A stretch of DNA of 64,000 bases from Massilimicrobiota sp. An134 (GTDB lineage: Bacteria; Bacillota_I; Bacilli_A; Erysipelotrichales; Coprobacillaceae): the NCBI RefSeq assembly GCF_002160815.1, contig NZ_NFLH01000007.1, positions 1 through 64,000 on the forward strand, given 5' to 3'. The position numbers and the translations under genes were made by a program. The notes beneath the pieces are model-generated. The model saw only the letters and a list, made by a program, of their open reading frames with translations, was not told where the DNA came from and ran no database searches. This document shows positions 1 to 64,000 of this stretch, one piece after another; within the stretch, counting starts at the first letter, position 1; each line of letters opens with the position of its first letter.

Positions 1-120
1 CACAGTTCAAACGGATACCTCAACTGGCATCGTTTCAAGACAAGAATCATGTACAGTCTCAATAAAGACTCAACATATCACCTGTATCCAATCAAAAACA
101 AGGGGGATTTTACAGAATGA
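1..120 (+). CDS. C-terminal end of a probable transposase (5' truncated by window)
   Basis: Frame 1 is open from the first base to a TGA at 118-120. The residues visible include GYLNWHRFKTR followed by a short tail rich in Lys, Tyr and Asn. A Gly-Tyr-x-Asn-aromatic-x-x-Phe-Lys/Arg-x-Arg pattern close to the C-terminus is typical of ISL3-type transposases, so this is probably the last 39 residues of one, though the catalytic residues lie outside the window. Frame 2 is also open through this stretch, so the choice of frame rests on protein-likeness only. Confidence 0.4.
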   Translation, partial: HSSNGYLNWHRFKTRIMYSLNKDSTYHLYPIKNKGDFTE

Positions 121-148
121 TGACAAGAAAAAAATTTATACACTGATT

Positions 149-352
149 GTGGACAATCATGATGTAAGCATTATCAGCAGACAACGTCTGCTGGAAGACA
201 TACTATACAGACTCAATATGATATACGAATATGCAGATGAACTGGATGACTTGACTCAGGAAATCAATCTGAAGTTAGATAAACTGATAGAAAAAGCAGA
301 AAAAAAGAACCATGACCCATCATCAGATCATGATTCTCCTATACAGTTTTAA
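149..352 (+). CDS. Small hypothetical protein, helical and charged
   Basis: The product is not recognised. The frame can begin at a GTG at 149, but no good ribosome binding site precedes it, and the same frame is open upstream to base 2, so this could be the end of a longer gene or an out-of-frame tail of the neighbouring transposase region. About 67 residues are encoded. The middle is an amphipathic helix rich in Leu, Asp, Glu and Lys (RLLEDILYRLNMIYEYADEL, then a Lys/Glu stretch), followed by a polar tail with several Asp, His and Ser. A strong terminator follows directly. Confidence 0.4.
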   Translation: MDNHDVSIISRQRLLEDILYRLNMIYEYADELDDLTQEINLKLDKLIEKAEKKNHDPSSDHDSPIQF

Positions 353-387
353 AATTGTGGGAAGAACAGCCTTCCCACAATTTCTTA
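352..387 (+). terminator. Intrinsic terminator of the small ORF
   Basis: A perfect 13-bp stem (352-364 with 371-383, left arm AAATTGTGGGAAG) with a 6-base loop directly follows the stop codon of the small ORF and is followed by a T-rich stretch. The remaining bases to 446 show nothing further. Confidence 0.75.
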
Positions 388-446
388 TAATCCAAAACCT
401 CACAACCCCGTGTTATTTTAGATTACCAAAATCAGTAATTATAATT

Positions 447-1415
447 TTAAAGATTGAGTGTATGATAACGATAACCTGTTTGAAAATCAACTAAATTTTC
501 TAACTCTTCATGTGCTTTAAGATGCTCTAAATTTCTTATAACTAAATCAGTAAAATAAGTTCTGGCACTTTCCCATACATAACCACCTGAAGCATGTGGC
601 GTTATCAAAACATTATCCATTTGCCAAAGCGGATGATCAGCTGGCAATGGTTCTTCTTCAACAACATCTAACCCAACCCCATAAAGATGCCCCTGATTCA
701 ATACATTGACAAGATCATCAGTAGCAATAGCACTTCCTCTTCCAACATTAATCAATACAGCATCCCTCTTCATTAACATCAGTTTTTGCTGATCAAATAA
801 ATGATAAGTCTGCGAAGATTGAGGCAACGCCAAAATAACAAAATCTCCACGTGGAAGAACATCTTCCAATTGGTCCGTTGTATAAATTTCATCAAGACAT
901 GATGGACAGTGAGATAGTCGACGTCTTACACCAATGTTATAACAGTCAAAAGCTTTTAAGCTTTTTGCGATTGTATATCCTAAATCTCCTAAACCAACAA
1001 TCACAACAGTCTGACGATAAAGCTCTTTTCCAATAGTATCTGCCTGCCAGATTCCATTTTGCATATGCTGAATATATGTTTTAAAATTTTTATTCAAAGC
1101 TAAGATCATACCAATAGTATGTTCAGCAATAGCTACGCCATAAGTTCCAGAAGCATTAGCTAAAAGAGTATGAGAAGACAAAATACCTGGTTTGACATAT
1201 TCATCACTTCCCGCACTATTTAATAAAATCGCCTGTAAATGCTCACGATTCAAATCATATTGCAACGGTGGATTGCCAACAATCACATCACACTGGTCAA
1301 TCATCTTTTGTGTCACAGTATGCCTAGTTGCATAAATAAAATGATCTTGAGAAAAATGTTGTTCTATCTTTTCAAAATTATCTTTTTGTAAAGGAGCCAA
1401 CATTAAAATATTCAT
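447..1415 (-). CDS. D-isomer specific 2-hydroxyacid dehydrogenase, NAD-binding
   Basis: This 322-residue protein should oxidise or reduce a D-2-hydroxyacid/2-keto acid pair with NAD in the cytoplasm. Its Rossmann motif GLGDLG lies near residue 140. The typical C-terminal signature follows: NVGRGS (catalytic Arg region), then VEEEPLP (Glu) and TPHASGG (catalytic His). Length matches the family. Its ATG overlaps the stop of the upstream aspartate kinase gene by 4 bases, so the two are translationally coupled; a purine-rich AAAGGGATGG sits before the start. The substrate cannot be told from sequence. The pairing with aspartokinase may reflect only shared transcription, or a role in an amino-acid-derived keto acid pathway. 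Confidence 0.85.
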   Translation of the reverse strand: MNILMLAPLQKDNFEKIEQHFSQDHFIYATRHTVTQKMIDQCDVIVGNPPLQYDLNREHLQAILLNSAGSDEYVKPGILSSHTLLANASGTYGVAIAEHTIGMILALNKNFKTYIQHMQNGIWQADTIGKELYRQTVVIVGLGDLGYTIAKSLKAFDCYNIGVRRRLSHCPSCLDEIYTTDQLEDVLPRGDFVILALPQSSQTYHLFDQQKLMLMKRDAVLINVGRGSAIATDDLVNVLNQGHLYGVGLDVVEEEPLPADHPLWQMDNVLITPHASGGYVWESARTYFTDLVIRNLEHLKAHEELENLVDFQTGYRYHTLNL

Positions 1416-2743
1416 AATCCATCCCTTTCATTATCAATGAATTCTTTATAAATAGCTTTAATAGCTGGCTTAAAATAACAGTTACGTACGCCAATAATAA
1501 TATTTAATTCACTAGATCCCTGATCAATCATTTTGATATTGATATTTTCTTTAGCCAAAGCCTTAAAAACACGAGCCGCTGTTCCTCGACTGGCTTTCAT
1601 TCCTCTACCTACTACCGCAATCAATGATAAATCCGACTCTAAAATAATAGAATCAGGGTGCACACTGCGATGTAATCCCGCTAAAATATCTTGTTCTTTA
1701 TCAATAAATTCTTCAGTATTGACAATCACTGTCATTGTATCAATACCCGAAGGCATATGTTCAAATGAGATATGATAATCTTCAAAAACTTGTAAAACTT
1801 TACGCCCAAATCCAATTTCAGAATTCATCATATCTTTTTCAATCATGACTGTCGCAAAGCCTTGTTTTCCCGCAATACCCGTAATCACATGTGCTGGCTT
1901 ATGGCAGGTACTTTCTACAATCAAAGTTCCTGGATCTTGAGGTCTATTGGTATTTTTTATATGAATAGGAATTCCTTCCTTACGGACAGGGAAAACAGAA
2001 TTTTCATGTAAGACTGAAGCTCCCATATAAGACAATTCTCTTAATTCTTTATAAGTAATTGTTTCAATAACATCAGGATTTTTCACAATACGTGGATCAG
2101 CAATCAAAAAACCTGACACATCAGTCCAGTTTTCATATAAATCAACTTTCCCATTTTTAGCCACTATAGATCCTGTTACATCTGAACCCCCTCTAGAAAA
2201 AGCTTTAATCTGACCACTATCATCATTAAGCGATCCATAAAATCCAGGTATCACTGCATAAGAAACTGATTCTAGTTTTTGAGATAAAATAGGATCTGTT
2301 TTTTTCGCATCATAACGTCCATCTTCATCAATAAAGATAACATCTTTGGCATCAATAAATTCAAACCCTAAATAAGCAGCCAAAATCTTTCCATTTAAAT
2401 ATTCTCCACGACTCACAATATAATCTTCACTCGTTCCATCTTCTAAAGCTTTTTGAATAGCTAGAAAATCTTCTTCAAGAGATATATCAATATGCAATCC
2501 TTCAATAATATCTAAAAAACGTTCTTTAAGCTGATCAAAATACAAATGAAACTCATTTTTTGTCTTAGCATAAAAGATTTTATATAAAAGATCTGTCACC
2601 TTGGTATCATCTTTGAACCTTTTTCCAGGTGCACTTGGCACAACAAATCGTCTGTCTTTATCACTTTTTATAATATCATAGACTTTTTGAAATTGTGTTG
2701 CATCAGCTAACGATGAACCACCAAATTTCACAATTTTACTCAT
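1412..2743 (-). CDS. lysC: Aspartate kinase (aspartokinase)
   Basis: The enzyme phosphorylates L-aspartate with ATP, the first step towards lysine, threonine and methionine and towards diaminopimelate for the wall. The N-terminus reads MSKIVKFGGSSLAD, the kinase Lys-Phe-Gly-Gly-Ser-Ser signature. The substrate-binding region with SRGGSD and DPRIV lies in the middle, and the last 150 residues look like two ACT domains, which usually carry feedback control by end products. The start at 2743 is chosen because GGAGG lies 8 bases upstream; an in-frame extension to 2830 has no binding site and reads through the upstream terminator. The product is 443 residues. No lysine riboswitch is visible upstream. 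Confidence 0.93.
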   Translation of the reverse strand: MSKIVKFGGSSLADATQFQKVYDIIKSDKDRRFVVPSAPGKRFKDDTKVTDLLYKIFYAKTKNEFHLYFDQLKERFLDIIEGLHIDISLEEDFLAIQKALEDGTSEDYIVSRGEYLNGKILAAYLGFEFIDAKDVIFIDEDGRYDAKKTDPILSQKLESVSYAVIPGFYGSLNDDSGQIKAFSRGGSDVTGSIVAKNGKVDLYENWTDVSGFLIADPRIVKNPDVIETITYKELRELSYMGASVLHENSVFPVRKEGIPIHIKNTNRPQDPGTLIVESTCHKPAHVITGIAGKQGFATVMIEKDMMNSEIGFGRKVLQVFEDYHISFEHMPSGIDTMTVIVNTEEFIDKEQDILAGLHRSVHPDSIILESDLSLIAVVGRGMKASRGTAARVFKALAKENINIKMIDQGSSELNIIIGVRNCYFKPAIKAIYKEFIDNERDGL

Positions 2744-2810
2744 GATTATCGCCTCCATTAATACTATTAGGATACATGATTCTTCCTCTTTATTCAACCT
2801 GGAAAAGAAA

Positions 2811-2837
2811 AAATATCTTGGTTTTTTCAAGATATTT
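2811..2837 (-). terminator. Terminator downstream of xpt
   Basis: A 10-bp perfect stem (2811-2820 with 2828-2837) is followed on the minus strand by a T-rich run. It separates xpt from lysC, so lysC likely has its own promoter or depends on readthrough. Confidence 0.7.
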
Positions 2838-2841
2838 CCTC

Positions 2842-3420
2842 TTATCTAAAGACAATTTCTCCTTTTTCATCATCCATCTGATCAATGATTGCTAATGATT
2901 CTAAATGATAACCTAATTTTCTAATTGTCTTTCCACCACTTTGATAACCTTTTTCAATGACAATACCAATACCTTCTACAGTTGCCCCAGCTTGATGAAT
3001 CAAATCAATTAATCCTAAAACTGCACACCCATTAGCTAGAAAGTCATCAATGATTAAGACATGATCATTTTCATTTAAATATTGTTTTGAAATCACAACA
3101 TCATTTGTATTTTGATGTGTAAATGATTCTACTGTTGTATGATATAATTCATCAGAGATATTTGATGATTTTGATTTTTTTGCAAAGACAACAGGTACAT
3201 TTTGAAAATGTCTTGCAGTCATAACAGCTACACCAATACCACTGGCTTCAATCGTTAAAATTTTATTAATGGGATGTTTTTGAAAAAGTGTTTGAAACTC
3301 TTTTCCCATTTCATCTAAAAATGCAACATCAATCTGATGATTTAAAAAACTATCGACTTTTAAAATATTTCCTTTTTTTACAATACCTTCTCTAATAATT
3401 TTTTCTTCTAACGCTTTCAT
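2842..3420 (-). CDS. xpt: Xanthine phosphoribosyltransferase
   Basis: The protein converts xanthine and PRPP to XMP in purine salvage. At 192 residues it has the normal Xpt length. The PRPP-binding loop is seen as VLIIDDFLANG near residues 120-130, and the EASGIGVA segment near residue 60 matches the family. Its ATG overlaps the end of the acetyltransferase gene by 4 bases (ATGA), so the pair forms a coupled operon. No purine riboswitch is visible upstream of the pair, unlike in many Bacilli. Confidence 0.93.
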   Translation of the reverse strand: MKALEEKIIREGIVKKGNILKVDSFLNHQIDVAFLDEMGKEFQTLFQKHPINKILTIEASGIGVAVMTARHFQNVPVVFAKKSKSSNISDELYHTTVESFTHQNTNDVVISKQYLNENDHVLIIDDFLANGCAVLGLIDLIHQAGATVEGIGIVIEKGYQSGGKTIRKLGYHLESLAIIDQMDDEKGEIVFR

Positions 3421-3941
3421 AATTCTCCCTTTTGTTGATAAACAACTTTAAATATTTCTTTTTTTATCATTTGATATTGTTGATCATCCATAACCTTTGG
3501 ATATGTCATGAATGTCAATTGAACTGAATAATCATTTTCTCTAAATGTAGGTTGTATATACTGATAAGGATTTAAAACAAATCCCATTCTTTCATAAAAC
3601 TGGATACGTTTTCGAGATATTTCATCATGAGGAACTTCTACTTCTAAAAATAAGAATTTATCTTTATATAAATAACAAAATTGTTGTATAAAGTATGTTC
3701 CTAATCCTTGACCACGCATCTTTGTTTCAATTGCAAAGTTTTCTAAATAAACACAATTTTCCAATTCCCATACAATCATTGCTCCTTGTAACTCATTATG
3801 ATCATATTTTGCATAAATGCTAAATAGATTTTGTTGAAATAACTTTTTCATCTGTTCATAGGGTCTTAACTCTTCCAATACAAAAGATTGCTGAAATAAA
3901 CGATAAACATCATCAAACTGTGATATAGATATTTTCTCCAT
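3417..3941 (-). CDS. GNAT family N-acetyltransferase
   Basis: This 174-residue protein has the acetyl-CoA binding motif of GNAT enzymes as MRGQGLGTYFI around residue 80, followed by a typical beta strand (FLEVEV) and a helix with ARG-like residues before YERMGF. It should transfer an acetyl group from acetyl-CoA to an amine, but the acceptor is unknown. The start has AAGGTGGTGAAACA before the ATG. It is the first gene of the operon with xpt; no link in function is known to me. Confidence 0.8.
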   Translation of the reverse strand: MEKISISQFDDVYRLFQQSFVLEELRPYEQMKKLFQQNLFSIYAKYDHNELQGAMIVWELENCVYLENFAIETKMRGQGLGTYFIQQFCYLYKDKFLFLEVEVPHDEISRKRIQFYERMGFVLNPYQYIQPTFRENDYSVQLTFMTYPKVMDDQQYQMIKKEIFKVVYQQKGEL

Positions 3942-4028
3942 TGTTTCACCACCTTATATCCATTCTAGCATAATCCAATCAGGATACCAAGTCTGCTTGT
4001 TCAAGTTGTAATAAAAATATCTTGACCA

Positions 4029-4079
4029 ATATTAAAAACCAGGAAAAATATATTTCCATACAATTCCTGGTTAAATATT
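4029..4079 (-). terminator. Probable terminator of the superoxide reductase gene
   Basis: Two nested inverted repeats (AACCAGGAA at 4037-4045 with TTCCTGGTT at 4064-4072, and outer AATATT arms) lie 50-100 bases beyond the stop of the superoxide reductase gene. The long loop and poor T run make the terminator call tentative. Confidence 0.45.
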
Positions 4080-4131
4080 GTCATCTTAACTTAATGACAT
4101 TGATCTTATGATAAGTTTCCTTGTTTATGAT

Positions 4132-4512
4132 TTATGCTTCAATTGTTGCTTTCCATAACCCATGTAAGTTACAGTATTCGTATACTTCAATTGTTCCTTT
4201 ATAATCACCAATTGCAAATACCGCTTCAGGTTGATCAGCAGATGTTAAATCTACACGTAAAACTTGACTGTTGAATACAGCAATAATTGTTGTAATTAAA
4301 TGTTCATCAGTCATTGGATGTGAAACTTCACCAACTTTTACATGAAGTTTGTCTCCATCTATAGATAATACAGGAACGTGTTTTTCTAATGCACCATCTG
4401 TTGTATTCGCTGTTAATTCTACCATTGGTTTTCCACAACAAACAACTGGTACTCCTTTATCAACAATTTTTTCTACTACATTTCCACAAATTGGACATAC
4501 ATATAATTTCAT
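4132..4512 (-). CDS. dfx: Desulfoferrodoxin / superoxide reductase
   Basis: The enzyme reduces superoxide to hydrogen peroxide without making oxygen, a defence typical of anaerobes. Both iron centres are visible in the 126 residues. The N-terminal desulforedoxin domain has CPIC at 6-9 and CC at 25-26, the four Cys of centre I. The catalytic centre II ligands are EKHVPV near 44-49, HPMTDEH near 65-71 and CNLHGLW near 113-119. It appears to be a single-gene unit with a terminator downstream. No rubredoxin partner gene lies next to it. Confidence 0.95.
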   Translation of the reverse strand: MKLYVCPICGNVVEKIVDKGVPVVCCGKPMVELTANTTDGALEKHVPVLSIDGDKLHVKVGEVSHPMTDEHLITTIIAVFNSQVLRVDLTSADQPEAVFAIGDYKGTIEVYEYCNLHGLWKATIEA

Positions 4513-4585
4513 AATCTCTTTCTCCTTTCATGACAAGATCATTGTACCATGTCTTATATATTATAGCTAATCATATGCACTTTTA

Positions 4586-5086
4586 TTATTCTTTTTTTAA
4601 TAACTGACAATATGTACGATATGTATAATTATCAAAACAAACAATATCTATTCTTTTGACATATTGACATGGATAATTTTTAAGCGTTTCTATCGCAATT
4701 GTAGCTGCCTGTGATACAGGATAACGATAAGCCCCTGTACTAATTGAAGGAAAAGCAATATGTTGACATTGATATTCTTCAGCTTTTTCCAGACAGCGTA
4801 TATAACAAGACTGTAATTGTTTGGCTTCATCATGTTGTCCATCACGATAAACCGGACCAACTGTATGAATTACATAACGTGCTGGTAAATGATAAGCCTT
4901 TGTGACTTTTGCATCACCAGTCGCACATCCATGCAACAAACGACACTCAGCCAATAATTCAGGTCCAGCTTTGCGATGAATAGCACCATCCACCCCTCCA
5001 CCACCTAATAAACTATTATTGGCAGCATTGACTATGGCATCACATGATATTTGAGTAATATCACCTTGAATAATTTGAATTTTCAT
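4586..5086 (-). CDS. Macro domain ADP-ribose hydrolase/binder
   Basis: A single macro domain of 166 residues, of the class that removes acetyl from O-acetyl-ADP-ribose or ADP-ribose from proteins. The signature segments are [28 protein letters not shown] and, later, ISTGAYRYP, which form the ADP-ribose pocket. The Asn-Ala-Ala-Asn and Gly-rich loop with Asp are all intact, so activity is expected. The start at 5086 is preferred because AAGGTG lies 6 bases upstream; a longer frame to 5125 has none. It is a stand-alone gene, not linked to a sirtuin or lipoylation operon here. Confidence 0.92.
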
Positions 5087-5116
5087 TTCTTTCACCTTCT
5101 TTTTTATTATAACAAA

Positions 5117-5143
5117 AAAAGTCATTTGATAGAAACGACTTTT
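5117..5143 (-). terminator. Terminator of the YcxB-like gene
   Basis: Arms AAAAGTC (5117-5123) and GACTTTT (5137-5143) form a hairpin with a further 3-bp inner stem, followed on the minus strand by seven T. The stem overlaps the stop codon of the gene at 5142-5663. Confidence 0.65.
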
Positions 5144-5663
5144 ATGCTTTGATCCATTTTTTTATTTTTGTATCTTTTTGTTTCAGGAAATCTATAAATT
5201 CATGAACACTCACTTTTAAACAATCTTTTCGAATAATAATGATTTCATTTTTCTTTGCTAATAAAACATATGCATGTTCTGTCTGTGATAAAGTTTTTAA
5301 ATGAGAGTAAGGAATCTTATTATCAATAGATGTCTGACAATTATGTACAACGACATATTCTCCTCCAAAACTCATTGTATATGTAATCTTCTGTTCATCA
5401 ATTTCTTCTTTCATTAATTTTAACATTTCTTTGTAATGACTATGAATCAAAAAGAAAATTTCCCCAATACACACAGCACCTAAAACCAATAAAACAACAC
5501 CTTGTAACATATTTTGATTGACGACATTTATAATACCTAAAATTAATGAAATCACACCTGTTAATGACAATAAATATTTTTGCCATGGAGCAATCATGTA
5601 TCTTTTCACTTCTTTTAATAAATCTTCACCAACAATATTATGACTAATTTGAATTCTTTTCAT
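5142..5663 (-). CDS. YcxB-like membrane protein
   Basis: A 173-residue protein of unknown function. After a charged N-terminus of about 30 residues there are two adjacent membrane segments (around residues 35-75), then a cytoplasmic domain with beta strands, including [15 protein letters not shown] near the end. This order, two helices followed by a domain ending in a short basic segment, is the layout of the YcxB family. The start at 5663 has GGAGG 9 bases upstream; the in-frame ATG at 5690 has no site. It appears to be monocistronic. Confidence 0.6.
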
Positions 5664-5723
5664 ATAACCCTTCCTCCAACAATACACCATTATCCTTTAT
5701 AATTATGTCTTAGATATTAACTT

Positions 5724-6653
5724 TTATAAAATTTGATAAATAAAAACAATGATCGGCATTGTGATAATACAAAAAATAACAGACATAACATTCATGATAC
5801 TCGTATAACCTGGATGTTTATCATATAACTGGGCAAATTGGGTAATTGTTGCAGCAGCAGGAGCACTTGCAGCCAAAAGACTGATCAACAATATCTGATA
5901 AGCATCCTGATGAAAATTTTGTAATCCCAGCAAACGAAACGCCAAAATCACAGCCAAAGGATAAACAATCAATCTCAAAAAACAAATACCGTAAACCCTT
6001 TTTTCTTTAAAAACAGATAAAATATCAATATCGCCTAATAACATTCCAATCACCAGCATACTTAATGGCCCTACCATAGAACCAACACTACTTACTGTAT
6101 CATGAATCAGTGCTGGAAAATGCCAGCGTGCTATAAACATAATCATTCCTAACATAATCGCTATAACATTCACATTCAAGATAATCTTTTTGAAATCATA
6201 CTGCTTTTCATTACAAACCAGATTTTTCCCATGTGTCCATATTAAAATAGTTTGAACAACCATATATCCACTTGTATATAAAACCCATTCTTCCCCTAAA
6301 ATAGAAGCTACCAAAGGTATAATCAGATTACCAGCATTAGAATAAATAAGCGTTGCTTTTTCTACAGGCATAAAATGAAAGATCTGTCCCAATAATTTTG
6401 TTAATGGAATGAAAATCAAATGAACGACAATGGCCCCAATAAAAGATAAAATCAATCCCATCAGCTTCTCATTTGTAAAATCAATCTGAAAAGAATTTAA
6501 AATTGTACAAGGACAAACAATATATAAAACAATTTTAGAAATCACTTTGCTATCATCAGATGTCAGTACACGACACTTTACAGTTAAATATCCTACAAAA
6601 ATAATAAGAAATAATCCAAAAATATTTTGAGCTAATAAAAGACTTAATTCCAT
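5724..6653 (-). CDS. AEC (auxin efflux carrier) family transporter
   Basis: An integral membrane protein of 309 residues with about ten hydrophobic segments. The family in bacteria exports or imports small carboxylates such as malate or lactate, or amino acids. Diagnostic segments are the N-terminal GLFLIIFVGYLTVK, the SNAGNLIIPLVAS loop in the first half and a C-terminal SAPAAATITQFAQLYD, the last close to the conserved family helix. The start at 6653 has GGAGAGG upstream. It is divergent from the lactate dehydrogenase gene, so transport of a 2-hydroxy acid is a reasonable guess but unproven. Confidence 0.85.
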   Translation of the reverse strand: MELSLLLAQNIFGLFLIIFVGYLTVKCRVLTSDDSKVISKIVLYIVCPCTILNSFQIDFTNEKLMGLILSFIGAIVVHLIFIPLTKLLGQIFHFMPVEKATLIYSNAGNLIIPLVASILGEEWVLYTSGYMVVQTILIWTHGKNLVCNEKQYDFKKIILNVNVIAIMLGMIMFIARWHFPALIHDTVSSVGSMVGPLSMLVIGMLLGDIDILSVFKEKRVYGICFLRLIVYPLAVILAFRLLGLQNFHQDAYQILLISLLAASAPAAATITQFAQLYDKHPGYTSIMNVMSVIFCIITMPIIVFIYQIL

Positions 6654-6757
6654 AAATTTCCTCTCCCACATATAGTATACTTATTTTTATCAAACACACA
6701 TTTTATTTTCAGGTTTTGAAAACTTTTTATCATATTTCATTACAATTTTATGAATTA

Positions 6758-6766
6758 TGATATAAT
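6758..6766 (+). promoter_or_regulatory. Extended -10 promoter of the lactate dehydrogenase gene
   Basis: TGATATAAT (6758-6766) is an extended -10 element about 30 bases before the start codon. The -35 region is poor (TTCATT/TTACAA at non-ideal spacing), consistent with an extended -10 promoter. Confidence 0.5.
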
Positions 6767-6796
6767 CATTTTAGACTTATAACGAGGAGAAAAGAA

Positions 6797-7750
6797 ATGA
6801 AATTAGAAAAAAGAAAAATTGTCATTATTGGATGTGGACACGTTGGTGTCAGTACTGCATTTTGTTTGATTAATCAAGGTCTATGTGACGAAATTGCTTT
6901 GATTGATTTGAATGAAGAGAAAGTTTTAGGAGAAGTCTTAGATTTATCTCAAAGCATTGAATATATGAATCGTAATACACATGTCAAAGTGGGACGATAT
7001 GAAGACTGTGAAGATGCTCAAATTGTTATCATCACAGCAAGTGTTCCAACCCCTCAAAGTGGTAATGACCGTTTAAAGATGTTAGAACCATCTTTAAATG
7101 TCATGAAAAGTATTATTACTCAAATTAAAGAACATCATTTTGATGGACATTTGATTGTTGTTTCAAACCCTGTAGATTTAATGAGTTATTATGCTTATAA
7201 ACTTTCTGGTTTACCAGCTAATCAGGTTATTGGAACAGGAACAACATTAGATACAGCCCGTTTAAAATATTTCATCGCCCAAAAAATCCAAGTTGATCCT
7301 CGCAGTGTTCATGCGATGGTCATTGGTGAACATGGAGATAGTGAAATGATTCCATGGTCAACTGTTCGTATTGGTGGTAAGGATATTTATAGTGTTGTTC
7401 AAGATAACCAGAGTCGTTTAGGACAAGAACCCTATCAACAGATGAAAAAAGATACAATTCAGGCTGGTTGGGAAATTTTCAATCGTAAAGGGAATACTTG
7501 TTATGGTATAGCCTCAAGTACAGTCGGTATTATTCGCACAATCTTACATAATGAAAACCAGATTTTACCTGTTTCAACATTGCTTCGTGGCGAATATGGT
7601 CAGGATGATTTATTTATCAGTGTGCCAGCCATCATTGATCGTAGTGGTGTTAGAGAAATTGTTGAATTACGCATGACACCACAAGAACAAGAAGAGTTCA
7701 ATCAATCTTGTCAACGCTTAAAATCATTTTATGATCTTTTAAATCAATAG
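6797..7750 (+). CDS. ldh: L-lactate / L-2-hydroxyacid dehydrogenase
   Basis: The enzyme should interconvert pyruvate (or another 2-keto acid) and the L-hydroxy acid with NADH, the electron sink of fermentation. In 317 residues the NAD motif GCGHVG (12-17), Asp37-type ALIDLN, SNPVD and the catalytic GEHGDSE are present. The mobile substrate loop is unusual: it reads ASVPTPQSGNDR instead of the common A-G-x-P-Q-K-P-G-E-T-R and is one residue longer, so the Gln that favours pyruvate is shifted. The Arg at its end is kept. That hints at a broader 2-keto acid range, as in hydroxyisocaproate dehydrogenases. GAGGAG precedes the ATG. The gene stands alone, with its own promoter and terminator. Confidence 0.85.
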   Translation: MKLEKRKIVIIGCGHVGVSTAFCLINQGLCDEIALIDLNEEKVLGEVLDLSQSIEYMNRNTHVKVGRYEDCEDAQIVIITASVPTPQSGNDRLKMLEPSLNVMKSIITQIKEHHFDGHLIVVSNPVDLMSYYAYKLSGLPANQVIGTGTTLDTARLKYFIAQKIQVDPRSVHAMVIGEHGDSEMIPWSTVRIGGKDIYSVVQDNQSRLGQEPYQQMKKDTIQAGWEIFNRKGNTCYGIASSTVGIIRTILHNENQILPVSTLLRGEYGQDDLFISVPAIIDRSGVREIVELRMTPQEQEEFNQSCQRLKSFYDLLNQ

Positions 7751-7778
7751 TTCTATGCTTAAACATAGAACTTTTTTA
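7749..7778 (+). terminator. Terminator of the lactate dehydrogenase gene
   Basis: A 9-bp stem (AGTTCTATG at 7749-7757 with CATAGAACT at 7764-7772) followed by six T. It overlaps the last codons of the convergent lrgB gene. Confidence 0.85.
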
Positions 7779-8471
7779 TATCCATAAACGAATCATAATA
7801 GGCGCTAAAAACACAGTGAATATACCTGAAATCACAATGGATAAACTACTCATTGCTGCCTCAATTTCACCCCACTCAATCGCTTTCGCTGTTCCAATAG
7901 CATGAGCACTATTTCCTAATGCCAATCCACGTGCAACAGGATGATTGATATGGAAAACTTTAAAAATCGTTTTAGCAATCATTGATCCAAAAATTCCTGT
8001 TAAAATGACAACACCTACTGTCATTGTCGAATGACCACCAAGTAATTCTGATACTCCAATAGCAATCGCTGTCGTAATAGATTTTGGCATCAAAGAATAT
8101 AAAACTGTTTCACTTGTCTTCAACAAAATACAAAGAACCATAACACTCATCAAACCAGACAGACAACCACATAATAAGCTTACTATAATAGCTCCAAAAT
8201 GTTTAACCAGGACTTGTGTTTGTTTATATAAAGGAATCGCTAAACAAACAGTTGATGGAGTCAATAAATATGTAATCATTTGTGCTCCTTGATTATATAT
8301 CTGAAAATCAATATCTAAAACATATAAAACAAAGATAGTCAAAAAAGCACTGATTAATAATGGATTCAAAAGAGAATAAGACCATCGCTTTCTTATTTGA
8401 ACAGCCAACCAATATGTTAATAAACTTAATACAATGCCAAAATAAGATGTTTCAATCAATAAATTATTCAT
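7776..8471 (-). CDS. lrgB: LrgB/CidB family membrane protein
   Basis: A 231-residue protein with about six membrane helices. The family pattern TPSTVCLAIPLY, PKSITTAIAIGVSE and GNSAHAIGTAKA is intact. With LrgA it forms the holin/antiholin-like pair described in staphylococci, now also linked to pyruvate, acetate or glycolate movement across the membrane. It overlaps lrgA by 8 bases and is co-transcribed with it. It converges on the lactate dehydrogenase gene, which fits a pyruvate-related role, though that is inference. Confidence 0.92.
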   Translation of the reverse strand: MNNLLIETSYFGIVLSLLTYWLAVQIRKRWSYSLLNPLLISAFLTIFVLYVLDIDFQIYNQGAQMITYLLTPSTVCLAIPLYKQTQVLVKHFGAIIVSLLCGCLSGLMSVMVLCILLKTSETVLYSLMPKSITTAIAIGVSELLGGHSTMTVGVVILTGIFGSMIAKTIFKVFHINHPVARGLALGNSAHAIGTAKAIEWGEIEAAMSSLSIVISGIFTVFLAPIMIRLWI

Positions 8472-8817
8472 TGATATTTTTCCTTTCTATCATATATTGT
8501 GCAACTTTCCCTGTCACTACCATTACAATGACTGTACTTATAACAAGAGCAATCATAATGACAGCTATGTTTTCAAATAATTCTTCTTTGATATTCATTA
8601 AACCAACAGCAGATGGAACAAATAAAACAGGCATAATCAAAATCAGCCAATCTGCAACATCTTCTATTGCTGATAATGGAATCATTTTTGTATAAAGACC
8701 AACTAACATGATCAACAATCCATAAACACTTGCTGGAATGGGTAATGGTAAAAAACTCAATAATTCTCCTACAAATGAAATCAACATAATAATAAGAAAC
8801 TGATGTATATATTTCAT
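8464..8817 (-). CDS. lrgA: LrgA/CidA family membrane protein
   Basis: A 117-residue protein with four predicted membrane helices and the family signature PLPIPASVYGLLIM near residues 25-38 and MPVLFVPSAVGLM near 60-72. It is the first gene of an lrgAB operon, with an AGGAGG-type site before the start at 8817. No lytSR sensor genes are adjacent, so control probably comes from elsewhere. Confidence 0.92.
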   Translation of the reverse strand: MKYIHQFLIIMLISFVGELLSFLPLPIPASVYGLLIMLVGLYTKMIPLSAIEDVADWLILIMPVLFVPSAVGLMNIKEELFENIAVIMIALVISTVIVMVVTGKVAQYMIERKNINE

Positions 8818-8942
8818 AATGACCTCCTGTTGTGATACCGTGCAACATTATAACATGATTTGACTGATGATTATACTTTTTTTATAAATTCATTTGCATT
8901 TTTATATTGAATAGATTTAAATATAGAGTTGAGGTGATCACA

Positions 8943-9503
8943 ATGGCTTATCAAAAACAATATTATAAAAGAGGTTATTATGTTAAAAAAATCATTGATG
9001 ATTATTGTGTTTTAGATATCGAAACAACAGGTTTATCTTGGCAAAAAGATAAAATTATTGAAATTGGAATATTAAAGGTCAGAAACAAGGAAATCGTTGA
9101 ACGTTATAGTCAGTTAATCAATCCCCAACAGAATATTAGTTCTTTTATCACTCAACTCACTGGCATTGATAATCAAATGGTAGAGGATATGCCTGTTCTC
9201 TCTTCTGTTCAAGATGACATTTTGCAGTTTCTTGGATACGATCCAATTATTGAACATAATACAGCTTTCGATCTTAATTTTATTGCGAATCATTTTCAGA
9301 TCAATTTATCTAATGAATATATGGATACGGTTCAATTTTGTAGAAAGGTTTATCCTCAAATGCCCCATCATCGTTTAACAGACATGGTAGAATTTTTAGG
9401 GCTTTCCACAAATGAACACCGTTCTTTAGCAGATTGCATATCTACATATGAACTTTATGAACACCTTAAAAAAGAAATAATTAGACAACATATATCCATA
9501 TAA
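8943..9503 (+). CDS. 3'-5' exonuclease, DEDDh (DnaQ/RNase T) family
   Basis: A 186-residue stand-alone exonuclease domain of the polymerase III epsilon type. The three exo motifs are visible: LDIETTGL (Asp and Glu), HNTAFDLNF (Asp) and HRSLADC (catalytic His five residues before the last Asp). All four acidic residues and the His are present, so it should degrade DNA or RNA from the 3' end with two metal ions. The start at 8943 is chosen because GAGGTGATCACA precedes it; a longer frame to 8907 lacks a site. No polymerase or helicase domain is fused. Confidence 0.9.
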   Translation: MAYQKQYYKRGYYVKKIIDDYCVLDIETTGLSWQKDKIIEIGILKVRNKEIVERYSQLINPQQNISSFITQLTGIDNQMVEDMPVLSSVQDDILQFLGYDPIIEHNTAFDLNFIANHFQINLSNEYMDTVQFCRKVYPQMPHHRLTDMVEFLGLSTNEHRSLADCISTYELYEHLKKEIIRQHISI

Positions 9504-9590
9504 ATACCTCAAAAGCATAGCTGACTATCCATTATAAGTATTTGATTTTTATAATGTCTATATATAGAATATAGTCAAGGAGGCTTTCAT

Positions 9591-9827
9591 ATGATTCAAA
9601 TGCTTACTAAAGAAGATATTCAAAAAAGTTTAGAAGATATGGGATGTTCATCCAAACAAGTTCAAGAATTTGTTGATGACTTTGAAAATCATCGTTTTGA
9701 ATTTCTTTTCCTTTTTTTAAAAAAGAAAAGATATGAAATTCTAGATGAAGTGCATCAAAAACAAAAGAAAATTGATCATCTTGATTATCTGATTTACACT
9801 TTAAAAAATATTCAAAATAAAGCATAA
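9591..9827 (+). CDS. Small hypothetical helical protein
   Basis: Not recognised. The 78-residue product begins after a strong site (AAGGAGG, 9 bases before the ATG) and is mostly helical, with an acidic N-terminal half and a Lys-rich, coiled-coil-like second half (LKKKRYEILDEVHQKQKK). It lies 24 bases upstream of the DUF3737 gene and is probably co-transcribed with it, since only the downstream gene has a terminator. The pair may work together; nothing in the sequence shows how. Confidence 0.7.
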   Translation: MIQMLTKEDIQKSLEDMGCSSKQVQEFVDDFENHRFEFLFLFLKKKRYEILDEVHQKQKKIDHLDYLIYTLKNIQNKA

Positions 9828-9851
9828 GCTTTCTTAAAGGAGGTCAATATC

Positions 9852-10742
9852 ATGCAAATCAAAAAGATTATTGAAAATCAAACTTTTGATGAAGAAAGAG
9901 CTTTATACAACATACAAAATACTGAAGTGAGAAACTGTACTTTTGCTGGTCCTCAAGATGGAGAATCTGTCTTGAAAGAAACAAGACAAGTCAGAGTTGA
10001 TCATTGTACTTTTTCGCTTCGTTATCCCTTATGGCATGTACAGGGTTATGAATTAATTCACAGCTCTTTAGATGAATTAACAAGAGCTCCTATCTGGTAT
10101 TCTCATCATGGTTTGATTGATTCTTGTGATATTCAAGGTATAAAAATTTTAAGAGAATGTAGTGATACAATTGTTTCAAATTGTCAGATTCAATCACCAG
10201 AGTTTGGCTGGTTCTGCCAGGATATTTCTATTAAAGATAGTGAAATTCATTCTGAATATATGTTACTTCATAGTCATCATGTTAAAATTGATCATTTGAA
10301 ATTTACAGGAAAATATTCTTTCCAGTATATGCATGACTTAGAAATTACAAATTCTTATTTAGATACAAAAGATGCCTTCTGGCATAGCAGTAACATCATT
10401 GTTAAAGATTCTGTTGTCAAAGGTGAATATTTAGGGTGGTTTTCAAAAAATGTCACATTCATTAACTGTCAGATCATTGGAACACAACCATTATGTTATT
10501 GTGAAAACTTGAAACTCATTGATTGTGAAATGATTGATTGCGATTTAGCATTTGAATATTCTGATGTGCAGGCAACAATCAAAGGACATGTTGATTCTAT
10601 TAAAAATGTCAAATCAGGAACAATTACAGTTGACAGTGTTGGTGAAATCATCAATGAAGATGCTGTTATGGAAACAAATGGTCAAGTGATCATCAGACAA
10701 GCCCCTATAAACAATCAGTCTATTTGTCAATGCTGTTGTTAA
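9852..10742 (+). CDS. DUF3737 family right-handed beta-helix protein
   Basis: A 296-residue protein built of short repeats of about 20 residues of the kind NSYLDTKDAFWHSSNIIVKDS, typical of a parallel beta helix. The opening IENQTFDEERALYNIQNTEV and the final NxxSICQCCC tail match the DUF3737 family, which is widespread in gut Firmicutes and has no known function. The repeats carry regular His, Cys and Trp, but no pectate-lyase catalytic residues can be pointed to. There is no signal peptide, so it is cytoplasmic. AAGGAGG precedes the start. Confidence 0.85.
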   Translation: MQIKKIIENQTFDEERALYNIQNTEVRNCTFAGPQDGESVLKETRQVRVDHCTFSLRYPLWHVQGYELIHSSLDELTRAPIWYSHHGLIDSCDIQGIKILRECSDTIVSNCQIQSPEFGWFCQDISIKDSEIHSEYMLLHSHHVKIDHLKFTGKYSFQYMHDLEITNSYLDTKDAFWHSSNIIVKDSVVKGEYLGWFSKNVTFINCQIIGTQPLCYCENLKLIDCEMIDCDLAFEYSDVQATIKGHVDSIKNVKSGTITVDSVGEIINEDAVMETNGQVIIRQAPINNQSICQCCC

Positions 10743-10770
10743 ACGTTAACTGAAAAGTTAGCGTTTTTTT
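10742..10770 (+). terminator. Terminator of the DUF3737 operon
   Basis: Arms AACGTTAACT and AGTTAGCGTT with a GAAA loop are followed by seven T. Confidence 0.85.
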
Positions 10771-10794
10771 ATTATCAATAATTGAACATTAAAA

Positions 10795-10841
10795 AAGTGA
10801 ATCTCTGCAATTAAGATACCTTAACTTTTAGAAATTCACTT
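10795..10841 (-). terminator. Probable terminator of leuS
   Basis: AAGTGAAT (10795-10802) pairs with ATTCACTT (10834-10841); an inner TTAAG/CCTTAA pair shortens the loop. On the minus strand the stem is followed by six T. Confidence 0.55.
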
Positions 10842-10874
10842 CTCTCTTCATTCCATGTTTATAAATCAATATTT

Positions 10875-13274
10875 TTATTTCACAACAATATTGACAATCT
10901 TATTTTTCACGACAATAATTTTCACAATATTCTTTCCATCAGTATGTGTTTTTACATTATCTTGAGCTAAAGCTTCCTGTTTCACGACTTCATCATCTTC
11001 ATCTTTATTCACAGTGATTTTAGCACGAAGTTTTCCATTAACCTGTACAGCCATTTCAATTGTTGACTGTTCCAACATCGCTTCATCATATGTTGGCCAT
11101 GGTTCATAAGCTAATGTTTCATCATGTCCAAGTAACTGCCACATTTCTTCACAGACATGTGGAGCGATACAGCTTAACATTTTGACTAAGTTTTCAGCAT
11201 ATGGACGATAAACAGTTTTAGCTTTATAAGCTTCATTAACAAAAATCATCATTTGTGAAATAGCAGTATTAAATCCTAATGTTTCATAATCATGAGTGAC
11301 TTTTTTGACAGTAGAATGATAAACAAAGTCTAATGAATGATCATTTTCATCACTTAATTTATCAGATTCTACAATCAAACGATACACACGATCCAACCAT
11401 TTTCTTGCACCGTCAACACCTGTTTCACTCCATGGTTTACTTGCTTCCAAAGGTCCCATAAACATTTCATATACTCTTAATGTATCAGCCCCATAAGTTT
11501 GAACAATATCATCAGGGTTAATGACATTACCTTTAGATTTACTCATTTTTTCACCGTTTGTTCCTAAAATCATACCTTGATGATATAATTTCTGGAATGG
11601 TTCAGGATGTGACAAATATCCTTTATCATATAAATAACGATTCCACATACGAGAATATAATAAGTGTCCAACAGCATGTTCTGGTCCACCAACATACAAA
11701 TCAACTGGTAACCAGTGATCCAACAACTTTCTATCAGCAATCGCATGATCATTATGTGGATCAATATATCGCATATAATACCAGCTACTTCCCGCACTTC
11801 CTGGCATTGTACTTGTTTCACGTTTTCCAGCTTTTCCATTCACAGTGACATTCACCCAGTCTGTAGCTTTATCCAATGGTGATGCCCCACTCTTAGAAGG
11901 TGAGTAATCTTCTAATGGTGGTAAAATCAATGGTAGTTCATCATCTGATAATGCAACGGAAGTGCCATCATCAAAATTAATCACTGGAATTGGTTCTCCC
12001 CAGTATCTTTGACGTGCAAAGATCCATTCTCTTAAACGATAATTCACTTTCTTTTCACCACAATGATGATCAGTTAACCATTGAATCATTGTTTCAATGG
12101 CATCTTCTTTATTCATACCATTTAAGAAATCAGAATTAATATGATTTCCATCCTGTGTCCATGCTTCTTTTGTGACATCTCCACCTTCAAGCACTGGAAT
12201 AATTTCAAGACCAAATTTATTCGCAAATTCCCAGTCACGATCATCATGAGCAGGAACCGCCATAATAGCACCAGTTCCATATCCTGCTAAAACATAATCT
12301 GAAATCCAGATAGGTATTTTCTTTTGATTCACTGGATTAATTGCATAAGCACCAGTAAAGACACCTGTTTTATCTTTATTTAATTCAGTACGTTCTAATT
12401 CAGATTTTGTAGCACAGACTTTCACATAGGCTTCAATCGCTTCTTTTTGTTGTGGTGTTGTAATCTTAGCTACCAATTCATGTTCAGGAGCTAACACACA
12501 ATAAGTTGCGCCAAAAAGCGTATCACAACGTGTTGTAAACACAGTAAACTGTTCATCATGTCCATCAACTTGAAAATGCACATGAGCACCAATAGATTTT
12601 CCAATCCAGTTTCTTTGAATTTCTTTGGTAGATTCAGGCCAATCAACATCCTCTAAACCAGCCAATAATTTTTCAGCATAAGCAGGGATATCAATAACCC
12701 ACTGTTTCATATTCTTTCTAATAACTGGGTATCCCCCACGTTCACTTTTTCCATCAATGATTTCATCATTAGCTAAAACAGTTCCTAATTCTTCACACCA
12801 GTTCACTGGAATATCCACATTTTTAGCTAAACCATCTTCATAAAGCTGTTTAAAAATCCATTGTGTCCAATGATAATAATCAGGATCGCAAGTAGAAATA
12901 CATTTATCCCAATCAAATGAAAAACCTAACATCTTTAACTGATGTGTAAAAGTTTCAATATTATGACGTGTAAATCCTTCAGGGTGATTTCCTGTTTTAA
13001 TCGCATATTGTTCAGCTGGTAATCCAAAAGCATCAAATCCCATTGGATGTAAAACATTATATCCCTGCATTCTTTTCATACGTGACATAATATCTGTTGC
13101 TGTATATCCTTCAGGATGTCCAACATGTAATCCTTGTCCTGATGGATATGGAAACATATCTAAAGCATAGTATTTAGGTTTTGAAAAATCCCAAACATCA
13201 GTATAGAAAGTCTGATGTTCATCCCAATATTTTTGCCATTTCTTTTCAATGGCTTGATGATCAAATGGCATCAT
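10875..13274 (-). CDS. leuS: Leucyl-tRNA synthetase
   Basis: Class I synthetase that charges tRNA-Leu. The 799 residues are the normal length for bacterial LeuRS. The HIGH-type motif is HVGH at 50-53 and the KMSKS loop is seen as [10 protein letters not shown]. The inserted editing domain (with [12 protein letters not shown]) lies between them, and the last 120 residues are the anticodon-binding and C-terminal domains. GGAGG lies before the first of two adjacent ATG codons. The gene is preceded by a T-box leader with a Leu specifier, so expression should rise when leucyl-tRNA is uncharged. Confidence 0.97.
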
Positions 13275-13289
13275 TTATCCCTCCTTATA

Positions 13290-13520
13290 ATATAAAAAGC
13301 CGTCCTTCTAAGGACGACTTGATCGCGATACCACCTTAGTTCATATATGACATCCATATATGCTCTCAAAACTTTAACGCAGTTAACGACAAAGACTACT
13401 CTTTTCATCTTTGTATCTCCAAGGCGAGTTCATTGTCTAACCTGTCTATTTCCACCACCCATAGACTCTCTAAAAAGTATCAACAACTACTACTCCTTTT
13501 CATCGATTCTAAACACAAGA
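13290..13520 (-). ncRNA. T-box leader of leuS (tRNA-Leu sensing)
   Basis: Reading the minus strand, a Stem I apical region with GGGTGGTGGAAA, a CTC triplet (13426-13428) in the specifier position after GAA, and the T-box core AAGGTGGTATCGCG (13324-13337) appear in the correct order. A terminator stem (GTCGTCCTT with AAGGACGGC) followed by T precedes the leuS start. The CTC specifier matches Leu, agreeing with the gene controlled. Confidence 0.92.
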
Positions 13521-13521
13521 T

Positions 13522-13549
13522 ATTATATCATATGTTTATTATTTTGCAA
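13522..13549 (-). promoter_or_regulatory. Promoter of the leuS T-box transcript
   Basis: On the minus strand TTGCAA (13544-13549) and TATAAT (13522-13527) are 16 bases apart, with a TGA extended element before the -10. Confidence 0.7.
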
Positions 13550-13557
13550 ATCTTTTC

Positions 13558-14283
13558 TTAAATTTTAGGAAAATGATACATAACAATAGCTCCAGCAATC
13601 GCAACATTTAAAGATTCAATCGCTTGAATAGGAATATATAAATGAGCATCACATGCATCTAAAACAGCTTGAGAAACACCTTGTCCTTCATTACCTAACA
13701 CAAAAGCCATTTTGTCTTGTGGCTGATAGTGATGAATAGGTTGTGCCTGATGTAATGATGTTCCATAAACTCTGACATCATTTTGTTGGAGTGACGTGAT
13801 AGCTTCTATCAAATCCATTTGACAGATGGACATTTGAAAAAGTGCTCCCTGTGTTGCACGAATGACTTTATCATTATATAAATCCACACTATTATAGGAC
13901 ATGATAATTTGATCATAGCCCAGTGCTAATGCTGTTCTGATAATCGTTCCTAAATTACCAGGATCTTGAATATTATCTAATAACAGATAACGCTGATGAT
14001 TTATATTGAAAAGACGATGATGTGGTTTATGACAGATGGCCATAATAGGTTGTGGTGTCTTTGTAAAAGCGAGCTTTTCCATGACATTGGAAGATACATA
14101 AATCGTTGGTTCTTCAAATGTTTCATGCAGCGTTGTAATAATTGTTTCAATACAATTGGCTTTTTTAGCTTCTTCAACCAAATGATACCCTTCAATTAAA
14201 AATTGATCTTGTAAATCACGGTATTTCTTTTGTTTCAATTTCATGATTTTTTTTATTGTTTCATTTTGTATAGATGTAATCAT
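13558..14283 (-). CDS. TrmH/SpoU-family RNA 2'-O-methyltransferase
   Basis: Probably methylates a ribose in rRNA or tRNA using S-adenosylmethionine. The 241 residues comprise an N-terminal substrate-binding part (with IEGYHLVEEA) and a C-terminal SPOUT knot domain with its three motifs: LDNIQDPGNLGTIIRTA, FVLGNEGQGVS and IPIQAIESLNVAIAGAIV. The catalytic Arg of the first motif and the Asn of the last are present. It overlaps the upstream protease gene by 4 bases. The RNA target is not known. Confidence 0.88.
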   Translation of the reverse strand: MITSIQNETIKKIMKLKQKKYRDLQDQFLIEGYHLVEEAKKANCIETIITTLHETFEEPTIYVSSNVMEKLAFTKTPQPIMAICHKPHHRLFNINHQRYLLLDNIQDPGNLGTIIRTALALGYDQIIMSYNSVDLYNDKVIRATQGALFQMSICQMDLIEAITSLQQNDVRVYGTSLHQAQPIHHYQPQDKMAFVLGNEGQGVSQAVLDACDAHLYIPIQAIESLNVAIAGAIVMYHFPKI

Positions 14284-14966
14284 GTATGCTTCTCCTTTAA
14301 ACGTTTTTGAATTTCCTTATAACAAGGCATTCTTTGAGCTATTTCCTGATAAAACAAAGCAGAGTGATTAGGTTGTAAAAAGTGTACGAGTTCATGAAGA
14401 ATGACATAATCAATAAGTTCTTTTTCCAAATGAATAAGTCCTAAATGAAAAGAAACACGATGATCACGATAATAACAGCTTCCCCATCGACTCTTATATT
14501 TTTTAATCTCAATCAAAGGCATATCTAAATCAAAATCATAAGCTAAATAAGCAATGATTTTCTCTTCAATGTAATCATGTAATATTTGACGACACATTTT
14601 TTCAATACATGTTTGTATATCACGATGATAAACATAAATATCCCGATGATGAAATTGACATTTTTTTATTCCTATATCACGTAAAACAATACGATATCGC
14701 TGATTAAAAATCAAGACATATCCATGATCACAATATTGAGCATAAGGCTGATAAGCATTGATTTGTTTCAGTAAGCGTTTTTGATAAGTCTGTATTGTTT
14801 TTTCAATATATTCTAATGGTGTTCCATAAGGTGCACTGACAAATAACATTCCATCTTTAACACGCATACGAATATTTTTCATATACTTATATGTTAACTG
14901 ATATGTTATAGTTTCACCATTTAATAAGATTTGATACTCTTTCATAAAACTCCCTGTATAAATCAA
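14280..14966 (-). CDS. YgjP-like (DUF45) zinc metallopeptidase
   Basis: A 228-residue protein with the gluzincin-like motif HELVHFLQPNHS near residue 190, whose two His and following Glu would hold zinc. The preceding SRWGSC and the family's typical beta-rich N-terminal part are also present. The family is related to M48 and WLM peptidases; its substrate is unknown. No membrane segment or signal peptide is seen. The gene is coupled to the methyltransferase gene (ATGA overlap), an arrangement without clear functional meaning. Confidence 0.82.
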   Translation of the reverse strand: MIYTGSFMKEYQILLNGETITYQLTYKYMKNIRMRVKDGMLFVSAPYGTPLEYIEKTIQTYQKRLLKQINAYQPYAQYCDHGYVLIFNQRYRIVLRDIGIKKCQFHHRDIYVYHRDIQTCIEKMCRQILHDYIEEKIIAYLAYDFDLDMPLIEIKKYKSRWGSCYYRDHRVSFHLGLIHLEKELIDYVILHELVHFLQPNHSALFYQEIAQRMPCYKEIQKRLKEKHT

Positions 14967-14984
14967 AATATTTATCCCATATTA
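14956..14984 (+). promoter_or_regulatory. Sigma-G-like forespore promoter of sspI
   Basis: GTATA (14956-14960), a 17-base spacer and CATATTA (14978-14984) match the consensus recognised by the forespore sigma factor G in Bacillus. The spacing to the sspI start codon is normal. This is motif reading with known consensus, not measured activity. Confidence 0.6.
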
Positions 14985-15004
14985 TATAAGAAAGGACTGA
15001 TAAA

Positions 15005-15196
15005 ATGCGTGAAGCACTTTTAATGAATCTCAAAGGATTTTCTCCAGCACAACTCCAAGAAACAATTGATGAAGGTATTGCTTCTCAAGAAGAAACAATT
15101 CTTGTTGGTTTAGGTGTTCTTTTTGAAGAATACTATAATTCTTTGGATCAGACTTCTAAACAACATTTTTTACAAAGCCTGAGTGCTCTTTTATAG
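15005..15196 (+). CDS. sspI: Small acid-soluble spore protein I family
   Basis: A 63-residue protein resembling SspI: an N-terminal helix followed by QLQETIDEGI, then EETILVGLGVLFEEYY, which matches the conserved Gly-Leu-Gly-Val-Leu-Phe-Glu core, and a short helical tail. In Bacillus this is a minor spore core protein made in the forespore. The upstream sigma-G-like promoter and the spoVA operon elsewhere in the window support a sporulating host. AAAGGA precedes the ATG. Confidence 0.82.
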   Translation: MREALLMNLKGFSPAQLQETIDEGIASQEETILVGLGVLFEEYYNSLDQTSKQHFLQSLSALL

Positions 15197-15604
15197 ACCA
15201 TTTGATGGTCTTTTTTTATGAATATATAATTGTTTCACTTGTCTTAATGCAATAAACAGACATAAGAAAATAAAATTCCATTGAAATAAATCCAACATTG
15301 GAACAAAGAACAAAATAATCGCAATCAAGCATAAAACAAGAATAAATTTATATGTCAGAATATTTTCATAAGTATCAAATATGATTTTTGATATTTCAAA
15401 AATCATATAATCCAATAACCATAACAATAAAAAATATAATGTTGTATAAATATTAACTAAAAATAATCGTTGAATAGCTTCAAGAAATGAACATTCATAA
15501 TATGATATCAATGATATCATAAAAGATATAAAAGCAATAACCAAAGTAGATAAAGCATTTCTCAACATATATAATGTCATTTTATCTTTTTTTCCTGGTG
15601 TCAT
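15191..15604 (-). CDS. Hypothetical four-helix membrane protein
   Basis: Not recognised. The 137 residues hold about four membrane helices arranged as two pairs, separated by a short segment (DYMIFEISKIIFDTYENI), and a basic C-terminus. It starts 3 bases after the end of the single-helix protein gene upstream, so both are in one transcript, possibly with the HtrA gene. Its 3' end converges on sspI and shares the terminator hairpin. Confidence 0.6.
   Translation of the reverse strand: MTPGKKDKMTLYMLRNALSTLVIAFISFMISLISYYECSFLEAIQRLFLVNIYTTLYFLLLWLLDYMIFEISKIIFDTYENILTYKFILVLCLIAIILFFVPMLDLFQWNFIFLCLFIALRQVKQLYIHKKRPSNGL
15195..15217 (+). terminator. Terminator of sspI
   Basis: AGACCAT (15195-15201) and ATGGTCT (15205-15211) with a 3-base loop and seven T; the stem begins within the stop codon of sspI. 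Confidence 0.85.
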
Positions 15605-15606
15605 AG

Positions 15607-16449
15607 TTATTCTCCTTTTTGAATAGGACTTAAAGGTAATGTAAAAGTATAAGGATGCAAATCATCTTCACTTTTCATTAATGTTATTACACAACATAAC
15701 TGCATATCAAATAACGATCCTTGACCATCATAATATCCAACTTCTTCCATCTGATCATTTAAAAAATCTTCTGTTTTTCCTTTTAAATAAACAAATCTTT
15801 CATAATCATTAATATTCACTTCATGATTCTGTTCATGAGAATACATATAATTAATAATCATATAAGGATATTCTTTAGCAAGATCCTGATCTTTACTTGA
15901 AAAGACTCCTGTTTTTAACCAATTTTCAGTCACATATACATTGGTTAATGTATAATCTTTATTTGCTGAAGTATATGTCAACATATCTTGATTTTTTAAT
16001 TCTATTGTCTGATCATAAGTCGTTTTGTTTTGACGATTGACTGATATTTGCAGTTTTGCATTTTGAATATCTTCTTCTAAGAAGGCATCTTCACTTTCTT
16101 GTTCATCTAATGTCACGACCTGATCATCATTTTGAATCTTAATTTTCTGAGATAACTGATGTTCTTGGGATAAAATCAAAGTCAATGTCACTTCATCATT
16201 CTTTTTAAAAACTTGCGATTTTAAAGGCGTAATGCGTGCATGACCATATCCCTGTGTTTGACCATCCTGATAAAATTGATATCCATCAACAACAAATTCA
16301 TCATTTTCACCACGCAAACAATACTGATAATCTAATCTTTCTACATATGTATGAAACATAAAATTAGGATACCAGAAAAACAGTGTTGCGATTAAAAGAG
16401 CGAGTAAAATTAATGATAAAGTAAGTTGTTTTTTGACTTCATTATTCAT
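15607..16449 (-). CDS. Hypothetical membrane-anchored protein
   Basis: Not recognised. About 280 residues: a short basic start, one membrane helix (LSLILLALLIATLFFWY, near 10-27) and a large, mostly beta-strand domain predicted outside the membrane, rich in Asp, Glu and Gln. Two Cys near the C-terminus (LCC) and one near the membrane could matter for folding. The start is uncertain: the ATG at 16449 has GGTGTTGGTGAT before it, and the ATG at 16467 has no clear site. It lies directly downstream of the HtrA terminator and upstream of a small membrane protein gene. Confidence 0.65.
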   Translation of the reverse strand: MNNEVKKQLTLSLILLALLIATLFFWYPNFMFHTYVERLDYQYCLRGENDEFVVDGYQFYQDGQTQGYGHARITPLKSQVFKKNDEVTLTLILSQEHQLSQKIKIQNDDQVVTLDEQESEDAFLEEDIQNAKLQISVNRQNKTTYDQTIELKNQDMLTYTSANKDYTLTNVYVTENWLKTGVFSSKDQDLAKEYPYMIINYMYSHEQNHEVNINDYERFVYLKGKTEDFLNDQMEEVGYYDGQGSLFDMQLCCVITLMKSEDDLHPYTFTLPLSPIQKGE

Positions 16450-16481
16450 ATCATCACCAACACCCATTATATATTCTTTAT

Positions 16482-16512
16482 AAAAAAAAGGAAAGACCTT
16501 TTCGCTTTCCTT
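16482..16512 (-). terminator. Terminator of the HtrA gene
   Basis: AAGGAAAG (16488-16495) pairs with CTTTCCTT (16505-16512); the minus strand continues with eight T. Confidence 0.8.
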
Positions 16513-17626
16513 ATGAAGAACCTAAAGTGACATTGACTGAAGATGTCGAACCATTACGATTAATTGTTAATTTTATCGTATCACCAGGATTTTTAGAATA
16601 AAGTTCTGTCAAGAAATCCTTATATGATTCAATATCTTTACCTTCAATTTGTGTAATGACATCTCCTACTTGAATACCTGCTTGACTTGCTGGTGATTGA
16701 CTTTGTACATCAGCAACATAGATTCCTTTATTTAAATTCGTTTGAATACGATACATATAAAGTTCATATGAAGAATAACTATCTAACGATACAGCTGAAA
16801 TCCCAATAGTTGGACGATTCACTTTACCTGTTTCAATAATTTCTTCAACTAATTTAACAGCATCATTAATTGGAATAGCAAAGCCCATACCCTCAACTTC
16901 TTCTGAAGCTAATTTCATAGATGTAATACCAACCAATTCTCCAGCAGCATTGACTAATGCTCCACCACTATTTCCTGGATTAATCGCTGCATCAGTCTGA
17001 ATAACATTCATATCCCAGTCTTCTCTACCATCATCATTCAAATCAACAGATACTGTTCTTGATGGAGCAGATACAATCCCCTGAGTGACTGTTCCCGCAT
17101 ATTCAATACCTAATGGACTTCCCACAGCAAGAACAGGTTCTCCAGCTTCTAATAAATCAGAATCTCCAACCTTATAGGCTGATACATCAAAATTAACTGT
17201 CATTTTCAAAACAGCAATATCACCATACTCATCACTACCTAAACATTCAGCTCTCACTGATTCACCATTAGAATAGATGACTTCAATAGATTGAGCATTT
17301 TCAATAACATGGTGATTTGTAATGACATAAACTGTTTTTCCATCTACTTTGTAGATGACACCACTACCACTACCAGCAAGTTGGTTATTTTGATAAACCG
17401 CAATACCAACAGCGGATTCCTTGGCACTTTCAATAACATCTGTTAAATCAGATTGCACATCATAATTAACTGTTTGAACAGTCGCATTAGATGAAGAAGC
17501 AGAATGACCACTTCCCTGATTCCCTAAGACTTTATACATCAAAAATCCATTACATCCTAGTGATACAATCAATAATAACATAACAAAGATTTTAAATAGC
17601 TTATTTTTATTCATATGTTTCATCAT
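16511..17626 (-). CDS. htrA: HtrA/DegP-like membrane-anchored serine protease
   Basis: A surface quality-control protease. The 371 residues have one N-terminal membrane helix (about 10-30), a Ser/Asn-rich linker, a trypsin-like domain and a C-terminal PDZ domain (from about 275, with SPASQAGIQVGDVI). The catalytic triad is visible: His106 in TNHHVI, Asp136 in YGDIAVLK and Ser220 in NPGNSGGAL. The single PDZ is typical of Gram-positive HtrA proteins. The site GGAAAG precedes the first ATG. The gene has its own terminator; no two-component system is adjacent, although htrA genes are often under envelope stress control. Confidence 0.94.
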   Translation of the reverse strand: MMKHMNKNKLFKIFVMLLLIVSLGCNGFLMYKVLGNQGSGHSASSSNATVQTVNYDVQSDLTDVIESAKESAVGIAVYQNNQLAGSGSGVIYKVDGKTVYVITNHHVIENAQSIEVIYSNGESVRAECLGSDEYGDIAVLKMTVNFDVSAYKVGDSDLLEAGEPVLAVGSPLGIEYAGTVTQGIVSAPSRTVSVDLNDDGREDWDMNVIQTDAAINPGNSGGALVNAAGELVGITSMKLASEEVEGMGFAIPINDAVKLVEEIIETGKVNRPTIGISAVSLDSYSSYELYMYRIQTNLNKGIYVADVQSQSPASQAGIQVGDVITQIEGKDIESYKDFLTELYSKNPGDTIKLTINRNGSTSSVNVTLGSS

Positions 17627-17731
17627 ATATCTTTCCTTTCCATCATCAGATGATTTCTTTTTATATTTTTAATATAATATATAAATACCTTAACATTATT
17701 TTAAAAATGTGTGAAAATGTCAAAATAATGT

Positions 17732-18574
17732 CTATTCAAGGAGTTTCTTGATTTCTTCCATATGTTCTAAAGCTAATTGATAGCCATATTGATAAATACG
17801 ATCAATCTTCTGTAAATCTTTTTCAAAAGAATCAATTTGAAGTTCTTCACTTGGTCTTAAAATAATCGCCTGTCCCTGTTGTTCTAACTGTTCACAATAA
17901 GCCAATGTTTCATTATATAAAAGATGTCTTGTTAATAAGGGTTGTACTAATTGAGGATATTTTTTCTTTAATAAACGACTCGCAACAACATTAGCCTTTG
18001 ATAGTGTTTTTTGATATCCTTTAGGTCGCGTTAGGACAATCAATAGTTTCTGATGTCCATCCTCCATAGCTTTTTTAACTGGAATAGGATCACAGATTCC
18101 TCCATCATAATATTTCTTACCATTTAAAGAAATAACTGGAAAAGCAAAAGGAATGGCACAAGTTGCTTTCAACATTGTACATTTTTCATCTAATTGTTTT
18201 CCATCCAAATATTCACATTGACCTGTTTCCACATTGGTCACACCAACTTTCACTTGAGCTGGATTATTTAAAAATGTATCCCAATCAAAAGGATAGATTT
18301 CGTTAGGAATCGTTTCATAAGCATACTTTAATCCAAATAAACTACGATCATGCAAATAGTTACGAAGTCCCACATATCTTTTATCATGACGATGATTCAT
18401 TAAAATATCATAATTACGTTTTGGCTGCTTAGATACATAAGAAAAACCATCTGTAATACCTGCTGATACTCCAATAACATAAGGAAAATCAACACCATGA
18501 TCATTCAATGCATCCATCACACCACTAGAAAAAATAGGACGAAAAGTTCCTCCTTCTAATACAAGAGCACCCAT
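17732..18574 (-). CDS. Patatin-like phospholipase (RssA/YjjU type)
   Basis: A 280-residue hydrolase with the patatin serine-aspartate dyad: nucleophile Ser in GVSAG near residue 38 and Asp in DGGICDPIPV near 155. The oxyanion-hole segment at the N-terminus reads LEGGTFRPIFSSGV. It would cleave acyl esters, perhaps phospholipids. The start codon overlaps the stop of the M42 peptidase gene (TAATG), so the two are coupled. Confidence 0.88.
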   Translation of the reverse strand: MGALVLEGGTFRPIFSSGVMDALNDHGVDFPYVIGVSAGITDGFSYVSKQPKRNYDILMNHRHDKRYVGLRNYLHDRSLFGLKYAYETIPNEIYPFDWDTFLNNPAQVKVGVTNVETGQCEYLDGKQLDEKCTMLKATCAIPFAFPVISLNGKKYYDGGICDPIPVKKAMEDGHQKLLIVLTRPKGYQKTLSKANVVASRLLKKKYPQLVQPLLTRHLLYNETLAYCEQLEQQGQAIILRPSEELQIDSFEKDLQKIDRIYQYGYQLALEHMEEIKKLLE

Positions 18575-19632
18575 TAGCGTTTATCCTCTACCATAGACAT
18601 ATACATGTCTTCGTCAAATTCCTTTAAGAAAGCAACCAGCATATCAACAGTCGCTTCAAAATCATCAAGATGAATCATCGTATAATGAGAGTGCATATAA
18701 CGTGTCGGGATAGAAATAGTTAAATTCATGACACCCTGTCCCACTTTACTTAACTCTCCTGAATCTGTTCCACCTGCCAAATCCATATCAAGCTGATAAG
18801 CAATATGGTGATTTCGACAAATATTTTCTAATTGTTTTAATAAACCAGTATGACCAATCACACTGCCATCCATCACACATAATGCGACACCATTTCCCAA
18901 TCTGACATCGCCCTGTTCCCCGCCAGGAAGATCATACGAAAAAGTCACATCAATGGCTAAAGCCAAATCCGGTTGAACCATTTGTGCCACTGTTTTAGCA
19001 CCACGTAATCCCACTTCCTCCTGTACTGTTCCTGCTACATAAAGAGTGGGATAAATCTTTTCATGATGCAAACGTTTCATAACTTCTACCATGACTGCGA
19101 CTCCAATGCGATCATCCCATGCTTTGGAAAGCACACATTTTTCATTTTGCATCATAATAAAATCAGATACAGGCGTTACAGGATCACCTTTACCAATTCC
19201 CATATCTAAAACATCCTGTTTAGAAAAAGCCCCTACATCCAAATATAAGTCATCTACAGTAAGCACCTTTTCTTTAGGTGTCTGTTGTTTAAGAGCCATG
19301 ACACCTTTTATGTTTTGACCATCACGTGTTTCAATATTCATTAAAGATGATGGTAAATGACGTGGATTCCATCCTCCTACAGGCTGAACCTGTATAAATC
19401 CATGTTCATCTATATTCTTAACTAAAAATCCTATTTCATCAACATGAGCTGTTAATAAAACCTTAAATGGGCTCTCTCCATTTTGAATCGCTATTAAACT
19501 TCCTAACCCATCATATTGTATGTCATCTGCATATTCTTCTAAATATGTTTTCATTAATCTTGTTATATGTTTTTCATAGCCAGAAATACCATTGGCTAAA
19601 CTGAACTGTTTCAACATTTCTAAATCAGCCAT
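18574..19632 (-). CDS. M42 family aminopeptidase (glutamyl aminopeptidase/YsdC type)
   Basis: A cytoplasmic co-catalytic metallopeptidase of 352 residues. Metal ligands can be read as TAHVDEIGF (His), DDRIG (Asp), EEVGLRGA (catalytic Glu pair), AIDVTF (Asp) and, near the C-terminus, the final His in a SIPTRYMHS segment. The GGTDSG motif of the family is also present. Such enzymes form dodecameric shells that trim peptides. It is the first gene of a two-gene unit with the patatin. Confidence 0.92.
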   Translation of the reverse strand: MADLEMLKQFSLANGISGYEKHITRLMKTYLEEYADDIQYDGLGSLIAIQNGESPFKVLLTAHVDEIGFLVKNIDEHGFIQVQPVGGWNPRHLPSSLMNIETRDGQNIKGVMALKQQTPKEKVLTVDDLYLDVGAFSKQDVLDMGIGKGDPVTPVSDFIMMQNEKCVLSKAWDDRIGVAVMVEVMKRLHHEKIYPTLYVAGTVQEEVGLRGAKTVAQMVQPDLALAIDVTFSYDLPGGEQGDVRLGNGVALCVMDGSVIGHTGLLKQLENICRNHHIAYQLDMDLAGGTDSGELSKVGQGVMNLTISIPTRYMHSHYTMIHLDDFEATVDMLVAFLKEFDEDMYMSMVEDKR

Positions 19633-19721
19633 TTTTTCAACCTCCTGTTTTCTATTATACCTTATTTTTATATCATCACAAGAGTCCTAAAAATTATTCC
19701 CATTTTTTCTCCAAAAAAACA

Positions 19722-19745
19722 AAAAGAGGGAAAATCCCTCTTTAT
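19722..19745 (-). terminator. Terminator of the infC-rpmI-rplT operon
   Basis: A 9-bp stem AAAGAGGGA/TCCCTCTTT overlaps the rplT stop codon and is followed on the minus strand by T-rich sequence. Confidence 0.85.
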
Positions 19746-20101
19746 TTTGCTAAAGCTTTTTTTGCTGTATCTACAATAGCAGTAAATCCTTGAGGATCTG
19801 CAATTGCGATTTCAGATAACATTTTTCTGTTAATTTCTACATTAGCTAATTTTAAACCATGCATTAATTTTGAATAAGAAATATCATTCATTCTTGCAGC
19901 TGCATTAATACGTGCAATCCATAATTTTCTCATTTCACGTTTTAAATTTCTTCTATCTCTATATGCATATTCTAAAGAGTTCATGACTTGTTCATGAGCT
20001 GTTTTATATAACGCATGTTTAGAACCAAAATATCCTTTGGCTAATTTTAAGACTTTCTTTCTTCTACGTCTAGTTGTATATCCACCTTTAACTCTTGCCA
20101 T
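19742..20101 (-). CDS. rplT: 50S ribosomal protein L20
   Basis: A 119-residue basic protein matching L20 end to end, from MARVKGG through [18 protein letters not shown] to the C-terminal helix bundle. It binds 23S rRNA early in 50S assembly, and in Bacillus and E. coli it also represses its own operon by binding the leader RNA. It is the last gene of infC-rpmI-rplT. Confidence 0.98.
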
Positions 20102-20119
20102 TTTTTATCCTCCTATTCA

Positions 20120-20314
20120 TTACCCTTGTAATCTAGATTTAATACGTTTCATATCTGAAGGGTGTACTAAAGTTGCTTTTGCTAAATGTTTCTTTTGTTT
20201 ATGAGTCTTGTTATGAGATAAATGTGAAACATACGCATGTCCACGTTTATATTTTCCTGAACCAGTTCTTTTTAAACGTTTTTTAAGTCCACTATGAGAT
20301 TTCATTTTTGGCAT
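20120..20314 (-). CDS. rpmI: 50S ribosomal protein L35
   Basis: A 64-residue, very basic protein with the L35 signature [20 protein letters not shown]. It sits between infC and rplT in the standard order, with AGGAGG before its ATG. Confidence 0.98.
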
Positions 20315-20329
20315 AATAATATCCTCCTG

Positions 20330-20860
20330 TTATTTTTTCTTTGGTGCTAATATAGCAGTTAATGTTCGCCCCTCTAATTTGGCAGGTTTTTCAATCACAC
20401 AATAATCTGCACATTCAGCGACGAAATCATCTAGTATTTTTTGACCAATATCAATATGAGCGAGCTGTCTACCTCTAAAGCGAACCGCAATTTTAACTTT
20501 ATCACCAGCTTCTAGCCATTTCAATGTTCTTTTTAATTTGACATTTTTGTCATGAACATCAATCGTTGGTGATAATTGCGTTTCTTTTAAAGAAACAGTT
20601 TTAGAATTCTTCTTCATTTCTTTTTGTTTCTTTTGTTGTTCAAAACGATATTTTCCATAATCCATAATACGACATACTGGTGTTTTGGCTTTTGGTGCAA
20701 CACACACTAAGTCTAAATCTTCATCATATGCTGTGTTAATAGCCTGATTACGTGACATGACACCTAACTGGTCCCCATTTTGATCAATCACTAGAACTTC
20801 TTTGAAACGAATCTTTTCATTCACTAAATCGTCATTTGATTGATTGTTATACTTGCTAAT
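20330..20860 (-). CDS. infC: Translation initiation factor IF-3, probably starting at AUU
   Basis: IF-3 keeps the 30S subunit free and checks the start codon. The sequence matches from NEKIRFKEV through MDYGKYRFEQQKK to the C-terminal domain ending in LAPKKK. The first in-frame GTG (20867-20869) lies inside the ribosome binding sequence AGGAGGTG, so it cannot be the start. Two ATT codons follow, at 20861-20863 and 20858-20860. Spacing favours the second, and AUU is the known, IF-3-sensitive start of infC in several bacteria. I therefore place the start at 20860 (20863 is possible), about 176 residues. Confidence 0.95.
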   Translation of the reverse strand: MSKYNNQSNDDLVNEKIRFKEVLVIDQNGDQLGVMSRNQAINTAYDEDLDLVCVAPKAKTPVCRIMDYGKYRFEQQKKQKEMKKNSKTVSLKETQLSPTIDVHDKNVKLKRTLKWLEAGDKVKIAVRFRGRQLAHIDIGQKILDDFVAECADYCVIEKPAKLEGRTLTAILAPKKK

Positions 20861-20874
20861 AATAGCCACCTCCT

Positions 20875-21020
20875 ATAAATTGTGTAGTTTAAACAAAAAG
20901 TGAGCACATAAAGCACCCACACATTGACATTAAGATATTCATCTTAGTGACATAAGCCTAGCATCATAAACACTCAGGCGAGAAGTAGGCACTTCTTCTT
21001 TCCACTACTTTTCATTTACT
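20875..21020 (-). ncRNA. L20-type autoregulatory leader of infC-rpmI-rplT
   Basis: About 145 transcribed bases precede infC. On the minus strand a compact hairpin (AGAAGTGCCTACTTCT region) is followed by a late stem GTGGGTGC/GTGCTCAC (wobble pairs) and TTTTTG, an intrinsic terminator just before the binding site. Position and order fit the leader through which L20 causes premature termination in Bacillus. The detailed L20-binding fold was not checked. Confidence 0.65.
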
Positions 21021-21025
21021 GTCAT

Positions 21026-21054
21026 ATCATAATAGATTTTTGATGATATGTCAA
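21026..21054 (-). promoter_or_regulatory. Sigma-A promoter of the infC operon
   Basis: On the minus strand TTGACA (21049-21054) and TATGAT (21026-21031) are separated by exactly 17 bases. Confidence 0.85.
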
Positions 21055-21080
21055 TCTTTTTCTTAATAATATTGTTGAGT

Positions 21081-21920
21081 TTATCGTTTTTTGAATAGTT
21101 TTTCAAAACTTTGTGGTGTTGGTGATACAAAACGCATCTCCTTTTTAGTCAAAGGATGAATAAACATAAATTCATGCGCATGCAATCCCAGTCTTTTTAA
21201 AGGATTTGAAGTAGAATGATATTTGTCATCACCCACAATAGGATGATGTAATGAAGAAAGGTGGACACGTATCTGATTTTTACGTCCTGTATCCAAATAA
21301 ACTTCCAGCATACTCCATTTTGGACAAGAGCGAATCACACGATAATGTGTAATGGCTCTTTTTCCATTCTGTTTGCTTGTTATATAAACATTTTGAGTTT
21401 TCGATTCTGCCAGATAATTATCTATAGTTCCTGATGGTTTTGACATTTTTCCTTCCACAATCGCAATATAACCTCTTGTTTTAACATATTGATTCCAATG
21501 ATGAGTTAAAATATCATATAGCTTTTTTGATTTGACAAACATCAAAATCCCAGAAGTATATTGATCTAAGCGATGAACCAAAAAGATATTTTCATTTTTT
21601 GATGTTAAATACTTTTTCACAATAGCATAGGCCGTCTTTTGACTTTCTTTGGCTGTCGCTTCACTTAATAAACCACATGGTTTATCAATAACAATCAATT
21701 CTTTATCTTCATAAAGAATAGGAAAAGGCAAAGCATCTTTCTTTTTTTCGATAGAAACAATTTGCCCCTTCTTTAAAGGATATGCATAATGCGTCTGAAT
21801 ATGTCCATCTACATAAATACATTGAAATTTGAGAAGATTTTTTAGTTCAGAACGTTTCTTAGATGTTTGTTCTAATAAAAACGGTAGTAATGTCGTTGAT
21901 ATTTCGACTTTATATTCCAT
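21081..21920 (-). CDS. RluA-family RNA pseudouridine synthase
   Basis: The enzyme isomerises uridine in rRNA or tRNA. The 279 residues have an N-terminal S4-like part, then the catalytic motif HRLDQYTSGIL with its Asp (near residue 118) and later GRKNQIRVHL and HAHEF, all typical of the RluA group. The C-terminal third agrees with the family. It overlaps the glycerate kinase gene by 11 bases, so both are one operon. The modified position is not predictable here. Confidence 0.9.
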   Translation of the reverse strand: MEYKVEISTTLLPFLLEQTSKKRSELKNLLKFQCIYVDGHIQTHYAYPLKKGQIVSIEKKKDALPFPILYEDKELIVIDKPCGLLSEATAKESQKTAYAIVKKYLTSKNENIFLVHRLDQYTSGILMFVKSKKLYDILTHHWNQYVKTRGYIAIVEGKMSKPSGTIDNYLAESKTQNVYITSKQNGKRAITHYRVIRSCPKWSMLEVYLDTGRKNQIRVHLSSLHHPIVGDDKYHSTSNPLKRLGLHAHEFMFIHPLTKKEMRFVSPTPQSFEKLFKKR

Positions 21921-23031
21921 GAATCATTTCCTCCATATGATCATAAACACAGATCTTTAAATTCTCTTTGCCTTTTTGAAGAGCTTGTGATAATGGCATG
22001 GATGATGGTGTTATGCTCCAGACATTTTGAAAACCTAACGCCTTTAATACATCCAAGTCTTCCACACGACCACAAAAAGCATAAACATTTTTATGATATT
22101 TTTGAGCCAGCTGTAAAACACCATAAGGTGTTTTTCCATATTGTGTCTGATAATCCATCTTGCCTTCACCTACAATCACACAATCACATGAGGCAATAGC
22201 TGATTCTAAACCGACCATTTCACTAACAATATCAAAACCTCGTTTTAAATGTCCCTGACACAACAACAATGCATAACCGAGTCCTCCTGCTGCTCCTGCT
22301 CCTGGTTCGTTATGAAATGACACACCTAGCTGCTTTTCAATAAGATCACTATAATGTTTCATGGCCTGATCAATTTTTTGACAATTATGAGGAGCTAATC
22401 CTTTTTGTGGACCATAAACATATGTTGCACCCTGTTGTCCACATAAAGGATTGGAAACATCACAAACACCTATGATTTCAATATCTTTGAGTCGTTTTTG
22501 GAAATGACTCCAATCCATAGAAACAATCTCTTCAAGTCCAGCCATTGTCAATGGGACCGTGAGATGCTGGTCATTGAAAAAAGATACACCTAAAGCCGCT
22601 AACATACCAATGCCTCCATCATTTGTTGCACTGCCTCCTAAACAAATCATGATACGTGATATAGGAAACTCTAGAGCCTTTAAAATCAATTCTCCTAATC
22701 CATATGTTGTGGTCAAATATGGGTTTTTATCTTTTTCATCTAAAAGTTCTAATCCGCAAACCTGAGCACATTCTATAATAGCCAAATCTCCAACAATTCC
22801 TAATGGCGCTTTTCGCTTTTCAAAACAAACACCTGTCACTTCATATTCGTAAATACGTCCATTCATAGAATGAATCAATGTTTCTAGCGTTCCTTCTCCA
22901 CCATCTGCCAGTGGTAGACATTGTGTGACAATCGCATCATCATAATCTTGAATAGCCTGTTTGATTTGCATACTGGCTTCTAAAGCACTCATACTTTCCT
23001 TAAAAGAATCAGGCGCAATCACAATCTTCAT
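21910..23031 (-). CDS. glxK: Glycerate kinase (GlxK/GarK type)
   Basis: Phosphorylates glycerate with ATP to feed glycolysis. The 373-residue protein shows the family opening IAPDSFKESMSA, the segments LPLADGGEGTLE and GGSATNDGG, and the C-terminal VGEGKMDYQTQYGKTP. These loops bind substrate and nucleotide. Length is normal. GGTGGAG precedes its ATG, and it lies 36 bases downstream of the P-type ATPase homologue, separated from it by a terminator. Confidence 0.93.
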   Translation of the reverse strand: MKIVIAPDSFKESMSALEASMQIKQAIQDYDDAIVTQCLPLADGGEGTLETLIHSMNGRIYEYEVTGVCFEKRKAPLGIVGDLAIIECAQVCGLELLDEKDKNPYLTTTYGLGELILKALEFPISRIMICLGGSATNDGGIGMLAALGVSFFNDQHLTVPLTMAGLEEIVSMDWSHFQKRLKDIEIIGVCDVSNPLCGQQGATYVYGPQKGLAPHNCQKIDQAMKHYSDLIEKQLGVSFHNEPGAGAAGGLGYALLLCQGHLKRGFDIVSEMVGLESAIASCDCVIVGEGKMDYQTQYGKTPYGVLQLAQKYHKNVYAFCGRVEDLDVLKALGFQNVWSITPSSMPLSQALQKGKENLKICVYDHMEEMIHGI

Positions 23032-23042
23032 TTCTCCACCTC

Positions 23043-23070
23043 CAAAAAAAGAGTAGACTATTCTACTCTA
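23043..23070 (-). terminator. Terminator of the P-type ATPase homologue
   Basis: AGAGTAG/CTACTCT (23050-23056, 23063-23069) with a 6-base loop, then seven T on the minus strand. The stem overlaps the stop codon. Confidence 0.8.
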
Positions 23071-25020
23071 TAAAATACATGTTGAATTTCTCATTACAAA
23101 AGCTTTTAATAAAATTTCAATCAAGACAATAATCCATAAAGGAATAGCTGTCCAGCTTAATGCGACAATTAACATTGCTATCTTAACAACAACAGTTAAA
23201 ATATTATTCATAACAGCAATTGTACGCATATGACGTGCAATAACAAAAGTTTCATAAACTCTATTTAAATTGGCATCAATCAATACAATATCACTATTTT
23301 CTACAACTTTTGGATCAGCAAGTCCACCACGAGAAATACCGACATAACTTTTCTGTAAAAGTTCAATATCCTTAAAAGTATCACCAATATATACAACTGG
23401 TCCCGTTAAAGAATCCATTTTTTCCATTTTTTCTTCATTTGTCAGATTGTTATAAATCATATATTGATCATCTTCTAATGCCACTGGACCATCATTATAA
23501 ATAACTAATGTTCTTCCCATATGAGATAGCTTTTTAAACAGATTTAATTCCTCATTTGTGACCTCTACCCCATCAAAACGGTCATAAACAATAGTCTGAG
23601 CTGCATTCACTGAATCTAGCCCCATTGATGATTCAACAATAATTCCATTTTGAAATGCTTTCGCAAATCCTGCCAACATCCCTAAAGATGTTGCCTGATC
23701 ACTTGATAAAGCACCAGATATAACAAGGAAAATGGCTCCAACATGAATATATGCTCCATAATCTTCAAAATTAACAAGTGGTAAAACAATACCTAAAAGA
23801 AGTCCTAGAATAGTCATAACAGGTGTATAAAATTGTGCTAAACGTTTTGTATATTTTTCTACTTTTGATTCATAGACTGGTGCTACACTGGCAATATTCA
23901 TTAAATTCATGTAGTTAGAACTTTCATAAGTTTCATCAACCTGCACATAAATAGGCATATCACCAACATTGACATCACCACTACGTACATGACTTCCTTC
24001 TTTCACAACAACAGGTTCATAGGTACTGGTATTAGAATAAGTGCTCATTGCTGAAACACCTTTATGAATAGTCCCTGGAATAGAAACAGTTTCTCCTGGT
24101 TTAACCACCAGAATATCCCCAATTTCTACATCATATAAAGAAACCTTTTCTTCTGTATCATCTTTCCATTTGATTCCTGTTTCAGGCATTTCTACAGCAT
24201 TATCAATTTTATGTAAAGAGCGTTCTAAAACTTTATTTAAAAATGGTGTCGACAGTTCATAAAAAATCAAAGCAAAACATGTTTCAATGTAAGCTCCTGA
24301 AACAATTCCAAAAAACATCGCTATAAATATGATAAGAGATTCACTCAAAAACTTCTTAGATAAAATATCTCCCCAAGCTTTTTTTAATAAAGGTGTCCCT
24401 AATAAAATCACTGTCACCAACCATAAAACAGGTGTCATCCATGTATGATCTTTAGATGTTACCAAAGCCAATGCAATTACAACCAATAATATTCCCACAC
24501 GAATATATGTATGTAAATATTTTTCATTAAAGACATCCTGTGAACGAATAGGACGATGATGTTCAATGATTTCCACAGAAGGATTGATTTTAAACAATTC
24601 TTTTCTTAATAAACTTAAAACATCACGTTGATTAGATGTCAGTAATAACAGCTTGTTTTGTGCATCATAACGTACATTTTGATATCTATGATCTTTTTCT
24701 ATTCTTTCAACCAAAACATAAATATCATCTTCTGTAATCATATTTTTAAACATGAAATAATATTGACGATCTTTCTTTTTCGCAAAATCATATTCACGTT
24801 TTTTACCATCAATGACCTCTTTGACAACCAGATCTTTATTTATACTTTGAATAAGACTTAATAAAGCATCAATATCAAGACAATGAAAAACAATACTATC
24901 TTTATTAACCTTAATATGCGAAACTTGTTCTTTTTCATTTAATTTCAAACTCAAATGATTCAATTCTTCAACCGATTGAATATGAGAGATTTCAAAAGTC
25001 TTTTTTGTCAATACAATCAC
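23068..25020 (-). CDS. Degenerate P1B-type ATPase (predicted pseudo-enzyme)
   Basis: The 650 residues have the layout of a heavy-metal ATPase: about 170 N-terminal residues that look like two ferredoxin-fold domains without CxxC, paired membrane helices near 172-210 and 220-265, an actuator-like domain, a helix pair near 395-450, a soluble part and a last pair near 605-640. The catalytic motifs are changed. TGES is TSTY (331-334). The membrane CPC is SGA (435-437). DKTGT is DRFDG (480-484), with the Asp kept. GDGxND is GDTFKD (546-551). Only 65 residues separate the last two, where a nucleotide-binding domain of some 100-200 residues normally sits. ATP-driven transport is therefore unlikely. 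The frame is intact, so it is under selection as a protein, perhaps as a sensor, chaperone or subunit. Confidence 0.85.
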   Translation of the reverse strand: MIVLTKKTFEISHIQSVEELNHLSLKLNEKEQVSHIKVNKDSIVFHCLDIDALLSLIQSINKDLVVKEVIDGKKREYDFAKKKDRQYYFMFKNMITEDDIYVLVERIEKDHRYQNVRYDAQNKLLLLTSNQRDVLSLLRKELFKINPSVEIIEHHRPIRSQDVFNEKYLHTYIRVGILLVVIALALVTSKDHTWMTPVLWLVTVILLGTPLLKKAWGDILSKKFLSESLIIFIAMFFGIVSGAYIETCFALIFYELSTPFLNKVLERSLHKIDNAVEMPETGIKWKDDTEEKVSLYDVEIGDILVVKPGETVSIPGTIHKGVSAMSTYSNTSTYEPVVVKEGSHVRSGDVNVGDMPIYVQVDETYESSNYMNLMNIASVAPVYESKVEKYTKRLAQFYTPVMTILGLLLGIVLPLVNFEDYGAYIHVGAIFLVISGALSSDQATSLGMLAGFAKAFQNGIIVESSMGLDSVNAAQTIVYDRFDGVEVTNEELNLFKKLSHMGRTLVIYNDGPVALEDDQYMIYNNLTNEEKMEKMDSLTGPVVYIGDTFKDIELLQKSYVGISRGGLADPKVVENSDIVLIDANLNRVYETFVIARHMRTIAVMNNILTVVVKIAMLIVALSWTAIPLWIIVLIEILLKAFVMRNSTCIL

Positions 25021-25067
25021 CCTTTCTACGACATCATAACATATTTTTTATAAAAAACAAAGAAACA

Positions 25068-25310
25068 TCATGATTTCTCATAAGATTGAGCATGTTTTAC
25101 TAATTGAAAATACTCTTTAAATTCAGCTTCACTGCAACTTAAAGAAAACTCTTCTCCATAAATTTTATAAAAAGAAACTTCCATGTCACCTGTACGAATC
25201 ATACATAAATAAACTTGACCTTTTTTAAAAATAATCAGTTCTTCTTTACCAATTTGCATACGCATGTCCTGAACACAGCGACAATAACAGCGTTTTCCTT
25301 CATTAGCCAC
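25068..25310 (-). CDS. Small Cys-containing hypothetical protein
   Basis: Not recognised. The 80 residues carry a CYCRC cluster near the N-terminus, two further Cys (YLC, LSC) and a mix of beta strands and a C-terminal helix. The start is placed at the GTG at 25310: the earlier GTG (25319) overlaps the binding sequence AAGGAGGTG, whereas the later one has 8 bases of spacing. It lies 47 bases upstream of the degenerate P-type ATPase gene, separated from it only by a weak hairpin, so the two may be co-expressed. The CxC pattern makes metal binding possible. Confidence 0.65.
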   Translation of the reverse strand: MANEGKRCYCRCVQDMRMQIGKEELIIFKKGQVYLCMIRTGDMEVSFYKIYGEEFSLSCSEAEFKEYFQLVKHAQSYEKS

Positions 25311-25363
25311 AGGTGACACCTCCTTAAAGATATTCTATCACTTTTCATATGGCTAAAAAAGAA

Positions 25364-25390
25364 AAATGATACCCATGTGAGTATCATTTA
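25364..25390 (-). terminator. Terminator of prfC
   Basis: AAATGATAC (25364-25372) pairs with GTATCATTT (25381-25389), which includes the prfC stop codon; the minus strand continues TTTTCTTTTTT. Confidence 0.85.
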
Positions 25391-26977
25391 GTTTTGTGAA
25401 AATTCTGCTAAAACAAGATCAGGATTTTTATCTGTTGCCCAACGAACACCCCATTCATTAGAGAACAGTAATAAATATTGTCCTTTTAAATCTTGAACTT
25501 TCTTTGTATCTGATGAAAGATTCAATTTCTTAAAATCAACCTGATCATTTTTAATCCAACGAATATATTGATATGGAAGAGGGGTACTGACAATGTCAAC
25601 ATTGTATTCATTTTTTAAACGATATGTTAAAACCTCAAACTGTAAGACTCCAACAACTCCAACGATAATTTCTTCCATACCGCCACCAAGCTCAGTAAAA
25701 ATCTGAATAGCTCCCTCTTGAGCAATCTGTTCTACACCTTTAACAAACTGTTTACGTTTCATTGTATCTTTATTTCTGATTGTTGAAAAATGTTCTGGCG
25801 CAAAAGTCGGAATACCTTCATAGGCAAATTTATTTTTAGCCGTGCATAATGTATCACCAATCGAAAAAATACCTGGATCAAAAACACCAATAATATCTCC
25901 TGAATAAGCTTCTTCGATTTCTTCACGATTTTCAGCCATCAGTTGTTTAGACTGATTTAGCTTAATCTTTTTATTACCCTGATAGTGGAAGACTTCCATA
26001 CCTTTTGTAAACTTTCCTGAACAAACACGCATAAAGGCCATACGGTCACGATGTGCTTTATTCATATTGGCCTGAATCTTAAAGACAAAAGCACTAAAAT
26101 CTTCAGAAAATGGATCTATTTCACCTATATTGCTTTGACGAGGCAATGGTGATGTTGACATTGACAAGAAATGTTTCAAGAATGGTTCAACACCAAAATT
26201 TGTAAGTGCTGAGCCAAAGCAGACAGGTGATAGTTCACCTTTGTGGACACGTTCAATATCAAACTGTGCCCCTGCCCCATCTAATAATTCAATATCATCT
26301 TGTAATTGTTGATACAAAGTTTCCCCAAGATGTTGTTTTAACTGTTCATCATGCGCATCACAAACTTCAACATCCACTTCTTTTTTACCACCCTGAACTG
26401 GAATAAAGCGAATAACTTCTTCTTTTTGACGTTCATAAACGCCCTTAAATTCTTTACCACAACCAATTGGCCAGTTAACAGCACATGTTTCGACTCCCAA
26501 TTCACGTTCAATTTCTTCCATTAATTCATAAGGATCTTTAGCTTCCCTATCCATTTTATTAATAAAAGTAAAAATAGGAATATGACGCATAGCACAAACT
26601 TTAAATAGCTTACGTGTCTGATCTTCGACCCCTTTTGAACCATCAATAACCATGACAGCACTATCTGCCGCCATTAATGTACGATACGTATCTTCTGAGA
26701 AGTCCTGATGCCCTGGTGTATCCAAAATATTAATACAAAAACCATCATAATTAAATTGTAATACAGAGGATGTGACTGAAATTCCTCTTTGTTTTTCAAT
26801 TTCCATCCAGTCACTGACAGCATGTTTAGATTGCTTTTTTCCTTTGACCATACCAGCTTCCTGAATAGCTCCTCCATAAAGAAGAAACTTTTCAGTTAAT
26901 GTTGTCTTTCCAGCATCTGGATGCGAAATGATCGCAAAAGTTCTGCGTTTTTGCACTTCTTCTTTGAATTCTGACAT
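25388..26977 (-). CDS. prfC: Peptide chain release factor 3
   Basis: A translational GTPase that recycles RF1/RF2 after termination. All G motifs are visible in the 529 residues: SHPDAGKTT (P-loop), the switch region with SVTSSV, DTPGHQDF and NKMDREAKDP. The rest matches RF3 (HFSTIRNKD, VGVVGVLQFEV) rather than EF-G, which would be much longer. A typical AAGGAGG site precedes the ATG. The gene appears monocistronic. Confidence 0.96.
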   Translation of the reverse strand: MSEFKEEVQKRRTFAIISHPDAGKTTLTEKFLLYGGAIQEAGMVKGKKQSKHAVSDWMEIEKQRGISVTSSVLQFNYDGFCINILDTPGHQDFSEDTYRTLMAADSAVMVIDGSKGVEDQTRKLFKVCAMRHIPIFTFINKMDREAKDPYELMEEIERELGVETCAVNWPIGCGKEFKGVYERQKEEVIRFIPVQGGKKEVDVEVCDAHDEQLKQHLGETLYQQLQDDIELLDGAGAQFDIERVHKGELSPVCFGSALTNFGVEPFLKHFLSMSTSPLPRQSNIGEIDPFSEDFSAFVFKIQANMNKAHRDRMAFMRVCSGKFTKGMEVFHYQGNKKIKLNQSKQLMAENREEIEEAYSGDIIGVFDPGIFSIGDTLCTAKNKFAYEGIPTFAPEHFSTIRNKDTMKRKQFVKGVEQIAQEGAIQIFTELGGGMEEIIVGVVGVLQFEVLTYRLKNEYNVDIVSTPLPYQYIRWIKNDQVDFKKLNLSSDTKKVQDLKGQYLLLFSNEWGVRWATDKNPDLVLAEFSQN

Positions 26978-27038
26978 GATTTTCCTCCTTAACGTCTCTA
27001 AGAAATCATATTAATGAAAATCTTATCGTTTGTCAATT

Positions 27039-28256
27039 TTAAAATGCAAAGTTTCCATCTTTAAAAATCATAAATGTTGATCCATCTTCTAAAGTAGCTT
27101 CAATAGACAAATCTTTTGTCCCCATCATAAAATCAACATGTGTCAAAGAATCATTAATACCCTGTTGATAAAGTTCCTCTTTACTCATTTGAAGACCATC
27201 TTTGATACATTCACCAAAACCTTTACCAATAGCCAAATGACAAGATGCATTTTCATCAAATAATGTATTATAGAAAATCAGATTTAACTGACGAATAGGT
27301 GAATCATAAGGCACGAAAGCCACTTCACCTAAATAATGACTGCCTTCATCCGTTTCAATAATGCTTTTTAAGACATCCTGCCCCACTTTAGCATGATAAT
27401 CCACAATACGTCCATTTTCAAAAGTGATATTAAATTCATCAACAATATGTCCCTGATAATGTAAAGGCATAGAGCTATAAACAACGCCATTGACTTGATG
27501 GAAATCAGGTGAAGTAAAGATTTCTTCAGTTGGTATATTAGGGAAAGAATAAATCCCATCAGTTGTATAACTTCCTCCTCCAGCAAATAAATATTGAGGA
27601 TTCATACCTATAGTTAAATCTGTTCCAAGACTATTAGAATAATGTAAGGATTTGATTTTCTTTTCATTTAAAATACGAACACGTCTTTCAAATGAACGAC
27701 GATGTTCATTCCACGCTTCAATAGGATCTTCCTGATCACAGCGTGTCACCTTGAAAATAGCTTTCCATAAAGCATCAACCGCTTCCCCGTCACTCATTTC
27801 TGGAAAGACTTTATTTGCCCATCCAATACTTGGAGCGCCCACAATACACCAGCGATTAATTCCTAAATCTAATGCATCATAAAATGGCTGACAAGCCTGA
27901 CGCACCGCTTTACTCCAAGTTTGAATTTTTAATGGATCGATATCTTTCAATGATTCAGGATCAGATGATTCAATAGAAATCAAAGCTGCATGTTGAAGCG
28001 CATATTGGTTTCTCATTTCCTGAATATAAAGTGGAACTGTTTCAAAATGTTTTTGATCACAATGTTCATATCTTAAACGTGTTACTTCTTCATCACGATA
28101 ATTGACAATCACATCCTTTGCACCCACTTCATAAGCTTTTTTTGTTAATAAACGGACAAGCTGATAACTGTCAATAGACGCTTCAATGAATAAGTCCTGT
28201 CCTTTTTGTAAATTCACACCTTGTTTAATAATAAGTTCAGCATATTTTTCTAACAT
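27039..28256 (-). CDS. M29 family aminopeptidase (AmpS/PepS type)
   Basis: A 405-residue cytoplasmic metallo-aminopeptidase. Family metal ligands can be placed at Glu in PTEEIFT, Glu in LGEVAFVP, His in SCHLAIG, and His and Asp in THVDFMMG, in the order known from the Thermus enzyme. The opening LEKYAELIIKQGVNLQKGQ is also characteristic. It probably trims short peptides. It stands between prfC and the divergent cold-shock gene. Confidence 0.93.
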   Translation of the reverse strand: MLEKYAELIIKQGVNLQKGQDLFIEASIDSYQLVRLLTKKAYEVGAKDVIVNYRDEEVTRLRYEHCDQKHFETVPLYIQEMRNQYALQHAALISIESSDPESLKDIDPLKIQTWSKAVRQACQPFYDALDLGINRWCIVGAPSIGWANKVFPEMSDGEAVDALWKAIFKVTRCDQEDPIEAWNEHRRSFERRVRILNEKKIKSLHYSNSLGTDLTIGMNPQYLFAGGGSYTTDGIYSFPNIPTEEIFTSPDFHQVNGVVYSSMPLHYQGHIVDEFNITFENGRIVDYHAKVGQDVLKSIIETDEGSHYLGEVAFVPYDSPIRQLNLIFYNTLFDENASCHLAIGKGFGECIKDGLQMSKEELYQQGINDSLTHVDFMMGTKDLSIEATLEDGSTFMIFKDGNFAF

Positions 28257-28317
28257 GATTATCCACCTTTCTATCTAATCAAATGATACCCTATTTTGTT
28301 CTATTGTCAACAAGAAC

Positions 28318-28346
28318 TTGTGCCATAAACGACTCTATGTTATAAT
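28318..28346 (+). promoter_or_regulatory. Promoter of the cold-shock gene
   Basis: TTGTGC (28318-28323), 17 bases, TATAAT (28341-28346). This gives an untranslated leader of about 120 bases, long for this genome but usual for csp genes. Confidence 0.75.
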
Positions 28347-28425
28347 AAAAAAGCAAAGGAACATAGCACGTATTTTTAAAAGTATTAGTTATTCTTCAAA
28401 GCAAAGATTTATTAGTCGTTTAAAA

Positions 28426-28470
28426 ATGAAGTACTGGTTTTTTGCGAAATCTTTTAAGGAGGTACTTCAT
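28426..28470 (+). promoter_or_regulatory. Hairpin around the csp ribosome binding site
   Basis: ATGAAGTAC (28426-28434) and GTACTTCAT (28462-28470) form a perfect 9-bp stem ending 1 base before the start codon. The binding sequence AAGGAGG (28456-28462) lies in the 3' side of the loop against the stem. The fold would limit ribosome access and may be temperature-sensitive or opened by Csp itself; this is inference. Confidence 0.6.
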
Positions 28471-28471
28471 A

Positions 28472-28681
28472 ATGAGTACAGGTAAAGTGAAATGGTTTAA
28501 ATCTGACAAAGGGTATGGTTTTATTACAATGGAAGGGCATGACAAAGATATCTTTGTTCATTTCTCATCTATTAACGCTGAAGGATTTAAAACTTTACAG
28601 GAAGGTCAAACTGTTGAATTTGATATCGTTGAAGGAGATAGAGGACCTCAAGCTACTAACGTAACAGTTATTGATGATTAA
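28472..28681 (+). CDS. csp: Cold-shock protein (CspA/CspB family)
   Basis: A 69-residue OB-fold protein that binds single-stranded RNA and DNA. Both RNA-binding motifs are intact: KGYGFI (RNP1) and DIFVHFS (RNP2). The start at 28472 is taken from the AAGGAGG site and the family N-terminus MSTGKVKWF; an in-frame ATG at 28442 lies inside the leader. Regulation is probably at the level of the long leader RNA. Confidence 0.97.
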
Positions 28682-28684
28682 ACC

Positions 28685-28720
28685 ATATAAAAAACACATC
28701 TTCGGATGTGTTTTTTATAT
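28685..28720. terminator. Bidirectional terminator between csp and ybaN
   Basis: A 16-bp perfect stem (28685-28700 with 28705-28720) with a TTCG tetraloop, A-rich on one arm and T-rich on the other. It serves both convergent genes. Confidence 0.93.
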
Positions 28721-29086
28721 GTGTTCTAACTTGATTGTTTTGATTTTAAAAAGGAAATAATAATATTTAAAAATATATAATCCAATAATAAAGACTCTTA
28801 ACCACCATAAGTCTGTCAAAAACAATGGAAAAGCAAGCATGAAACTGGCAAGACTTAAAATACAGATTTTTGTTTTTAAAGTCATTGCTCTTTTTTGAAC
28901 AAATGGTTCTAAATGTCTTTGATAAGCCTTTGTAGATACAAACCAGTTATGCACACGCTTAGAGCTTCTTGCAAAACAAAAGCCAGCCAGTAAAAGAAAG
29001 GGTGTTGTTGGTAATATAGGCAATACAATCCCAATAAATCCTAGACCAAAGCTAATCATTCCTATCATCAAATAAATATAACGCAT
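28715..29086 (-). CDS. ybaN: YbaN family (DUF454) inner membrane protein
   Basis: A 123-residue protein with about four helices and the DUF454 signature: GFIGIVLPILPTTPFLLLAGFCFARSS is its conserved first half, followed by a helix-turn with LEPFVQKRAM. Function is unknown. It ends the operon cydD-like, cydC-like, ygbA, ybaN; this family often sits beside iron, haem or ABC export genes. Confidence 0.88.
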   Translation of the reverse strand: MRYIYLMIGMISFGLGFIGIVLPILPTTPFLLLAGFCFARSSKRVHNWFVSTKAYQRHLEPFVQKRAMTLKTKICILSLASFMLAFPLFLTDLWWLRVFIIGLYIFKYYYFLFKIKTIKLEHI

Positions 29087-29096
29087 ACGTTTCCTC

Positions 29097-29384
29097 CTAA
29101 ATTTTCAAAGCATGACGTAAAGCCAGTAGAGGATGATAAAAAATCATTCTCGGTCCACTATAACGCATGACTTTTTTGATTTGCTTTTGCATATTCTTTT
29201 CATAACAATGAATATGACATTGACTACAAAATGTTTTATCTTTCATCATGGGACATTTTTCAATACGCTTCAAAGCATAATTGACTAAAGTCTTTTCATC
29301 TATATCATCATGATGTAAACAATATAAATGAATCATCAAAGCCACAACTTTCATTTCTCTTTGTCGTTTCTTTTCAATATTCAT
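29097..29384 (-). CDS. ygbA: YgbA-like nitrous-oxide-stimulated promoter family protein
   Basis: A 95-residue cytoplasmic protein with conserved cysteines: YCLHHD near residue 21, EKCPMMKDKTFCSQCHIHCY in the middle, then VMRYSGPRM and HPLLAL. This pattern defines the YgbA family, named after an E. coli gene induced by nitric oxide. The Cys/His set suggests an Fe-S or other metal site. It overlaps the end of the upstream ABC gene by 1 base. Confidence 0.82.
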   Translation of the reverse strand: MNIEKKRQREMKVVALMIHLYCLHHDDIDEKTLVNYALKRIEKCPMMKDKTFCSQCHIHCYEKNMQKQIKKVMRYSGPRMIFYHPLLALRHALKI

Positions 29385-31033
29385 TAGCTGACCCTACCTT
29401 GATCCATTTTGATTGTTTGATTGACAATCTTCATTGTCGATTCACGATGAGAAACAAGAATAATGGTTCTCTCTTTTTCATTTTGTAATGCTTTTAAAAT
29501 AATCCCTTCATTTAAAACATCTAAATTACTTGTTGGTTCATCTAATAAAATACATTCTGCCTGGCTCAGAAATGCTCTTGCTAGTGAAATTCTTTGTCTT
29601 TCTCCTCCTGATAATGATGACCCCAGTTCACTAACAAGTGTCTGATAACCCTCAGGTAAAGACATAATCCAATCATGCAGACTGGCTTTTTGACAGGCGG
29701 CTTGAATCTCATCACTTGTAGCATCCAAATTTGCGATTTTAATATTATTTTCAATCGAATCATGGAATAACACAGTTTCCTGTGTGACATAAGCAAACAT
29801 ATGACGCATATTGGATGTATTGATATCTGTTAAAGGTGTTTGACCTATTTGGATCACACCACGAAGAGGATCATAGAAACGCATAAGCAACTTTAATAAA
29901 GTCGATTTTCCACTACCACTCTTTCCAATAATACCTGTCACTTTTCCTTTATCAAAATGAAGGTGAAGATTCTGTAAAATAGGATCATCTTCTTGATAAG
30001 CAAACGTCACATCATCCACATGAATATCATCAAATGATATATGAGGCTGTCCTGTCACTTCACAGATAGCTTCCTTTTCTTCTAAAATGGCCATGACACG
30101 ACGGCCACTACTTAATGTAGAAAGTAAATTATTTGCGAGATTAGACAAAGCCATCACTGGTCCAAAGCTTGAAAGCATGAGCACCACTGCCGTTATGACA
30201 TGATAAACATTGACTTGATTTTGTAAATAGAAAATATACATCACGATAAACATAACGAAAGCAAAGATAGATATCAGCAATTGTGAACTTACAATTTGAA
30301 TAGCTTCAATATTTTTCATCTGTCCTTGCATATCCTCAATACGATCACTACGTTCATTCATCTGTTCAAGACGTTTGTTTCCAGCATGATATTGCAAAAG
30401 TGTTGATAAACCACGATAGCTTTCTAATAGGAAACTACTCATATGACCAATTGCATCACGATTCTTTTGCCCTATCTCCTGCCCTTTGTGATTGACATAA
30501 AAGGGAATCACAATGGCCATCATCAAATAAGCAATCAAAGCAATCATCATAGCGAATATATGTATATGAGCAAAAAATTTCAATAAAATCAAAGATGTGA
30601 AAAAAGCAATCAAAACTGGTGAAATCGTATGGGCATAGAAAACTTCAAGTAACTCAATATCATTGGTAATAATAGAAATTAAGTTACCTTTGTCTTTCCC
30701 ATCCAATTTGGCTGGTGCCAGACGTCTTAATGCCGTGTATACATGATCACGTATAATCGCTAGAAGTTTAAACGCAATATAGTGATTCAATGCCTGTTCA
30801 CCATAATGAAGTACACCTCTTAGTATTGCCAAACATAGCAAAATACCTAAAACCCATGAAAGAGGAAAGTGTGCATACATCCCCGTTGTCTGTAAAATAG
30901 CCATCACCGCTATAACGGGAATACCAATCGCACAAAGAAAACCTAAAACACCTAACAAAACAGCTCCTAACATTGGAAGTGTTAATGGTTTGACAAGTTT
31001 TAACATTTTCCATATCAATTGTACATTATTCAT
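29384..31033 (-). CDS. ABC exporter, membrane plus ATPase (CydC-like half)
   Basis: A 549-residue half-transporter with six membrane helices followed by an ATPase domain. The nucleotide motifs are GKSGSGKST (Walker A, near 370), LSGGERQRISLARA (signature) and ILLDEPTSNLD (Walker B). Together with the next gene upstream it forms a heterodimer of the CydDC type, whose E. coli members export cysteine and glutathione or handle haem for cytochrome bd. No cytochrome genes lie in this window. The pair overlaps by 8 bases. Confidence 0.85.
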   Translation of the reverse strand: MNNVQLIWKMLKLVKPLTLPMLGAVLLGVLGFLCAIGIPVIAVMAILQTTGMYAHFPLSWVLGILLCLAILRGVLHYGEQALNHYIAFKLLAIIRDHVYTALRRLAPAKLDGKDKGNLISIITNDIELLEVFYAHTISPVLIAFFTSLILLKFFAHIHIFAMMIALIAYLMMAIVIPFYVNHKGQEIGQKNRDAIGHMSSFLLESYRGLSTLLQYHAGNKRLEQMNERSDRIEDMQGQMKNIEAIQIVSSQLLISIFAFVMFIVMYIFYLQNQVNVYHVITAVVLMLSSFGPVMALSNLANNLLSTLSSGRRVMAILEEKEAICEVTGQPHISFDDIHVDDVTFAYQEDDPILQNLHLHFDKGKVTGIIGKSGSGKSTLLKLLMRFYDPLRGVIQIGQTPLTDINTSNMRHMFAYVTQETVLFHDSIENNIKIANLDATSDEIQAACQKASLHDWIMSLPEGYQTLVSELGSSLSGGERQRISLARAFLSQAECILLDEPTSNLDVLNEGIILKALQNEKERTIILVSHRESTMKIVNQTIKMDQGRVS

Positions 31034-32747
31034 GGCTATACACCTCCAATTCCTGTTGACTTTGATACATATGATGATAAATGCCTTCTTGATGCATAAG
31101 TTTTTGATGTGTTCCCTGTTCTACCAAAGTCCCTTGTTGCATCACATAAATCTCATCACAATGAACCACACTTTGTAAACGATGGGTAATGAAAATAACC
31201 GTTTTTGTTTGTGTTAAGGTCTTAATGACATTTAAAATATGGTTTTCACTCTCTACATCAATATTACTTGTGGCTTCATCAAAAATATAAACATCTACGT
31301 CTTTAAGTAATGCTCTGGCAAGATTCAATCGTTGTTTTTGTCCACCAGATAAATTACTTCCATTTTCTAATAATGGCGTATCCAATCCCATTTGTTCATG
31401 GAAAAAGCCATCTAAACGCACTTGCTTTAATACATCCCATAACTGTTCATCACAATATTGTGAAAACATATTTAGATTTTCTCTAACCGTTCCTTTCAAT
31501 ATCATAGGATCATGTGTCACATACATCACATGTTCCATAAAACTCTCATCACGAATATCACTACGTTGATGCTCACCCATATAAAGATGTCCTTCTAAAC
31601 AACGGTGATAGCCCATCATTAACTTGGCTATTGTACTTTTTCCTGAACCACTTTCTCCAACAATACCAATAAATTGATGTGGCTGAATATGTAAAGATAC
31701 ATCCTTTAAAATAGGTCTTTTGTCATCATATTGAAAAGAAACATGTTCAAGTCTGATATCAAAGGAAGTATCTAAATCATATTGACCATCCGATGATACA
31801 GGCAAATCTAAGATTTTAAAGATTTTATCACTCGCAGCAATACCATTCATCGCAATATGGAAGAAAGAGCCTAACTGTCTTAATGGAATAAAGAATTCAA
31901 AAGACATCAAAACAATAAACAATGCACCAAACAATGATAAAGTCTGATTTTGAAAATGTGTAATCGCAAAAAAGCATCCCAATCCTGCCCCACCATAAGC
32001 AACAATATCCATAATACTGATACTATTTAATTGCATAATCAAGACACGCATTGTAATACGTCTAAAATTCTCTGCTTCCTGATTCATCTGTTGTTGTTTA
32101 TAAGCATCACTTTGATAAATTTTTAATGTTGTGAGTGCTTGAAGATTTTCTAAAAAACTATCTCCTAGTGTTGTATAGCTGTTCCAATATTTAGAAAGCA
32201 GTTTTTTGGCAAACTTCTGTACGAAAATAATCGAAACAGGAATCAATGGAACACAGACAAATAAAACCAAAGCACTTTTCCAGTCTAAGAAAGCTGTCAA
32301 AACAAATAATGTGACTGGTGCTAAAACACTATAAAATAATTGTGGTAAATATAATGAAAAATAAGTTTCTAACTGATTAATACCTTCTACTGATAATTGA
32401 ACCAATTCACTTGTTCTAACATGATCTTGATAATGACTTCCTAAACTTAAAACTTTTTCAAAAAGACGCTGTCTTAAAGTCTTTTTCACAAGACTTGCTC
32501 CTTTAAAAGAATAATAAGTTGCCTTTTTTAAAACATAAGCACGTATTATCAAAGATATCATCATCACAAGTAAAATCAAGACAACTTTTTCTATAGAAAG
32601 TTGTTGATCAAACAACTGTATAAACAAAACACATATCAATAACGTCAACACAATATTCATCAATAAAGCTATCCATTGACAAAATACCTGTTTCCATATA
32701 TATGATTTTGCATCTGGCATTTCTTTTAATAATCTCTTGTCAAACAT
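31026..32747 (-). CDS. ABC exporter, membrane plus ATPase (CydD-like half)
   Basis: A 573-residue half-transporter, first gene of a four-gene operon. Six helices precede an ATPase domain with GESGSGKST, LSGGQKQRLNLARALL and VYIFDEATSNID. The N-terminus MFDKRLLKEMPDAKSYI resembles CydD proteins of Firmicutes. AAAGGAGAG precedes the ATG. Substrate is unknown; the link with YgbA and YbaN suggests a redox, thiol or haem-related molecule. A possible operator lies at the promoter. Confidence 0.85.
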   Translation of the reverse strand: MFDKRLLKEMPDAKSYIWKQVFCQWIALLMNIVLTLLICVLFIQLFDQQLSIEKVVLILLVMMISLIIRAYVLKKATYYSFKGASLVKKTLRQRLFEKVLSLGSHYQDHVRTSELVQLSVEGINQLETYFSLYLPQLFYSVLAPVTLFVLTAFLDWKSALVLFVCVPLIPVSIIFVQKFAKKLLSKYWNSYTTLGDSFLENLQALTTLKIYQSDAYKQQQMNQEAENFRRITMRVLIMQLNSISIMDIVAYGGAGLGCFFAITHFQNQTLSLFGALFIVLMSFEFFIPLRQLGSFFHIAMNGIAASDKIFKILDLPVSSDGQYDLDTSFDIRLEHVSFQYDDKRPILKDVSLHIQPHQFIGIVGESGSGKSTIAKLMMGYHRCLEGHLYMGEHQRSDIRDESFMEHVMYVTHDPMILKGTVRENLNMFSQYCDEQLWDVLKQVRLDGFFHEQMGLDTPLLENGSNLSGGQKQRLNLARALLKDVDVYIFDEATSNIDVESENHILNVIKTLTQTKTVIFITHRLQSVVHCDEIYVMQQGTLVEQGTHQKLMHQEGIYHHMYQSQQELEVYSHE

Positions 32748-32764
32748 GAATACTCTCCTTTTCT

Positions 32765-32821
32765 GTTAGTCTTATCTAACCGAAGTAGCCAAATGTTAGC
32801 ATAGAGTAACTCGTAAGTCAA
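32765..32821 (-). promoter_or_regulatory. Promoter with inverted-repeat operator of the CydDC-like operon
   Basis: On the minus strand TTGACT (32816-32821), 17 bases, TGC-TAACAT (-10 at 32793-32798). The inverted repeat GTTAG-N6-CTAAC (32765-32780) covers the expected transcription start, a good place for a repressor. It loosely resembles DtxR/IdeR-type boxes, but assignment is a guess. Confidence 0.5.
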
Positions 32822-32826
32822 TAAGA

Positions 32827-32850
32827 AAGTGATAGAATATCCTATCACTT
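32827..32850 (-). terminator. Terminator of the phosphoesterase gene
   Basis: AAGTGATAG/CTATCACTT with a 6-base loop overlaps the stop codon; the minus strand continues TTTCTTATT. Confidence 0.6.
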
Positions 32851-33660
32851 GTTAAAATGAGCTATATCATATGTTTGCCATTGTTGATTCTTTTTGATCA
32901 ATCCCTGATAACGACATGTTTGACAATCATATTGTAAAACATTTAAAAATTGTGTTGTAATCACAGAAGAATCTAAATATATAAAATCACCTAAACAACA
33001 GATCTGATGAAAATCAGATTGACCCGATACTTGATGTGTACCAATATGTCCAGCAATGACTTTTTTATAAAATTGTCCTTGCGAGGCAGGATATTTCATC
33101 AAATAGGTATTGACTGTTGATACCTGTTTCCATAGTTCTGGTTGATAATCAATGACTTCAATACCAGCATGAACAAAGATCTGATGATCATTTTCATAAT
33201 AATAAGGTAAATGTTTTAACCAGTCCATAACAGAAGCATGTTTTTGACATATCAGTTCACGGCATTGATGATACATATCTTCTATTATAGAGAAACGATC
33301 TTGATGATAAGCAGATGCTCGTTGATAGATGGATGTCATATCTTCTTCACCTGTAAAACTTTCTAACGTTGAAAAAGACATATCTATTTGCGTATCCAGA
33401 TAAGTTTCACGATCTTCTAAAAAAGATAGTAACCATTCTTCATGGTTTCCTTGTAAAACAATCACCTGTTGAGGATATGCAAGTTGTAGCTGATAAATAT
33501 ATTGCAGTGTCAGATATGAATTTCCATGACCATCACCATCAATATAATCACCAACCAAAATCAATTGATCACCATTTTCAAAACGAACCCATTCATCAAC
33601 AACATTCTTTAATAAATCATATCTTCCATGAATATCTGAAATTGCATAAATATATGCCAT
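32845..33660 (-). CDS. Metallophosphoesterase, PrpA/ApaH-like
   Basis: A 271-residue phosphatase of the calcineurin-like fold. The metal motifs SDIHGRYD, GDYIDGDGHG and QGNHEEW are complete at the N-terminus, with later His in VIAGHIG. In this subgroup the enzymes are protein phosphatases or diadenosine-polyphosphate hydrolases. The replacement of the usual Arg in GDYIDRG by Gly (YIDGDG) is a small departure. It is a single gene downstream of scpAB. Confidence 0.85.
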   Translation of the reverse strand: MAYIYAISDIHGRYDLLKNVVDEWVRFENGDQLILVGDYIDGDGHGNSYLTLQYIYQLQLAYPQQVIVLQGNHEEWLLSFLEDRETYLDTQIDMSFSTLESFTGEEDMTSIYQRASAYHQDRFSIIEDMYHQCRELICQKHASVMDWLKHLPYYYENDHQIFVHAGIEVIDYQPELWKQVSTVNTYLMKYPASQGQFYKKVIAGHIGTHQVSGQSDFHQICCLGDFIYLDSSVITTQFLNVLQYDCQTCRYQGLIKKNQQWQTYDIAHFNK

Positions 33661-33682
33661 GATATTTTCCTACCCTACAATA

Positions 33683-34252
33683 TTATTCTTCTGTATATTT
33701 CGTATTAAAGATATCTTCCTGATCAAAATCTTCCTTCATTTCTTTTAATTCTGGCAATTCATCTAAGGAAGTCAATGAAAATGCATCCATAAATTCATCT
33801 GTCACTCCATATAAGATGGGTTTACCAGGTGTATCTTCTCGTCCAACTTCTTTAATTAAAGCTTTCGCAGCTAGTTTTCTAATCATCGCATCACATCCAA
33901 CACCACGTATTTCTTCAATACGTACACGTGTAACAGGTTGATTATAAGCAATGATTGCTAAAGTTTCTAATGCTGCATTAGACAATGTATTTTCACTTTG
34001 TTCAATCATTCTTTGATAATATTCATGATGTTTGGCAAGTGTGGCAAATTTATAGACACCACCAAAATTAACCAGTTCAAACCCTTTGATTGTCTTATCA
34101 TTTTCAATTTGAATCAGTTCATCAACATATTGTGTCGCTTCTTTTTTACTTAATTTTAAAACAGAAGAGATTTGTTTGATTGTTAAACCTTCATCTCCTG
34201 ATAAAAACAACATACCTTCTATCACACTTAATATTTCATTTTTGTCCATCAA
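33683..34252 (-). CDS. scpB: Segregation and condensation protein B
   Basis: A 189-residue winged-helix protein of the bacterial condensin complex with SMC and ScpA. The family signature LETLAIIAYNQPVTRVRIEEIRG is present near residues 95-115, followed by LIKEVGREDTPGKPILYGV. It overlaps scpA by 4 bases, the usual arrangement. Confidence 0.95.
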   Translation of the reverse strand: MMDKNEILSVIEGMLFLSGDEGLTIKQISSVLKLSKKEATQYVDELIQIENDKTIKGFELVNFGGVYKFATLAKHHEYYQRMIEQSENTLSNAALETLAIIAYNQPVTRVRIEEIRGVGCDAMIRKLAAKALIKEVGREDTPGKPILYGVTDEFMDAFSLTSLDELPELKEMKEDFDQEDIFNTKYTEE

Positions 34253-34977
34253 ACTCTCTCCTTTAAATAGATATCTTCAAAGTTTCCATCCTGTTCAATA
34301 ACCAGTTCATTTTTATTGACTAAAACAAGAACAGATAAAAAAGTAATCACAAAGAAGATTTTTGTTGGTTCCTCAAACAAATCTTCTAACTTGACTCTTT
34401 GATTTTTATGTATACGAAAATACTGTCTAATCTGATCACTACGTTCATCAATAGAAATCTCAACACGTGCTATTTTAGATTCTAATGGTGCCAATAATGC
34501 TTTTCTTTGAAACATCTTTTGCATAGCTCTAATTAAATCATAGACTTCCAAATTATCTGGAATCATTTCTGTTGTATCAATAACATATTCATCCATAAAA
34601 GCAGGAGCTTTTGTATGAATATATTGTCTTTGTTCATATTTTTCTTTAAATTCATCTAAGACATCTTTATATTTTTTATATTCAATTAATCGTTTGATTA
34701 ACTGTTCTCTTGGATCTTCCTGATAATCATCTTCCAATTCAACCTTTTGGGCTGGTAAAAGCATTTTACTTTTCATCTCAATTAACTGTGCTGCCATGAC
34801 TAAATATTCTGACATTGTTTCTAATTGTTGAGCATCCATTTGATCAATATATGCAAGATATTGATCAGTAATAACTGAGACTTCCAAAGTTTCCAAATCC
34901 ATTTCCTTTTCTTTAATTAAATGCAACAATAAATCTAATGGACCCTGAAAATCTTCAAGAACAACTTCATATGCCAT
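34249..34977 (-). CDS. scpA: Segregation and condensation protein A
   Basis: A 242-residue kleisin that links the SMC heads. The N-terminus VVLEDFQGPLDLLLHLIKEKEMD and the following DQYLAYIDQM are typical. It is co-transcribed with scpB from a promoter with an extended -10 (TGTTATAAT) about 30 bases upstream. Confidence 0.95.
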   Translation of the reverse strand: MAYEVVLEDFQGPLDLLLHLIKEKEMDLETLEVSVITDQYLAYIDQMDAQQLETMSEYLVMAAQLIEMKSKMLLPAQKVELEDDYQEDPREQLIKRLIEYKKYKDVLDEFKEKYEQRQYIHTKAPAFMDEYVIDTTEMIPDNLEVYDLIRAMQKMFQRKALLAPLESKIARVEISIDERSDQIRQYFRIHKNQRVKLEDLFEEPTKIFFVITFLSVLVLVNKNELVIEQDGNFEDIYLKERV

Positions 34978-35229
34978 GCTTCCACCTCCACTAACTTATG
35001 TATTATAACATAAAGTCCAATGCCATGACTATATAGAATACCTAAATATTTTTCTATGAGATTGTTGTTTTTTAAAGAAAACATCTTTTACATAATTTTC
35101 TTAACTTCATGACTAACAGTCAATTTCATTTCTATCGGTATTCTTCTATTGAATATCTTTAATCCATAAATCAAATCTCTTTTATTCTTGTTTTAAAACT
35201 ACTTTTCATCAAGACCAATAAACATCAAA

Positions 35230-35416
35230 TATTCTTTCATTATAGACATGACTTCATGCTGACGAAGGAATGTTGTATATATACAATCTACACATGACTA
35301 TCATCAATGACACACCTTCCTTGAAACATAAGACCATTCAAAAGATCAGCAAAGCAGCCAGGATGACAAAAATAATTCTTAATATGCGTATCAAATCAAT
35401 TTCTAAAATTCATCAT
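35230..35416 (-). pseudogene. Relic of an Rpn-family nuclease/transposase gene
   Basis: From ATGATG at 35416, with GGAGG upstream, one frame reads MMNFRN, stop, FDTHIKNYFCHPGCFADLLNG then MFQGRCVID, stop. The FADLxNxxxFxGxxVI pattern is the start of Rpn-type PD-(D/E)XK proteins, which are common in this bacterial group. Two in-frame stops (codons 7 and 43) and the missing remainder show decay. It lies in a 577-base stretch (34978-35554) that otherwise holds only the scpA promoter and the cyuA terminator. Confidence 0.6.
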
Positions 35417-35426
35417 AATAATAGAT

Positions 35427-35449
35427 CCTCCTATTATTTATATACGCAT
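35427..35449 (-). repeat. Leader segment shared with the gene at 59.5-60.0 kb
   Basis: The 23 bases before the Rpn relic differ by one base from those at 60004-60026, and both sit at the same place, ending in the ribosome binding site. Confidence 0.6.
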
Positions 35450-35524
35450 TTTTTTATGACACACTTTTTTATCTTTATAAAGATTATAACATAATATTTG
35501 CTTATAGCATACTTTTTGATAAAG

Positions 35525-35552
35525 TAAAAATCCTTTTTACAAAGGATTTTCT
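35525..35552 (-). terminator. Terminator of cyuA
   Basis: On the minus strand AAAATCCTTT and AAAGGATTTT form a hairpin with a 3-4 base loop followed by T-rich sequence, just after the stop codon. Confidence 0.75.
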
Positions 35553-35554
35553 TC

Positions 35555-36823
35555 TTATCGACACATCAATTTAATAATTTCTTTGTCTGTTTCTTTCATA
35601 CCTTCTCTTGATAGTTGACCAATATTTTGAATCGTATTTTCTACACCTTTTAAAACAAGACCTTCACCGTCTTTAAATTCACAGCCGTTTTTATACATAT
35701 AGTATCCTAATATTCCTGCATCCACACTGGCAGCAATCTTTCCAGCACATGATGGTTTCGCCCCATCACAGATAATACCTGATACAATAGCCAATCCATT
35801 AACCATTGTATGACAAAGAGCTTCATAGTCACCACCAAGCAAATAGGCAATTCCACATCCTGCTCCAATTCCAGCGCTGACAGCGCCACAATAGGCAGAT
35901 AGTCTTCCAATCCCAGTTTTTTGATGAATTGTACATAAATTAGATACAATCAATGCACGATAAAGTTCTTCTTGGCTTTTATGATATTCTTTGGCATATA
36001 CAATGACTGGTAAAGATGCTGTCATTCCCTGATTACCACTTCCCGAATTAATGATGACTGGCATTTCACAGCCACTCATTCTGGCATCACTTCCAGCTGC
36101 TGCATAGGCCTTGGCTTTGACTTTGACATCATCACCATATGTCTTTAATAAAATCTGACCAATATGTGCACCCCAGTCATTTTTCAATCCTTCACATGCA
36201 ATAGCATAATTATAATCAATTTGTCGCTGTAAAATATCTTGCACTTCTTCAATCTTTACATTTTTGGCAAACTCATAAATATCACGAATATTCAATAAAC
36301 TACGATCTGTTAAAGTCTGATCCGTAGAAGCAACGACTCCCATCTGGAAAAGGACTTCCTGATCTTTTTCAATATACACAATATTGGTATGAAAACCAGC
36401 AATACGTACTTTTGCACGATGATTTTGACCAATTAATTCAACACAGATGTCTAATGCATATTCACTTTCTATAGGTATAATTTCAATAGGTGTTCGATTC
36501 AACCATTGTTGCATTTCCTTTTTTTGCTGATCAGTCACATGCGCAATGACTTCTAATACATTTTCTGTAATTCCTGCCACTACACCAGCTCCAATACTTG
36601 AAGGAATTCCTTTTAAACCTCCAGTATTAGGAACAACAACACTTTTAACATTTTTAATAATATTCCCACTCACTTTGACTTTAGCTTTTACAATGTCATC
36701 ATCTAAAACATCACGACATTTACTTGCACAATAAGCCAAAGCAATAGGTTCTGTACATCCCATAGCAGGAACCAGTTCTTCTTTTAAAATCTGTATATAA
36801 TGACGATAATTTTTTTCTTCCAT
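35555..36823 (-). CDS. cyuA: L-cysteine desulfidase (CyuA/UPF0597 family)
   Basis: The family breaks L-cysteine to pyruvate, ammonia and sulfide using a 4Fe-4S cluster and no pyridoxal phosphate. In the 422 residues the signature VPAMGCTEPIALAY places the first cluster/catalytic Cys at 23. Later Cys occur in SDARMSGCEMP, in SAYCGAVSAGIGAGCG, and in ICDGAKPSC, as in the family. It should be oxygen-sensitive and cytoplasmic. No CyuP transporter gene is adjacent. Confidence 0.88.
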   Translation of the reverse strand: MEEKNYRHYIQILKEELVPAMGCTEPIALAYCASKCRDVLDDDIVKAKVKVSGNIIKNVKSVVVPNTGGLKGIPSSIGAGVVAGITENVLEVIAHVTDQQKKEMQQWLNRTPIEIIPIESEYALDICVELIGQNHRAKVRIAGFHTNIVYIEKDQEVLFQMGVVASTDQTLTDRSLLNIRDIYEFAKNVKIEEVQDILQRQIDYNYAIACEGLKNDWGAHIGQILLKTYGDDVKVKAKAYAAAGSDARMSGCEMPVIINSGSGNQGMTASLPVIVYAKEYHKSQEELYRALIVSNLCTIHQKTGIGRLSAYCGAVSAGIGAGCGIAYLLGGDYEALCHTMVNGLAIVSGIICDGAKPSCAGKIAASVDAGILGYYMYKNGCEFKDGEGLVLKGVENTIQNIGQLSREGMKETDKEIIKLMCR

Positions 36824-36896
36824 ATTCTCTTCTCCCCGTTACTTTCTTATTCTAACATTATTTTAGAAGATATGAAATACCATTATCTGACAAATC

Positions 36897-37250
36897 TCAA
36901 CATTGTGACTCATCGACATAGCACCAAATGACATAAAACATCAATCCTATTGAAAATATAACATAAACATTATAAAAAAGCATAGCATTCATCAAATATT
37001 TTTCCTGTGAAAAAACAATCAATAAGCCCATCTTTGCTTCGACAAGTACAAAAGAACCTAAAAATGTATAAAACCAGCCATGTCTTCTTTGATAAAGATA
37101 AGACCATACACCTATCAAATAAAAGAGAATACCTATACACGCTAAAAGATTTAACCAATCTATCACAACCATTTCATATAATGGATTATATTGTATAAAA
37201 AACAATGGCAGCATACTGATCAAAAAAGCGTTCATTAATCTATGTGTCAT
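36897..37250 (-). CDS. Hypothetical four-helix membrane protein
   Basis: Not recognised. About 117 residues with four hydrophobic helices and few charged residues. The start at 37250 (MTHRLMNAF) has AGGGTGATCAAG upstream; the ATG at 37277 has none. It lies between the spoVA terminator and cyuA; whether it belongs with either is unclear. Confidence 0.55.
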   Translation of the reverse strand: MTHRLMNAFLISMLPLFFIQYNPLYEMVVIDWLNLLACIGILFYLIGVWSYLYQRRHGWFYTFLGSFVLVEAKMGLLIVFSQEKYLMNAMLFYNVYVIFSIGLMFYVIWCYVDESQC

Positions 37251-37280
37251 CTTGATCACCCTGTAAGAGTTTATCAAAAT

Positions 37281-37320
37281 AAAAAAATATCTTCTTTAAG
37301 AAATGATTAAGAAGATATTA
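37281..37320 (-). terminator. Terminator of the spoVA operon
   Basis: AATATCTTC (37286-37294) pairs with GAAGATATT (37311-37319); the minus strand continues with seven T. The stem reaches the stop codon of spoVAF. Confidence 0.8.
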
Positions 37321-38589
37321 ATCTTTTTTAGGTTGTCTAATAAAAAAGCGTAATAATTCTTTACCATGGAAAGGATACAAGGGATATAAATAAGAAACGC
37401 CAAAGGTTTTGATACGTGCTAAACTGATCCAAAAAATCAGATTAAATAGAATAAATCCATATATATTCAATAACATAACGGCGATAATCATCATGATTTT
37501 GATATATTTATTGGTCAGTGATAATTCATAATTAGGGGTTGCAAAACCACCTACGGTTCCAATCGCACAAAACATCAAAATATCTTCTGAAAAAAAGCCA
37601 AGCTGAATAGCAAATTCTCCAAGTAAGATAGCTGCAATTAATCCCATCGCATTAGACAATGATTGTGGCGTATGAACAGTCGCAATACGTAAGAGTTCAA
37701 TAGATAATTCCATAATAAGAATCTGTATAAAAAAGGAATAATCCCATTGTAAAAAGGATGAACTTAAAGCAAAAATAGGAACAAGATATATGGATAAAAA
37801 AACTGCAATCATACGTATTAATCGTATAAATGTCCCAATCAATGGTGTCTGACGATGTTCTTCAACATGTTCTAAGATTTCAAAAAGAGTTGTTGGCAAC
37901 ATCACTATAGAAGAAGATGTATCACATATAATCGCAATATAACCATGTTGAATATGGGTTGCGACAATATCAGGTCTTTCACTATATCGCACTAAAGGAA
38001 AAGGGTTGTATCCCTGATTCAATAAAACTTCTTCAATAGCACGATCAGTCATGATAAATTCTTGAGTTTGAACTTGAGAAATACGAGTTAAAAGTTGTTG
38101 TAAGACTTGTCGATCAACTTTATCTTCCAGATAAGCCACGGCAATATCAATGGGATTTTGCGTTCCCATTGTTGTTAAATGAAAACATAATTCAGGTGAG
38201 CGAATACGACGACGAATCAACCCTGTATTATTTAAGATAGACTCATTAAAGCCATCCTTAGCTCCACGGACACTTTTTTCTGTTTCTGGTTCTTGAATAG
38301 CACGATTTGGAAAATTTTTAGTATCCATTAAATAGGTGATTTCACCATCAAATAAAGCACTATTACCACCAAGGACAGCTCTTTGAATTTTTTGAATCTG
38401 ATTTGTAGAAACGATTTCAACATCTCCCATGTTGATACAGTTTTCTAAATCTTTTCCTTCTCTATTTTCAATACCTTCTACCAGTCGTGAAATCAAAACA
38501 TCGTTAGATAAACTGGCTAAAAAATAAAGATGAACCAGTCTTCCTTTAAAATTTAAAATACGATGTTTCAAATCATAAGAATTATTCAT
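37318..38589 (-). CDS. spoVAF: Stage V sporulation protein AF (GerA-type membrane protein)
   Basis: A 423-residue protein of the GerA receptor A-subunit fold: a soluble N-terminal half with EGEITYLMDT-like and FPNRAIQEPETEKSVRGAKDG segments, then about five to six membrane helices. Its place as last gene after spoVAE identifies it as SpoVAF rather than a nutrient receptor. In Bacillus it modulates calcium-dipicolinate release. It overlaps spoVAE by 4 bases. Confidence 0.92.
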   Translation of the reverse strand: MNNSYDLKHRILNFKGRLVHLYFLASLSNDVLISRLVEGIENREGKDLENCINMGDVEIVSTNQIQKIQRAVLGGNSALFDGEITYLMDTKNFPNRAIQEPETEKSVRGAKDGFNESILNNTGLIRRRIRSPELCFHLTTMGTQNPIDIAVAYLEDKVDRQVLQQLLTRISQVQTQEFIMTDRAIEEVLLNQGYNPFPLVRYSERPDIVATHIQHGYIAIICDTSSSIVMLPTTLFEILEHVEEHRQTPLIGTFIRLIRMIAVFLSIYLVPIFALSSSFLQWDYSFFIQILIMELSIELLRIATVHTPQSLSNAMGLIAAILLGEFAIQLGFFSEDILMFCAIGTVGGFATPNYELSLTNKYIKIMMIIAVMLLNIYGFILFNLIFWISLARIKTFGVSYLYPLYPFHGKELLRFFIRQPKKD

Positions 38590-38936
38590 GATTTCGGTTT
38601 AAAAAGAATAGCCACAAGGAATCCAAAGAGAATGGCTGCACTAATTCCAGCAGCTGTTAAATCAAACATTCCCATTGCAATACCAAAAACACCATACTCT
38701 TTGGTAGCTGCCATGGCTCCATGCATTAAAGAATGCCCAAAACTGGTAATAGGTATTAATGCTCCTGCATGAAAAATATCAACCAGACGATCATAAATAT
38801 GGAAAAGATCTAAAAACGAACCTAAAACAACAAATAAACTGGTAATATGACCAGGTGTCAAACGACTATGATCATAAATAAGCTGAGCTATCAGACAAAC
38901 AAAACCACTAAACAAAAAAGCCATGATATAATTCAT
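38586..38936 (-). CDS. spoVAE: Stage V sporulation protein AE (SpoVAEb)
   Basis: A 116-residue membrane protein of the dipicolinic-acid channel. FHAGALIPITSFGHSLMHGA is the family core, similar to SpoVAC. The start at 38936 has GGAGG 7 bases upstream and overlaps the spoVAD stop by 4 bases; the longer frame lacks a site. Confidence 0.93.
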   Translation of the reverse strand: MNYIMAFLFSGFVCLIAQLIYDHSRLTPGHITSLFVVLGSFLDLFHIYDRLVDIFHAGALIPITSFGHSLMHGAMAATKEYGVFGIAMGMFDLTAAGISAAILFGFLVAILFKPKS

Positions 38937-39940
38937 TCTATCGCCTCCAGACTGATGGCATGAGCAATGCATGGAATACTTTCTTTTTGCGCACTCATCA
39001 TTGGTGATAATAAGGCTCCTGTTGAAACAACTAGCACACGTTTTAATTTTTTGTCTTTAAGCTGTGGATATAATGAACCCATTGTCACCAAAGCACTACA
39101 GGCACAGCCACTGCCACCTTGAAAAACAGGCTGTGAAGATAAATCATATAACATGCATCCACAATCGTTATATCGCACAACATCCATTTTATGACGTTGC
39201 AGCATTTCTTTTAAAATCTGATGACCATACATAGATAAATCCCCTGTCACAACCAAATCATAATCATGAAAAGTGCGTTTTAAATCCTGAAAATGATTCA
39301 TGAGAGTATCAAAAGCCGCTGGTGCCATGGCACGTCCCATATCATTAGCATCATTCTGTGAGTAATCTATGACACGTCCTAATGTGATAGCTTCAACTCT
39401 TACAGACTGTGGCTGATTGGTTAATAAAGTGGACACAGCTCCGGTCGCTGTAAAGGTTGTTGTGTCTTTTTTTTGGACACCATATTCAACAGGATAACGG
39501 TATTGTCTTTCAGCCGTTGCATTATGACTTGATACCATTGTCACAATTTTGTCTACATAACCAGCATCTATCAGCAAGCCAGCCATCGCCATGGACAGAG
39601 CAAAACCTGAACATGCGCCATATAATCCAACAAAGGGTTGAGGCAGTTCTCTTGCCAGATAGTTGACAGATGTAATCTGATTTAACAAGTCACTTCCTAA
39701 ATATAAATCAATATCTTTATATTTCAGTTTTTCTCTTTTCAAACAAATATCCAAGGCATCCCTCAACATTTTACGTTCAGCTTTTTCAAATGATTTTTCA
39801 CCATAATGATAATCCTGCAAACTTTTATCAAAACAGCTTCCTAATGGTCCTAAATATTCCAATGGTCCACAGACTGTCCCTGAAGAAACAATATAAACAT
39901 TTTCTAAAGTCACCGAATTACCCAAAAAGTGTAATGACAT
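38933..39940 (-). CDS. spoVAD: Stage V sporulation protein AD
   Basis: A 335-residue thiolase-fold protein that binds dipicolinic acid for its uptake into the forespore. Signature segments are SGTVCGPLEYLGPLG at the N-terminus, GLYGACSGFALSMAMAG, and SHNATAERQYRYPVEYG. It overlaps spoVAC by 23 bases and spoVAE by 4. Confidence 0.96.
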   Translation of the reverse strand: MSLHFLGNSVTLENVYIVSSGTVCGPLEYLGPLGSCFDKSLQDYHYGEKSFEKAERKMLRDALDICLKREKLKYKDIDLYLGSDLLNQITSVNYLARELPQPFVGLYGACSGFALSMAMAGLLIDAGYVDKIVTMVSSHNATAERQYRYPVEYGVQKKDTTTFTATGAVSTLLTNQPQSVRVEAITLGRVIDYSQNDANDMGRAMAPAAFDTLMNHFQDLKRTFHDYDLVVTGDLSMYGHQILKEMLQRHKMDVVRYNDCGCMLYDLSSQPVFQGGSGCACSALVTMGSLYPQLKDKKLKRVLVVSTGALLSPMMSAQKESIPCIAHAISLEAIE

Positions 39941-40361
39941 AACGAATCACTCCCAGCAGTGCTGAACTGACAATGCCATATGTAATGACAGTTCCTCCTA
40001 GCTTAAACATATTGCTGCCAATCCCCATAATCAATCCTTCACTTTGACTATCTAAAGCACATGATGTCATACTATTAGCAAAACCAGTAATGGGAATAAA
40101 TGTCCCTGCTCCTGCCTTTTGAGCCAATTTATCATAAATGCCTAATCCCGTTAACAAACAGCTTATAAAAACTAATGTAATAATCATCATAGGTGTTGCA
40201 TCTTCTTGTTTAACATGATAAACATTCATAAAAAACTCTAAAACACCTTGTGCAATAGCACCAATGACACCTCCATACAAAAATGCATAAAACGCATTTT
40301 TCATCTTATGTCCTGTTGGTTTCAAAGATTCAGCCAACTGATCATATTCTTTACGATCCAT
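39918..40361 (-). CDS. spoVAC: Stage V sporulation protein AC
   Basis: A 147-residue membrane protein, a mechanosensitive channel for calcium-dipicolinate in Bacillus spores. FIPITGFANSMTSCALDSQSE is the conserved part. First gene of the operon here; spoVAA and spoVAB, found in Bacillus, are absent, as in many clostridia-like spore formers. GAGGTGATGAAAA precedes the ATG. Confidence 0.95.
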   Translation of the reverse strand: MDRKEYDQLAESLKPTGHKMKNAFYAFLYGGVIGAIAQGVLEFFMNVYHVKQEDATPMMIITLVFISCLLTGLGIYDKLAQKAGAGTFIPITGFANSMTSCALDSQSEGLIMGIGSNMFKLGGTVITYGIVSSALLGVIRYVITLFG

Positions 40362-40404
40362 TTTTCATCACCTCTTACATAGTGTTTACATTTTTTGACT
40401 TTTC

Positions 40405-40433
40405 AAACATGATTTTTTTTGTTGTACATATAC
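40405..40433 (-). promoter_or_regulatory. Sigma-G-like promoter of spoVA
   Basis: On the minus strand GTATA (40429-40433), 17 bases, CATGTTT (40405-40411), close to the forespore consensus and matching the arrangement before sspI. The last -10 base departs from consensus. Confidence 0.45.
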
Positions 40434-40458
40434 TCTTCTTGAAAGGAAATGATGAATC

Positions 40459-40554
40459 ATGAAAAAACTTTTAACGCGTATCTTTGAATACTTTTTTGAA
40501 GTGATTGAAGTTGATGAAGATGGGCATGAAATCAAAAAACAACAAGAATCTTAA
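40459..40554 (+). CDS. Possible 31-residue small protein
   Basis: An ORF encoding MKKLLTRIFEYF, then an acidic stretch EVIEVDEDGHE and a Lys/Gln tail. GAAAGGAAATGATGAATC lies upstream and a strong terminator follows immediately, beginning within the last codons. It is divergent from the spoVA operon. The amphipathic N-terminal helix could bind membranes. Function unknown. Confidence 0.45.
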   Translation: MKKLLTRIFEYFFEVIEVDEDGHEIKKQQES

Positions 40555-40572
40555 TTCTTGTTGTCATTTTTC
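40539..40572. terminator. Bidirectional terminator
   Basis: ACAACAAGAAT (40539-40549) pairs perfectly with ATTCTTGTTGT (40554-40564) with a 4-base loop; T-rich on both outward sides. It ends both the small ORF and the convergent ECF gene. Confidence 0.88.
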
Positions 40573-41379
40573 TAAACGTACCCATATTCTATTTAAAATA
40601 GGAATCAGAATATAACCGATAAAAATTTCAATTGGTAAAACTGCACATTCCTTAACAGCTCTTATACATAGTGAGATTGTCCAAGGAATCTGATACATCA
40701 TATCTAACCATAATGGTGTTAAACATAAAGTGACAACCAATTCCGTAAGGACAACACATAAAACCCATGTTGAAAAGGTTTTGGCTTCCTGTGCATTAAT
40801 TTTACGTTTTAAAAATGCAATCACTATCATAAATATCAATGATAACAACAGACAAATACTTATCAGTGTGATTTTATCTTGTGATTGAAGATGATACACT
40901 GTTTCAGAAATATTCACTGAATCAAGCTGTCCAATATAAATGGAAGCACCAATACCTAAAACCAAAATCAGTCCAATTACAATGCGTAAAACATTTTGTG
41001 GGCTGATATTTTTTGAATGTTCATGAATCAATGACGGAATGACACTGACAAGAATTGTTCCTAAGGTAAATCCAAAGAATGGAAATCCTGTAGGTACTAA
41101 AATCAAACCAATCACATCGCTACACAAACCAACAATAAAGGCATAACTTGGTGATAAGAAATATCCCGCTAACATCAAGGGAATATATTCAAATCCAATT
41201 TTAAGACTTTCAGCTCCAAACAACGGGATCATAATAGCCAATCTTTTACAGATTGCTGTTAAGATAATAAAAATAGCTGCTATCACTAATTTCATGACAT
41301 TTCCTTTTTCAAAAGGATAAAACTTAAATACATAAAAACCGAGTGCAATAATAATGATTGCAATAATAATTTGTTCCAT
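40564..41379 (-). CDS. ECF transporter S component, folate (FolT) type
   Basis: Substrate-binding membrane subunit of an energy-coupling-factor importer, probably for folate. After an extra N-terminal helix, the segment LKIGFEYIPLMLAGYFLSPSYAFIVGLCSDVIG and the following PFFGFTLGTILV follow the FolT pattern (the window text is split here by function, not a single motif claim). There are about eight helices in 271 residues, longer than the usual FolT. A second start at 41295 (MKLVIAAIF) has AAGGA upstream and would give the common length. The shared EcfA/EcfT module is not in this window. A structured leader precedes the gene. Confidence 0.75.
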   Translation of the reverse strand: MEQIIIAIIIIALGFYVFKFYPFEKGNVMKLVIAAIFIILTAICKRLAIMIPLFGAESLKIGFEYIPLMLAGYFLSPSYAFIVGLCSDVIGLILVPTGFPFFGFTLGTILVSVIPSLIHEHSKNISPQNVLRIVIGLILVLGIGASIYIGQLDSVNISETVYHLQSQDKITLISICLLLSLIFMIVIAFLKRKINAQEAKTFSTWVLCVVLTELVVTLCLTPLWLDMMYQIPWTISLCIRAVKECAVLPIEIFIGYILIPILNRIWVRLEK

Positions 41380-41505
41380 AACATCATGCTACATATAACA
41401 AAATTTTCCTGCTTCATCCTCATTTCTAGTCCACAGGCGTTAATTCCGATCATAAGACCGTACATGCTTTGCTACTGACGTAGACTCCTCCTTCTTTTTT
41501 TATTT
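41380..41505 (-). ncRNA. Structured leader of the ECF S component gene, class unknown
   Basis: About 125 transcribed bases. On the minus strand AGTCTAC (41480-41486) pairs with GTGGACT (41428-41434) to close a multi-helix element, inside which CGGTC-TTAT-GATCG forms a 5-bp hairpin. I could not match it to the THF, TPP, FMN or preQ1 consensus from memory. Position before a vitamin transporter suggests a riboswitch. Confidence 0.5.
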
Positions 41506-41511
41506 TTTTCT

Positions 41512-41540
41512 ATCATACACGATTTATTCATTATTGACAA
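41512..41540 (-). promoter_or_regulatory. Promoter of the ECF S component transcript
   Basis: On the minus strand TTGTCA (41535-41540), 17 bases, TATGAT (41512-41517). The -35 lies inside the 3' end of the upstream dehydrogenase gene. Confidence 0.7.
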
Positions 41541-42918
41541 TATTTCTTTCTTCTCCTTTTAAGAAGGCAAGTATATTTTCATAAACTTCATCTACGCATC
41601 TTTGTCTTGCTTCAATAGAACCCCAGGCAATATGTGGTGTGAAGATAACCTTATTCATATCTTGAATAGAATAAAGCACATCATCTTCTAATAATGGTTC
41701 ATGTTCAAAGACATCTAAGCCAACTCCCGCTAAATGTCCTTCATTCAAGACTTTCACTAAAGCTTTTTCTTCTATAATACCACCACGTCCAACATTGATG
41801 AGATATGCCATTGGTTTCATTTTTCTTAAAGCTTCTTCATTAAATAAATAATGTGTCTTTTCATTTAATGGTGCATGAATACTAATAATATCTGATGTCT
41901 TTAACAAAGTATCAAAGTCAACCTGCTGATAATCGCTGGTTGCATTTTGACCACTTGTCGAATAATATTGAACTTTAGCACCCATAGCCTTTGCGATACC
42001 TGCGACTTGGCGACCTATATGACCTAATCCGACAATCCCCCAAGTCATAGAAGCAACATCATGGAAAACATCATCAAAATAACTAAAACACTGACTTTGA
42101 CAATATGCTTTTGATTTAACAAAATGATCATATGCCACATTTTTCTCTACCAAATGCATCAATAAAGCTAACGTATGTTGAGCAACTGTCTTAGTCGAAT
42201 AATCTTTCACATTAGCGACCTTAATGCCATGATCACGACAATATTCTAAATCAACATTATTCGTTCCTGTCGCAAATAAACAGATTAATTTCAAATGTTT
42301 TAAACCTTCCAGCACTTCCTTTGTCATTACATTTTTATTTGTAATCACAATATCAGCACCTAAAATACGACCTTTAATTTCTGAAGGTTTTGTATCTTCA
42401 TACATGGTCACTTGTCCTAAAGAAGCAATTTTTGACAAATCAACATCTTTTCCAACAGAAGCACTTTGTAAAACAACAATATGTGTATCTTCCTGTTTTA
42501 ATAATGTCATAAAATCTTCTGGTGAAACATTCTGGAAAAGTTTTCCAAGCCAGATAGCTTCATTTAAATCTAAAATATCAGTTGGTAAAGCCACCCCACA
42601 CATCACAGTATCTACAATTTCAAATTTTAAAATATGCTGAATCATCGCAACACCTAAAGCTTTAGATGTCATTGTTTTATCATCTTCAATTTTTTCTAAA
42701 AGATGTTGTTTAAAATGTTTTTCATTTTGTATACATTGATAGATACACTCCTGTAATGACGTATATGTTAAAACATGTTCTCTTATAAAATCATGATAAA
42801 GAAGTGGTAAAACAACATCATACAATTCTAATGGCACAGGTCTTCCATACCCTTTTGTAAAATTATACAGTATAGCTGTTCCTAATTCTTCATCTTTCAT
42901 GCGATCTACTAATTTCAT
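41524..42918 (-). CDS. Two-domain protein: ABC-3C middle-component-like domain fused to D-2-hydroxyacid dehydrogenase
   Basis: Residues from about 145 to 464 form a complete D-2-hydroxyacid dehydrogenase: FATGTNNVD, the Rossmann GLGHIGRQVAG, NVGRGG (Arg), FEHEPL (Glu) and TPHIAWGS (His). The first 140 residues are not part of that family. They are helical, with LGTAILYNFTKGY, VVLPLLYHDFIREH and a helix ending in SKALGVAMIQHILKF. This pattern resembles, from memory, the middle components of three-component ABC conflict systems, but no ABC ATPase is nearby. The start at 42918 has GGAGG 8 bases upstream and overlaps the phosphoesterase gene by 29 bases, so the two are co-expressed. Confidence 0.8.
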   Translation of the reverse strand: MKLVDRMKDEELGTAILYNFTKGYGRPVPLELYDVVLPLLYHDFIREHVLTYTSLQECIYQCIQNEKHFKQHLLEKIEDDKTMTSKALGVAMIQHILKFEIVDTVMCGVALPTDILDLNEAIWLGKLFQNVSPEDFMTLLKQEDTHIVVLQSASVGKDVDLSKIASLGQVTMYEDTKPSEIKGRILGADIVITNKNVMTKEVLEGLKHLKLICLFATGTNNVDLEYCRDHGIKVANVKDYSTKTVAQHTLALLMHLVEKNVAYDHFVKSKAYCQSQCFSYFDDVFHDVASMTWGIVGLGHIGRQVAGIAKAMGAKVQYYSTSGQNATSDYQQVDFDTLLKTSDIISIHAPLNEKTHYLFNEEALRKMKPMAYLINVGRGGIIEEKALVKVLNEGHLAGVGLDVFEHEPLLEDDVLYSIQDMNKVIFTPHIAWGSIEARQRCVDEVYENILAFLKGEERNIVNNE

Positions 42919-44371
42919 GATTATTTCCTCCCTCAAATAAATAAACTTCTACTCTTTGTCTTTCAGCCTTAGCTTTATCATCATAAAAAATCATACAGAT
43001 TTTCATTTTCTGTTCATGAATATTATATTTCATCACATTATAGGAAATATAACGGCTACGACTTTCTTTTAAGCCACCCGTAGCACTTCCTGCCCCAATA
43101 TAATAACAATCATCTTCTTTTTTAAAAAAAGGTAAATGCTTATGGCCATGAAACACATAATGAATATGTCGTTTTTGTAGCCAATCAATTAATAATGGTG
43201 CATCAACCAGAACTTTTGAAGTTTCTATAATACGATTGATAAATGTTTTTTCATGCCATTTGGTTTTAATAAACTCTGCTTTATCAATGGGATAAACATG
43301 GTGATGCAACATCACTAATAATGTATATTCTTCTAAATGATCAATAGCTGACAATTCATCATCTATTTCATCAAGTTGTCTTTTTCCTACTTTTCCTCTC
43401 GCTAAGTTTCCTTCACTTGTTGTATCCATTTTAATAATAACGATTTTTTCCTGTTCTAAAACTTTAACATTTTCACCAAGCAGATAAGCAATCACTTTAC
43501 TTTTTTGATTTCTAGCAAAATTAAAGCCATGAACAATCACATCATGATTTCCTAAAATAAAAGTCACATTCGCCTTATAACGCTTTTTAAGACTATTCAT
43601 AAAATCATTGGCTAAATACATATTTTTACGATTAGGAGATTCCATCAAATCACCTGTTATCAAAATATTAACTGCCCATAAAGAAGGTAATCTTGGAATC
43701 AGTTCATCCAATGAAGCATAAAGACGCTCCAGTCCCTTTTGACGTTTATCTTTACCGAGATGCAAATCACTCAATTGAATGAAATAGGCATCATCCTGAT
43801 ACTGATTATAAACATCAAATAAGCAAAGATGATTTTCAATATAGGATGTTAACTGCAAGAAATCTTTTTGATTATGTATCGGCGCAAATACTGCCTGTTG
43901 TCCTTTAAAAATTAAACATCCTGGCCACATATCAGCATGATTTAAAGCACAGAAAAAGGCTGGAAAAGGATCAAAGAAAGATAAATTATCACGTTGAAAA
44001 TGTTCTGAAATAGCATAGAAATAAATATTCTCGTATTCAGGAAAAGATGTCATTTGAAAAGAAGATTCATCAAATCCAGGCACATAAACAATGTGAATCG
44101 CTTCCTGATATGTTTGAGCCATTGTTTCCATTTCACTAGAAAAAGGCTTATGCAAAATATGATCCACATCTTCAGCTTTCATAAAACGTGACAACAATGC
44201 ATAATCATCCCTTGTGATAGAAGATAAAACATCACACGAAATATGGCGTTGGCAAAGCCATTGAACAAAACTTTGTATATAGTCATATGACATCAATAAA
44301 TCACGCATATATGCTGATTCATTACGATAAACAATATTAAAAAAGGTATTGATAAAGAAGATTTCATTCAC
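42890..44371 (-). CDS. Metallophosphoesterase with an uncharacterised N-terminal domain
   Basis: A 493-residue protein. The C-terminal 300 residues are a calcineurin-like phosphoesterase with LSDLHLGKD, ITGDLMES, LGNHDVI, MLHHHVYP and FHGHKHLP, all five metal motifs. The first 190 residues are of unknown type, with mixed helix and strand, WPGCLIF and IHIVYVPGFDE. It starts at GTG with GAGGTGAAAAGACA upstream. The gene overlaps the dehydrogenase fusion gene, so both proteins probably act together. The substrate could be a nucleotide or a phosphorylated lipid or protein. Confidence 0.85.
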   Translation of the reverse strand: MNEIFFINTFFNIVYRNESAYMRDLLMSYDYIQSFVQWLCQRHISCDVLSSITRDDYALLSRFMKAEDVDHILHKPFSSEMETMAQTYQEAIHIVYVPGFDESSFQMTSFPEYENIYFYAISEHFQRDNLSFFDPFPAFFCALNHADMWPGCLIFKGQQAVFAPIHNQKDFLQLTSYIENHLCLFDVYNQYQDDAYFIQLSDLHLGKDKRQKGLERLYASLDELIPRLPSLWAVNILITGDLMESPNRKNMYLANDFMNSLKKRYKANVTFILGNHDVIVHGFNFARNQKSKVIAYLLGENVKVLEQEKIVIIKMDTTSEGNLARGKVGKRQLDEIDDELSAIDHLEEYTLLVMLHHHVYPIDKAEFIKTKWHEKTFINRIIETSKVLVDAPLLIDWLQKRHIHYVFHGHKHLPFFKKEDDCYYIGAGSATGGLKESRSRYISYNVMKYNIHEQKMKICMIFYDDKAKAERQRVEVYLFEGGNNHEISRSHER

Positions 44372-44426
44372 TGTCTTTTCACCTCATAATTTTATTATAC
44401 TACAAATTGAAATAATTGAATATGAA

Positions 44427-44456
44427 AAAATATAACGGGAATCCCGTTATATTTTA
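44427..44456 (-). terminator. Terminator of asnS
   Basis: A 14-bp near-perfect palindrome (44427-44440 with 44442-44455) that includes the stop codon, followed by T on the minus strand. Confidence 0.85.
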
Positions 44457-45839
44457 GAATTTTAAGTTTCTTGGTGTTCTTGGGAATGGTTCAACATCTC
44501 TAATGTTTTGCATACCTGTCAAATACATTAAGAAACGGTCAAATCCTAGTCCAAATCCAGCATGTTTACATCCACCAAATCTTCTTAAATCCATATACCA
44601 TTGAAGTCCTTCTTTAGACATTTGTTTTTCATCCATGATTTTTTCTAGAACTTCATATCTTTCTTCACGCTGACTTCCACCAACTAATTCTCCAATTCCT
44701 GGCACCAGCAAATCACATGCTGCAACAGTCTTGCCATCATCATTTAAACGCATATAGAAAGCTTTAATTTCTTTTGGATAATCTGTTAAGAACACTGGTC
44801 CACCTACAATTTTTTCACAGATATAGCGTTCATGTTCACTATTGAGGTCCATACCCCATTCAACTTTATTTTCAAACTTAACATCGGCCTGTTTTAAAAT
44901 ATCAATAGCTTCTGTATATGTCATACGTTTAAATTCACTATTTCTAACATGAGTAATTCTTTGAATACATTCTTTATCAATCATCTGTTCAAAGAATTTC
45001 ATTTCTTCAGGTGCATTTTCTAAAACATAGTCAATACAGTATTTGACCATATCTTCAATTAAATCCATATCATCTTCTAAATCTGCAAAAGCAATTTCTG
45101 GTTCAATCATCCAGAATTCACTAGCATGACGTGATGTATTTGAATTTTCAGCTCTAAAAGCTGGTCCAAATGTATAAACATCTCTAAAAGCCATACAGAA
45201 TGCTTCGACATGTAATTGTCCTGTTACGGTTAAAAACGCTTCTTTACCAAAGAAATCTTTATCAAATTCAGTATTATCAATGGTTGTTGCTCTAAACATT
45301 TCTCCAGCACCTTCACCATCATTACTTGTAATAATTGGTGTATGCACATAAACAAAACCTTGTGACTGGAAAAATTCATGAATAGCCATTGATAAAACAC
45401 TTCTTAATCTAAAAATAGCGTAAAATGTATTAGCACGTGGACGAAGATGAGGAATTTCTCTCATATATTCAAAAGAATGTCTTTTCTTTTGAAGTGGAAA
45501 ATCTTCATCACATGCACCTTCTACAACAACTTGTGTTGCTTCAATTTCAAAAGGCTGTTTAGCTTCAGGTGTGAGTTTTAATTTTCCTAAAACACGAATA
45601 GCACTTCCCGTACTGATATGTTTGATATCATCATAATTTGATAAAGTTTCCTGTAAATATACAATCTGGCAGTTTCTAAAATATGTTCCATCGTTTAAAG
45701 CTATAAAACCAACTTTTCCATTATCACGATTTGTACGTACCCATCCATCTAATTCAACATATTCTAAACCTTCAGTTTCAAAATCTTCCCCAGATAAAAC
45801 CATTTCATACAATTCTCTGACTGTCATAAATTCAAACAT
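44454..45839 (-). CDS. asnS: Asparaginyl-tRNA synthetase
   Basis: Class II synthetase that charges tRNA-Asn. The 461 residues have an N-terminal OB-fold anticodon domain ([17 protein letters not shown]) and a catalytic domain with motif 2 [21 protein letters not shown] and motif 3 [15 protein letters not shown]. An Asn-specific T-box leader precedes it. The presence of AsnRS suggests that direct charging is used. Confidence 0.96.
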
Positions 45840-45861
45840 TAATCTCTCTCCTCCTTTTTAT

Positions 45862-46085
45862 AAAAAAAGCCGTTCCTAAAAGGAACGACTATAATATCGC
45901 GGTACCATCCTCATTCATATTCATCATGAATATGCTCTCTTACCATAACGCTGTTTAGCGGGATAGTCTACTTACATTTCTCCTATCCGGTTCATTGAGT
46001 GTTCCATATTATAACAGTTTCTTTTGCTTACACCATCCAAAAGTCGCTATCAAACTTCACTATAATACGTTCTCAAATCATTACC
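45862..46085 (-). ncRNA. T-box leader of asnS (tRNA-Asn sensing)
   Basis: Reading the minus strand, an apical Stem I hairpin (TTTTGGATGGTGTAAGCAAAA), a Stem I 3' strand, an AAC triplet (46001-46003) in the specifier position and the T-box core AGGATGGTACCGCG (45899-45912) occur in order. A terminator stem CGTTCCT/AGGAACG with seven T lies before the asnS start. AAC codes for Asn, agreeing with the gene. Confidence 0.88.
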
Positions 46086-46128
46086 TGTACATCTATTATT
46101 AACATCTTTCTCACAAAATTTCAATACT

Positions 46129-46767
46129 TTATTCATCATTGACATGCATTTTTAAAATCAATTCCTGAATAGCCACAACAACATCGACTGTCTGTACAAC
46201 AACATCACTATGAACTGTAAAATGTGTATGCGTAAAATCTACAATTCCTTTAATGCCTAAATCCATTAAACGATCGACTGTTTCCTGAACATTTTCACTA
46301 ATAGCCAATATCGCAATCTTGCAGCCTTGAGGAAATGTTTTTTCCAAATCATCAATATGATAAAGTTTAACCCCAAAGCGTTCTCCAACTTTATTTTGAT
46401 CCAAATCATAACCACACACAATTTTTCCAACTGTATATTGCCAACGATTATATTTTAAGATGGCACTTCCTAAGTTACCAACACCAATCAAAATAATCGA
46501 TTCATCTAACCCTAAACCAAGAACATTATTAAGAATATTGATAATTTCCTTTGTATCATATCCGATACCACGTTTACCTAATGTTTCTTTGTGTGTCAAA
46601 AAACTAAAATCACGACGAATGGTTGTATCCAAGATTCCTGTTGCTTCAGATAATTCACTTGATAAAAAGTTGTTTTGCCCTTCATGTTGCATATTACGCA
46701 ATGCCTTTAAATAAACGGGAAAACGTGACATTGTTGCTTTTGAAATTTTATGCTGTTTTTTTTCCAT
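46129..46767 (-). CDS. rex: Redox-sensing transcriptional repressor Rex
   Basis: Rex binds DNA when the NADH/NAD ratio is low and releases it when NADH builds up. The 212 residues show an N-terminal winged helix (ISKATMSRFPVYLKALR, TTIRRDFSFL) and a Rossmann domain with GVGNLGSAIL. It likely controls fermentation genes such as lactate dehydrogenase; I saw no clear Rex box (TTGTGA-N6-TCACAA) upstream of those in this window. It shares one base with the tsaD stop. Confidence 0.95.
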   Translation of the reverse strand: MEKKQHKISKATMSRFPVYLKALRNMQHEGQNNFLSSELSEATGILDTTIRRDFSFLTHKETLGKRGIGYDTKEIINILNNVLGLGLDESIILIGVGNLGSAILKYNRWQYTVGKIVCGYDLDQNKVGERFGVKLYHIDDLEKTFPQGCKIAILAISENVQETVDRLMDLGIKGIVDFTHTHFTVHSDVVVQTVDVVVAIQELILKMHVNDE

Positions 46768-47777
46768 TAAGATTCACCAAGACTTTCCTCTTCTAAATCA
46801 TATGACGGTTTGACCATTAAGTCAAGTGATGAAAATTTCTGATGTTCAAACATCACACGTGCTGCCGAAGCAATCATAGCTGCATTATCTGTGCAATAGC
46901 GCATTGGTGGAAATAAAACAGGTATCTCACTACGCTTTGTCAGTGCTTGTCTTAATCCCTGATTTGCACTGACTCCCCCAGCCACGATAATCTGTTTAAC
47001 ATGATAATCCTGAGCCGCTTTGATTGTTTTAGAAACCAGAACATCAACAGCAACTTCCTGAAAAGAACATGCTAAATCTTGAGGAATAATCTCTTCACCA
47101 CGCTGTGATGCATTATGACAAAGATTAATCACTGCTGATTTTAAACCACTAAAAGAAAAATTATAGCTTTCATCATTCATGGGTAATGGCAAAGCATAAG
47201 TATGTTTTCCTTCTTTGGCCATACGATCAATAACCGGTCCTCCTGGATAAGGCAAATGCAATACACGTCCAACCTTATCGTAAGCTTCTCCAATCGCATC
47301 ATCTAAAGTCTGACCAATGACTTCAAATGAAAATTCATGTTTCATATAAACAAGTTCACTATGCCCACCACTGACAACTAGACACAAACATGGATATTGA
47401 ATGTCTTCGACAAGTTCATTAGCATAAATATGTCCAGCAATATGATGAACACCAATCAATGGTTTATGATAAGCTAATGCCAATGTTTTGGCAGCCTGCA
47501 TCCCAACATGTAAAGATCCGACCAGTCCAGGCCCTTTGGTAACGGCAATGGCATCTATATCCTGCATATTGATTTGGGCTTCATTTAAGGCTGTCTTTAA
47601 GACAGTCGATACACATTCTACGTGCATACGACTGGCAATTTCTGGAACAACTCCACCAAACATACGATGTGTATCAATTTGTGATGCGACAACATTGCAT
47701 AAGAGTTCACGTTTATCCTTTAAAATCGCCACTGCCATTTCATCGCAACTTGATTCAATTGCTAAAATAAGACTCAT
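46767..47777 (-). CDS. tsaD: tRNA N6-threonylcarbamoyladenosine transferase subunit TsaD
   Basis: Catalytic subunit for t6A37 in tRNAs that read ANN codons. The 336 residues include AIESSCDEM, the metal-binding HHIAGHIYAN (two His) and GGHSELVY plus FSFSGLKSAV. It overlaps rimI by 4 bases and is in the standard cluster with tsaB and tsaE. Confidence 0.97.
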   Translation of the reverse strand: MSLILAIESSCDEMAVAILKDKRELLCNVVASQIDTHRMFGGVVPEIASRMHVECVSTVLKTALNEAQINMQDIDAIAVTKGPGLVGSLHVGMQAAKTLALAYHKPLIGVHHIAGHIYANELVEDIQYPCLCLVVSGGHSELVYMKHEFSFEVIGQTLDDAIGEAYDKVGRVLHLPYPGGPVIDRMAKEGKHTYALPLPMNDESYNFSFSGLKSAVINLCHNASQRGEEIIPQDLACSFQEVAVDVLVSKTIKAAQDYHVKQIIVAGGVSANQGLRQALTKRSEIPVLFPPMRYCTDNAAMIASAARVMFEHQKFSSLDLMVKPSYDLEEESLGES

Positions 47778-48223
47778 GCTTTTCCCTCCATTTCTTTTGT
47801 CATTAAATAAGCATCTTCATGATTATCCTGATAATAATCTCGACGTATGGATTGAATATCAAATCCATTTTTTTGATAAAGCGCAATCGCTTTTTGATTA
47901 GATTTTCGTACCTCTAAACTCATCATGTTTACACCTGCATCCCTGGCATAAGATAAAGCAAATTCTAAAAGCTTTTGTCCATAACCATGAGATTGTTCTT
48001 CTTTTTTTATCCCAATAGATGCAATTTGTGCCTGCTCATACATCACCCAAAGATCAACATATCCAATGATTTCCATTTCTTTTTTTAAAACAAAAATATG
48101 TGCAAATGGATTTTCTAACAATTCGTATTCAAAATCTTCTTTTGACCAAGGTGATGTCATTAAAGTGTGTTCTAACTGCACGAGCGTCTCAATTTCTTCT
48201 GACTGTAAAGCTTCTATAAGCAT
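47774..48223 (-). CDS. rimI: Ribosomal protein S18 alanine N-acetyltransferase (RimI)
   Basis: A 149-residue GNAT enzyme with EEQSHGYGQKLLEFAL (acetyl-CoA loop, near 75-90) and YQKNGF, located between tsaB and tsaD as in many Firmicutes. By family it acetylates the N-terminus of a ribosomal protein. Confidence 0.9.
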   Translation of the reverse strand: MLIEALQSEEIETLVQLEHTLMTSPWSKEDFEYELLENPFAHIFVLKKEMEIIGYVDLWVMYEQAQIASIGIKKEEQSHGYGQKLLEFALSYARDAGVNMMSLEVRKSNQKAIALYQKNGFDIQSIRRDYYQDNHEDAYLMTKEMEGKA

Positions 48224-48819
48224 ATTTTTTTAGCCTCAACATCTTTAAGATAACGTGGTACTAAAGCATCAACATTTTGCACTATTGATGTCTGCTTGGC
48301 TAATTCATGTAAATTTTTAGCCAAATCAACCGTATTAGGTTCATACCCCACAACTTCATTTTGTCCAACAACTTGAAAATCACTATAATCTTGCATAAAT
48401 TGTGGAAACTGTTGAATATCTATCATTTGTTCTGGAATAACTGCTTGTCCATTTTCATAAGCACAGACAAAAACTTTTTGACTACGTGCATCAATCACAG
48501 ATACACATTTTTGTAAACCTGCATAAGCTGCTAAAGAAGAAATAGCTTTGATATGTACTGAAGAAATAACACTTAATGTTTTTGCTATTGTTAAAGCAAC
48601 TCTTTCTCCTGTATAAGAACCAGGTCCTAATGTAATGACCATTTCATCAATATCCAGTAATTCCTTTTGATGTTTTTCTAATAATTTTTGAAGATAGGGA
48701 ATTGCATTTTCTGATTGGCGTTTAGACCCCATTTCCTGAAGAGATGACAAACATTGATCATCTTCATATAAAGCAACCATTAAATATTGATTCGATGTAT
48801 CCATTATAAGCTGTAACAT
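48214..48819 (-). CDS. tsaB: t6A synthesis partner TsaB
   Basis: A 201-residue ASKHA-fold protein that supports TsaD. Signature segments are LIMDTSNQYLMVALYED, LGPGSYTGERVAL and VIDARSQKVFVCAY. It overlaps its neighbours in the cluster. Confidence 0.95.
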   Translation of the reverse strand: MLQLIMDTSNQYLMVALYEDDQCLSSLQEMGSKRQSENAIPYLQKLLEKHQKELLDIDEMVITLGPGSYTGERVALTIAKTLSVISSVHIKAISSLAAYAGLQKCVSVIDARSQKVFVCAYENGQAVIPEQMIDIQQFPQFMQDYSDFQVVGQNEVVGYEPNTVDLAKNLHELAKQTSIVQNVDALVPRYLKDVEAKKICL

Positions 48820-49256
48820 ATTTTCATCTCCTCCAATAATTGCTGATATTTTTCTCCATAAGGTACAAATGTCATTCGACGTGTCTGATCACTATTTTTT
48901 GTCATATGTATTTCTAATCTTTCTTGAGGTAATATATCTTGAATATACATTGGCCATTCAATAACACAAACACCATCATTTTCAAACATTTCTTCAAATC
49001 CTAATTCTTCATTTTCGCCTTCTAAACGATAAGCATCAAAATGATATAAAGGCCATCTTCCCTGATATTCCTTCACAATCGTAAAAGTTGGTGAATTAAT
49101 AATCTTTTTAACACCTAGACCTTTTCCAATTCCTTTTGTAAATGTTGTTTTACCAACACCTAAATCTCCTTCTAATGTAATCACAGCATTAGGAAATAAG
49201 TGTTTAGCAAGTTCTTCTCCAAAATCAATCATATCTTGTTCATTTTGAAAATCCAC
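48804..49256 (-). CDS. tsaE: t6A synthesis ATPase TsaE (GTG start)
   Basis: A P-loop ATPase of about 150 residues with GDLGVGKTTFTKGIG and SPTFTIVKEY and the family's FDAYRLE. The start is taken at GTG 49254-49256, which has AGGAGAG 6-8 bases upstream; the longer frame to 49316 extends into the upstream gene without a site. It is the first gene of the tsa cluster after the DUF402 gene, which it overlaps by 17 bases. Confidence 0.93.
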   Translation of the reverse strand: MDFQNEQDMIDFGEELAKHLFPNAVITLEGDLGVGKTTFTKGIGKGLGVKKIINSPTFTIVKEYQGRWPLYHFDAYRLEGENEELGFEEMFENDGVCVIEWPMYIQDILPQERLEIHMTKNSDQTRRMTFVPYGEKYQQLLEEMKICYSL

Positions 49257-49803
49257 GATGATCTCTCCTTTTTTTATAATTTCCACTTTGATAATAATGA
49301 TACCAATGTTGTGCAAAACCAGGTCTAAAAGGTCCTGCCATATTCATAGCCATCTCAATCAGCTGATCTAGCTGCTGATATAATATCTCATCTAGTTCTT
49401 GACCATAATTCATCATCATTTTATGTTGCTGGTATTCTTCTTCATCTAATATTTTATATTTATAATCTGGAAAAACCTTTAAATCTAAATCATAATCAAT
49501 GTATTTTAAAGCTTCTCCATCATACAATGTTGGTGATGCAATATTACAATAAAAATGCACCCCTGTTTTACGAATCATACAAATGACATTATACCATTTT
49601 CGCTTAGGGAAATAACAAATAGCTGGTTCTCTTGTATACCATTTACGTCCATCTGATTCCGTAACAAGCGTTCTATTATTCACCACAATAAAATGATATG
49701 GTGTTTCTTCTAAAACAAGTCCTTTATCCCAACAGCGATGAATGCTTCCATCATGTTTATAACAATGAATAAGGATATTTTGACCAACAAATGTCTTATT
49801 CAT
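49240..49803 (-). CDS. DUF402 family protein (YgaC/Ntdp-like phosphatase)
   Basis: A 187-residue protein with the DUF402 core: HFYCNIASPTLY, then IDYDLDLKVFPDYKYKILDEEEY, where the clustered Asp and Glu bind metal. Relatives in Gram-positive bacteria hydrolyse nucleoside tri- and diphosphates. The ATG at 49803 has AGAGG upstream and is preferred over a TTG at 49809. It leads the tsa cluster. Confidence 0.88.
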   Translation of the reverse strand: MNKTFVGQNILIHCYKHDGSIHRCWDKGLVLEETPYHFIVVNNRTLVTESDGRKWYTREPAICYFPKRKWYNVICMIRKTGVHFYCNIASPTLYDGEALKYIDYDLDLKVFPDYKYKILDEEEYQQHKMMMNYGQELDEILYQQLDQLIEMAMNMAGPFRPGFAQHWYHYYQSGNYKKRRDHRGFSK

Positions 49804-49887
49804 AATCAATAACCTCTTTCTATAACAGAAATATTATACACAAGTTATACTCTTTTTTAAAGCAAATTTACTATTTTCTATATAGTA

Positions 49888-49984
49888 AAAAAATCTCTCA
49901 ATACTGAGAGATTACATAAACGCTCTTTTTAAACGAGGATATAACAATGGAACATCAACCATAAACAATATAAGCGATGGTGCA
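49888..49984 (-). pseudogene. Duplicated 3' fragment of thiT with its terminator
   Basis: Ninety-seven bases match 51800-51896, the end of the thiT-like gene plus its terminator. The first 60 or so are identical and the rest diverge (about 9 differences). The fragment still encodes VPLLYPRLKRAFM and the stop, but nothing in frame upstream. The stretch from 49985 to 50449 holds no gene that I can support. Confidence 0.75.
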
Positions 49985-50449
49985 GAAAAATGAACAAACA
50001 ACATGACAATTGTACAGTTAGTTCAATTTGATAAAAAAATTTATATATTACTTGTAATCGCAAATAATATTCCATAGCGATTTTACAATACTGTATCAAG
50101 CCAAAAAGGCATGAAATCATGCACTAAAAAATATAAAACAATTTCCAGAAGATTTTTGTTTTCAACTTACAAAAAAGAAAATGAAACTTTTCAATACCAG
50201 ATTAACACCTCAAAAATATGAGATGAATCATTAACCAATACATTCGTAGTGTTAACGTACTTGTTTCCATATATCATTGATCAAAAATGTTTTTCTTTAG
50301 ATATTCTATTTAGCTTTACTTCTGCAACAGATATACCTACTATCACAATAAAAAGCAGACATGACAAAAGACATCATTCCTAAAAATATTTTTAATTGTG
50401 CTCTTAATTATTTAATATGCCATTTATAATAACAACATATTTATCTTTT

Positions 50450-51040
50450 TTATTTCCAATAAACATTTTTAATACACACTTCATTCAGGTCTCCTAAATA
50501 TCGAATATCATTATATACTATGAACGATTCAAGAGTATATTTTTTCCCAATTTTTAACAATGATAAAATAAGATATTCATTACTATTCACCTTAAAATAA
50601 AAATAATCCCCTTTCAAAGAACTGTTAATCAATCGTTCTTCTCTATTTTCTTTCATCCTTGGCTTTTTTGATATATTATTAAAAAAATATGGTAACCATT
50701 CAATTCTTGATAATATCATATCCCATGTAATATGTTTATGATTTGCTGTTGGTCTATTTCGTCTAATTCTATTCTCGAACATATCTAAATCAATCTCATT
50801 ATTCAATAAAATTTGAAATCCATTCTTCCCTTTATATTTTGATTTATGCCTTTGTTTATCATAAGCATATTGTAAACCAATTAAATGAGGTAGCTGTGTA
50901 GTACTGATCTTTATTTGCAACACTTTATCAACCGTTTCAATACAAAGAATTTTATTATCAAATTGACAGAAGTATAATGCATATTCATGAAAAGAATAGC
51001 TTCTCATATCAATTCTATTTCTTGCTTTGTTTAATTTCAT
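50450..51040 (-). CDS. Hypothetical protein, possibly PBECR4-like nuclease
   Basis: A 196-residue, Lys/Asn/Tyr-rich protein with no signal peptide. The segment KISTTQLPHLIGLQYAYDKQ near residue 48 resembles the HLxGL motif of PBECR4 domains, nuclease relatives found in phage and conflict proteins; I give this low weight. It lies between the thiT fragment and a structured RNA, with no identifiable immunity gene next to it. Low GC and position suggest an acquired gene. Confidence 0.5.
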   Translation of the reverse strand: MKLNKARNRIDMRSYSFHEYALYFCQFDNKILCIETVDKVLQIKISTTQLPHLIGLQYAYDKQRHKSKYKGKNGFQILLNNEIDLDMFENRIRRNRPTANHKHITWDMILSRIEWLPYFFNNISKKPRMKENREERLINSSLKGDYFYFKVNSNEYLILSLLKIGKKYTLESFIVYNDIRYLGDLNEVCIKNVYWK

Positions 51041-51065
51041 ATTTTTATTCCTCTTTTAAGCACTG

Positions 51066-51318
51066 AAAAAGGGATTGTAAAACAATCCCTCTATTCAGAA
51101 AGTCTGAGCCAAATTTAGGAAATGGCTAGTTCCAGGGCTGTAGTATTTGTTTTTGCGCCCGCCACAGTCGGGTCCCCATCGACTTTCGAATGATCACATC
51201 TTCGTTTAAAACGAAATGTCGCAGATGAAATAACTGTCATCCTCAGCAATTATATTATGGATAATCTTATCCATTCATATACTTATTTTCTTCGAAATTA
51301 AATATTCCTTTTAATTCC
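51066..51318 (-). ncRNA. Structured non-coding RNA, possibly raiA motif
   Basis: The minus strand has an extended -10 promoter (TGTG-TATAAT at 51325-51330) and a strong terminator (AGGGATTGT/ACAATCCCT then T, 51070-51090). Between them is a GC-rich, folded region with no ORF: GAAAGTC pairs with GACTTTC around a core containing GGGGACCCG, CCCGACTGTGGCGGG, GGGC...GCCC and AGCCA...TGGCT stems. Size (about 250 bases) and the core recall the raiA RNA, widespread in Firmicutes. I could not check this against a covariance model; function is unknown. Confidence 0.65.
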
Positions 51319-51572
51319 ACATTCATTATAACACATTTTCTAGAAAACTCTAGAGATTAATACAAAATCTTTCTAACAAAATCAAATCAGTAAATTCTGC
51401 CTAAAGCCTACTCTAAAACAATGATAAACTCTTTATCGAAGCAACACTAGCTTTTAAAGCCACAATAAAAAATTATCCCTTGACATATCTATTATAAATA
51501 ACGTTAAGAGGTGTTTCAATCATCAAATTTGAATGAACTTCCTTTATACAACATACTTATAACAAAACGACT

Positions 51573-51734
51573 TTATTTGTCCATGGCAATCACCAATTCA
51601 TTTCTAGTCGAAATAAAATCTATTTCTTTCCATTGTTTTTCATAGTCCTTTTCTTTAACGTCATTTAAGACAATATGAGATAAAAAGACTGTTTTGAGTA
51701 GGAATGATATGATCAACATGTTTGTTAATTTCAT
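51573..51734 (-). CDS. Possible 53-residue protein or gene fragment
   Basis: An ORF of 53 codons: a hydrophobic N-terminus, then NDVKEKDYEKQWKEIDFIST and RNELVIAMDK. The charged second half looks like real coding sequence, perhaps the C-terminus of a lost gene. There is only a weak ribosome binding site. The stretch from 51319 to 51572 otherwise holds nothing I can support. Confidence 0.3.
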   Translation of the reverse strand: MKLTNMLIISFLLKTVFLSHIVLNDVKEKDYEKQWKEIDFISTRNELVIAMDK

Positions 51735-51799
51735 GTGTCTACCATAGTGGAATCATATCACTTCACTATCCACTCCATACGGACTTTTTACGATATATT

Positions 51800-51896
51800 A
51801 AAAAATCTCTCAATACTGAGAGATTACATAAACGCTCTTTTTAAACGAGGATATAACAATGGAACAACAATCATACATAATATAAGTGTTGGTGCA
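51800..51896 (-). repeat. Intact copy of the 97-bp direct repeat (thiT 3' end and terminator)
   Basis: Second copy of the segment at 49888-49984, in the same orientation and 1912 bases apart. It includes the thiT terminator, a 9-bp stem AATCTCTCA/TGAGAGATT followed by T on the minus strand. Confidence 0.85.
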
Positions 51897-52372
51897 ACAT
51901 AGATAATATTATATCCTAATGAATAAACAATTGGATTCATACCTTCTGGTGCATAACTTGCAAACAAGAAAGCGCCTGAAGCAAAATGAGATAAGTATTT
52001 TAAAAACATGACAAAAACAATACCCCAGCAAATAGGAAGGTTTCCAATTTTCTGTGTTTTCATCAAAGGTGTTAATCCACATACTGCAAGTGGTAATACA
52101 TAATCAAGTAAAACTGACCATGGTCCATAGTAAGTTGCTAAACCTAAGACAAACTGTAAAATAGATACCCCTATTCCACAAATGACACCATATCCAGCTC
52201 CCATTAAATAACCACATAACATGATGGCAATGACATCAACAGAGATTGTTCCTCCCTGTGGTAAAGAAGGAATAATTTCATTCACATAGCTCAAAATCAG
52301 TGTAATAGCCATAAACATTGCAAGCTGACACATACTTTTGACTGTGAAATCAACTTTTAAAATTTTTTTCAT
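51824..52372 (-). CDS. thiT: Thiamine ECF transporter S component ThiT
   Basis: A 182-residue, six-helix membrane protein that binds thiamine and is energised by an ECF module encoded elsewhere. The ThiT pattern is seen: LPQGGTISVDVIAIMLCGYL, YYGPWSVLLDYVLPL and, later, CHFASGAFLF-type residues in the fourth helix. It is controlled by a TPP riboswitch, which agrees with the substrate. GGGGATC precedes the ATG at 52372; the longer frame to 52402 lacks a site. Confidence 0.93.
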   Translation of the reverse strand: MKKILKVDFTVKSMCQLAMFMAITLILSYVNEIIPSLPQGGTISVDVIAIMLCGYLMGAGYGVICGIGVSILQFVLGLATYYGPWSVLLDYVLPLAVCGLTPLMKTQKIGNLPICWGIVFVMFLKYLSHFASGAFLFASYAPEGMNPIVYSLGYNIIYVAPTLILCMIVVPLLYPRLKRAFM

Positions 52373-52403
52373 AATTCGATCCCCTTTCATTGAAGCCAAC
52401 AAA

Positions 52404-52535
52404 TAAAAAAGACTTTTCTACCCACGTAAAAAAGTCACAAAAATCATTATTTGCACTCTCTACGCTGGCATTACCCAGTTCAGATCATAAGGGACAAGGT
52501 GAAAACCTTTCTCAGCAAATGCGCCCCTGGCTCAT
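52404..52535 (-). ncRNA. TPP riboswitch controlling thiT
   Basis: The minus strand shows the thi box: GAGCCAGGGGCGC, CTGAGA, CCCTTATGATCTG and AACTGGGTAATGCCAGCG, in order (aptamer 52453-52535). A terminator stem GACTTTT/AAAAGTC with seven T (52404-52436) follows. Thiamine pyrophosphate should stop transcription. Confidence 0.97.
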
Positions 52536-52539
52536 ATCT

Positions 52540-52568
52540 ATTATATTCTTTTTTAGAAAAAATACAAA
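52540..52568 (-). promoter_or_regulatory. Promoter of the TPP riboswitch
   Basis: TATAAT (52540-52545, minus strand) with a weak -35 (TTTGTA, 17 bases upstream). Confidence 0.5.
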
Positions 52569-52610
52569 TATTTTTTACAAAACATTTTTTCCTAGTTTTT
52601 TTATAAATAA

Positions 52611-52620
52611 ATGCTATAAT
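52611..52620 (+). promoter_or_regulatory. Promoter of ackA
   Basis: ATGCTATAAT is an extended -10 element about 30 bases upstream of the ackA start; the -35 is poor. Confidence 0.55.
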
Positions 52621-52648
52621 AAAAGGGAATTAAGGGAGGATAAGAAAA

Positions 52649-53839
52649 ATGGCAAAAATTATTGCAGTGAATGCTGGTAGTTCATCACTTAAATTTCAAT
52701 TATTTGAAATGGATGATGAAACAGTCATTACTTCTGGTGTTATTGAAAGAATTGGTTTAGAAGATTCTATTTTTACAATTAAATTCAATGGTGAAAAAGA
52801 TGTTCGTACTTTACCTATTCCAACACATAAAGAAGCTGTTCATTTATTATTAGATACATTATTAGAAAAGAATATCGTGTCTTCATTGGAAGACATTAAA
52901 GGTGTAGGACATAGAGTTGTACAAGGAGGTTCTTATTTTAAAGAATCTGCTATTATTGATGAAGATGTTGTCAGCAAGATTGATGAATTAAAATCATTAG
53001 CACCTTTACATAACCCTGCTCACTTAACAGGATATTATGCTTTTAAGGAAGCTATTCCAAATGCTGGTGCTGTTGCTGTATTTGATACTGCTTTCCATCA
53101 GACACTTGAACCAAGATGTTATATTTACCCAATTCCATATCGTTTCTATACTGATTATAAAGTGAGAAAATATGGTGCACATGGGACTTCACATTATTAT
53201 GTATCACAGAAAGTTATTGAAAAACTAGGTAACCCTGAACATTCTAAAATCATTGTTGCTCACTTAGGAGCTGGTGGTTCTTTAACAGCTGTCAAAGATG
53301 GAAAATCTATTAATACATCTATGGGATTTACACCATTAGCTGGAATTATGATGGGAACTCGTAGTGGAGATTTGGATCCTTCTATCATTGATTACTTGAT
53401 TGAACAAGTTGGTATGGATATGAAAGATGTCATTCATATGTTAAATAAAGAATCTGGATTACTTGGTGTATCAGGTGTATCAAGTGACTTTAGAGATGTA
53501 TTAAATGCTGCTAATGAAGGAAACGAAAGAGCTAAGTTAGCTATTGACATTTTCTTTAGAAGAGTTATTGCATACATTGGTAGATATTTTATTGCTTTAG
53601 GTGGATGTGATGCAATTGCCTTTACAGCTGGTATTGGAGAAAACTCTGCTTATGCTAGAAAAGAAATTCTATCATTAGTAAGTGAAGCATTAGGTATTGT
53701 TGTTGATGATGATGCTAATGAAAATGGTGAAGGTGAACGTTTAATTTCTAAACCTGAATCAAAAATCAAAGTTTATGTCATTCCTACAAATGAAGAACTT
53801 GTGATTGCCAGAGATACAAAACGTTTATTAAATCTATAA
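52649..53839 (+). CDS. ackA: Acetate kinase
   Basis: Converts acetyl phosphate and ADP to acetate and ATP, the energy-yielding last step of acetate fermentation. The 396 residues include VNAGSSSLKFQLF, the catalytic AHLGAGGSLT region and MMGTRSGDLDP, plus FTAGIGENSA near the C-terminus. A GGGAGG site precedes the ATG. No pta gene is adjacent. Confidence 0.98.
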   Translation: MAKIIAVNAGSSSLKFQLFEMDDETVITSGVIERIGLEDSIFTIKFNGEKDVRTLPIPTHKEAVHLLLDTLLEKNIVSSLEDIKGVGHRVVQGGSYFKESAIIDEDVVSKIDELKSLAPLHNPAHLTGYYAFKEAIPNAGAVAVFDTAFHQTLEPRCYIYPIPYRFYTDYKVRKYGAHGTSHYYVSQKVIEKLGNPEHSKIIVAHLGAGGSLTAVKDGKSINTSMGFTPLAGIMMGTRSGDLDPSIIDYLIEQVGMDMKDVIHMLNKESGLLGVSGVSSDFRDVLNAANEGNERAKLAIDIFFRRVIAYIGRYFIALGGCDAIAFTAGIGENSAYARKEILSLVSEALGIVVDDDANENGEGERLISKPESKIKVYVIPTNEELVIARDTKRLLNL

Positions 53840-53865
53840 AATAAAAAAACAATATAAAAGAAAAG

Positions 53866-53900
53866 AAGATGCATGGATCAAAATCCCTGCATCTTTTTCT
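53866..53900. terminator. Bidirectional terminator between ackA and the adhesin
   Basis: AAGATGCA pairs with TGCATCTT, with an inner GGAT/ATCC stem, followed by T on the plus strand; the minus strand is also pyrimidine-rich. Confidence 0.8.
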
Positions 53901-56900
53901 TTACCTATCTGTTTCTTTTTGAGTTCTACAAAGCTTTATAATGAAAATCAAACATCCTCCAGCTAATATCAGATAATAAAACATGTGCGTTGCATCTCCT
54001 GTTTTCACAACGACAACTGGAATCTTTTCATTTTCATACTGAAAACTATGCACCTTTCCAATTCCTTCAAGCTGATCATCAATGACAATCTTAACAACTT
54101 CATCAGATAACTGATAACCCTTTGGCGCTTTTGTTTCTTTGACATAAACTGTTTGACCATACTCTAAATTTTCAAAAGTGACAGTCCCTTTTGTTGTATC
54201 AGCCTTTAATGTTTTGAATGGCTTTTGACATTTTTCATCTAAATAAATTGTAAACTCAAAATCATTATGAACAATGTTCTTATGTGTTTGACTATCAACC
54301 TTATTGATCAAAATATCAGTGATAATACGATGATCTGTCATTGTCAGTGACATATCCTGTTTTCCATCAACAGTCAAAGTCACGGACGGAGATGTTTCAT
54401 ATCCTTCTGGTGTTTTGACTTCAACAATTGTATAAGTTTCCCCTACCTTCAATCCTTGCGCATAATGAACTGATCCATCTGTTGTCCATTGATCAATGAT
54501 GTTTTTTGTTTTATTAGACACAATCTGTAATGTCGCACCTTTGACATTATTTCCTAATTCATCTTTCTTTTGAATACCAACTGTTGTATCAATCATTGTG
54601 ATATGCTGATTCTGTTGATCATCAGTGACAGTAAACTCAATATCCTGCGCCAGATTCTTGCCAATTGGTGCTAAATCTTCATGAAGAATATAAGTCTTAC
54701 CTACTATAAGATTATTTATAGTATGACTATCCTTTGTAGAAATCCATTCATCAACAATTTCTTCTGTTTCTTTATCAATGACTTGCATAGATGCACCTTC
54801 AATTTCCTGTCCACCTGCATCCTCTTTTGAGAAAATGACTTTCTTATCTATCATAGATAAATTCATATTTTCATTCTCTTTCACAGTAAACTGTATTTCA
54901 TTAGCCATTGCAAATCCATCTGGTGTTTTGATTTCTCGAAGGATATATGTTTGACCAACAATAAGTCCTTCAGCGTGATGAACACTTCCGTCAGTTACCC
55001 ATTGGTCAACAATATTTTTGGTCTTATCACTGACAATCTGAAGAGTCGCTCCTTGAACAGCGTTACCATCTACATCTAATTTATTGACATCCACCTGTGT
55101 ATCTTTCATGACAATTGTCTGTTTGTTTTTTGACATTGTAAACTTCACATCTTTGGCATAAGTATATCCAAGGGGTGTCAAATCTTCACGATAGATATAA
55201 TCCTTTCCAATGACAAGTCCTTTAACGAGATGACCTCTTCCATCACTTGTCCATTGATCAATAATTTCTCCACTTTTAGCATCAATGACAGAATATTCTC
55301 CACCTTTGAGTTCTGTTCCGTTTAAATCCTGTTTAGAGAAATATGTTTCTGTTAGCTTATTCTTCATTGTCTTTTCCACTGTATATTCTTTTGTCGTATT
55401 GTCTTTGATATCAAACTCAAAGATGACTGGTTCATCCAAAAGAACATATCCATCTAACGTTGAAATCTCTTCAACCTTGTATCTGGCACCCGTTGTTCCA
55501 AGTGGTAAATCTTTTAATTCCAGTTTTCCACTTTCATTAATCATATAAATACCATCAGTTGAATTCCCCATAATGACAGAATCACCTTTTTTGTAAATCA
55601 TCTTTCCTGTTGCTGGATCCATAATATCACTATCAGCAGTGACTTTAAACTGTGCTCCACCAACAGCTGTATCTTCCTCTCTTTCAAATTCTTTATGAAG
55701 AATCAAATGTCCTGTTGGTTTTTCATTGATAAATGAAACTTCAATGACAGGTTGATTGTCTTCATCAAAATAGATTTCATCATTATCTGCTGTAATATTC
55801 ACTTGAATATCATCTCCAATAAGGAATCCTTCAGGATTTCTCAATTCTTCGATTGTATATGTTCCTGATTTGACCATATCATCCAGCACAACATATCCAT
55901 TTTCATCTGTTGCCCATTCATCTTTATAAACCATACCAACTTTTTGTTTGACATCATTTCCTTCGCTATCTTTTAACTTAAATGTCGCATGAGATAAAGC
56001 CACTTTCTGTCCATCTTTATCTCTTTTCACAATTTTTAACCATGCCTGAAATGGTGCATTGTTGACCATTCTATATTCAATTTCCTGATCTTCATTAATG
56101 GTAATAAAAAAATCACCAGCAGGATAATAATTTTCTGGTGTTTTTGTTTCCTTTATTTGATAAATACCATAAGGCAGATCAATAGATGTATCTCGTCCCG
56201 TTGAATCTGTCACAAGAACATCATAAGCTCTTGCCTGATCCCATCCATTCTTTTGAACATCTGAGTAAAGCTTGATAGTAAATTCTACACCTGCCAATCC
56301 TTGTGTAATGCCACTTGATCCATCAGTTCCCATTTTGGCAACTTCAAGTTTTCCTTTAATGACTTGTTCTTTAGAAACAACACTTTGTGTGACAACCTGC
56401 TGATTCGAATTTGAAGACGTCAATGTCACTATCTGAGGCCCATCTAATAAATATCCAACACTTGGCTTTGTTTCTTCTACTCGATAGACACCCATTGGTA
56501 AATTAGACCATAAAATTTTTGCCTGATCATTTGTTTTCTTTGTTCCTGTATCACCCCAGACACCATTTCCAACCGACTTTTGAGAGATGATTTCATCTTT
56601 TTTATAAAGCACAGTTCCATCAGATGGATTCAATATATCTTGATTGGCTTTTAAAACATATTCAGCCTCTTTTAAGGTTGCATCACCTTGAGAGATATTC
56701 CCAGTTTCTTTATCCTGTTTCTCTAATTCAATTTTCCCTAGAACTGGTTCATTATAGATTTCAATGGCATAAGTCTTACCATTTTCAGTCACGCTCTGAT
56801 TCTTTTCAAGTGTCGCAATGACATAGTTCTGTGGTGCTTCTTTTTCACGAATCGTATATGTTCCATAATCAAGTAATCCTGTTTTAGCAACACCTTCACT

Positions 56901-58277
56901 ATTTGTAGATATTGTCGCAACTACCTGATTTCCACTTAAGACCTCAAACTTTGTACCTGGTTTCTTAACAACCTCACCTGTTTTTTTGTCCTTTTTCACA
57001 ACCTGAATATAACCCTGTTTCCAGTTATTCGTTTGCGTAAACGAAGCTGTTTGACCAGCTTTTAACTCTACTGAATGGACTGTTGAATCCAAGACAAGAT
57101 GATCTGGAACCTTGATTTCCTGTATATAAATGGTTGTTGGTTGCAGTTTGTCAATCGTAACTGTTCCATCTTTTCCAGTTGTATATGTACCTAGACTTTG
57201 ACTCATGTCTGCATGATAAGAAATTTGAAACTGTACATCAGCAATATTATTACCCTTATTATCTTTTTTAGTAATCTTTAAAGCAGATGCTCCAATCTTA
57301 ATCTTAAAGAAAGCACTTGGCATAGCTTCATCCAATTCTCCTGCAATCGCGACTTTCTGATATCTTTCAGAACTGTCTAAACAAAGCAGCTGTCTTTTAT
57401 TGAGATCAAGACTATTGATTCCAGATACTGTTTTCGTATCATCAAATGAAGCATTCGCTGTGACTTTTAAAACATTCCCATTTTTAACAAACGAAAGCCC
57501 GTTGGCCTTAAAATCATATCTTTCAAGAACCTGATTTTGATCATTCATTTCCATATAATAATGATTGCCATCAAATGCAGTCATTTCATATGTTTTCGCA
57601 AGATTTTCACTCTTTGATGCAAAACTAGGAATCTGCCCCCATGTCTTTAAAATCTGACTATAAGAATCATAGTATGTTTTGACATTGGACTTTGTCGTAG
57701 AGTTAGACCAATTCAAAGAATTATAAACAGAAGTCGCACCACTGGTTGTCACACCTCGATAACTACCATCTGCATTTCTTTCACCAACCATGATTTCCCA
57801 TACAATAATTTGTGCTGCATACCACTGATAGGCATTTCCATTCACTGCTTTTAATGATCCATTTGTATGATATGAAACATTGATCTTTGTTGGTGCTAGA
57901 CTTAGCACTCGACTAATAAGCTTTTCCTTTTCTGACGAACTTAAATGTTTGTTCTTTTGAGCTTCTTCAATAAGCTCAATTGTGTCAGTAGGCGTATACT
58001 GTGTTCCATCATGAACAGCCTTTCCATTCTCTAGACAATAAAAATACTGTCCATTTGTCGTCAGAAGAACCGTCACACCTTCATCATATGAACTGGCCTC
58101 CAAAACAGTTCCATCATTTAGTTTGGATCCAGCTTTTGTGGTGACACCTGCCAGATAATTATAAGTATTCATCTCATATGAAGCTCCATAAACTTCACCT
58201 ATGTTCAACATAAAAATACACGACAACATCAAAAGTATGACTTTCTTTAATTTTATAAAATGCTTATGTTTATCCAT
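53901..58277 (-). CDS. Large surface adhesin: thioester domain, about eleven Cna-B domains, sorting tail
   Basis: A 1458-residue secreted protein. A signal peptide (about 1-32) is followed by a thioester-like domain in which Cys81 (YFYCLENG) and Gln156 (YAAQIIVWE) can form the internal bond used to attach covalently to host surfaces. Then come about eleven Cna-B/SpaA-type domains, each opening with a Lys-rich strand of the type KKDxxG and ending in an E-x-P-x-GY segment that can form Lys-Asn isopeptide links. Domains 8 and 10 are nearly identical. The C-terminus has VVVVKTGD, a hydrophobic helix and KLCRTQKETDR. This is a sortase tail without the usual LPXTG: the Leu-Pro is Val-Val. GGAGG lies 8 bases before the start. 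No sortase gene is nearby. Confidence 0.9.
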   Translation of the reverse strand: MDKHKHFIKLKKVILLMLSCIFMLNIGEVYGASYEMNTYNYLAGVTTKAGSKLNDGTVLEASSYDEGVTVLLTTNGQYFYCLENGKAVHDGTQYTPTDTIELIEEAQKNKHLSSSEKEKLISRVLSLAPTKINVSYHTNGSLKAVNGNAYQWYAAQIIVWEIMVGERNADGSYRGVTTSGATSVYNSLNWSNSTTKSNVKTYYDSYSQILKTWGQIPSFASKSENLAKTYEMTAFDGNHYYMEMNDQNQVLERYDFKANGLSFVKNGNVLKVTANASFDDTKTVSGINSLDLNKRQLLCLDSSERYQKVAIAGELDEAMPSAFFKIKIGASALKITKKDNKGNNIADVQFQISYHADMSQSLGTYTTGKDGTVTIDKLQPTTIYIQEIKVPDHLVLDSTVHSVELKAGQTASFTQTNNWKQGYIQVVKKDKKTGEVVKKPGTKFEVLSGNQVVATISTNSEGVAKTGLLDYGTYTIREKEAPQNYVIATLEKNQSVTENGKTYAIEIYNEPVLGKIELEKQDKETGNISQGDATLKEAEYVLKANQDILNPSDGTVLYKKDEIISQKSVGNGVWGDTGTKKTNDQAKILWSNLPMGVYRVEETKPSVGYLLDGPQIVTLTSSNSNQQVVTQSVVSKEQVIKGKLEVAKMGTDGSSGITQGLAGVEFTIKLYSDVQKNGWDQARAYDVLVTDSTGRDTSIDLPYGIYQIKETKTPENYYPAGDFFITINEDQEIEYRMVNNAPFQAWLKIVKRDKDGQKVALSHATFKLKDSEGNDVKQKVGMVYKDEWATDENGYVVLDDMVKSGTYTIEELRNPEGFLIGDDIQVNITADNDEIYFDEDNQPVIEVSFINEKPTGHLILHKEFEREEDTAVGGAQFKVTADSDIMDPATGKMIYKKGDSVIMGNSTDGIYMINESGKLELKDLPLGTTGARYKVEEISTLDGYVLLDEPVIFEFDIKDNTTKEYTVEKTMKNKLTETYFSKQDLNGTELKGGEYSVIDAKSGEIIDQWTSDGRGHLVKGLVIGKDYIYREDLTPLGYTYAKDVKFTMSKNKQTIVMKDTQVDVNKLDVDGNAVQGATLQIVSDKTKNIVDQWVTDGSVHHAEGLIVGQTYILREIKTPDGFAMANEIQFTVKENENMNLSMIDKKVIFSKEDAGGQEIEGASMQVIDKETEEIVDEWISTKDSHTINNLIVGKTYILHEDLAPIGKNLAQDIEFTVTDDQQNQHITMIDTTVGIQKKDELGNNVKGATLQIVSNKTKNIIDQWTTDGSVHYAQGLKVGETYTIVEVKTPEGYETSPSVTLTVDGKQDMSLTMTDHRIITDILINKVDSQTHKNIVHNDFEFTIYLDEKCQKPFKTLKADTTKGTVTFENLEYGQTVYVKETKAPKGYQLSDEVVKIVIDDQLEGIGKVHSFQYENEKIPVVVVKTGDATHMFYYLILAGGCLIFIIKLCRTQKETDR

Positions 58278-58293
58278 CTTTTTTCCCTCCTTT

Positions 58294-58323
58294 TTAGCTA
58301 AACATAATCGTTTTCGAACACAT
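58294..58323 (-). promoter_or_regulatory. Possible leader peptide before the adhesin
   Basis: A second strong binding sequence (AAAGGAGGTG) lies immediately before a 9-codon ORF (MCSKTIMFS) that ends 17 bases before the adhesin start. Spacing to its ATG is short (2 bases), so translation is uncertain; a GTG 2 bases further on is an alternative start in another frame. Confidence 0.3.
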
Positions 58324-58341
58324 CACCTCCTTTTACATATC

Positions 58342-58368
58342 AAAAAAGACAGGTCATCATCCTGTCTT
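58342..58368 (-). terminator. Hairpin terminator in the adhesin leader
   Basis: AAGACAGG (58346-58353) pairs with CCTGTCTT (58361-58368); the minus strand continues with six T. It lies between azlD, which has its own terminator, and the adhesin gene, so it is either a second stop for azlCD or an attenuator of the adhesin. Confidence 0.75.
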
Positions 58369-58414
58369 AAAACATCTTCCTTATTTTTCATCACCATAAA
58401 ATATCATGAATCAA

Positions 58415-58440
58415 TAAAAAAATTCCATCTAAAATGGAAT
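58415..58440 (-). terminator. Terminator of azlCD
   Basis: ATTCCAT (58422-58428) and ATGGAAT (58434-58440) with seven T on the minus strand; it covers the azlD stop codon. Confidence 0.8.
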
Positions 58441-58740
58441 CAGTATGTGCGCAATGAAACTGCATATAACGGTCACACAGGCAACAAAAACCAGGCCTTT
58501 TTGACGATAAGCGAAGTAAATACCCGCCAGTCCTCCAACCAAAGCACTGCCCATATGTCCAGTTGCATATAGAATGCTTGGAAATGTCAATGCCGATAAA
58601 ACAGCATAAGGCACATAATATAGAAGCGAACGTATAAAACGTGAGTGGATTTCTTTTTTAAAAAACGTCAGTGGCAACATTCTTGGCAAATAGGTCATAA
58701 CGGCCATCACAAAAACAGTCAGTAATAAATAGCTTGACAT
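58429..58740 (-). CDS. azlD: Branched-chain amino acid exporter small subunit AzlD
   Basis: A 103-residue membrane protein with three to four helices and the AzlD features MTYLPRMLPLTFF and LLYYVPYAVLSALTFPSI. It pairs with AzlC to export branched-chain amino acids or related compounds. Its start shares a base with the azlC stop. Confidence 0.93.
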   Translation of the reverse strand: MSSYLLLTVFVMAVMTYLPRMLPLTFFKKEIHSRFIRSLLYYVPYAVLSALTFPSILYATGHMGSALVGGLAGIYFAYRQKGLVFVACVTVICSFIAHILIPF

Positions 58741-59435
58741 TAGACATTCTCCTCAATAGGGTAACGTAAAGCCCCATAGAAAGCTCCCAGTATTGTAGCC
58801 ACAATCAATTGAAATCCACTAGATAATCCTTGAAACAAAGGCACTTCATACATGATTGTTGAAAGAATTGCTGCTATGACTACAACTTCTAATATAGCAC
58901 GTGATTTGGCAGATGCTGGAACAATAATCGCTAAAAACATGCCATATAAAGCCAGCCCCATTGCATTTTGTAAAACAGGTGGCAAAATATTTGTCAGCGT
59001 TTCACCAACAAGTGTACCACTCGTCCATCCAATAATAGGTACCAAAATAAATCCTGCCATAAAAGAAAAAGATAATGTTCCATGTTCTAAAGATGCCAAA
59101 CTAAATGTTTCATCAGTAATTCCAAAAGAAATCACCATTCTTTCCAGCGTTGACATCTTTTGATCAATCTTTTGACTTAAAGATAAAGACATTAAAAAAT
59201 ATCTTGCATTAATCATCAATAATGTTAATGCAGTTTCCATATACGAAGCTTGAGCCAGCATCAAAGATACTCCTGCAAATTGCCCCGATGATGTTAAATT
59301 AGTCAATGAAATCAATGTTGCTAAACCAAATGGTAAACCACTTGAAGCAACAAAAACCCCAAAAGAAAAAGAAACTGGAAAATACCCCAAAGCAATCGGC
59401 AGAGATCTTCTACAGCCTCTTAAAAATTCCTCCAT
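58740..59435 (-). CDS. azlC: Branched-chain amino acid exporter large subunit AzlC
   Basis: A 231-residue membrane protein. The opening RGCRRSLPIALGYFPVSFSFGV and SSGQFAGVSLML, followed by NARYFLMSLSLS, are the AzlC signature. The start at 59435 has GGAGGGG upstream; a longer frame to 59501 overlaps the neighbouring gene without a site. Confidence 0.93.
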   Translation of the reverse strand: MEEFLRGCRRSLPIALGYFPVSFSFGVFVASSGLPFGLATLISLTNLTSSGQFAGVSLMLAQASYMETALTLLMINARYFLMSLSLSQKIDQKMSTLERMVISFGITDETFSLASLEHGTLSFSFMAGFILVPIIGWTSGTLVGETLTNILPPVLQNAMGLALYGMFLAIIVPASAKSRAILEVVVIAAILSTIMYEVPLFQGLSSGFQLIVATILGAFYGALRYPIEENV

Positions 59436-59475
59436 CAAATCCCCTCCATATATTCCTATGATACATGAATCAAAA

Positions 59476-59997
59476 TTACTTATCAAACAAATTTTTTTCA
59501 ATAAATTCGATAATGTCTTCTCTTGATGTTAATACCTGATAAAAAGATTTTCTTAAATCTAATCTTTGGATATCAACTGAACGAATATCACTCAATTGAA
59601 TACGACAATGTGTTATATGTGTATCTGTTTTTATTTTAATATCCTTTTCAAATATAGGATTAGCAGGGGTTGAATCTTTTTTGATAGATGTACATGGAAC
59701 AACAAGCATTTTATATCCCATATCTTTTAAAACATAGCACCAATGTCCATCCATAAGTTCTTTAGGGAAGCCTCGTCCAATATTGAAATATGCCAATTCA
59801 TGAATATGTGGTCTTTTATGTACATGATAGAACGTCTGATTACAGTCGCCATCCTTAACCAAATGACAGTAAAAATACTCTAACTGACTGGTCTGATGTA
59901 ATAATGCATAGCTATATTTTTCTACATCATAAACACCGGATTCTTCTAGTTTTTTTAATGATTTATTCATTTCCAGTAAATTATTACGTATACTCAT
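59476..59997 (-). CDS. Possible PemK/MazF-like protein
   Basis: A 173-residue protein. An N-terminal helical third precedes ELAYFNIGRGFPKELMDGHW and CYVLKDMGYKMLVVPCTSI, an order that resembles the PemK/MazF barrel (a polar strand, then a G-H/W-V-L-x strand, then a V-V-P-x-T/S strand). MazF-like RNases cut mRNA. No antitoxin ORF was found upstream, so it may be a solitary or domesticated member. The GGAGG before the start is part of a 23-base leader shared with the Rpn relic at 35.4 kb. Confidence 0.5.
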   Translation of the reverse strand: MSIRNNLLEMNKSLKKLEESGVYDVEKYSYALLHQTSQLEYFYCHLVKDGDCNQTFYHVHKRPHIHELAYFNIGRGFPKELMDGHWCYVLKDMGYKMLVVPCTSIKKDSTPANPIFEKDIKIKTDTHITHCRIQLSDIRSVDIQRLDLRKSFYQVLTSREDIIEFIEKNLFDK

Positions 59998-60003
59998 AAT
60001 AAC

Positions 60004-60026
60004 CCTCCTATTATATATATACGCAT
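60004..60026 (-). repeat. Leader segment shared with the Rpn relic
   Basis: Twenty-two of 23 bases match 35427-35449. The element spans an AT-rich stretch with a GCGTATA core and ends in the ribosome binding site AGGAGG. Confidence 0.6.
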
Positions 60027-60146
60027 ATTTTTCTCATTTTTCTTTTTTTTAAACAAACTTTTTTTATTTCACATCAAATTTTTATATTTCATATATTATA
60101 ATGGAAACATTTTTAAAATATGAAAACTATTCGATGATGTTTCATG

Positions 60147-60152
60147 TATAAT
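60147..60152 (+). promoter_or_regulatory. Promoter -10 of the glmS transcript
   Basis: TATAAT about 30 bases before the ribozyme; the -35 is not clear. A second TATAAT lies near 60096. Confidence 0.4.
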
Positions 60153-60179
60153 AATATCTATTATTGATGAAGTTACAAA

Positions 60180-60345
60180 AGAAAAGCGCCAGGACTTTAT
60201 ACATATAAAGTTGACGAGGACCAGATTTATCGAAAGATTCGGCGGATGATCTGGAGGTATGATGCTACCTGAACAATGAGCAAAACTAATGAGTGATCAT
60301 TAAACAAATATCATTAGGCATCACTTCATTCAATAATAAAAAATG
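60180..60345 (+). ncRNA. glmS ribozyme (GlcN6P-sensing, self-cleaving)
   Basis: The conserved core is present: AGCGCCAGGACTT, AAGTTGACGAGGA, TTTATCGA, GATTCGGCGGATGA, then a helical 3' part up to about 60345. Cleavage is expected between A60185 and G60186. Glucosamine-6-phosphate triggers cleavage and mRNA decay, so GlmS is feedback-controlled. Confidence 0.97.
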
Positions 60346-60367
60346 AAATTGATGGAGGAAATTTTTT

Positions 60368-62170
60368 ATGTGTGGAATTACTGCTTATTGTGGAAAAGGT
60401 GAAGCTTTGCCTTTTTTAATGCAAGGTTTATCTAAATTGGAGTATCGTGGTTATGACAGTGCAGGTGTCACAACACTTGAAAACAATCAGCTTATCACTG
60501 TCAAATGTAAAGGACGATTAGAAAATTTAGAAAACAAACTAAAAAATCAGCATCTAAGTGGACATGTGGGGATTGGACATACAAGATGGGCAACTCATGG
60601 TGTTCCTTCTAATCTTAATTCTCATCCTCATACCAATCAGGATGAAACAATTGCTTTAGTGCATAATGGGATTATTGAAAATTATCGTGAATTAAAAGAT
60701 GAATTATTAAAAAAAGGATATCAGTTTCAATCTGATACAGATAGTGAAGTTGTTGTTCAACTTCTTGATAGTCTTTATGATGGCAATCTATTAGAAGCAA
60801 CACAAAAAGTATTGGCTCAAATCAAAGGAAGCTATGCTTTGTGTATTCTTTCAACATTAGAACCAGAACACATCATTGTTGCAAAAAAGGACAGCCCTTT
60901 AATTATTGGGAAAACAAAAGATGGTTATGTTGGTGCTAGTGATATTCCAGCCTTATTAGAATATACAAAAGAAGTTTATTTTTTAGAAGATTATGAAATG
61001 GCTGTTTTATCAACTGATCATATTTCATTTTATGATCAACACGGACATCCGATTGAAAAACAAACAACAACTATTCCTTATGATTTAGAAGCAGCTAAAA
61101 AAGATGGTTATGATACTTTTATGTTGAAAGAAATTCATGAACAGCCTCATGTCATTGCTGAAACATTAAGAGGTCGTATCAATCACAATCACATTATTTT
61201 AGATGAATTAAAAGATATTGATTTTTCTCAGTTCAATAAAATCTATCTGGTTGCTTGTGGAACAGCTTATCATGCATCTATGTGTGGTACTCATATTCTT
61301 AAAAAAGTATTAGACATTCCTGTTTTAAGCGAAGTTGCCAGTGAATTTCGTTATGATGATCCTTTTGTAGATGAAAAGACTTTAGCAATCTTTGTTTCTC
61401 AATCTGGAGAAACAGCTGATACCCTAGCCGCTTTACGTCTGGCAAAAGAAAAAAAGGCAACAACAATTGCTATTGCAAATGTATTAGGAAGTACAATTTC
61501 TCGTGATAGTGACTATGTTTTATATACATGTGCGGGTCCTGAGATTGCGGTAGCATCAACGAAGGCTTATACAACACAATTGGTTTTATTGATTCTGTTA
61601 GCTTATTATATTGCTCAACAACTTGGCAAGGACATCAACAAAGAAGTTATTCAACAATTAATGTCTATTCCTCAACATGTAGATACTATTTTAAAGGATG
61701 AAAATCTTTTTGCCCAGTATGCAAAAATGTTGGAAAATCAACATGATGCCTACTTTATTGGTAGAAATTTAGATTATGCCAGTGTCTTAGAAGGTGCTTT
61801 AAAATTAAAAGAAGTGTCATATGTCCATGCTGATGCTTATGTAGCCGGTGAATTAAAACATGGTCCTATTGCTTTAATAGAAAACGATTCTGTTGTTATT
61901 GCAGTAGCTACTCAACCACATATTGCACAAAAAACAATCAGCAATATTCAAGAAACAATGGCCAGAGGAGCACGTGTTATATTACTGACAACTCAAAATA
62001 CGGAAGTGAAAAATGTTCAAAACGTATATGAACTTCCTGATATTGACCCTACTCTTCAGACAATATTGGTTGCTGTTCCTTTACAGCTTATTGCCTACTA
62101 CACAGCATGCATTAAAGGTTGTGATGTTGATAAACCACGTAATCTTGCAAAATCTGTAACTGTCGAATAA
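60368..62170 (+). CDS. glmS: Glutamine-fructose-6-phosphate aminotransferase
   Basis: Makes glucosamine-6-phosphate for peptidoglycan. The 600 residues have an N-terminal glutaminase with catalytic Cys2 (MCGITAY) and HTRWATHG, then two sugar-isomerase domains with VACGTAYHAS, SQSGETADT and the C-terminal KPRNLAKSVTVE. GGAGG precedes the ATG. Controlled by the ribozyme upstream. Confidence 0.98.
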   Translation: MCGITAYCGKGEALPFLMQGLSKLEYRGYDSAGVTTLENNQLITVKCKGRLENLENKLKNQHLSGHVGIGHTRWATHGVPSNLNSHPHTNQDETIALVHNGIIENYRELKDELLKKGYQFQSDTDSEVVVQLLDSLYDGNLLEATQKVLAQIKGSYALCILSTLEPEHIIVAKKDSPLIIGKTKDGYVGASDIPALLEYTKEVYFLEDYEMAVLSTDHISFYDQHGHPIEKQTTTIPYDLEAAKKDGYDTFMLKEIHEQPHVIAETLRGRINHNHIILDELKDIDFSQFNKIYLVACGTAYHASMCGTHILKKVLDIPVLSEVASEFRYDDPFVDEKTLAIFVSQSGETADTLAALRLAKEKKATTIAIANVLGSTISRDSDYVLYTCAGPEIAVASTKAYTTQLVLLILLAYYIAQQLGKDINKEVIQQLMSIPQHVDTILKDENLFAQYAKMLENQHDAYFIGRNLDYASVLEGALKLKEVSYVHADAYVAGELKHGPIALIENDSVVIAVATQPHIAQKTISNIQETMARGARVILLTTQNTEVKNVQNVYELPDIDPTLQTILVAVPLQLIAYYTACIKGCDVDKPRNLAKSVTVE

Positions 62171-62183
62171 AAAACATCAGATT

Positions 62184-62232
62184 CAAATGAACCTTGTTAT
62201 TTGGACATCCTCATAACAGAGGTTCATTTTTA
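62184..62232 (+). terminator. Terminator of glmS
   Basis: AAATGAACCT pairs with AGGTTCATTT, with an inner TTGTTAT/ATAACA stem, followed by T. Confidence 0.8.
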
Positions 62233-62311
62233 TGATTGATTTTGAAAAATAAATCTTTATTCTTCACAAGAAGTTATGAAATTGATATAATAATAATCGA
62301 GGTGATGAATC

Positions 62312-63565
62312 GTGGAAAAACGTGAACCAAAAGATTTAACAAATTATGATAAACGTTTTGAAGAAGATCCAAGCTCATTTAATGATTTTCAAGCTATGGA
62401 TTATGTAAAAGAATTGAAAAATCAAGGTCGTACTGATGATGCAATTGAAGTAGGTAAGACTTTCTTGCAAGTTGGAGAAGGATTAAGTGGTTTTATTAAT
62501 CATTATGGTTATGCACTTTATAATAAATACATTAATATTGATGACGATAAAATCAAAGAAAAAGAAGATTTATTTTTCTCTATTGTTGATGAAATCACAA
62601 ACTTATGTAAACAAGAAAAATATTCTCCTTTAGAAGCGACAATCAATAAAGCTATGAAGTATGTCATGAATCAAAAACCTGTTCGTTATCAAAAATTATC
62701 TGAACTTTTAGATAAACTTGATGTTCAGACACTTAGCATTGAGCCTTTTGTTAATAGTGCAGGTAAAGAATATGAATCAAAGAAAGAAAAATGGTATCGT
62801 TTAAAAGTTAGATGTTCTTATGAAATGGAAGATTATAAATCTTGTGTAGAATATGCAAACATGGCTTTTACACAACCTATTAAATGGCATTATAACAATT
62901 TAAATTGGGTTAAATACTATCGTGCATCTTCACTTGTACATTTAAAAAGATATGAAGAAGCTGAAAATGAATTCTTATCATTAGGAAACAAGATTCCAAA
63001 CGTTGATTCATTCCAAGTGCTTTATGATTTATATATGAATACTGGTAAAGTGAAAGAAGCTTATACAAATCTTGTTTATAAATTCTTTAAAGCTGGATAT
63101 AATCTTGATGAATTGGGATTATATGAAATGATTTTAGATATGGTGAAAACTGGTCAAAATCAGGAAGTAATTGATTTAGCAAATGCTTTTGTTTATCAGC
63201 TTAAAGCTGAAAATCAAAAAGATGTTTCTCAAAATTCAATTTCTGAACAATATCAAGATACGGATAGCAGCTCTTTATATGATCGCTTATATAATCAGTT
63301 AATGGAACATCTTGATGAATATATTGATCGTTTTGAAGGAAAAGTTGTTTATTACAACAAAGATAAAGAATTTGGTAGTATCGATCAAGATAATGATAGT
63401 GATGATCATTTATTCTTTAGACAATCTGATTATATTTATGATGAAATGGTTGAAAAATATGATGTTGTTGAATATAGCTTAATGAAAACATTTGATTTCA
63501 AAAAACAACAACCATCTTCAAAAGCCATTTTAATTAAAACTTTATATGAAGACATCCAATACTAA
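62312..63565 (+). CDS. TPR protein with a C-terminal cold-shock/OB-like domain
   Basis: A 417-residue soluble protein. About residues 25-330 are helical with tetratricopeptide-like repeats (for example CSYEMEDYKSCVEYANMAF, and ASSLVHLKRYEEAENEFLSL). The last 75 residues look like an OB fold of the cold-shock type: FEGKVVYYNKDKEFGSI, LFFRQSDYI and KAILIKTL, at the positions of the Csp RNA-binding motifs. It starts at GTG after GAGGTGATGAATC. It may bind RNA as part of a larger assembly; the function is unknown. Confidence 0.7.
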   Translation: MEKREPKDLTNYDKRFEEDPSSFNDFQAMDYVKELKNQGRTDDAIEVGKTFLQVGEGLSGFINHYGYALYNKYINIDDDKIKEKEDLFFSIVDEITNLCKQEKYSPLEATINKAMKYVMNQKPVRYQKLSELLDKLDVQTLSIEPFVNSAGKEYESKKEKWYRLKVRCSYEMEDYKSCVEYANMAFTQPIKWHYNNLNWVKYYRASSLVHLKRYEEAENEFLSLGNKIPNVDSFQVLYDLYMNTGKVKEAYTNLVYKFFKAGYNLDELGLYEMILDMVKTGQNQEVIDLANAFVYQLKAENQKDVSQNSISEQYQDTDSSSLYDRLYNQLMEHLDEYIDRFEGKVVYYNKDKEFGSIDQDNDSDDHLFFRQSDYIYDEMVEKYDVVEYSLMKTFDFKKQQPSSKAILIKTLYEDIQY

Positions 63566-63589
63566 GCTATGCTCTGCATAGCTTTTTTT
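63565..63589 (+). terminator. Terminator of the TPR protein gene
   Basis: AGCTATGC (63565-63572) pairs with GCATAGCT (63576-63583) with a 3-base loop, then seven T. Confidence 0.88.
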
Positions 63590-63634
63590 GTCACACAAAG
63601 CTGTCTTTTTCATACTCTATAATGAGGTGAAAAT

Positions 63635-64000
63635 GTGTTATCAATATTACAAGAAATGCCTGTTCTTATTTTTATCGGAGCTATTATTTTTAATTGGTTT
63701 TCTACCTTTCTAGGTGCTTCTTTGGTTTATTTCACAAATAAAGAAAATAAACATCTGGTCTCTATTGCTTTAGGAAGCAGTGCGGGTATTATGATTGCTG
63801 CTTCATTTTTTTCCTTAATTTTACCTGCAATGAACCTTTTAGAAAATATGAATAAATGGTATCTTATGATTATTCCATTTGGTTTTTTATGTGGTGTTGC
63901 ATTTTTAGCTTTATGTGATCATTTCTTGCCACATAAACATATGATATCAGGTGAAATAGAAGGTCTTCAATCACGTTTTTCTAAGAATCAATTATTAATG
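63635..64000 (+). CDS. ZIP family metal transporter (3' truncated by window)
   Basis: The first 122 residues of a divalent-metal permease. After a GTG start (AGGTGAAAAT upstream) there are helices with FLGASLVYF, GSSAGIMIAASFFSLILPAM and GFLCGVAFLALCDHFLPHKH, the last a His-containing helix and loop. This is the GufA-like ZIP pattern. The rest is outside the window. Confidence 0.85.
   Translation, partial: MLSILQEMPVLIFIGAIIFNWFSTFLGASLVYFTNKENKHLVSIALGSSAGIMIAASFFSLILPAMNLLENMNKWYLMIIPFGFLCGVAFLALCDHFLPHKHMISGEIEGLQSRFSKNQLLM

Follow-up and report, generated by a model that had tools for sequence, protein, structure and literature searches.

Pseudoenzymes are known among kinases, proteases and other enzymes. 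The described proteins nearest to the one reported here are the P1B-2 ATPases (ZntA/CadA, exporters of Zn2+ and Cd2+), with which it shares ancestry, fold, the membrane-A-P domain order, N-terminal HMA-type folds and the Asp, Lys and acidic pair of the P domain. It differs from them as a pseudo-pump without N domain, TGES, CPC, DKTGT, TGD, GDGxND or CxxC, and the pattern of selection acting on it is inverted. Two pseudoenzymes offer a precedent: the accessible part of PMC3149277 describes iRhom pseudoproteases as keeping a conserved enzyme fold for a regulatory job after catalysis was lost, and that of PMC3663545 describes a dead deoxyhypusine synthase paralogue whose fold is likewise retained for regulation. 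In contrast to both, the ancestor here is a P-type ATPase, the phosphate-handling core is partly retained and the role is predicted. CheY-like response regulator receiver domains resemble the P domain by analogy only (acceptor Asp, Mg2+-binding acids and Lys in a Rossmann-like domain), whereas the pseudo-pump P domain descends from a P-type ATPase. A further parallel is the mycobacterial zinc P1B-ATPase CtpC and PacL1, a small protein with a metal-binding motif that is needed together with the P1B protein (PMC9374683, accessible part). However, CtpC is an active pump, and PacL1 has a transmembrane domain, whereas the four-cysteine protein described below, a candidate partner, is a predicted soluble small beta-barrel.

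No description of an inactive, pseudo or truncated P-type ATPase family of this kind was found in the open-access literature searched, nor did searches on the host group bring one up, and none appears in the accessible part of a 2023 review of open P-type questions. A stable, selected P-type ATPase family lacking the ATP domain, of which we found no earlier description in that literature, would reveal which other tasks a P-type fold can perform once pumping is lost, and would be a case in which nature has uncoupled the phosphorylation domain from ATP.

The gene was analysed within a window of 64,000 nucleotides, the whole stretch considered (Massilimicrobiota sp. An134, contig NZ_NFLH01000007.1). 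It runs from 25011 to 23068 on the minus strand and encodes 647 residues plus a stop. A previous sequence-only reading had described an intact frame with its own terminator; the ORF at 23068-25020 (minus strand) is indeed open, and an intrinsic terminator was found at 23069-23050, right after it. That reading placed a GTG start at 25020, but TTG at 25011 is probably the start, yielding the 647-residue product, because a conserved ribosome-binding site (GAAAGGGTGA) followed by TTG is common to the near relatives. Within some 40 bases ahead of the start codon, 25 of 26 relatives, and the window too, have an extended -10 element, TGNTANNNT. The small gene and the pseudo-ATPase gene are together flanked by two terminators.

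Positions 23050..23069, minus strand: intrinsic terminator after the pseudo-ATPase gene (8-bp stem, T run).
Positions 23068..25011, minus strand: pseudo-P1B-ATPase gene, with proposed TTG start.
Positions 25017..25026, minus strand: ribosome-binding site GAAAGGGTGA, the same sequence in the nearest relatives.
Positions 25033..25041, minus strand: extended -10 promoter element TGTTATGAT, immediately ahead of the pseudo-ATPase gene.
Positions 25068..25310, minus strand: small companion protein of about 80 residues, proposed GTG start (MANEGKRCYCRC...), just upstream of the pseudo-pump.
Positions 25364..25389, minus strand: prfC (RF3) terminator, separating upstream prfC from the small gene and the pseudo-ATPase.

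Alignment with ZntA-like pumps of the same genomes places TSTY at the TGES site, DRFDG at the DKTGT site (with the Asp kept) and GDTFKD at the GDGxND site, all as previously claimed. The CPC site reads GAL rather than SGA, the earlier assignment being one residue off, and NDGP occupies the expected TGD position. The N domain, previously judged largely missing, is absent, since 65 residues stand between DRFDG and GDTFKD where true pumps of the same family have 179-188. The domains are arranged as follows.

Positions 24559..25011, minus strand: two N-terminal ferredoxin-like (HMA-like) domains without CxxC, residues 1-151 (predicted fold, profile match, alignment).
Positions 23602..24558, minus strand: membrane helices MA, MB and 1-4 with the A domain (TSTY, GAL), residues about 152-470 (model, alignment).
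Positions 23272..23601, minus strand: P domain lacking the N-domain insertion, residues 471-580, with YDRFDG, NDGP, K528, GDTFKD and SRGG (alignment, model).
Positions 23071..23271, minus strand: C-terminal membrane helices 5-6 (predicted model, alignment).

The same alterations recur throughout the family. DKTGT, TGES, CPC, TGD and GDGxND are each absent from all 27 aligned members, as are the N domain and the HP[IL] motif, while the replacements DR[FYI]D[GD] (YDR[FYI]D), [FY]NDGP and GDxxKD are present in 27/27. A search for orthologues had been suggested as a check on the altered motifs, and no close relative was found to carry the canonical ones; judged from the alignment, changes shared in kind by 27 of 27 relatives are far from chance. 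C..C occurs anywhere in just two of the 27, the HMA positions lack CxxC, and the helix-6 Lys/Asp of the P1B-2 metal site is not conserved in the family. The general HAD core is invariant, with D477, K528, D544 and D548 (acceptor Asp, Lys and GDxxxD pair) found in all 27. Hence the claim that nearly every catalytic motif is replaced stands for the pump-specific motifs but fails for the HAD core: the P-domain core is altered, not abolished, since the phosphorylatable Asp, the Lys and the acidic pair are all kept. With pump-specific motifs lost and the HAD core invariant, the chemistry peculiar to the pump is gone while a phosphate/Mg2+ pocket may persist.

The predicted model of the window protein (mean pLDDT 78.6, pTM 0.57) contains two ferredoxin-like N-terminal domains, the pump helices, all of which are predicted to remain, an A domain and a P domain. 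A structural comparison, likewise proposed beforehand, returned P1B pumps as the top matches: 7r0g (Z 25.9 over 448 residues, 7.4 Å), 7qbz (Z 21.2) and 4umw (Z 18.3). The conformational state of the model is poorly readable, as the large whole-chain rmsd reflects domain arrangement. The predicted P domain alone matches that of CopA with Z 17.8 and 2.6 Å over 138 residues. The N-terminal topology is predicted to be beta-alpha-beta-beta-alpha-beta, twice, which is the ferredoxin-like HMA topology; a profile of residues from this part of the protein finds, in a relative, a canonical pump at its HMA region (E 4e-6), and Pfam HMA gives weak matches in 4 of 13 members. The window protein scores 53 bits with Pfam E1-E2_ATPase (cut-off 28.1) and falls far below the NCBIfam pump models (134.9 bits versus a cut-off of 346.25). 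Pfam, structure matches and the tree described below agree on common ancestry and a common membrane/A-domain fold with P1B ATPases. Automatic pipelines may label these genes heavy-metal pumps, creating a risk of mis-annotation.

A family-wide profile detected the pseudo-pump as a single-copy gene in 32 of 43 genomes of the bacterial family, with 30-88% identity and no internal stops. Carriers are gut bacteria, comprise several isolates and MAGs, and include Massilimicrobiota, Longibaculum, Stoquefichus, Thomasclavelia and Faecalibacillus, among others. Wider searches, for which the whole protein, its N-terminal region and its P domain each supplied a profile, revealed no full-length members outside the bacterial family in about 390 genomes of the class and about as many of the phylum; an extra class-level match (G354) covers just residues 79-487 of a 677-aa frame. 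A plasmid origin was rejected, tblastn giving no match at 1e-60. Phage records gave only partial matches below 30% identity, which resemble ordinary pumps.

Shorter, more degraded relatives (L032, L033) occur in two more genera. These have also lost the HAD core residues of the P domain, and P-domain chemistry is therefore dispensable in at least those lineages. One degraded gene (in G005) adjoins prfC as in the window, and the other (in G006) adjoins the small four-cysteine protein. In a tree of 34 sequences, the 15 pseudo-pumps form one group (support 97), and together with L032 and L033 they constitute one long branch off the ZntA-like pumps (support 100), although the exact placement of L032 and L033 is unsure owing to a quick tree method and very long branches. 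The stem branch is long, at 1.57 changes per column. According to this tree, the family arose once from zinc/cadmium (P1B-2, ZntA-like) P1B ATPases. A recent fusion is ruled out by the architecture common to 32 genomes and by the single clade. Among the ZntA-like matches, two contain in-frame stops (G007:C1:470745-471734 and G023:C2:150412-151449) and are broken pumps or sequencing errors.

The locus is fixed: on one side of the pseudo-pump gene is prfC, or a gene that takes its place, and on the other a pseudouridine synthase that adjoins infC-rpmI-rplT. Each of the 25 named loci that extend far enough has the synthase downstream. The pseudo-pump gene is missing from eight related genomes, which belong to six sister genera. 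All seven of these with a single-contig locus have the same site without the pseudo-pump, and a 208-224 aa membrane protein is found there in six of the seven as well as in the split locus of the eighth. This replacing protein (L071-L076, L078), located between the prfC and glycerate kinase positions, is conserved and probably PAP2-like.

The small companion protein has four invariant cysteines (CxC, YxC, LSC) and is predicted to be a small beta-barrel. It is present in all 32 pseudo-pump genomes and two others, and absent from the eight sister genomes lacking the pseudo-pump. It is confined to this bacterial family, a further example being L082 at about 6021-6248 (minus strand), and in G013, where no pseudo-pump can be recognised in the vicinity, it stands next to a small P-loop gene. 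The protein has no match in Pfam or NCBIfam and constitutes an undescribed family; since its PDB matches are weak (SH3-like, E above 0.1), we claim no fold for it. Its co-occurrence with the pseudo-pump may reflect shared ancestry, not function. The pseudo-pump is followed in some Thomasclavelia by a gene of YbjQ type ('putative heavy-metal-binding'). Together with the four-cysteine protein, this gene weakly points to metals.

Pairwise dN/dS of the pseudo-pump (NG86, rough at dS near 1) is 0.05-0.14 over the full length and 0.03-0.12 for the P domain alone, which indicates strong purifying selection. Within the genus, dN/dS is 0.03-0.085 for the P domain, 0.05-0.13 for the N-terminal domains and 0.13-0.15 for the membrane/A region. 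The true ZntA-like pump of the same genomes displays the reverse order, with 0.04-0.07 for membrane/A and 0.06-0.10 for the P domain. Across four genomes of the genus, 72% of the membrane and A columns are invariant in the pseudo-pump versus 88% in the pump (Fisher p 8e-8), while the P-domain values of 86% and 83% are not different, and 25 of the 47 columns invariant across 27 sequences fall within the 110-residue P domain (p 3e-9); both p values are indicative, neighbouring columns not being independent. As read from these substitutions, selection on the pseudo-pump runs opposite to that on the true pump within this genus: constraint is strongest in the P domain, the N-terminal domains also belong to the most constrained parts, and membrane/A is relaxed. 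The 'selected pseudo-ATPase' of the sequence-only reading is thus strongly supported by motifs altered family-wide, a single origin, low dN/dS, a fixed locus and its own promoter. Neither outcome named beforehand as refuting it, canonical motifs in close relatives or a recent fusion or decay product lacking conservation, was observed. A regulatory role is favoured and a channel disfavoured, because the soluble domains are protected, whereas a transporter should protect its transport path. Of the roles suggested previously (sensor, partner or passive channel), the first two fit this pattern and the last does not.

We are highly confident that the protein is selected and is not an ATP-driven pump. 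It has lost the N domain and therefore the ATP site, the dephosphorylation loop with TGES, the metal site at CPC and, in the N-terminal metal domains, CxxC. What it keeps is the fold and, in the P domain, the acceptor Asp, the Lys and the acidic pair, around which new invariant residues have arisen. The reading we prefer, to which we give somewhat better than even chances, is that of a non-pumping, P1B-2-derived, membrane-anchored sensor or scaffold with a ligand-binding P domain. The exposed P domain would bind Mg2+ with phosphate, or a phosphorylated partner, independently of ATP. The old pump conformational change would relay the ligand state, the remaining A and membrane domains transmitting it or serving as anchor, and the adjacent four-cysteine protein would probably act together with the pseudo-pump.

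The retained HAD core would also suit a HAD phosphatase or phosphotransferase of the capless kind, anchored in the membrane by what is left of the pump and with its active site open to a macromolecular phospho-substrate. The invariant acceptor Asp, Lys and GDxxxD pair, the disappearance of the N domain that caps the site and the weak matches that a few members give with Pfam models of HAD hydrolases all speak for such an enzyme. Those matches, however, are at chance level (best E 0.022). The residue at D+2 is the acid/base Asp in HAD phosphatases, but it is Phe, Tyr or Ile in all 27 members, and we consider this alternative unlikely, if worth weighing. Rather improbable is a P domain working as an ATP-independent phospho-aspartate switch. 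Its phosphate would come from inorganic phosphate, a small-molecule phosphodonor or a partner kinase; the loss of TGES would keep the switch on, and it would be read out via the A and membrane domains and the cysteine-bearing small protein.

Alternatively, the pseudo-pump could join a true P1B pump of its own cell, ZntA, in mixed assemblies and act there as its regulatory or dominant partner subunit. Dead paralogues controlling live ones are an established kind, as in trypanosomatid deoxyhypusine synthase (PMC3663545, accessible part), and the carrier genomes examined also have matches in frames of full-pump length. Yet true pumps are present just as often in genomes without the pseudo-pump, no pump gene adjoins it in the loci inspected, and the membrane surfaces that would make the contact are the least constrained, making this proposal quite improbable. 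A passive channel or carrier for another solute, for which the predicted retention of all pump membrane helices could be cited, is very unlikely: these helices are the fastest-evolving part and almost devoid of invariant residues (just 3 of 256 columns in the tested helical blocks across 27 members), and the family alignment contains no conserved polar line substituting for CPC or the helix-6 Lys/Asp. Despite the long stem branch and the two relatives that degrade further, a decay product, frameshift or assembly artefact is hardly credible given frames open in 32 genomes, dN/dS far below 1, a conserved start, promoter and locus, and occurrence in several isolates and MAGs.

Some minor observations concern neighbouring genes. 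For infC (IF3; window 20330-20869, minus strand), the listed GTG start overlaps the Shine-Dalgarno AGGAGG, and an ATT a few bases on (AGGAGGTGGCTATTATTAGC) is the likelier start, matching the classical case of infC with an AUU start. An L20 leader lies just upstream of infC at 20886-21006. Three consecutive genes at L079 641-3889 (minus strand) are related to the peptidase-like ORF at 18574-19632 of the window, with 43-52% identity. Elsewhere, the window contains two T-box leaders, a TPP riboswitch and a glmS ribozyme (13307-13512, 45878-46090, 52439-52538 and 60174-60325).
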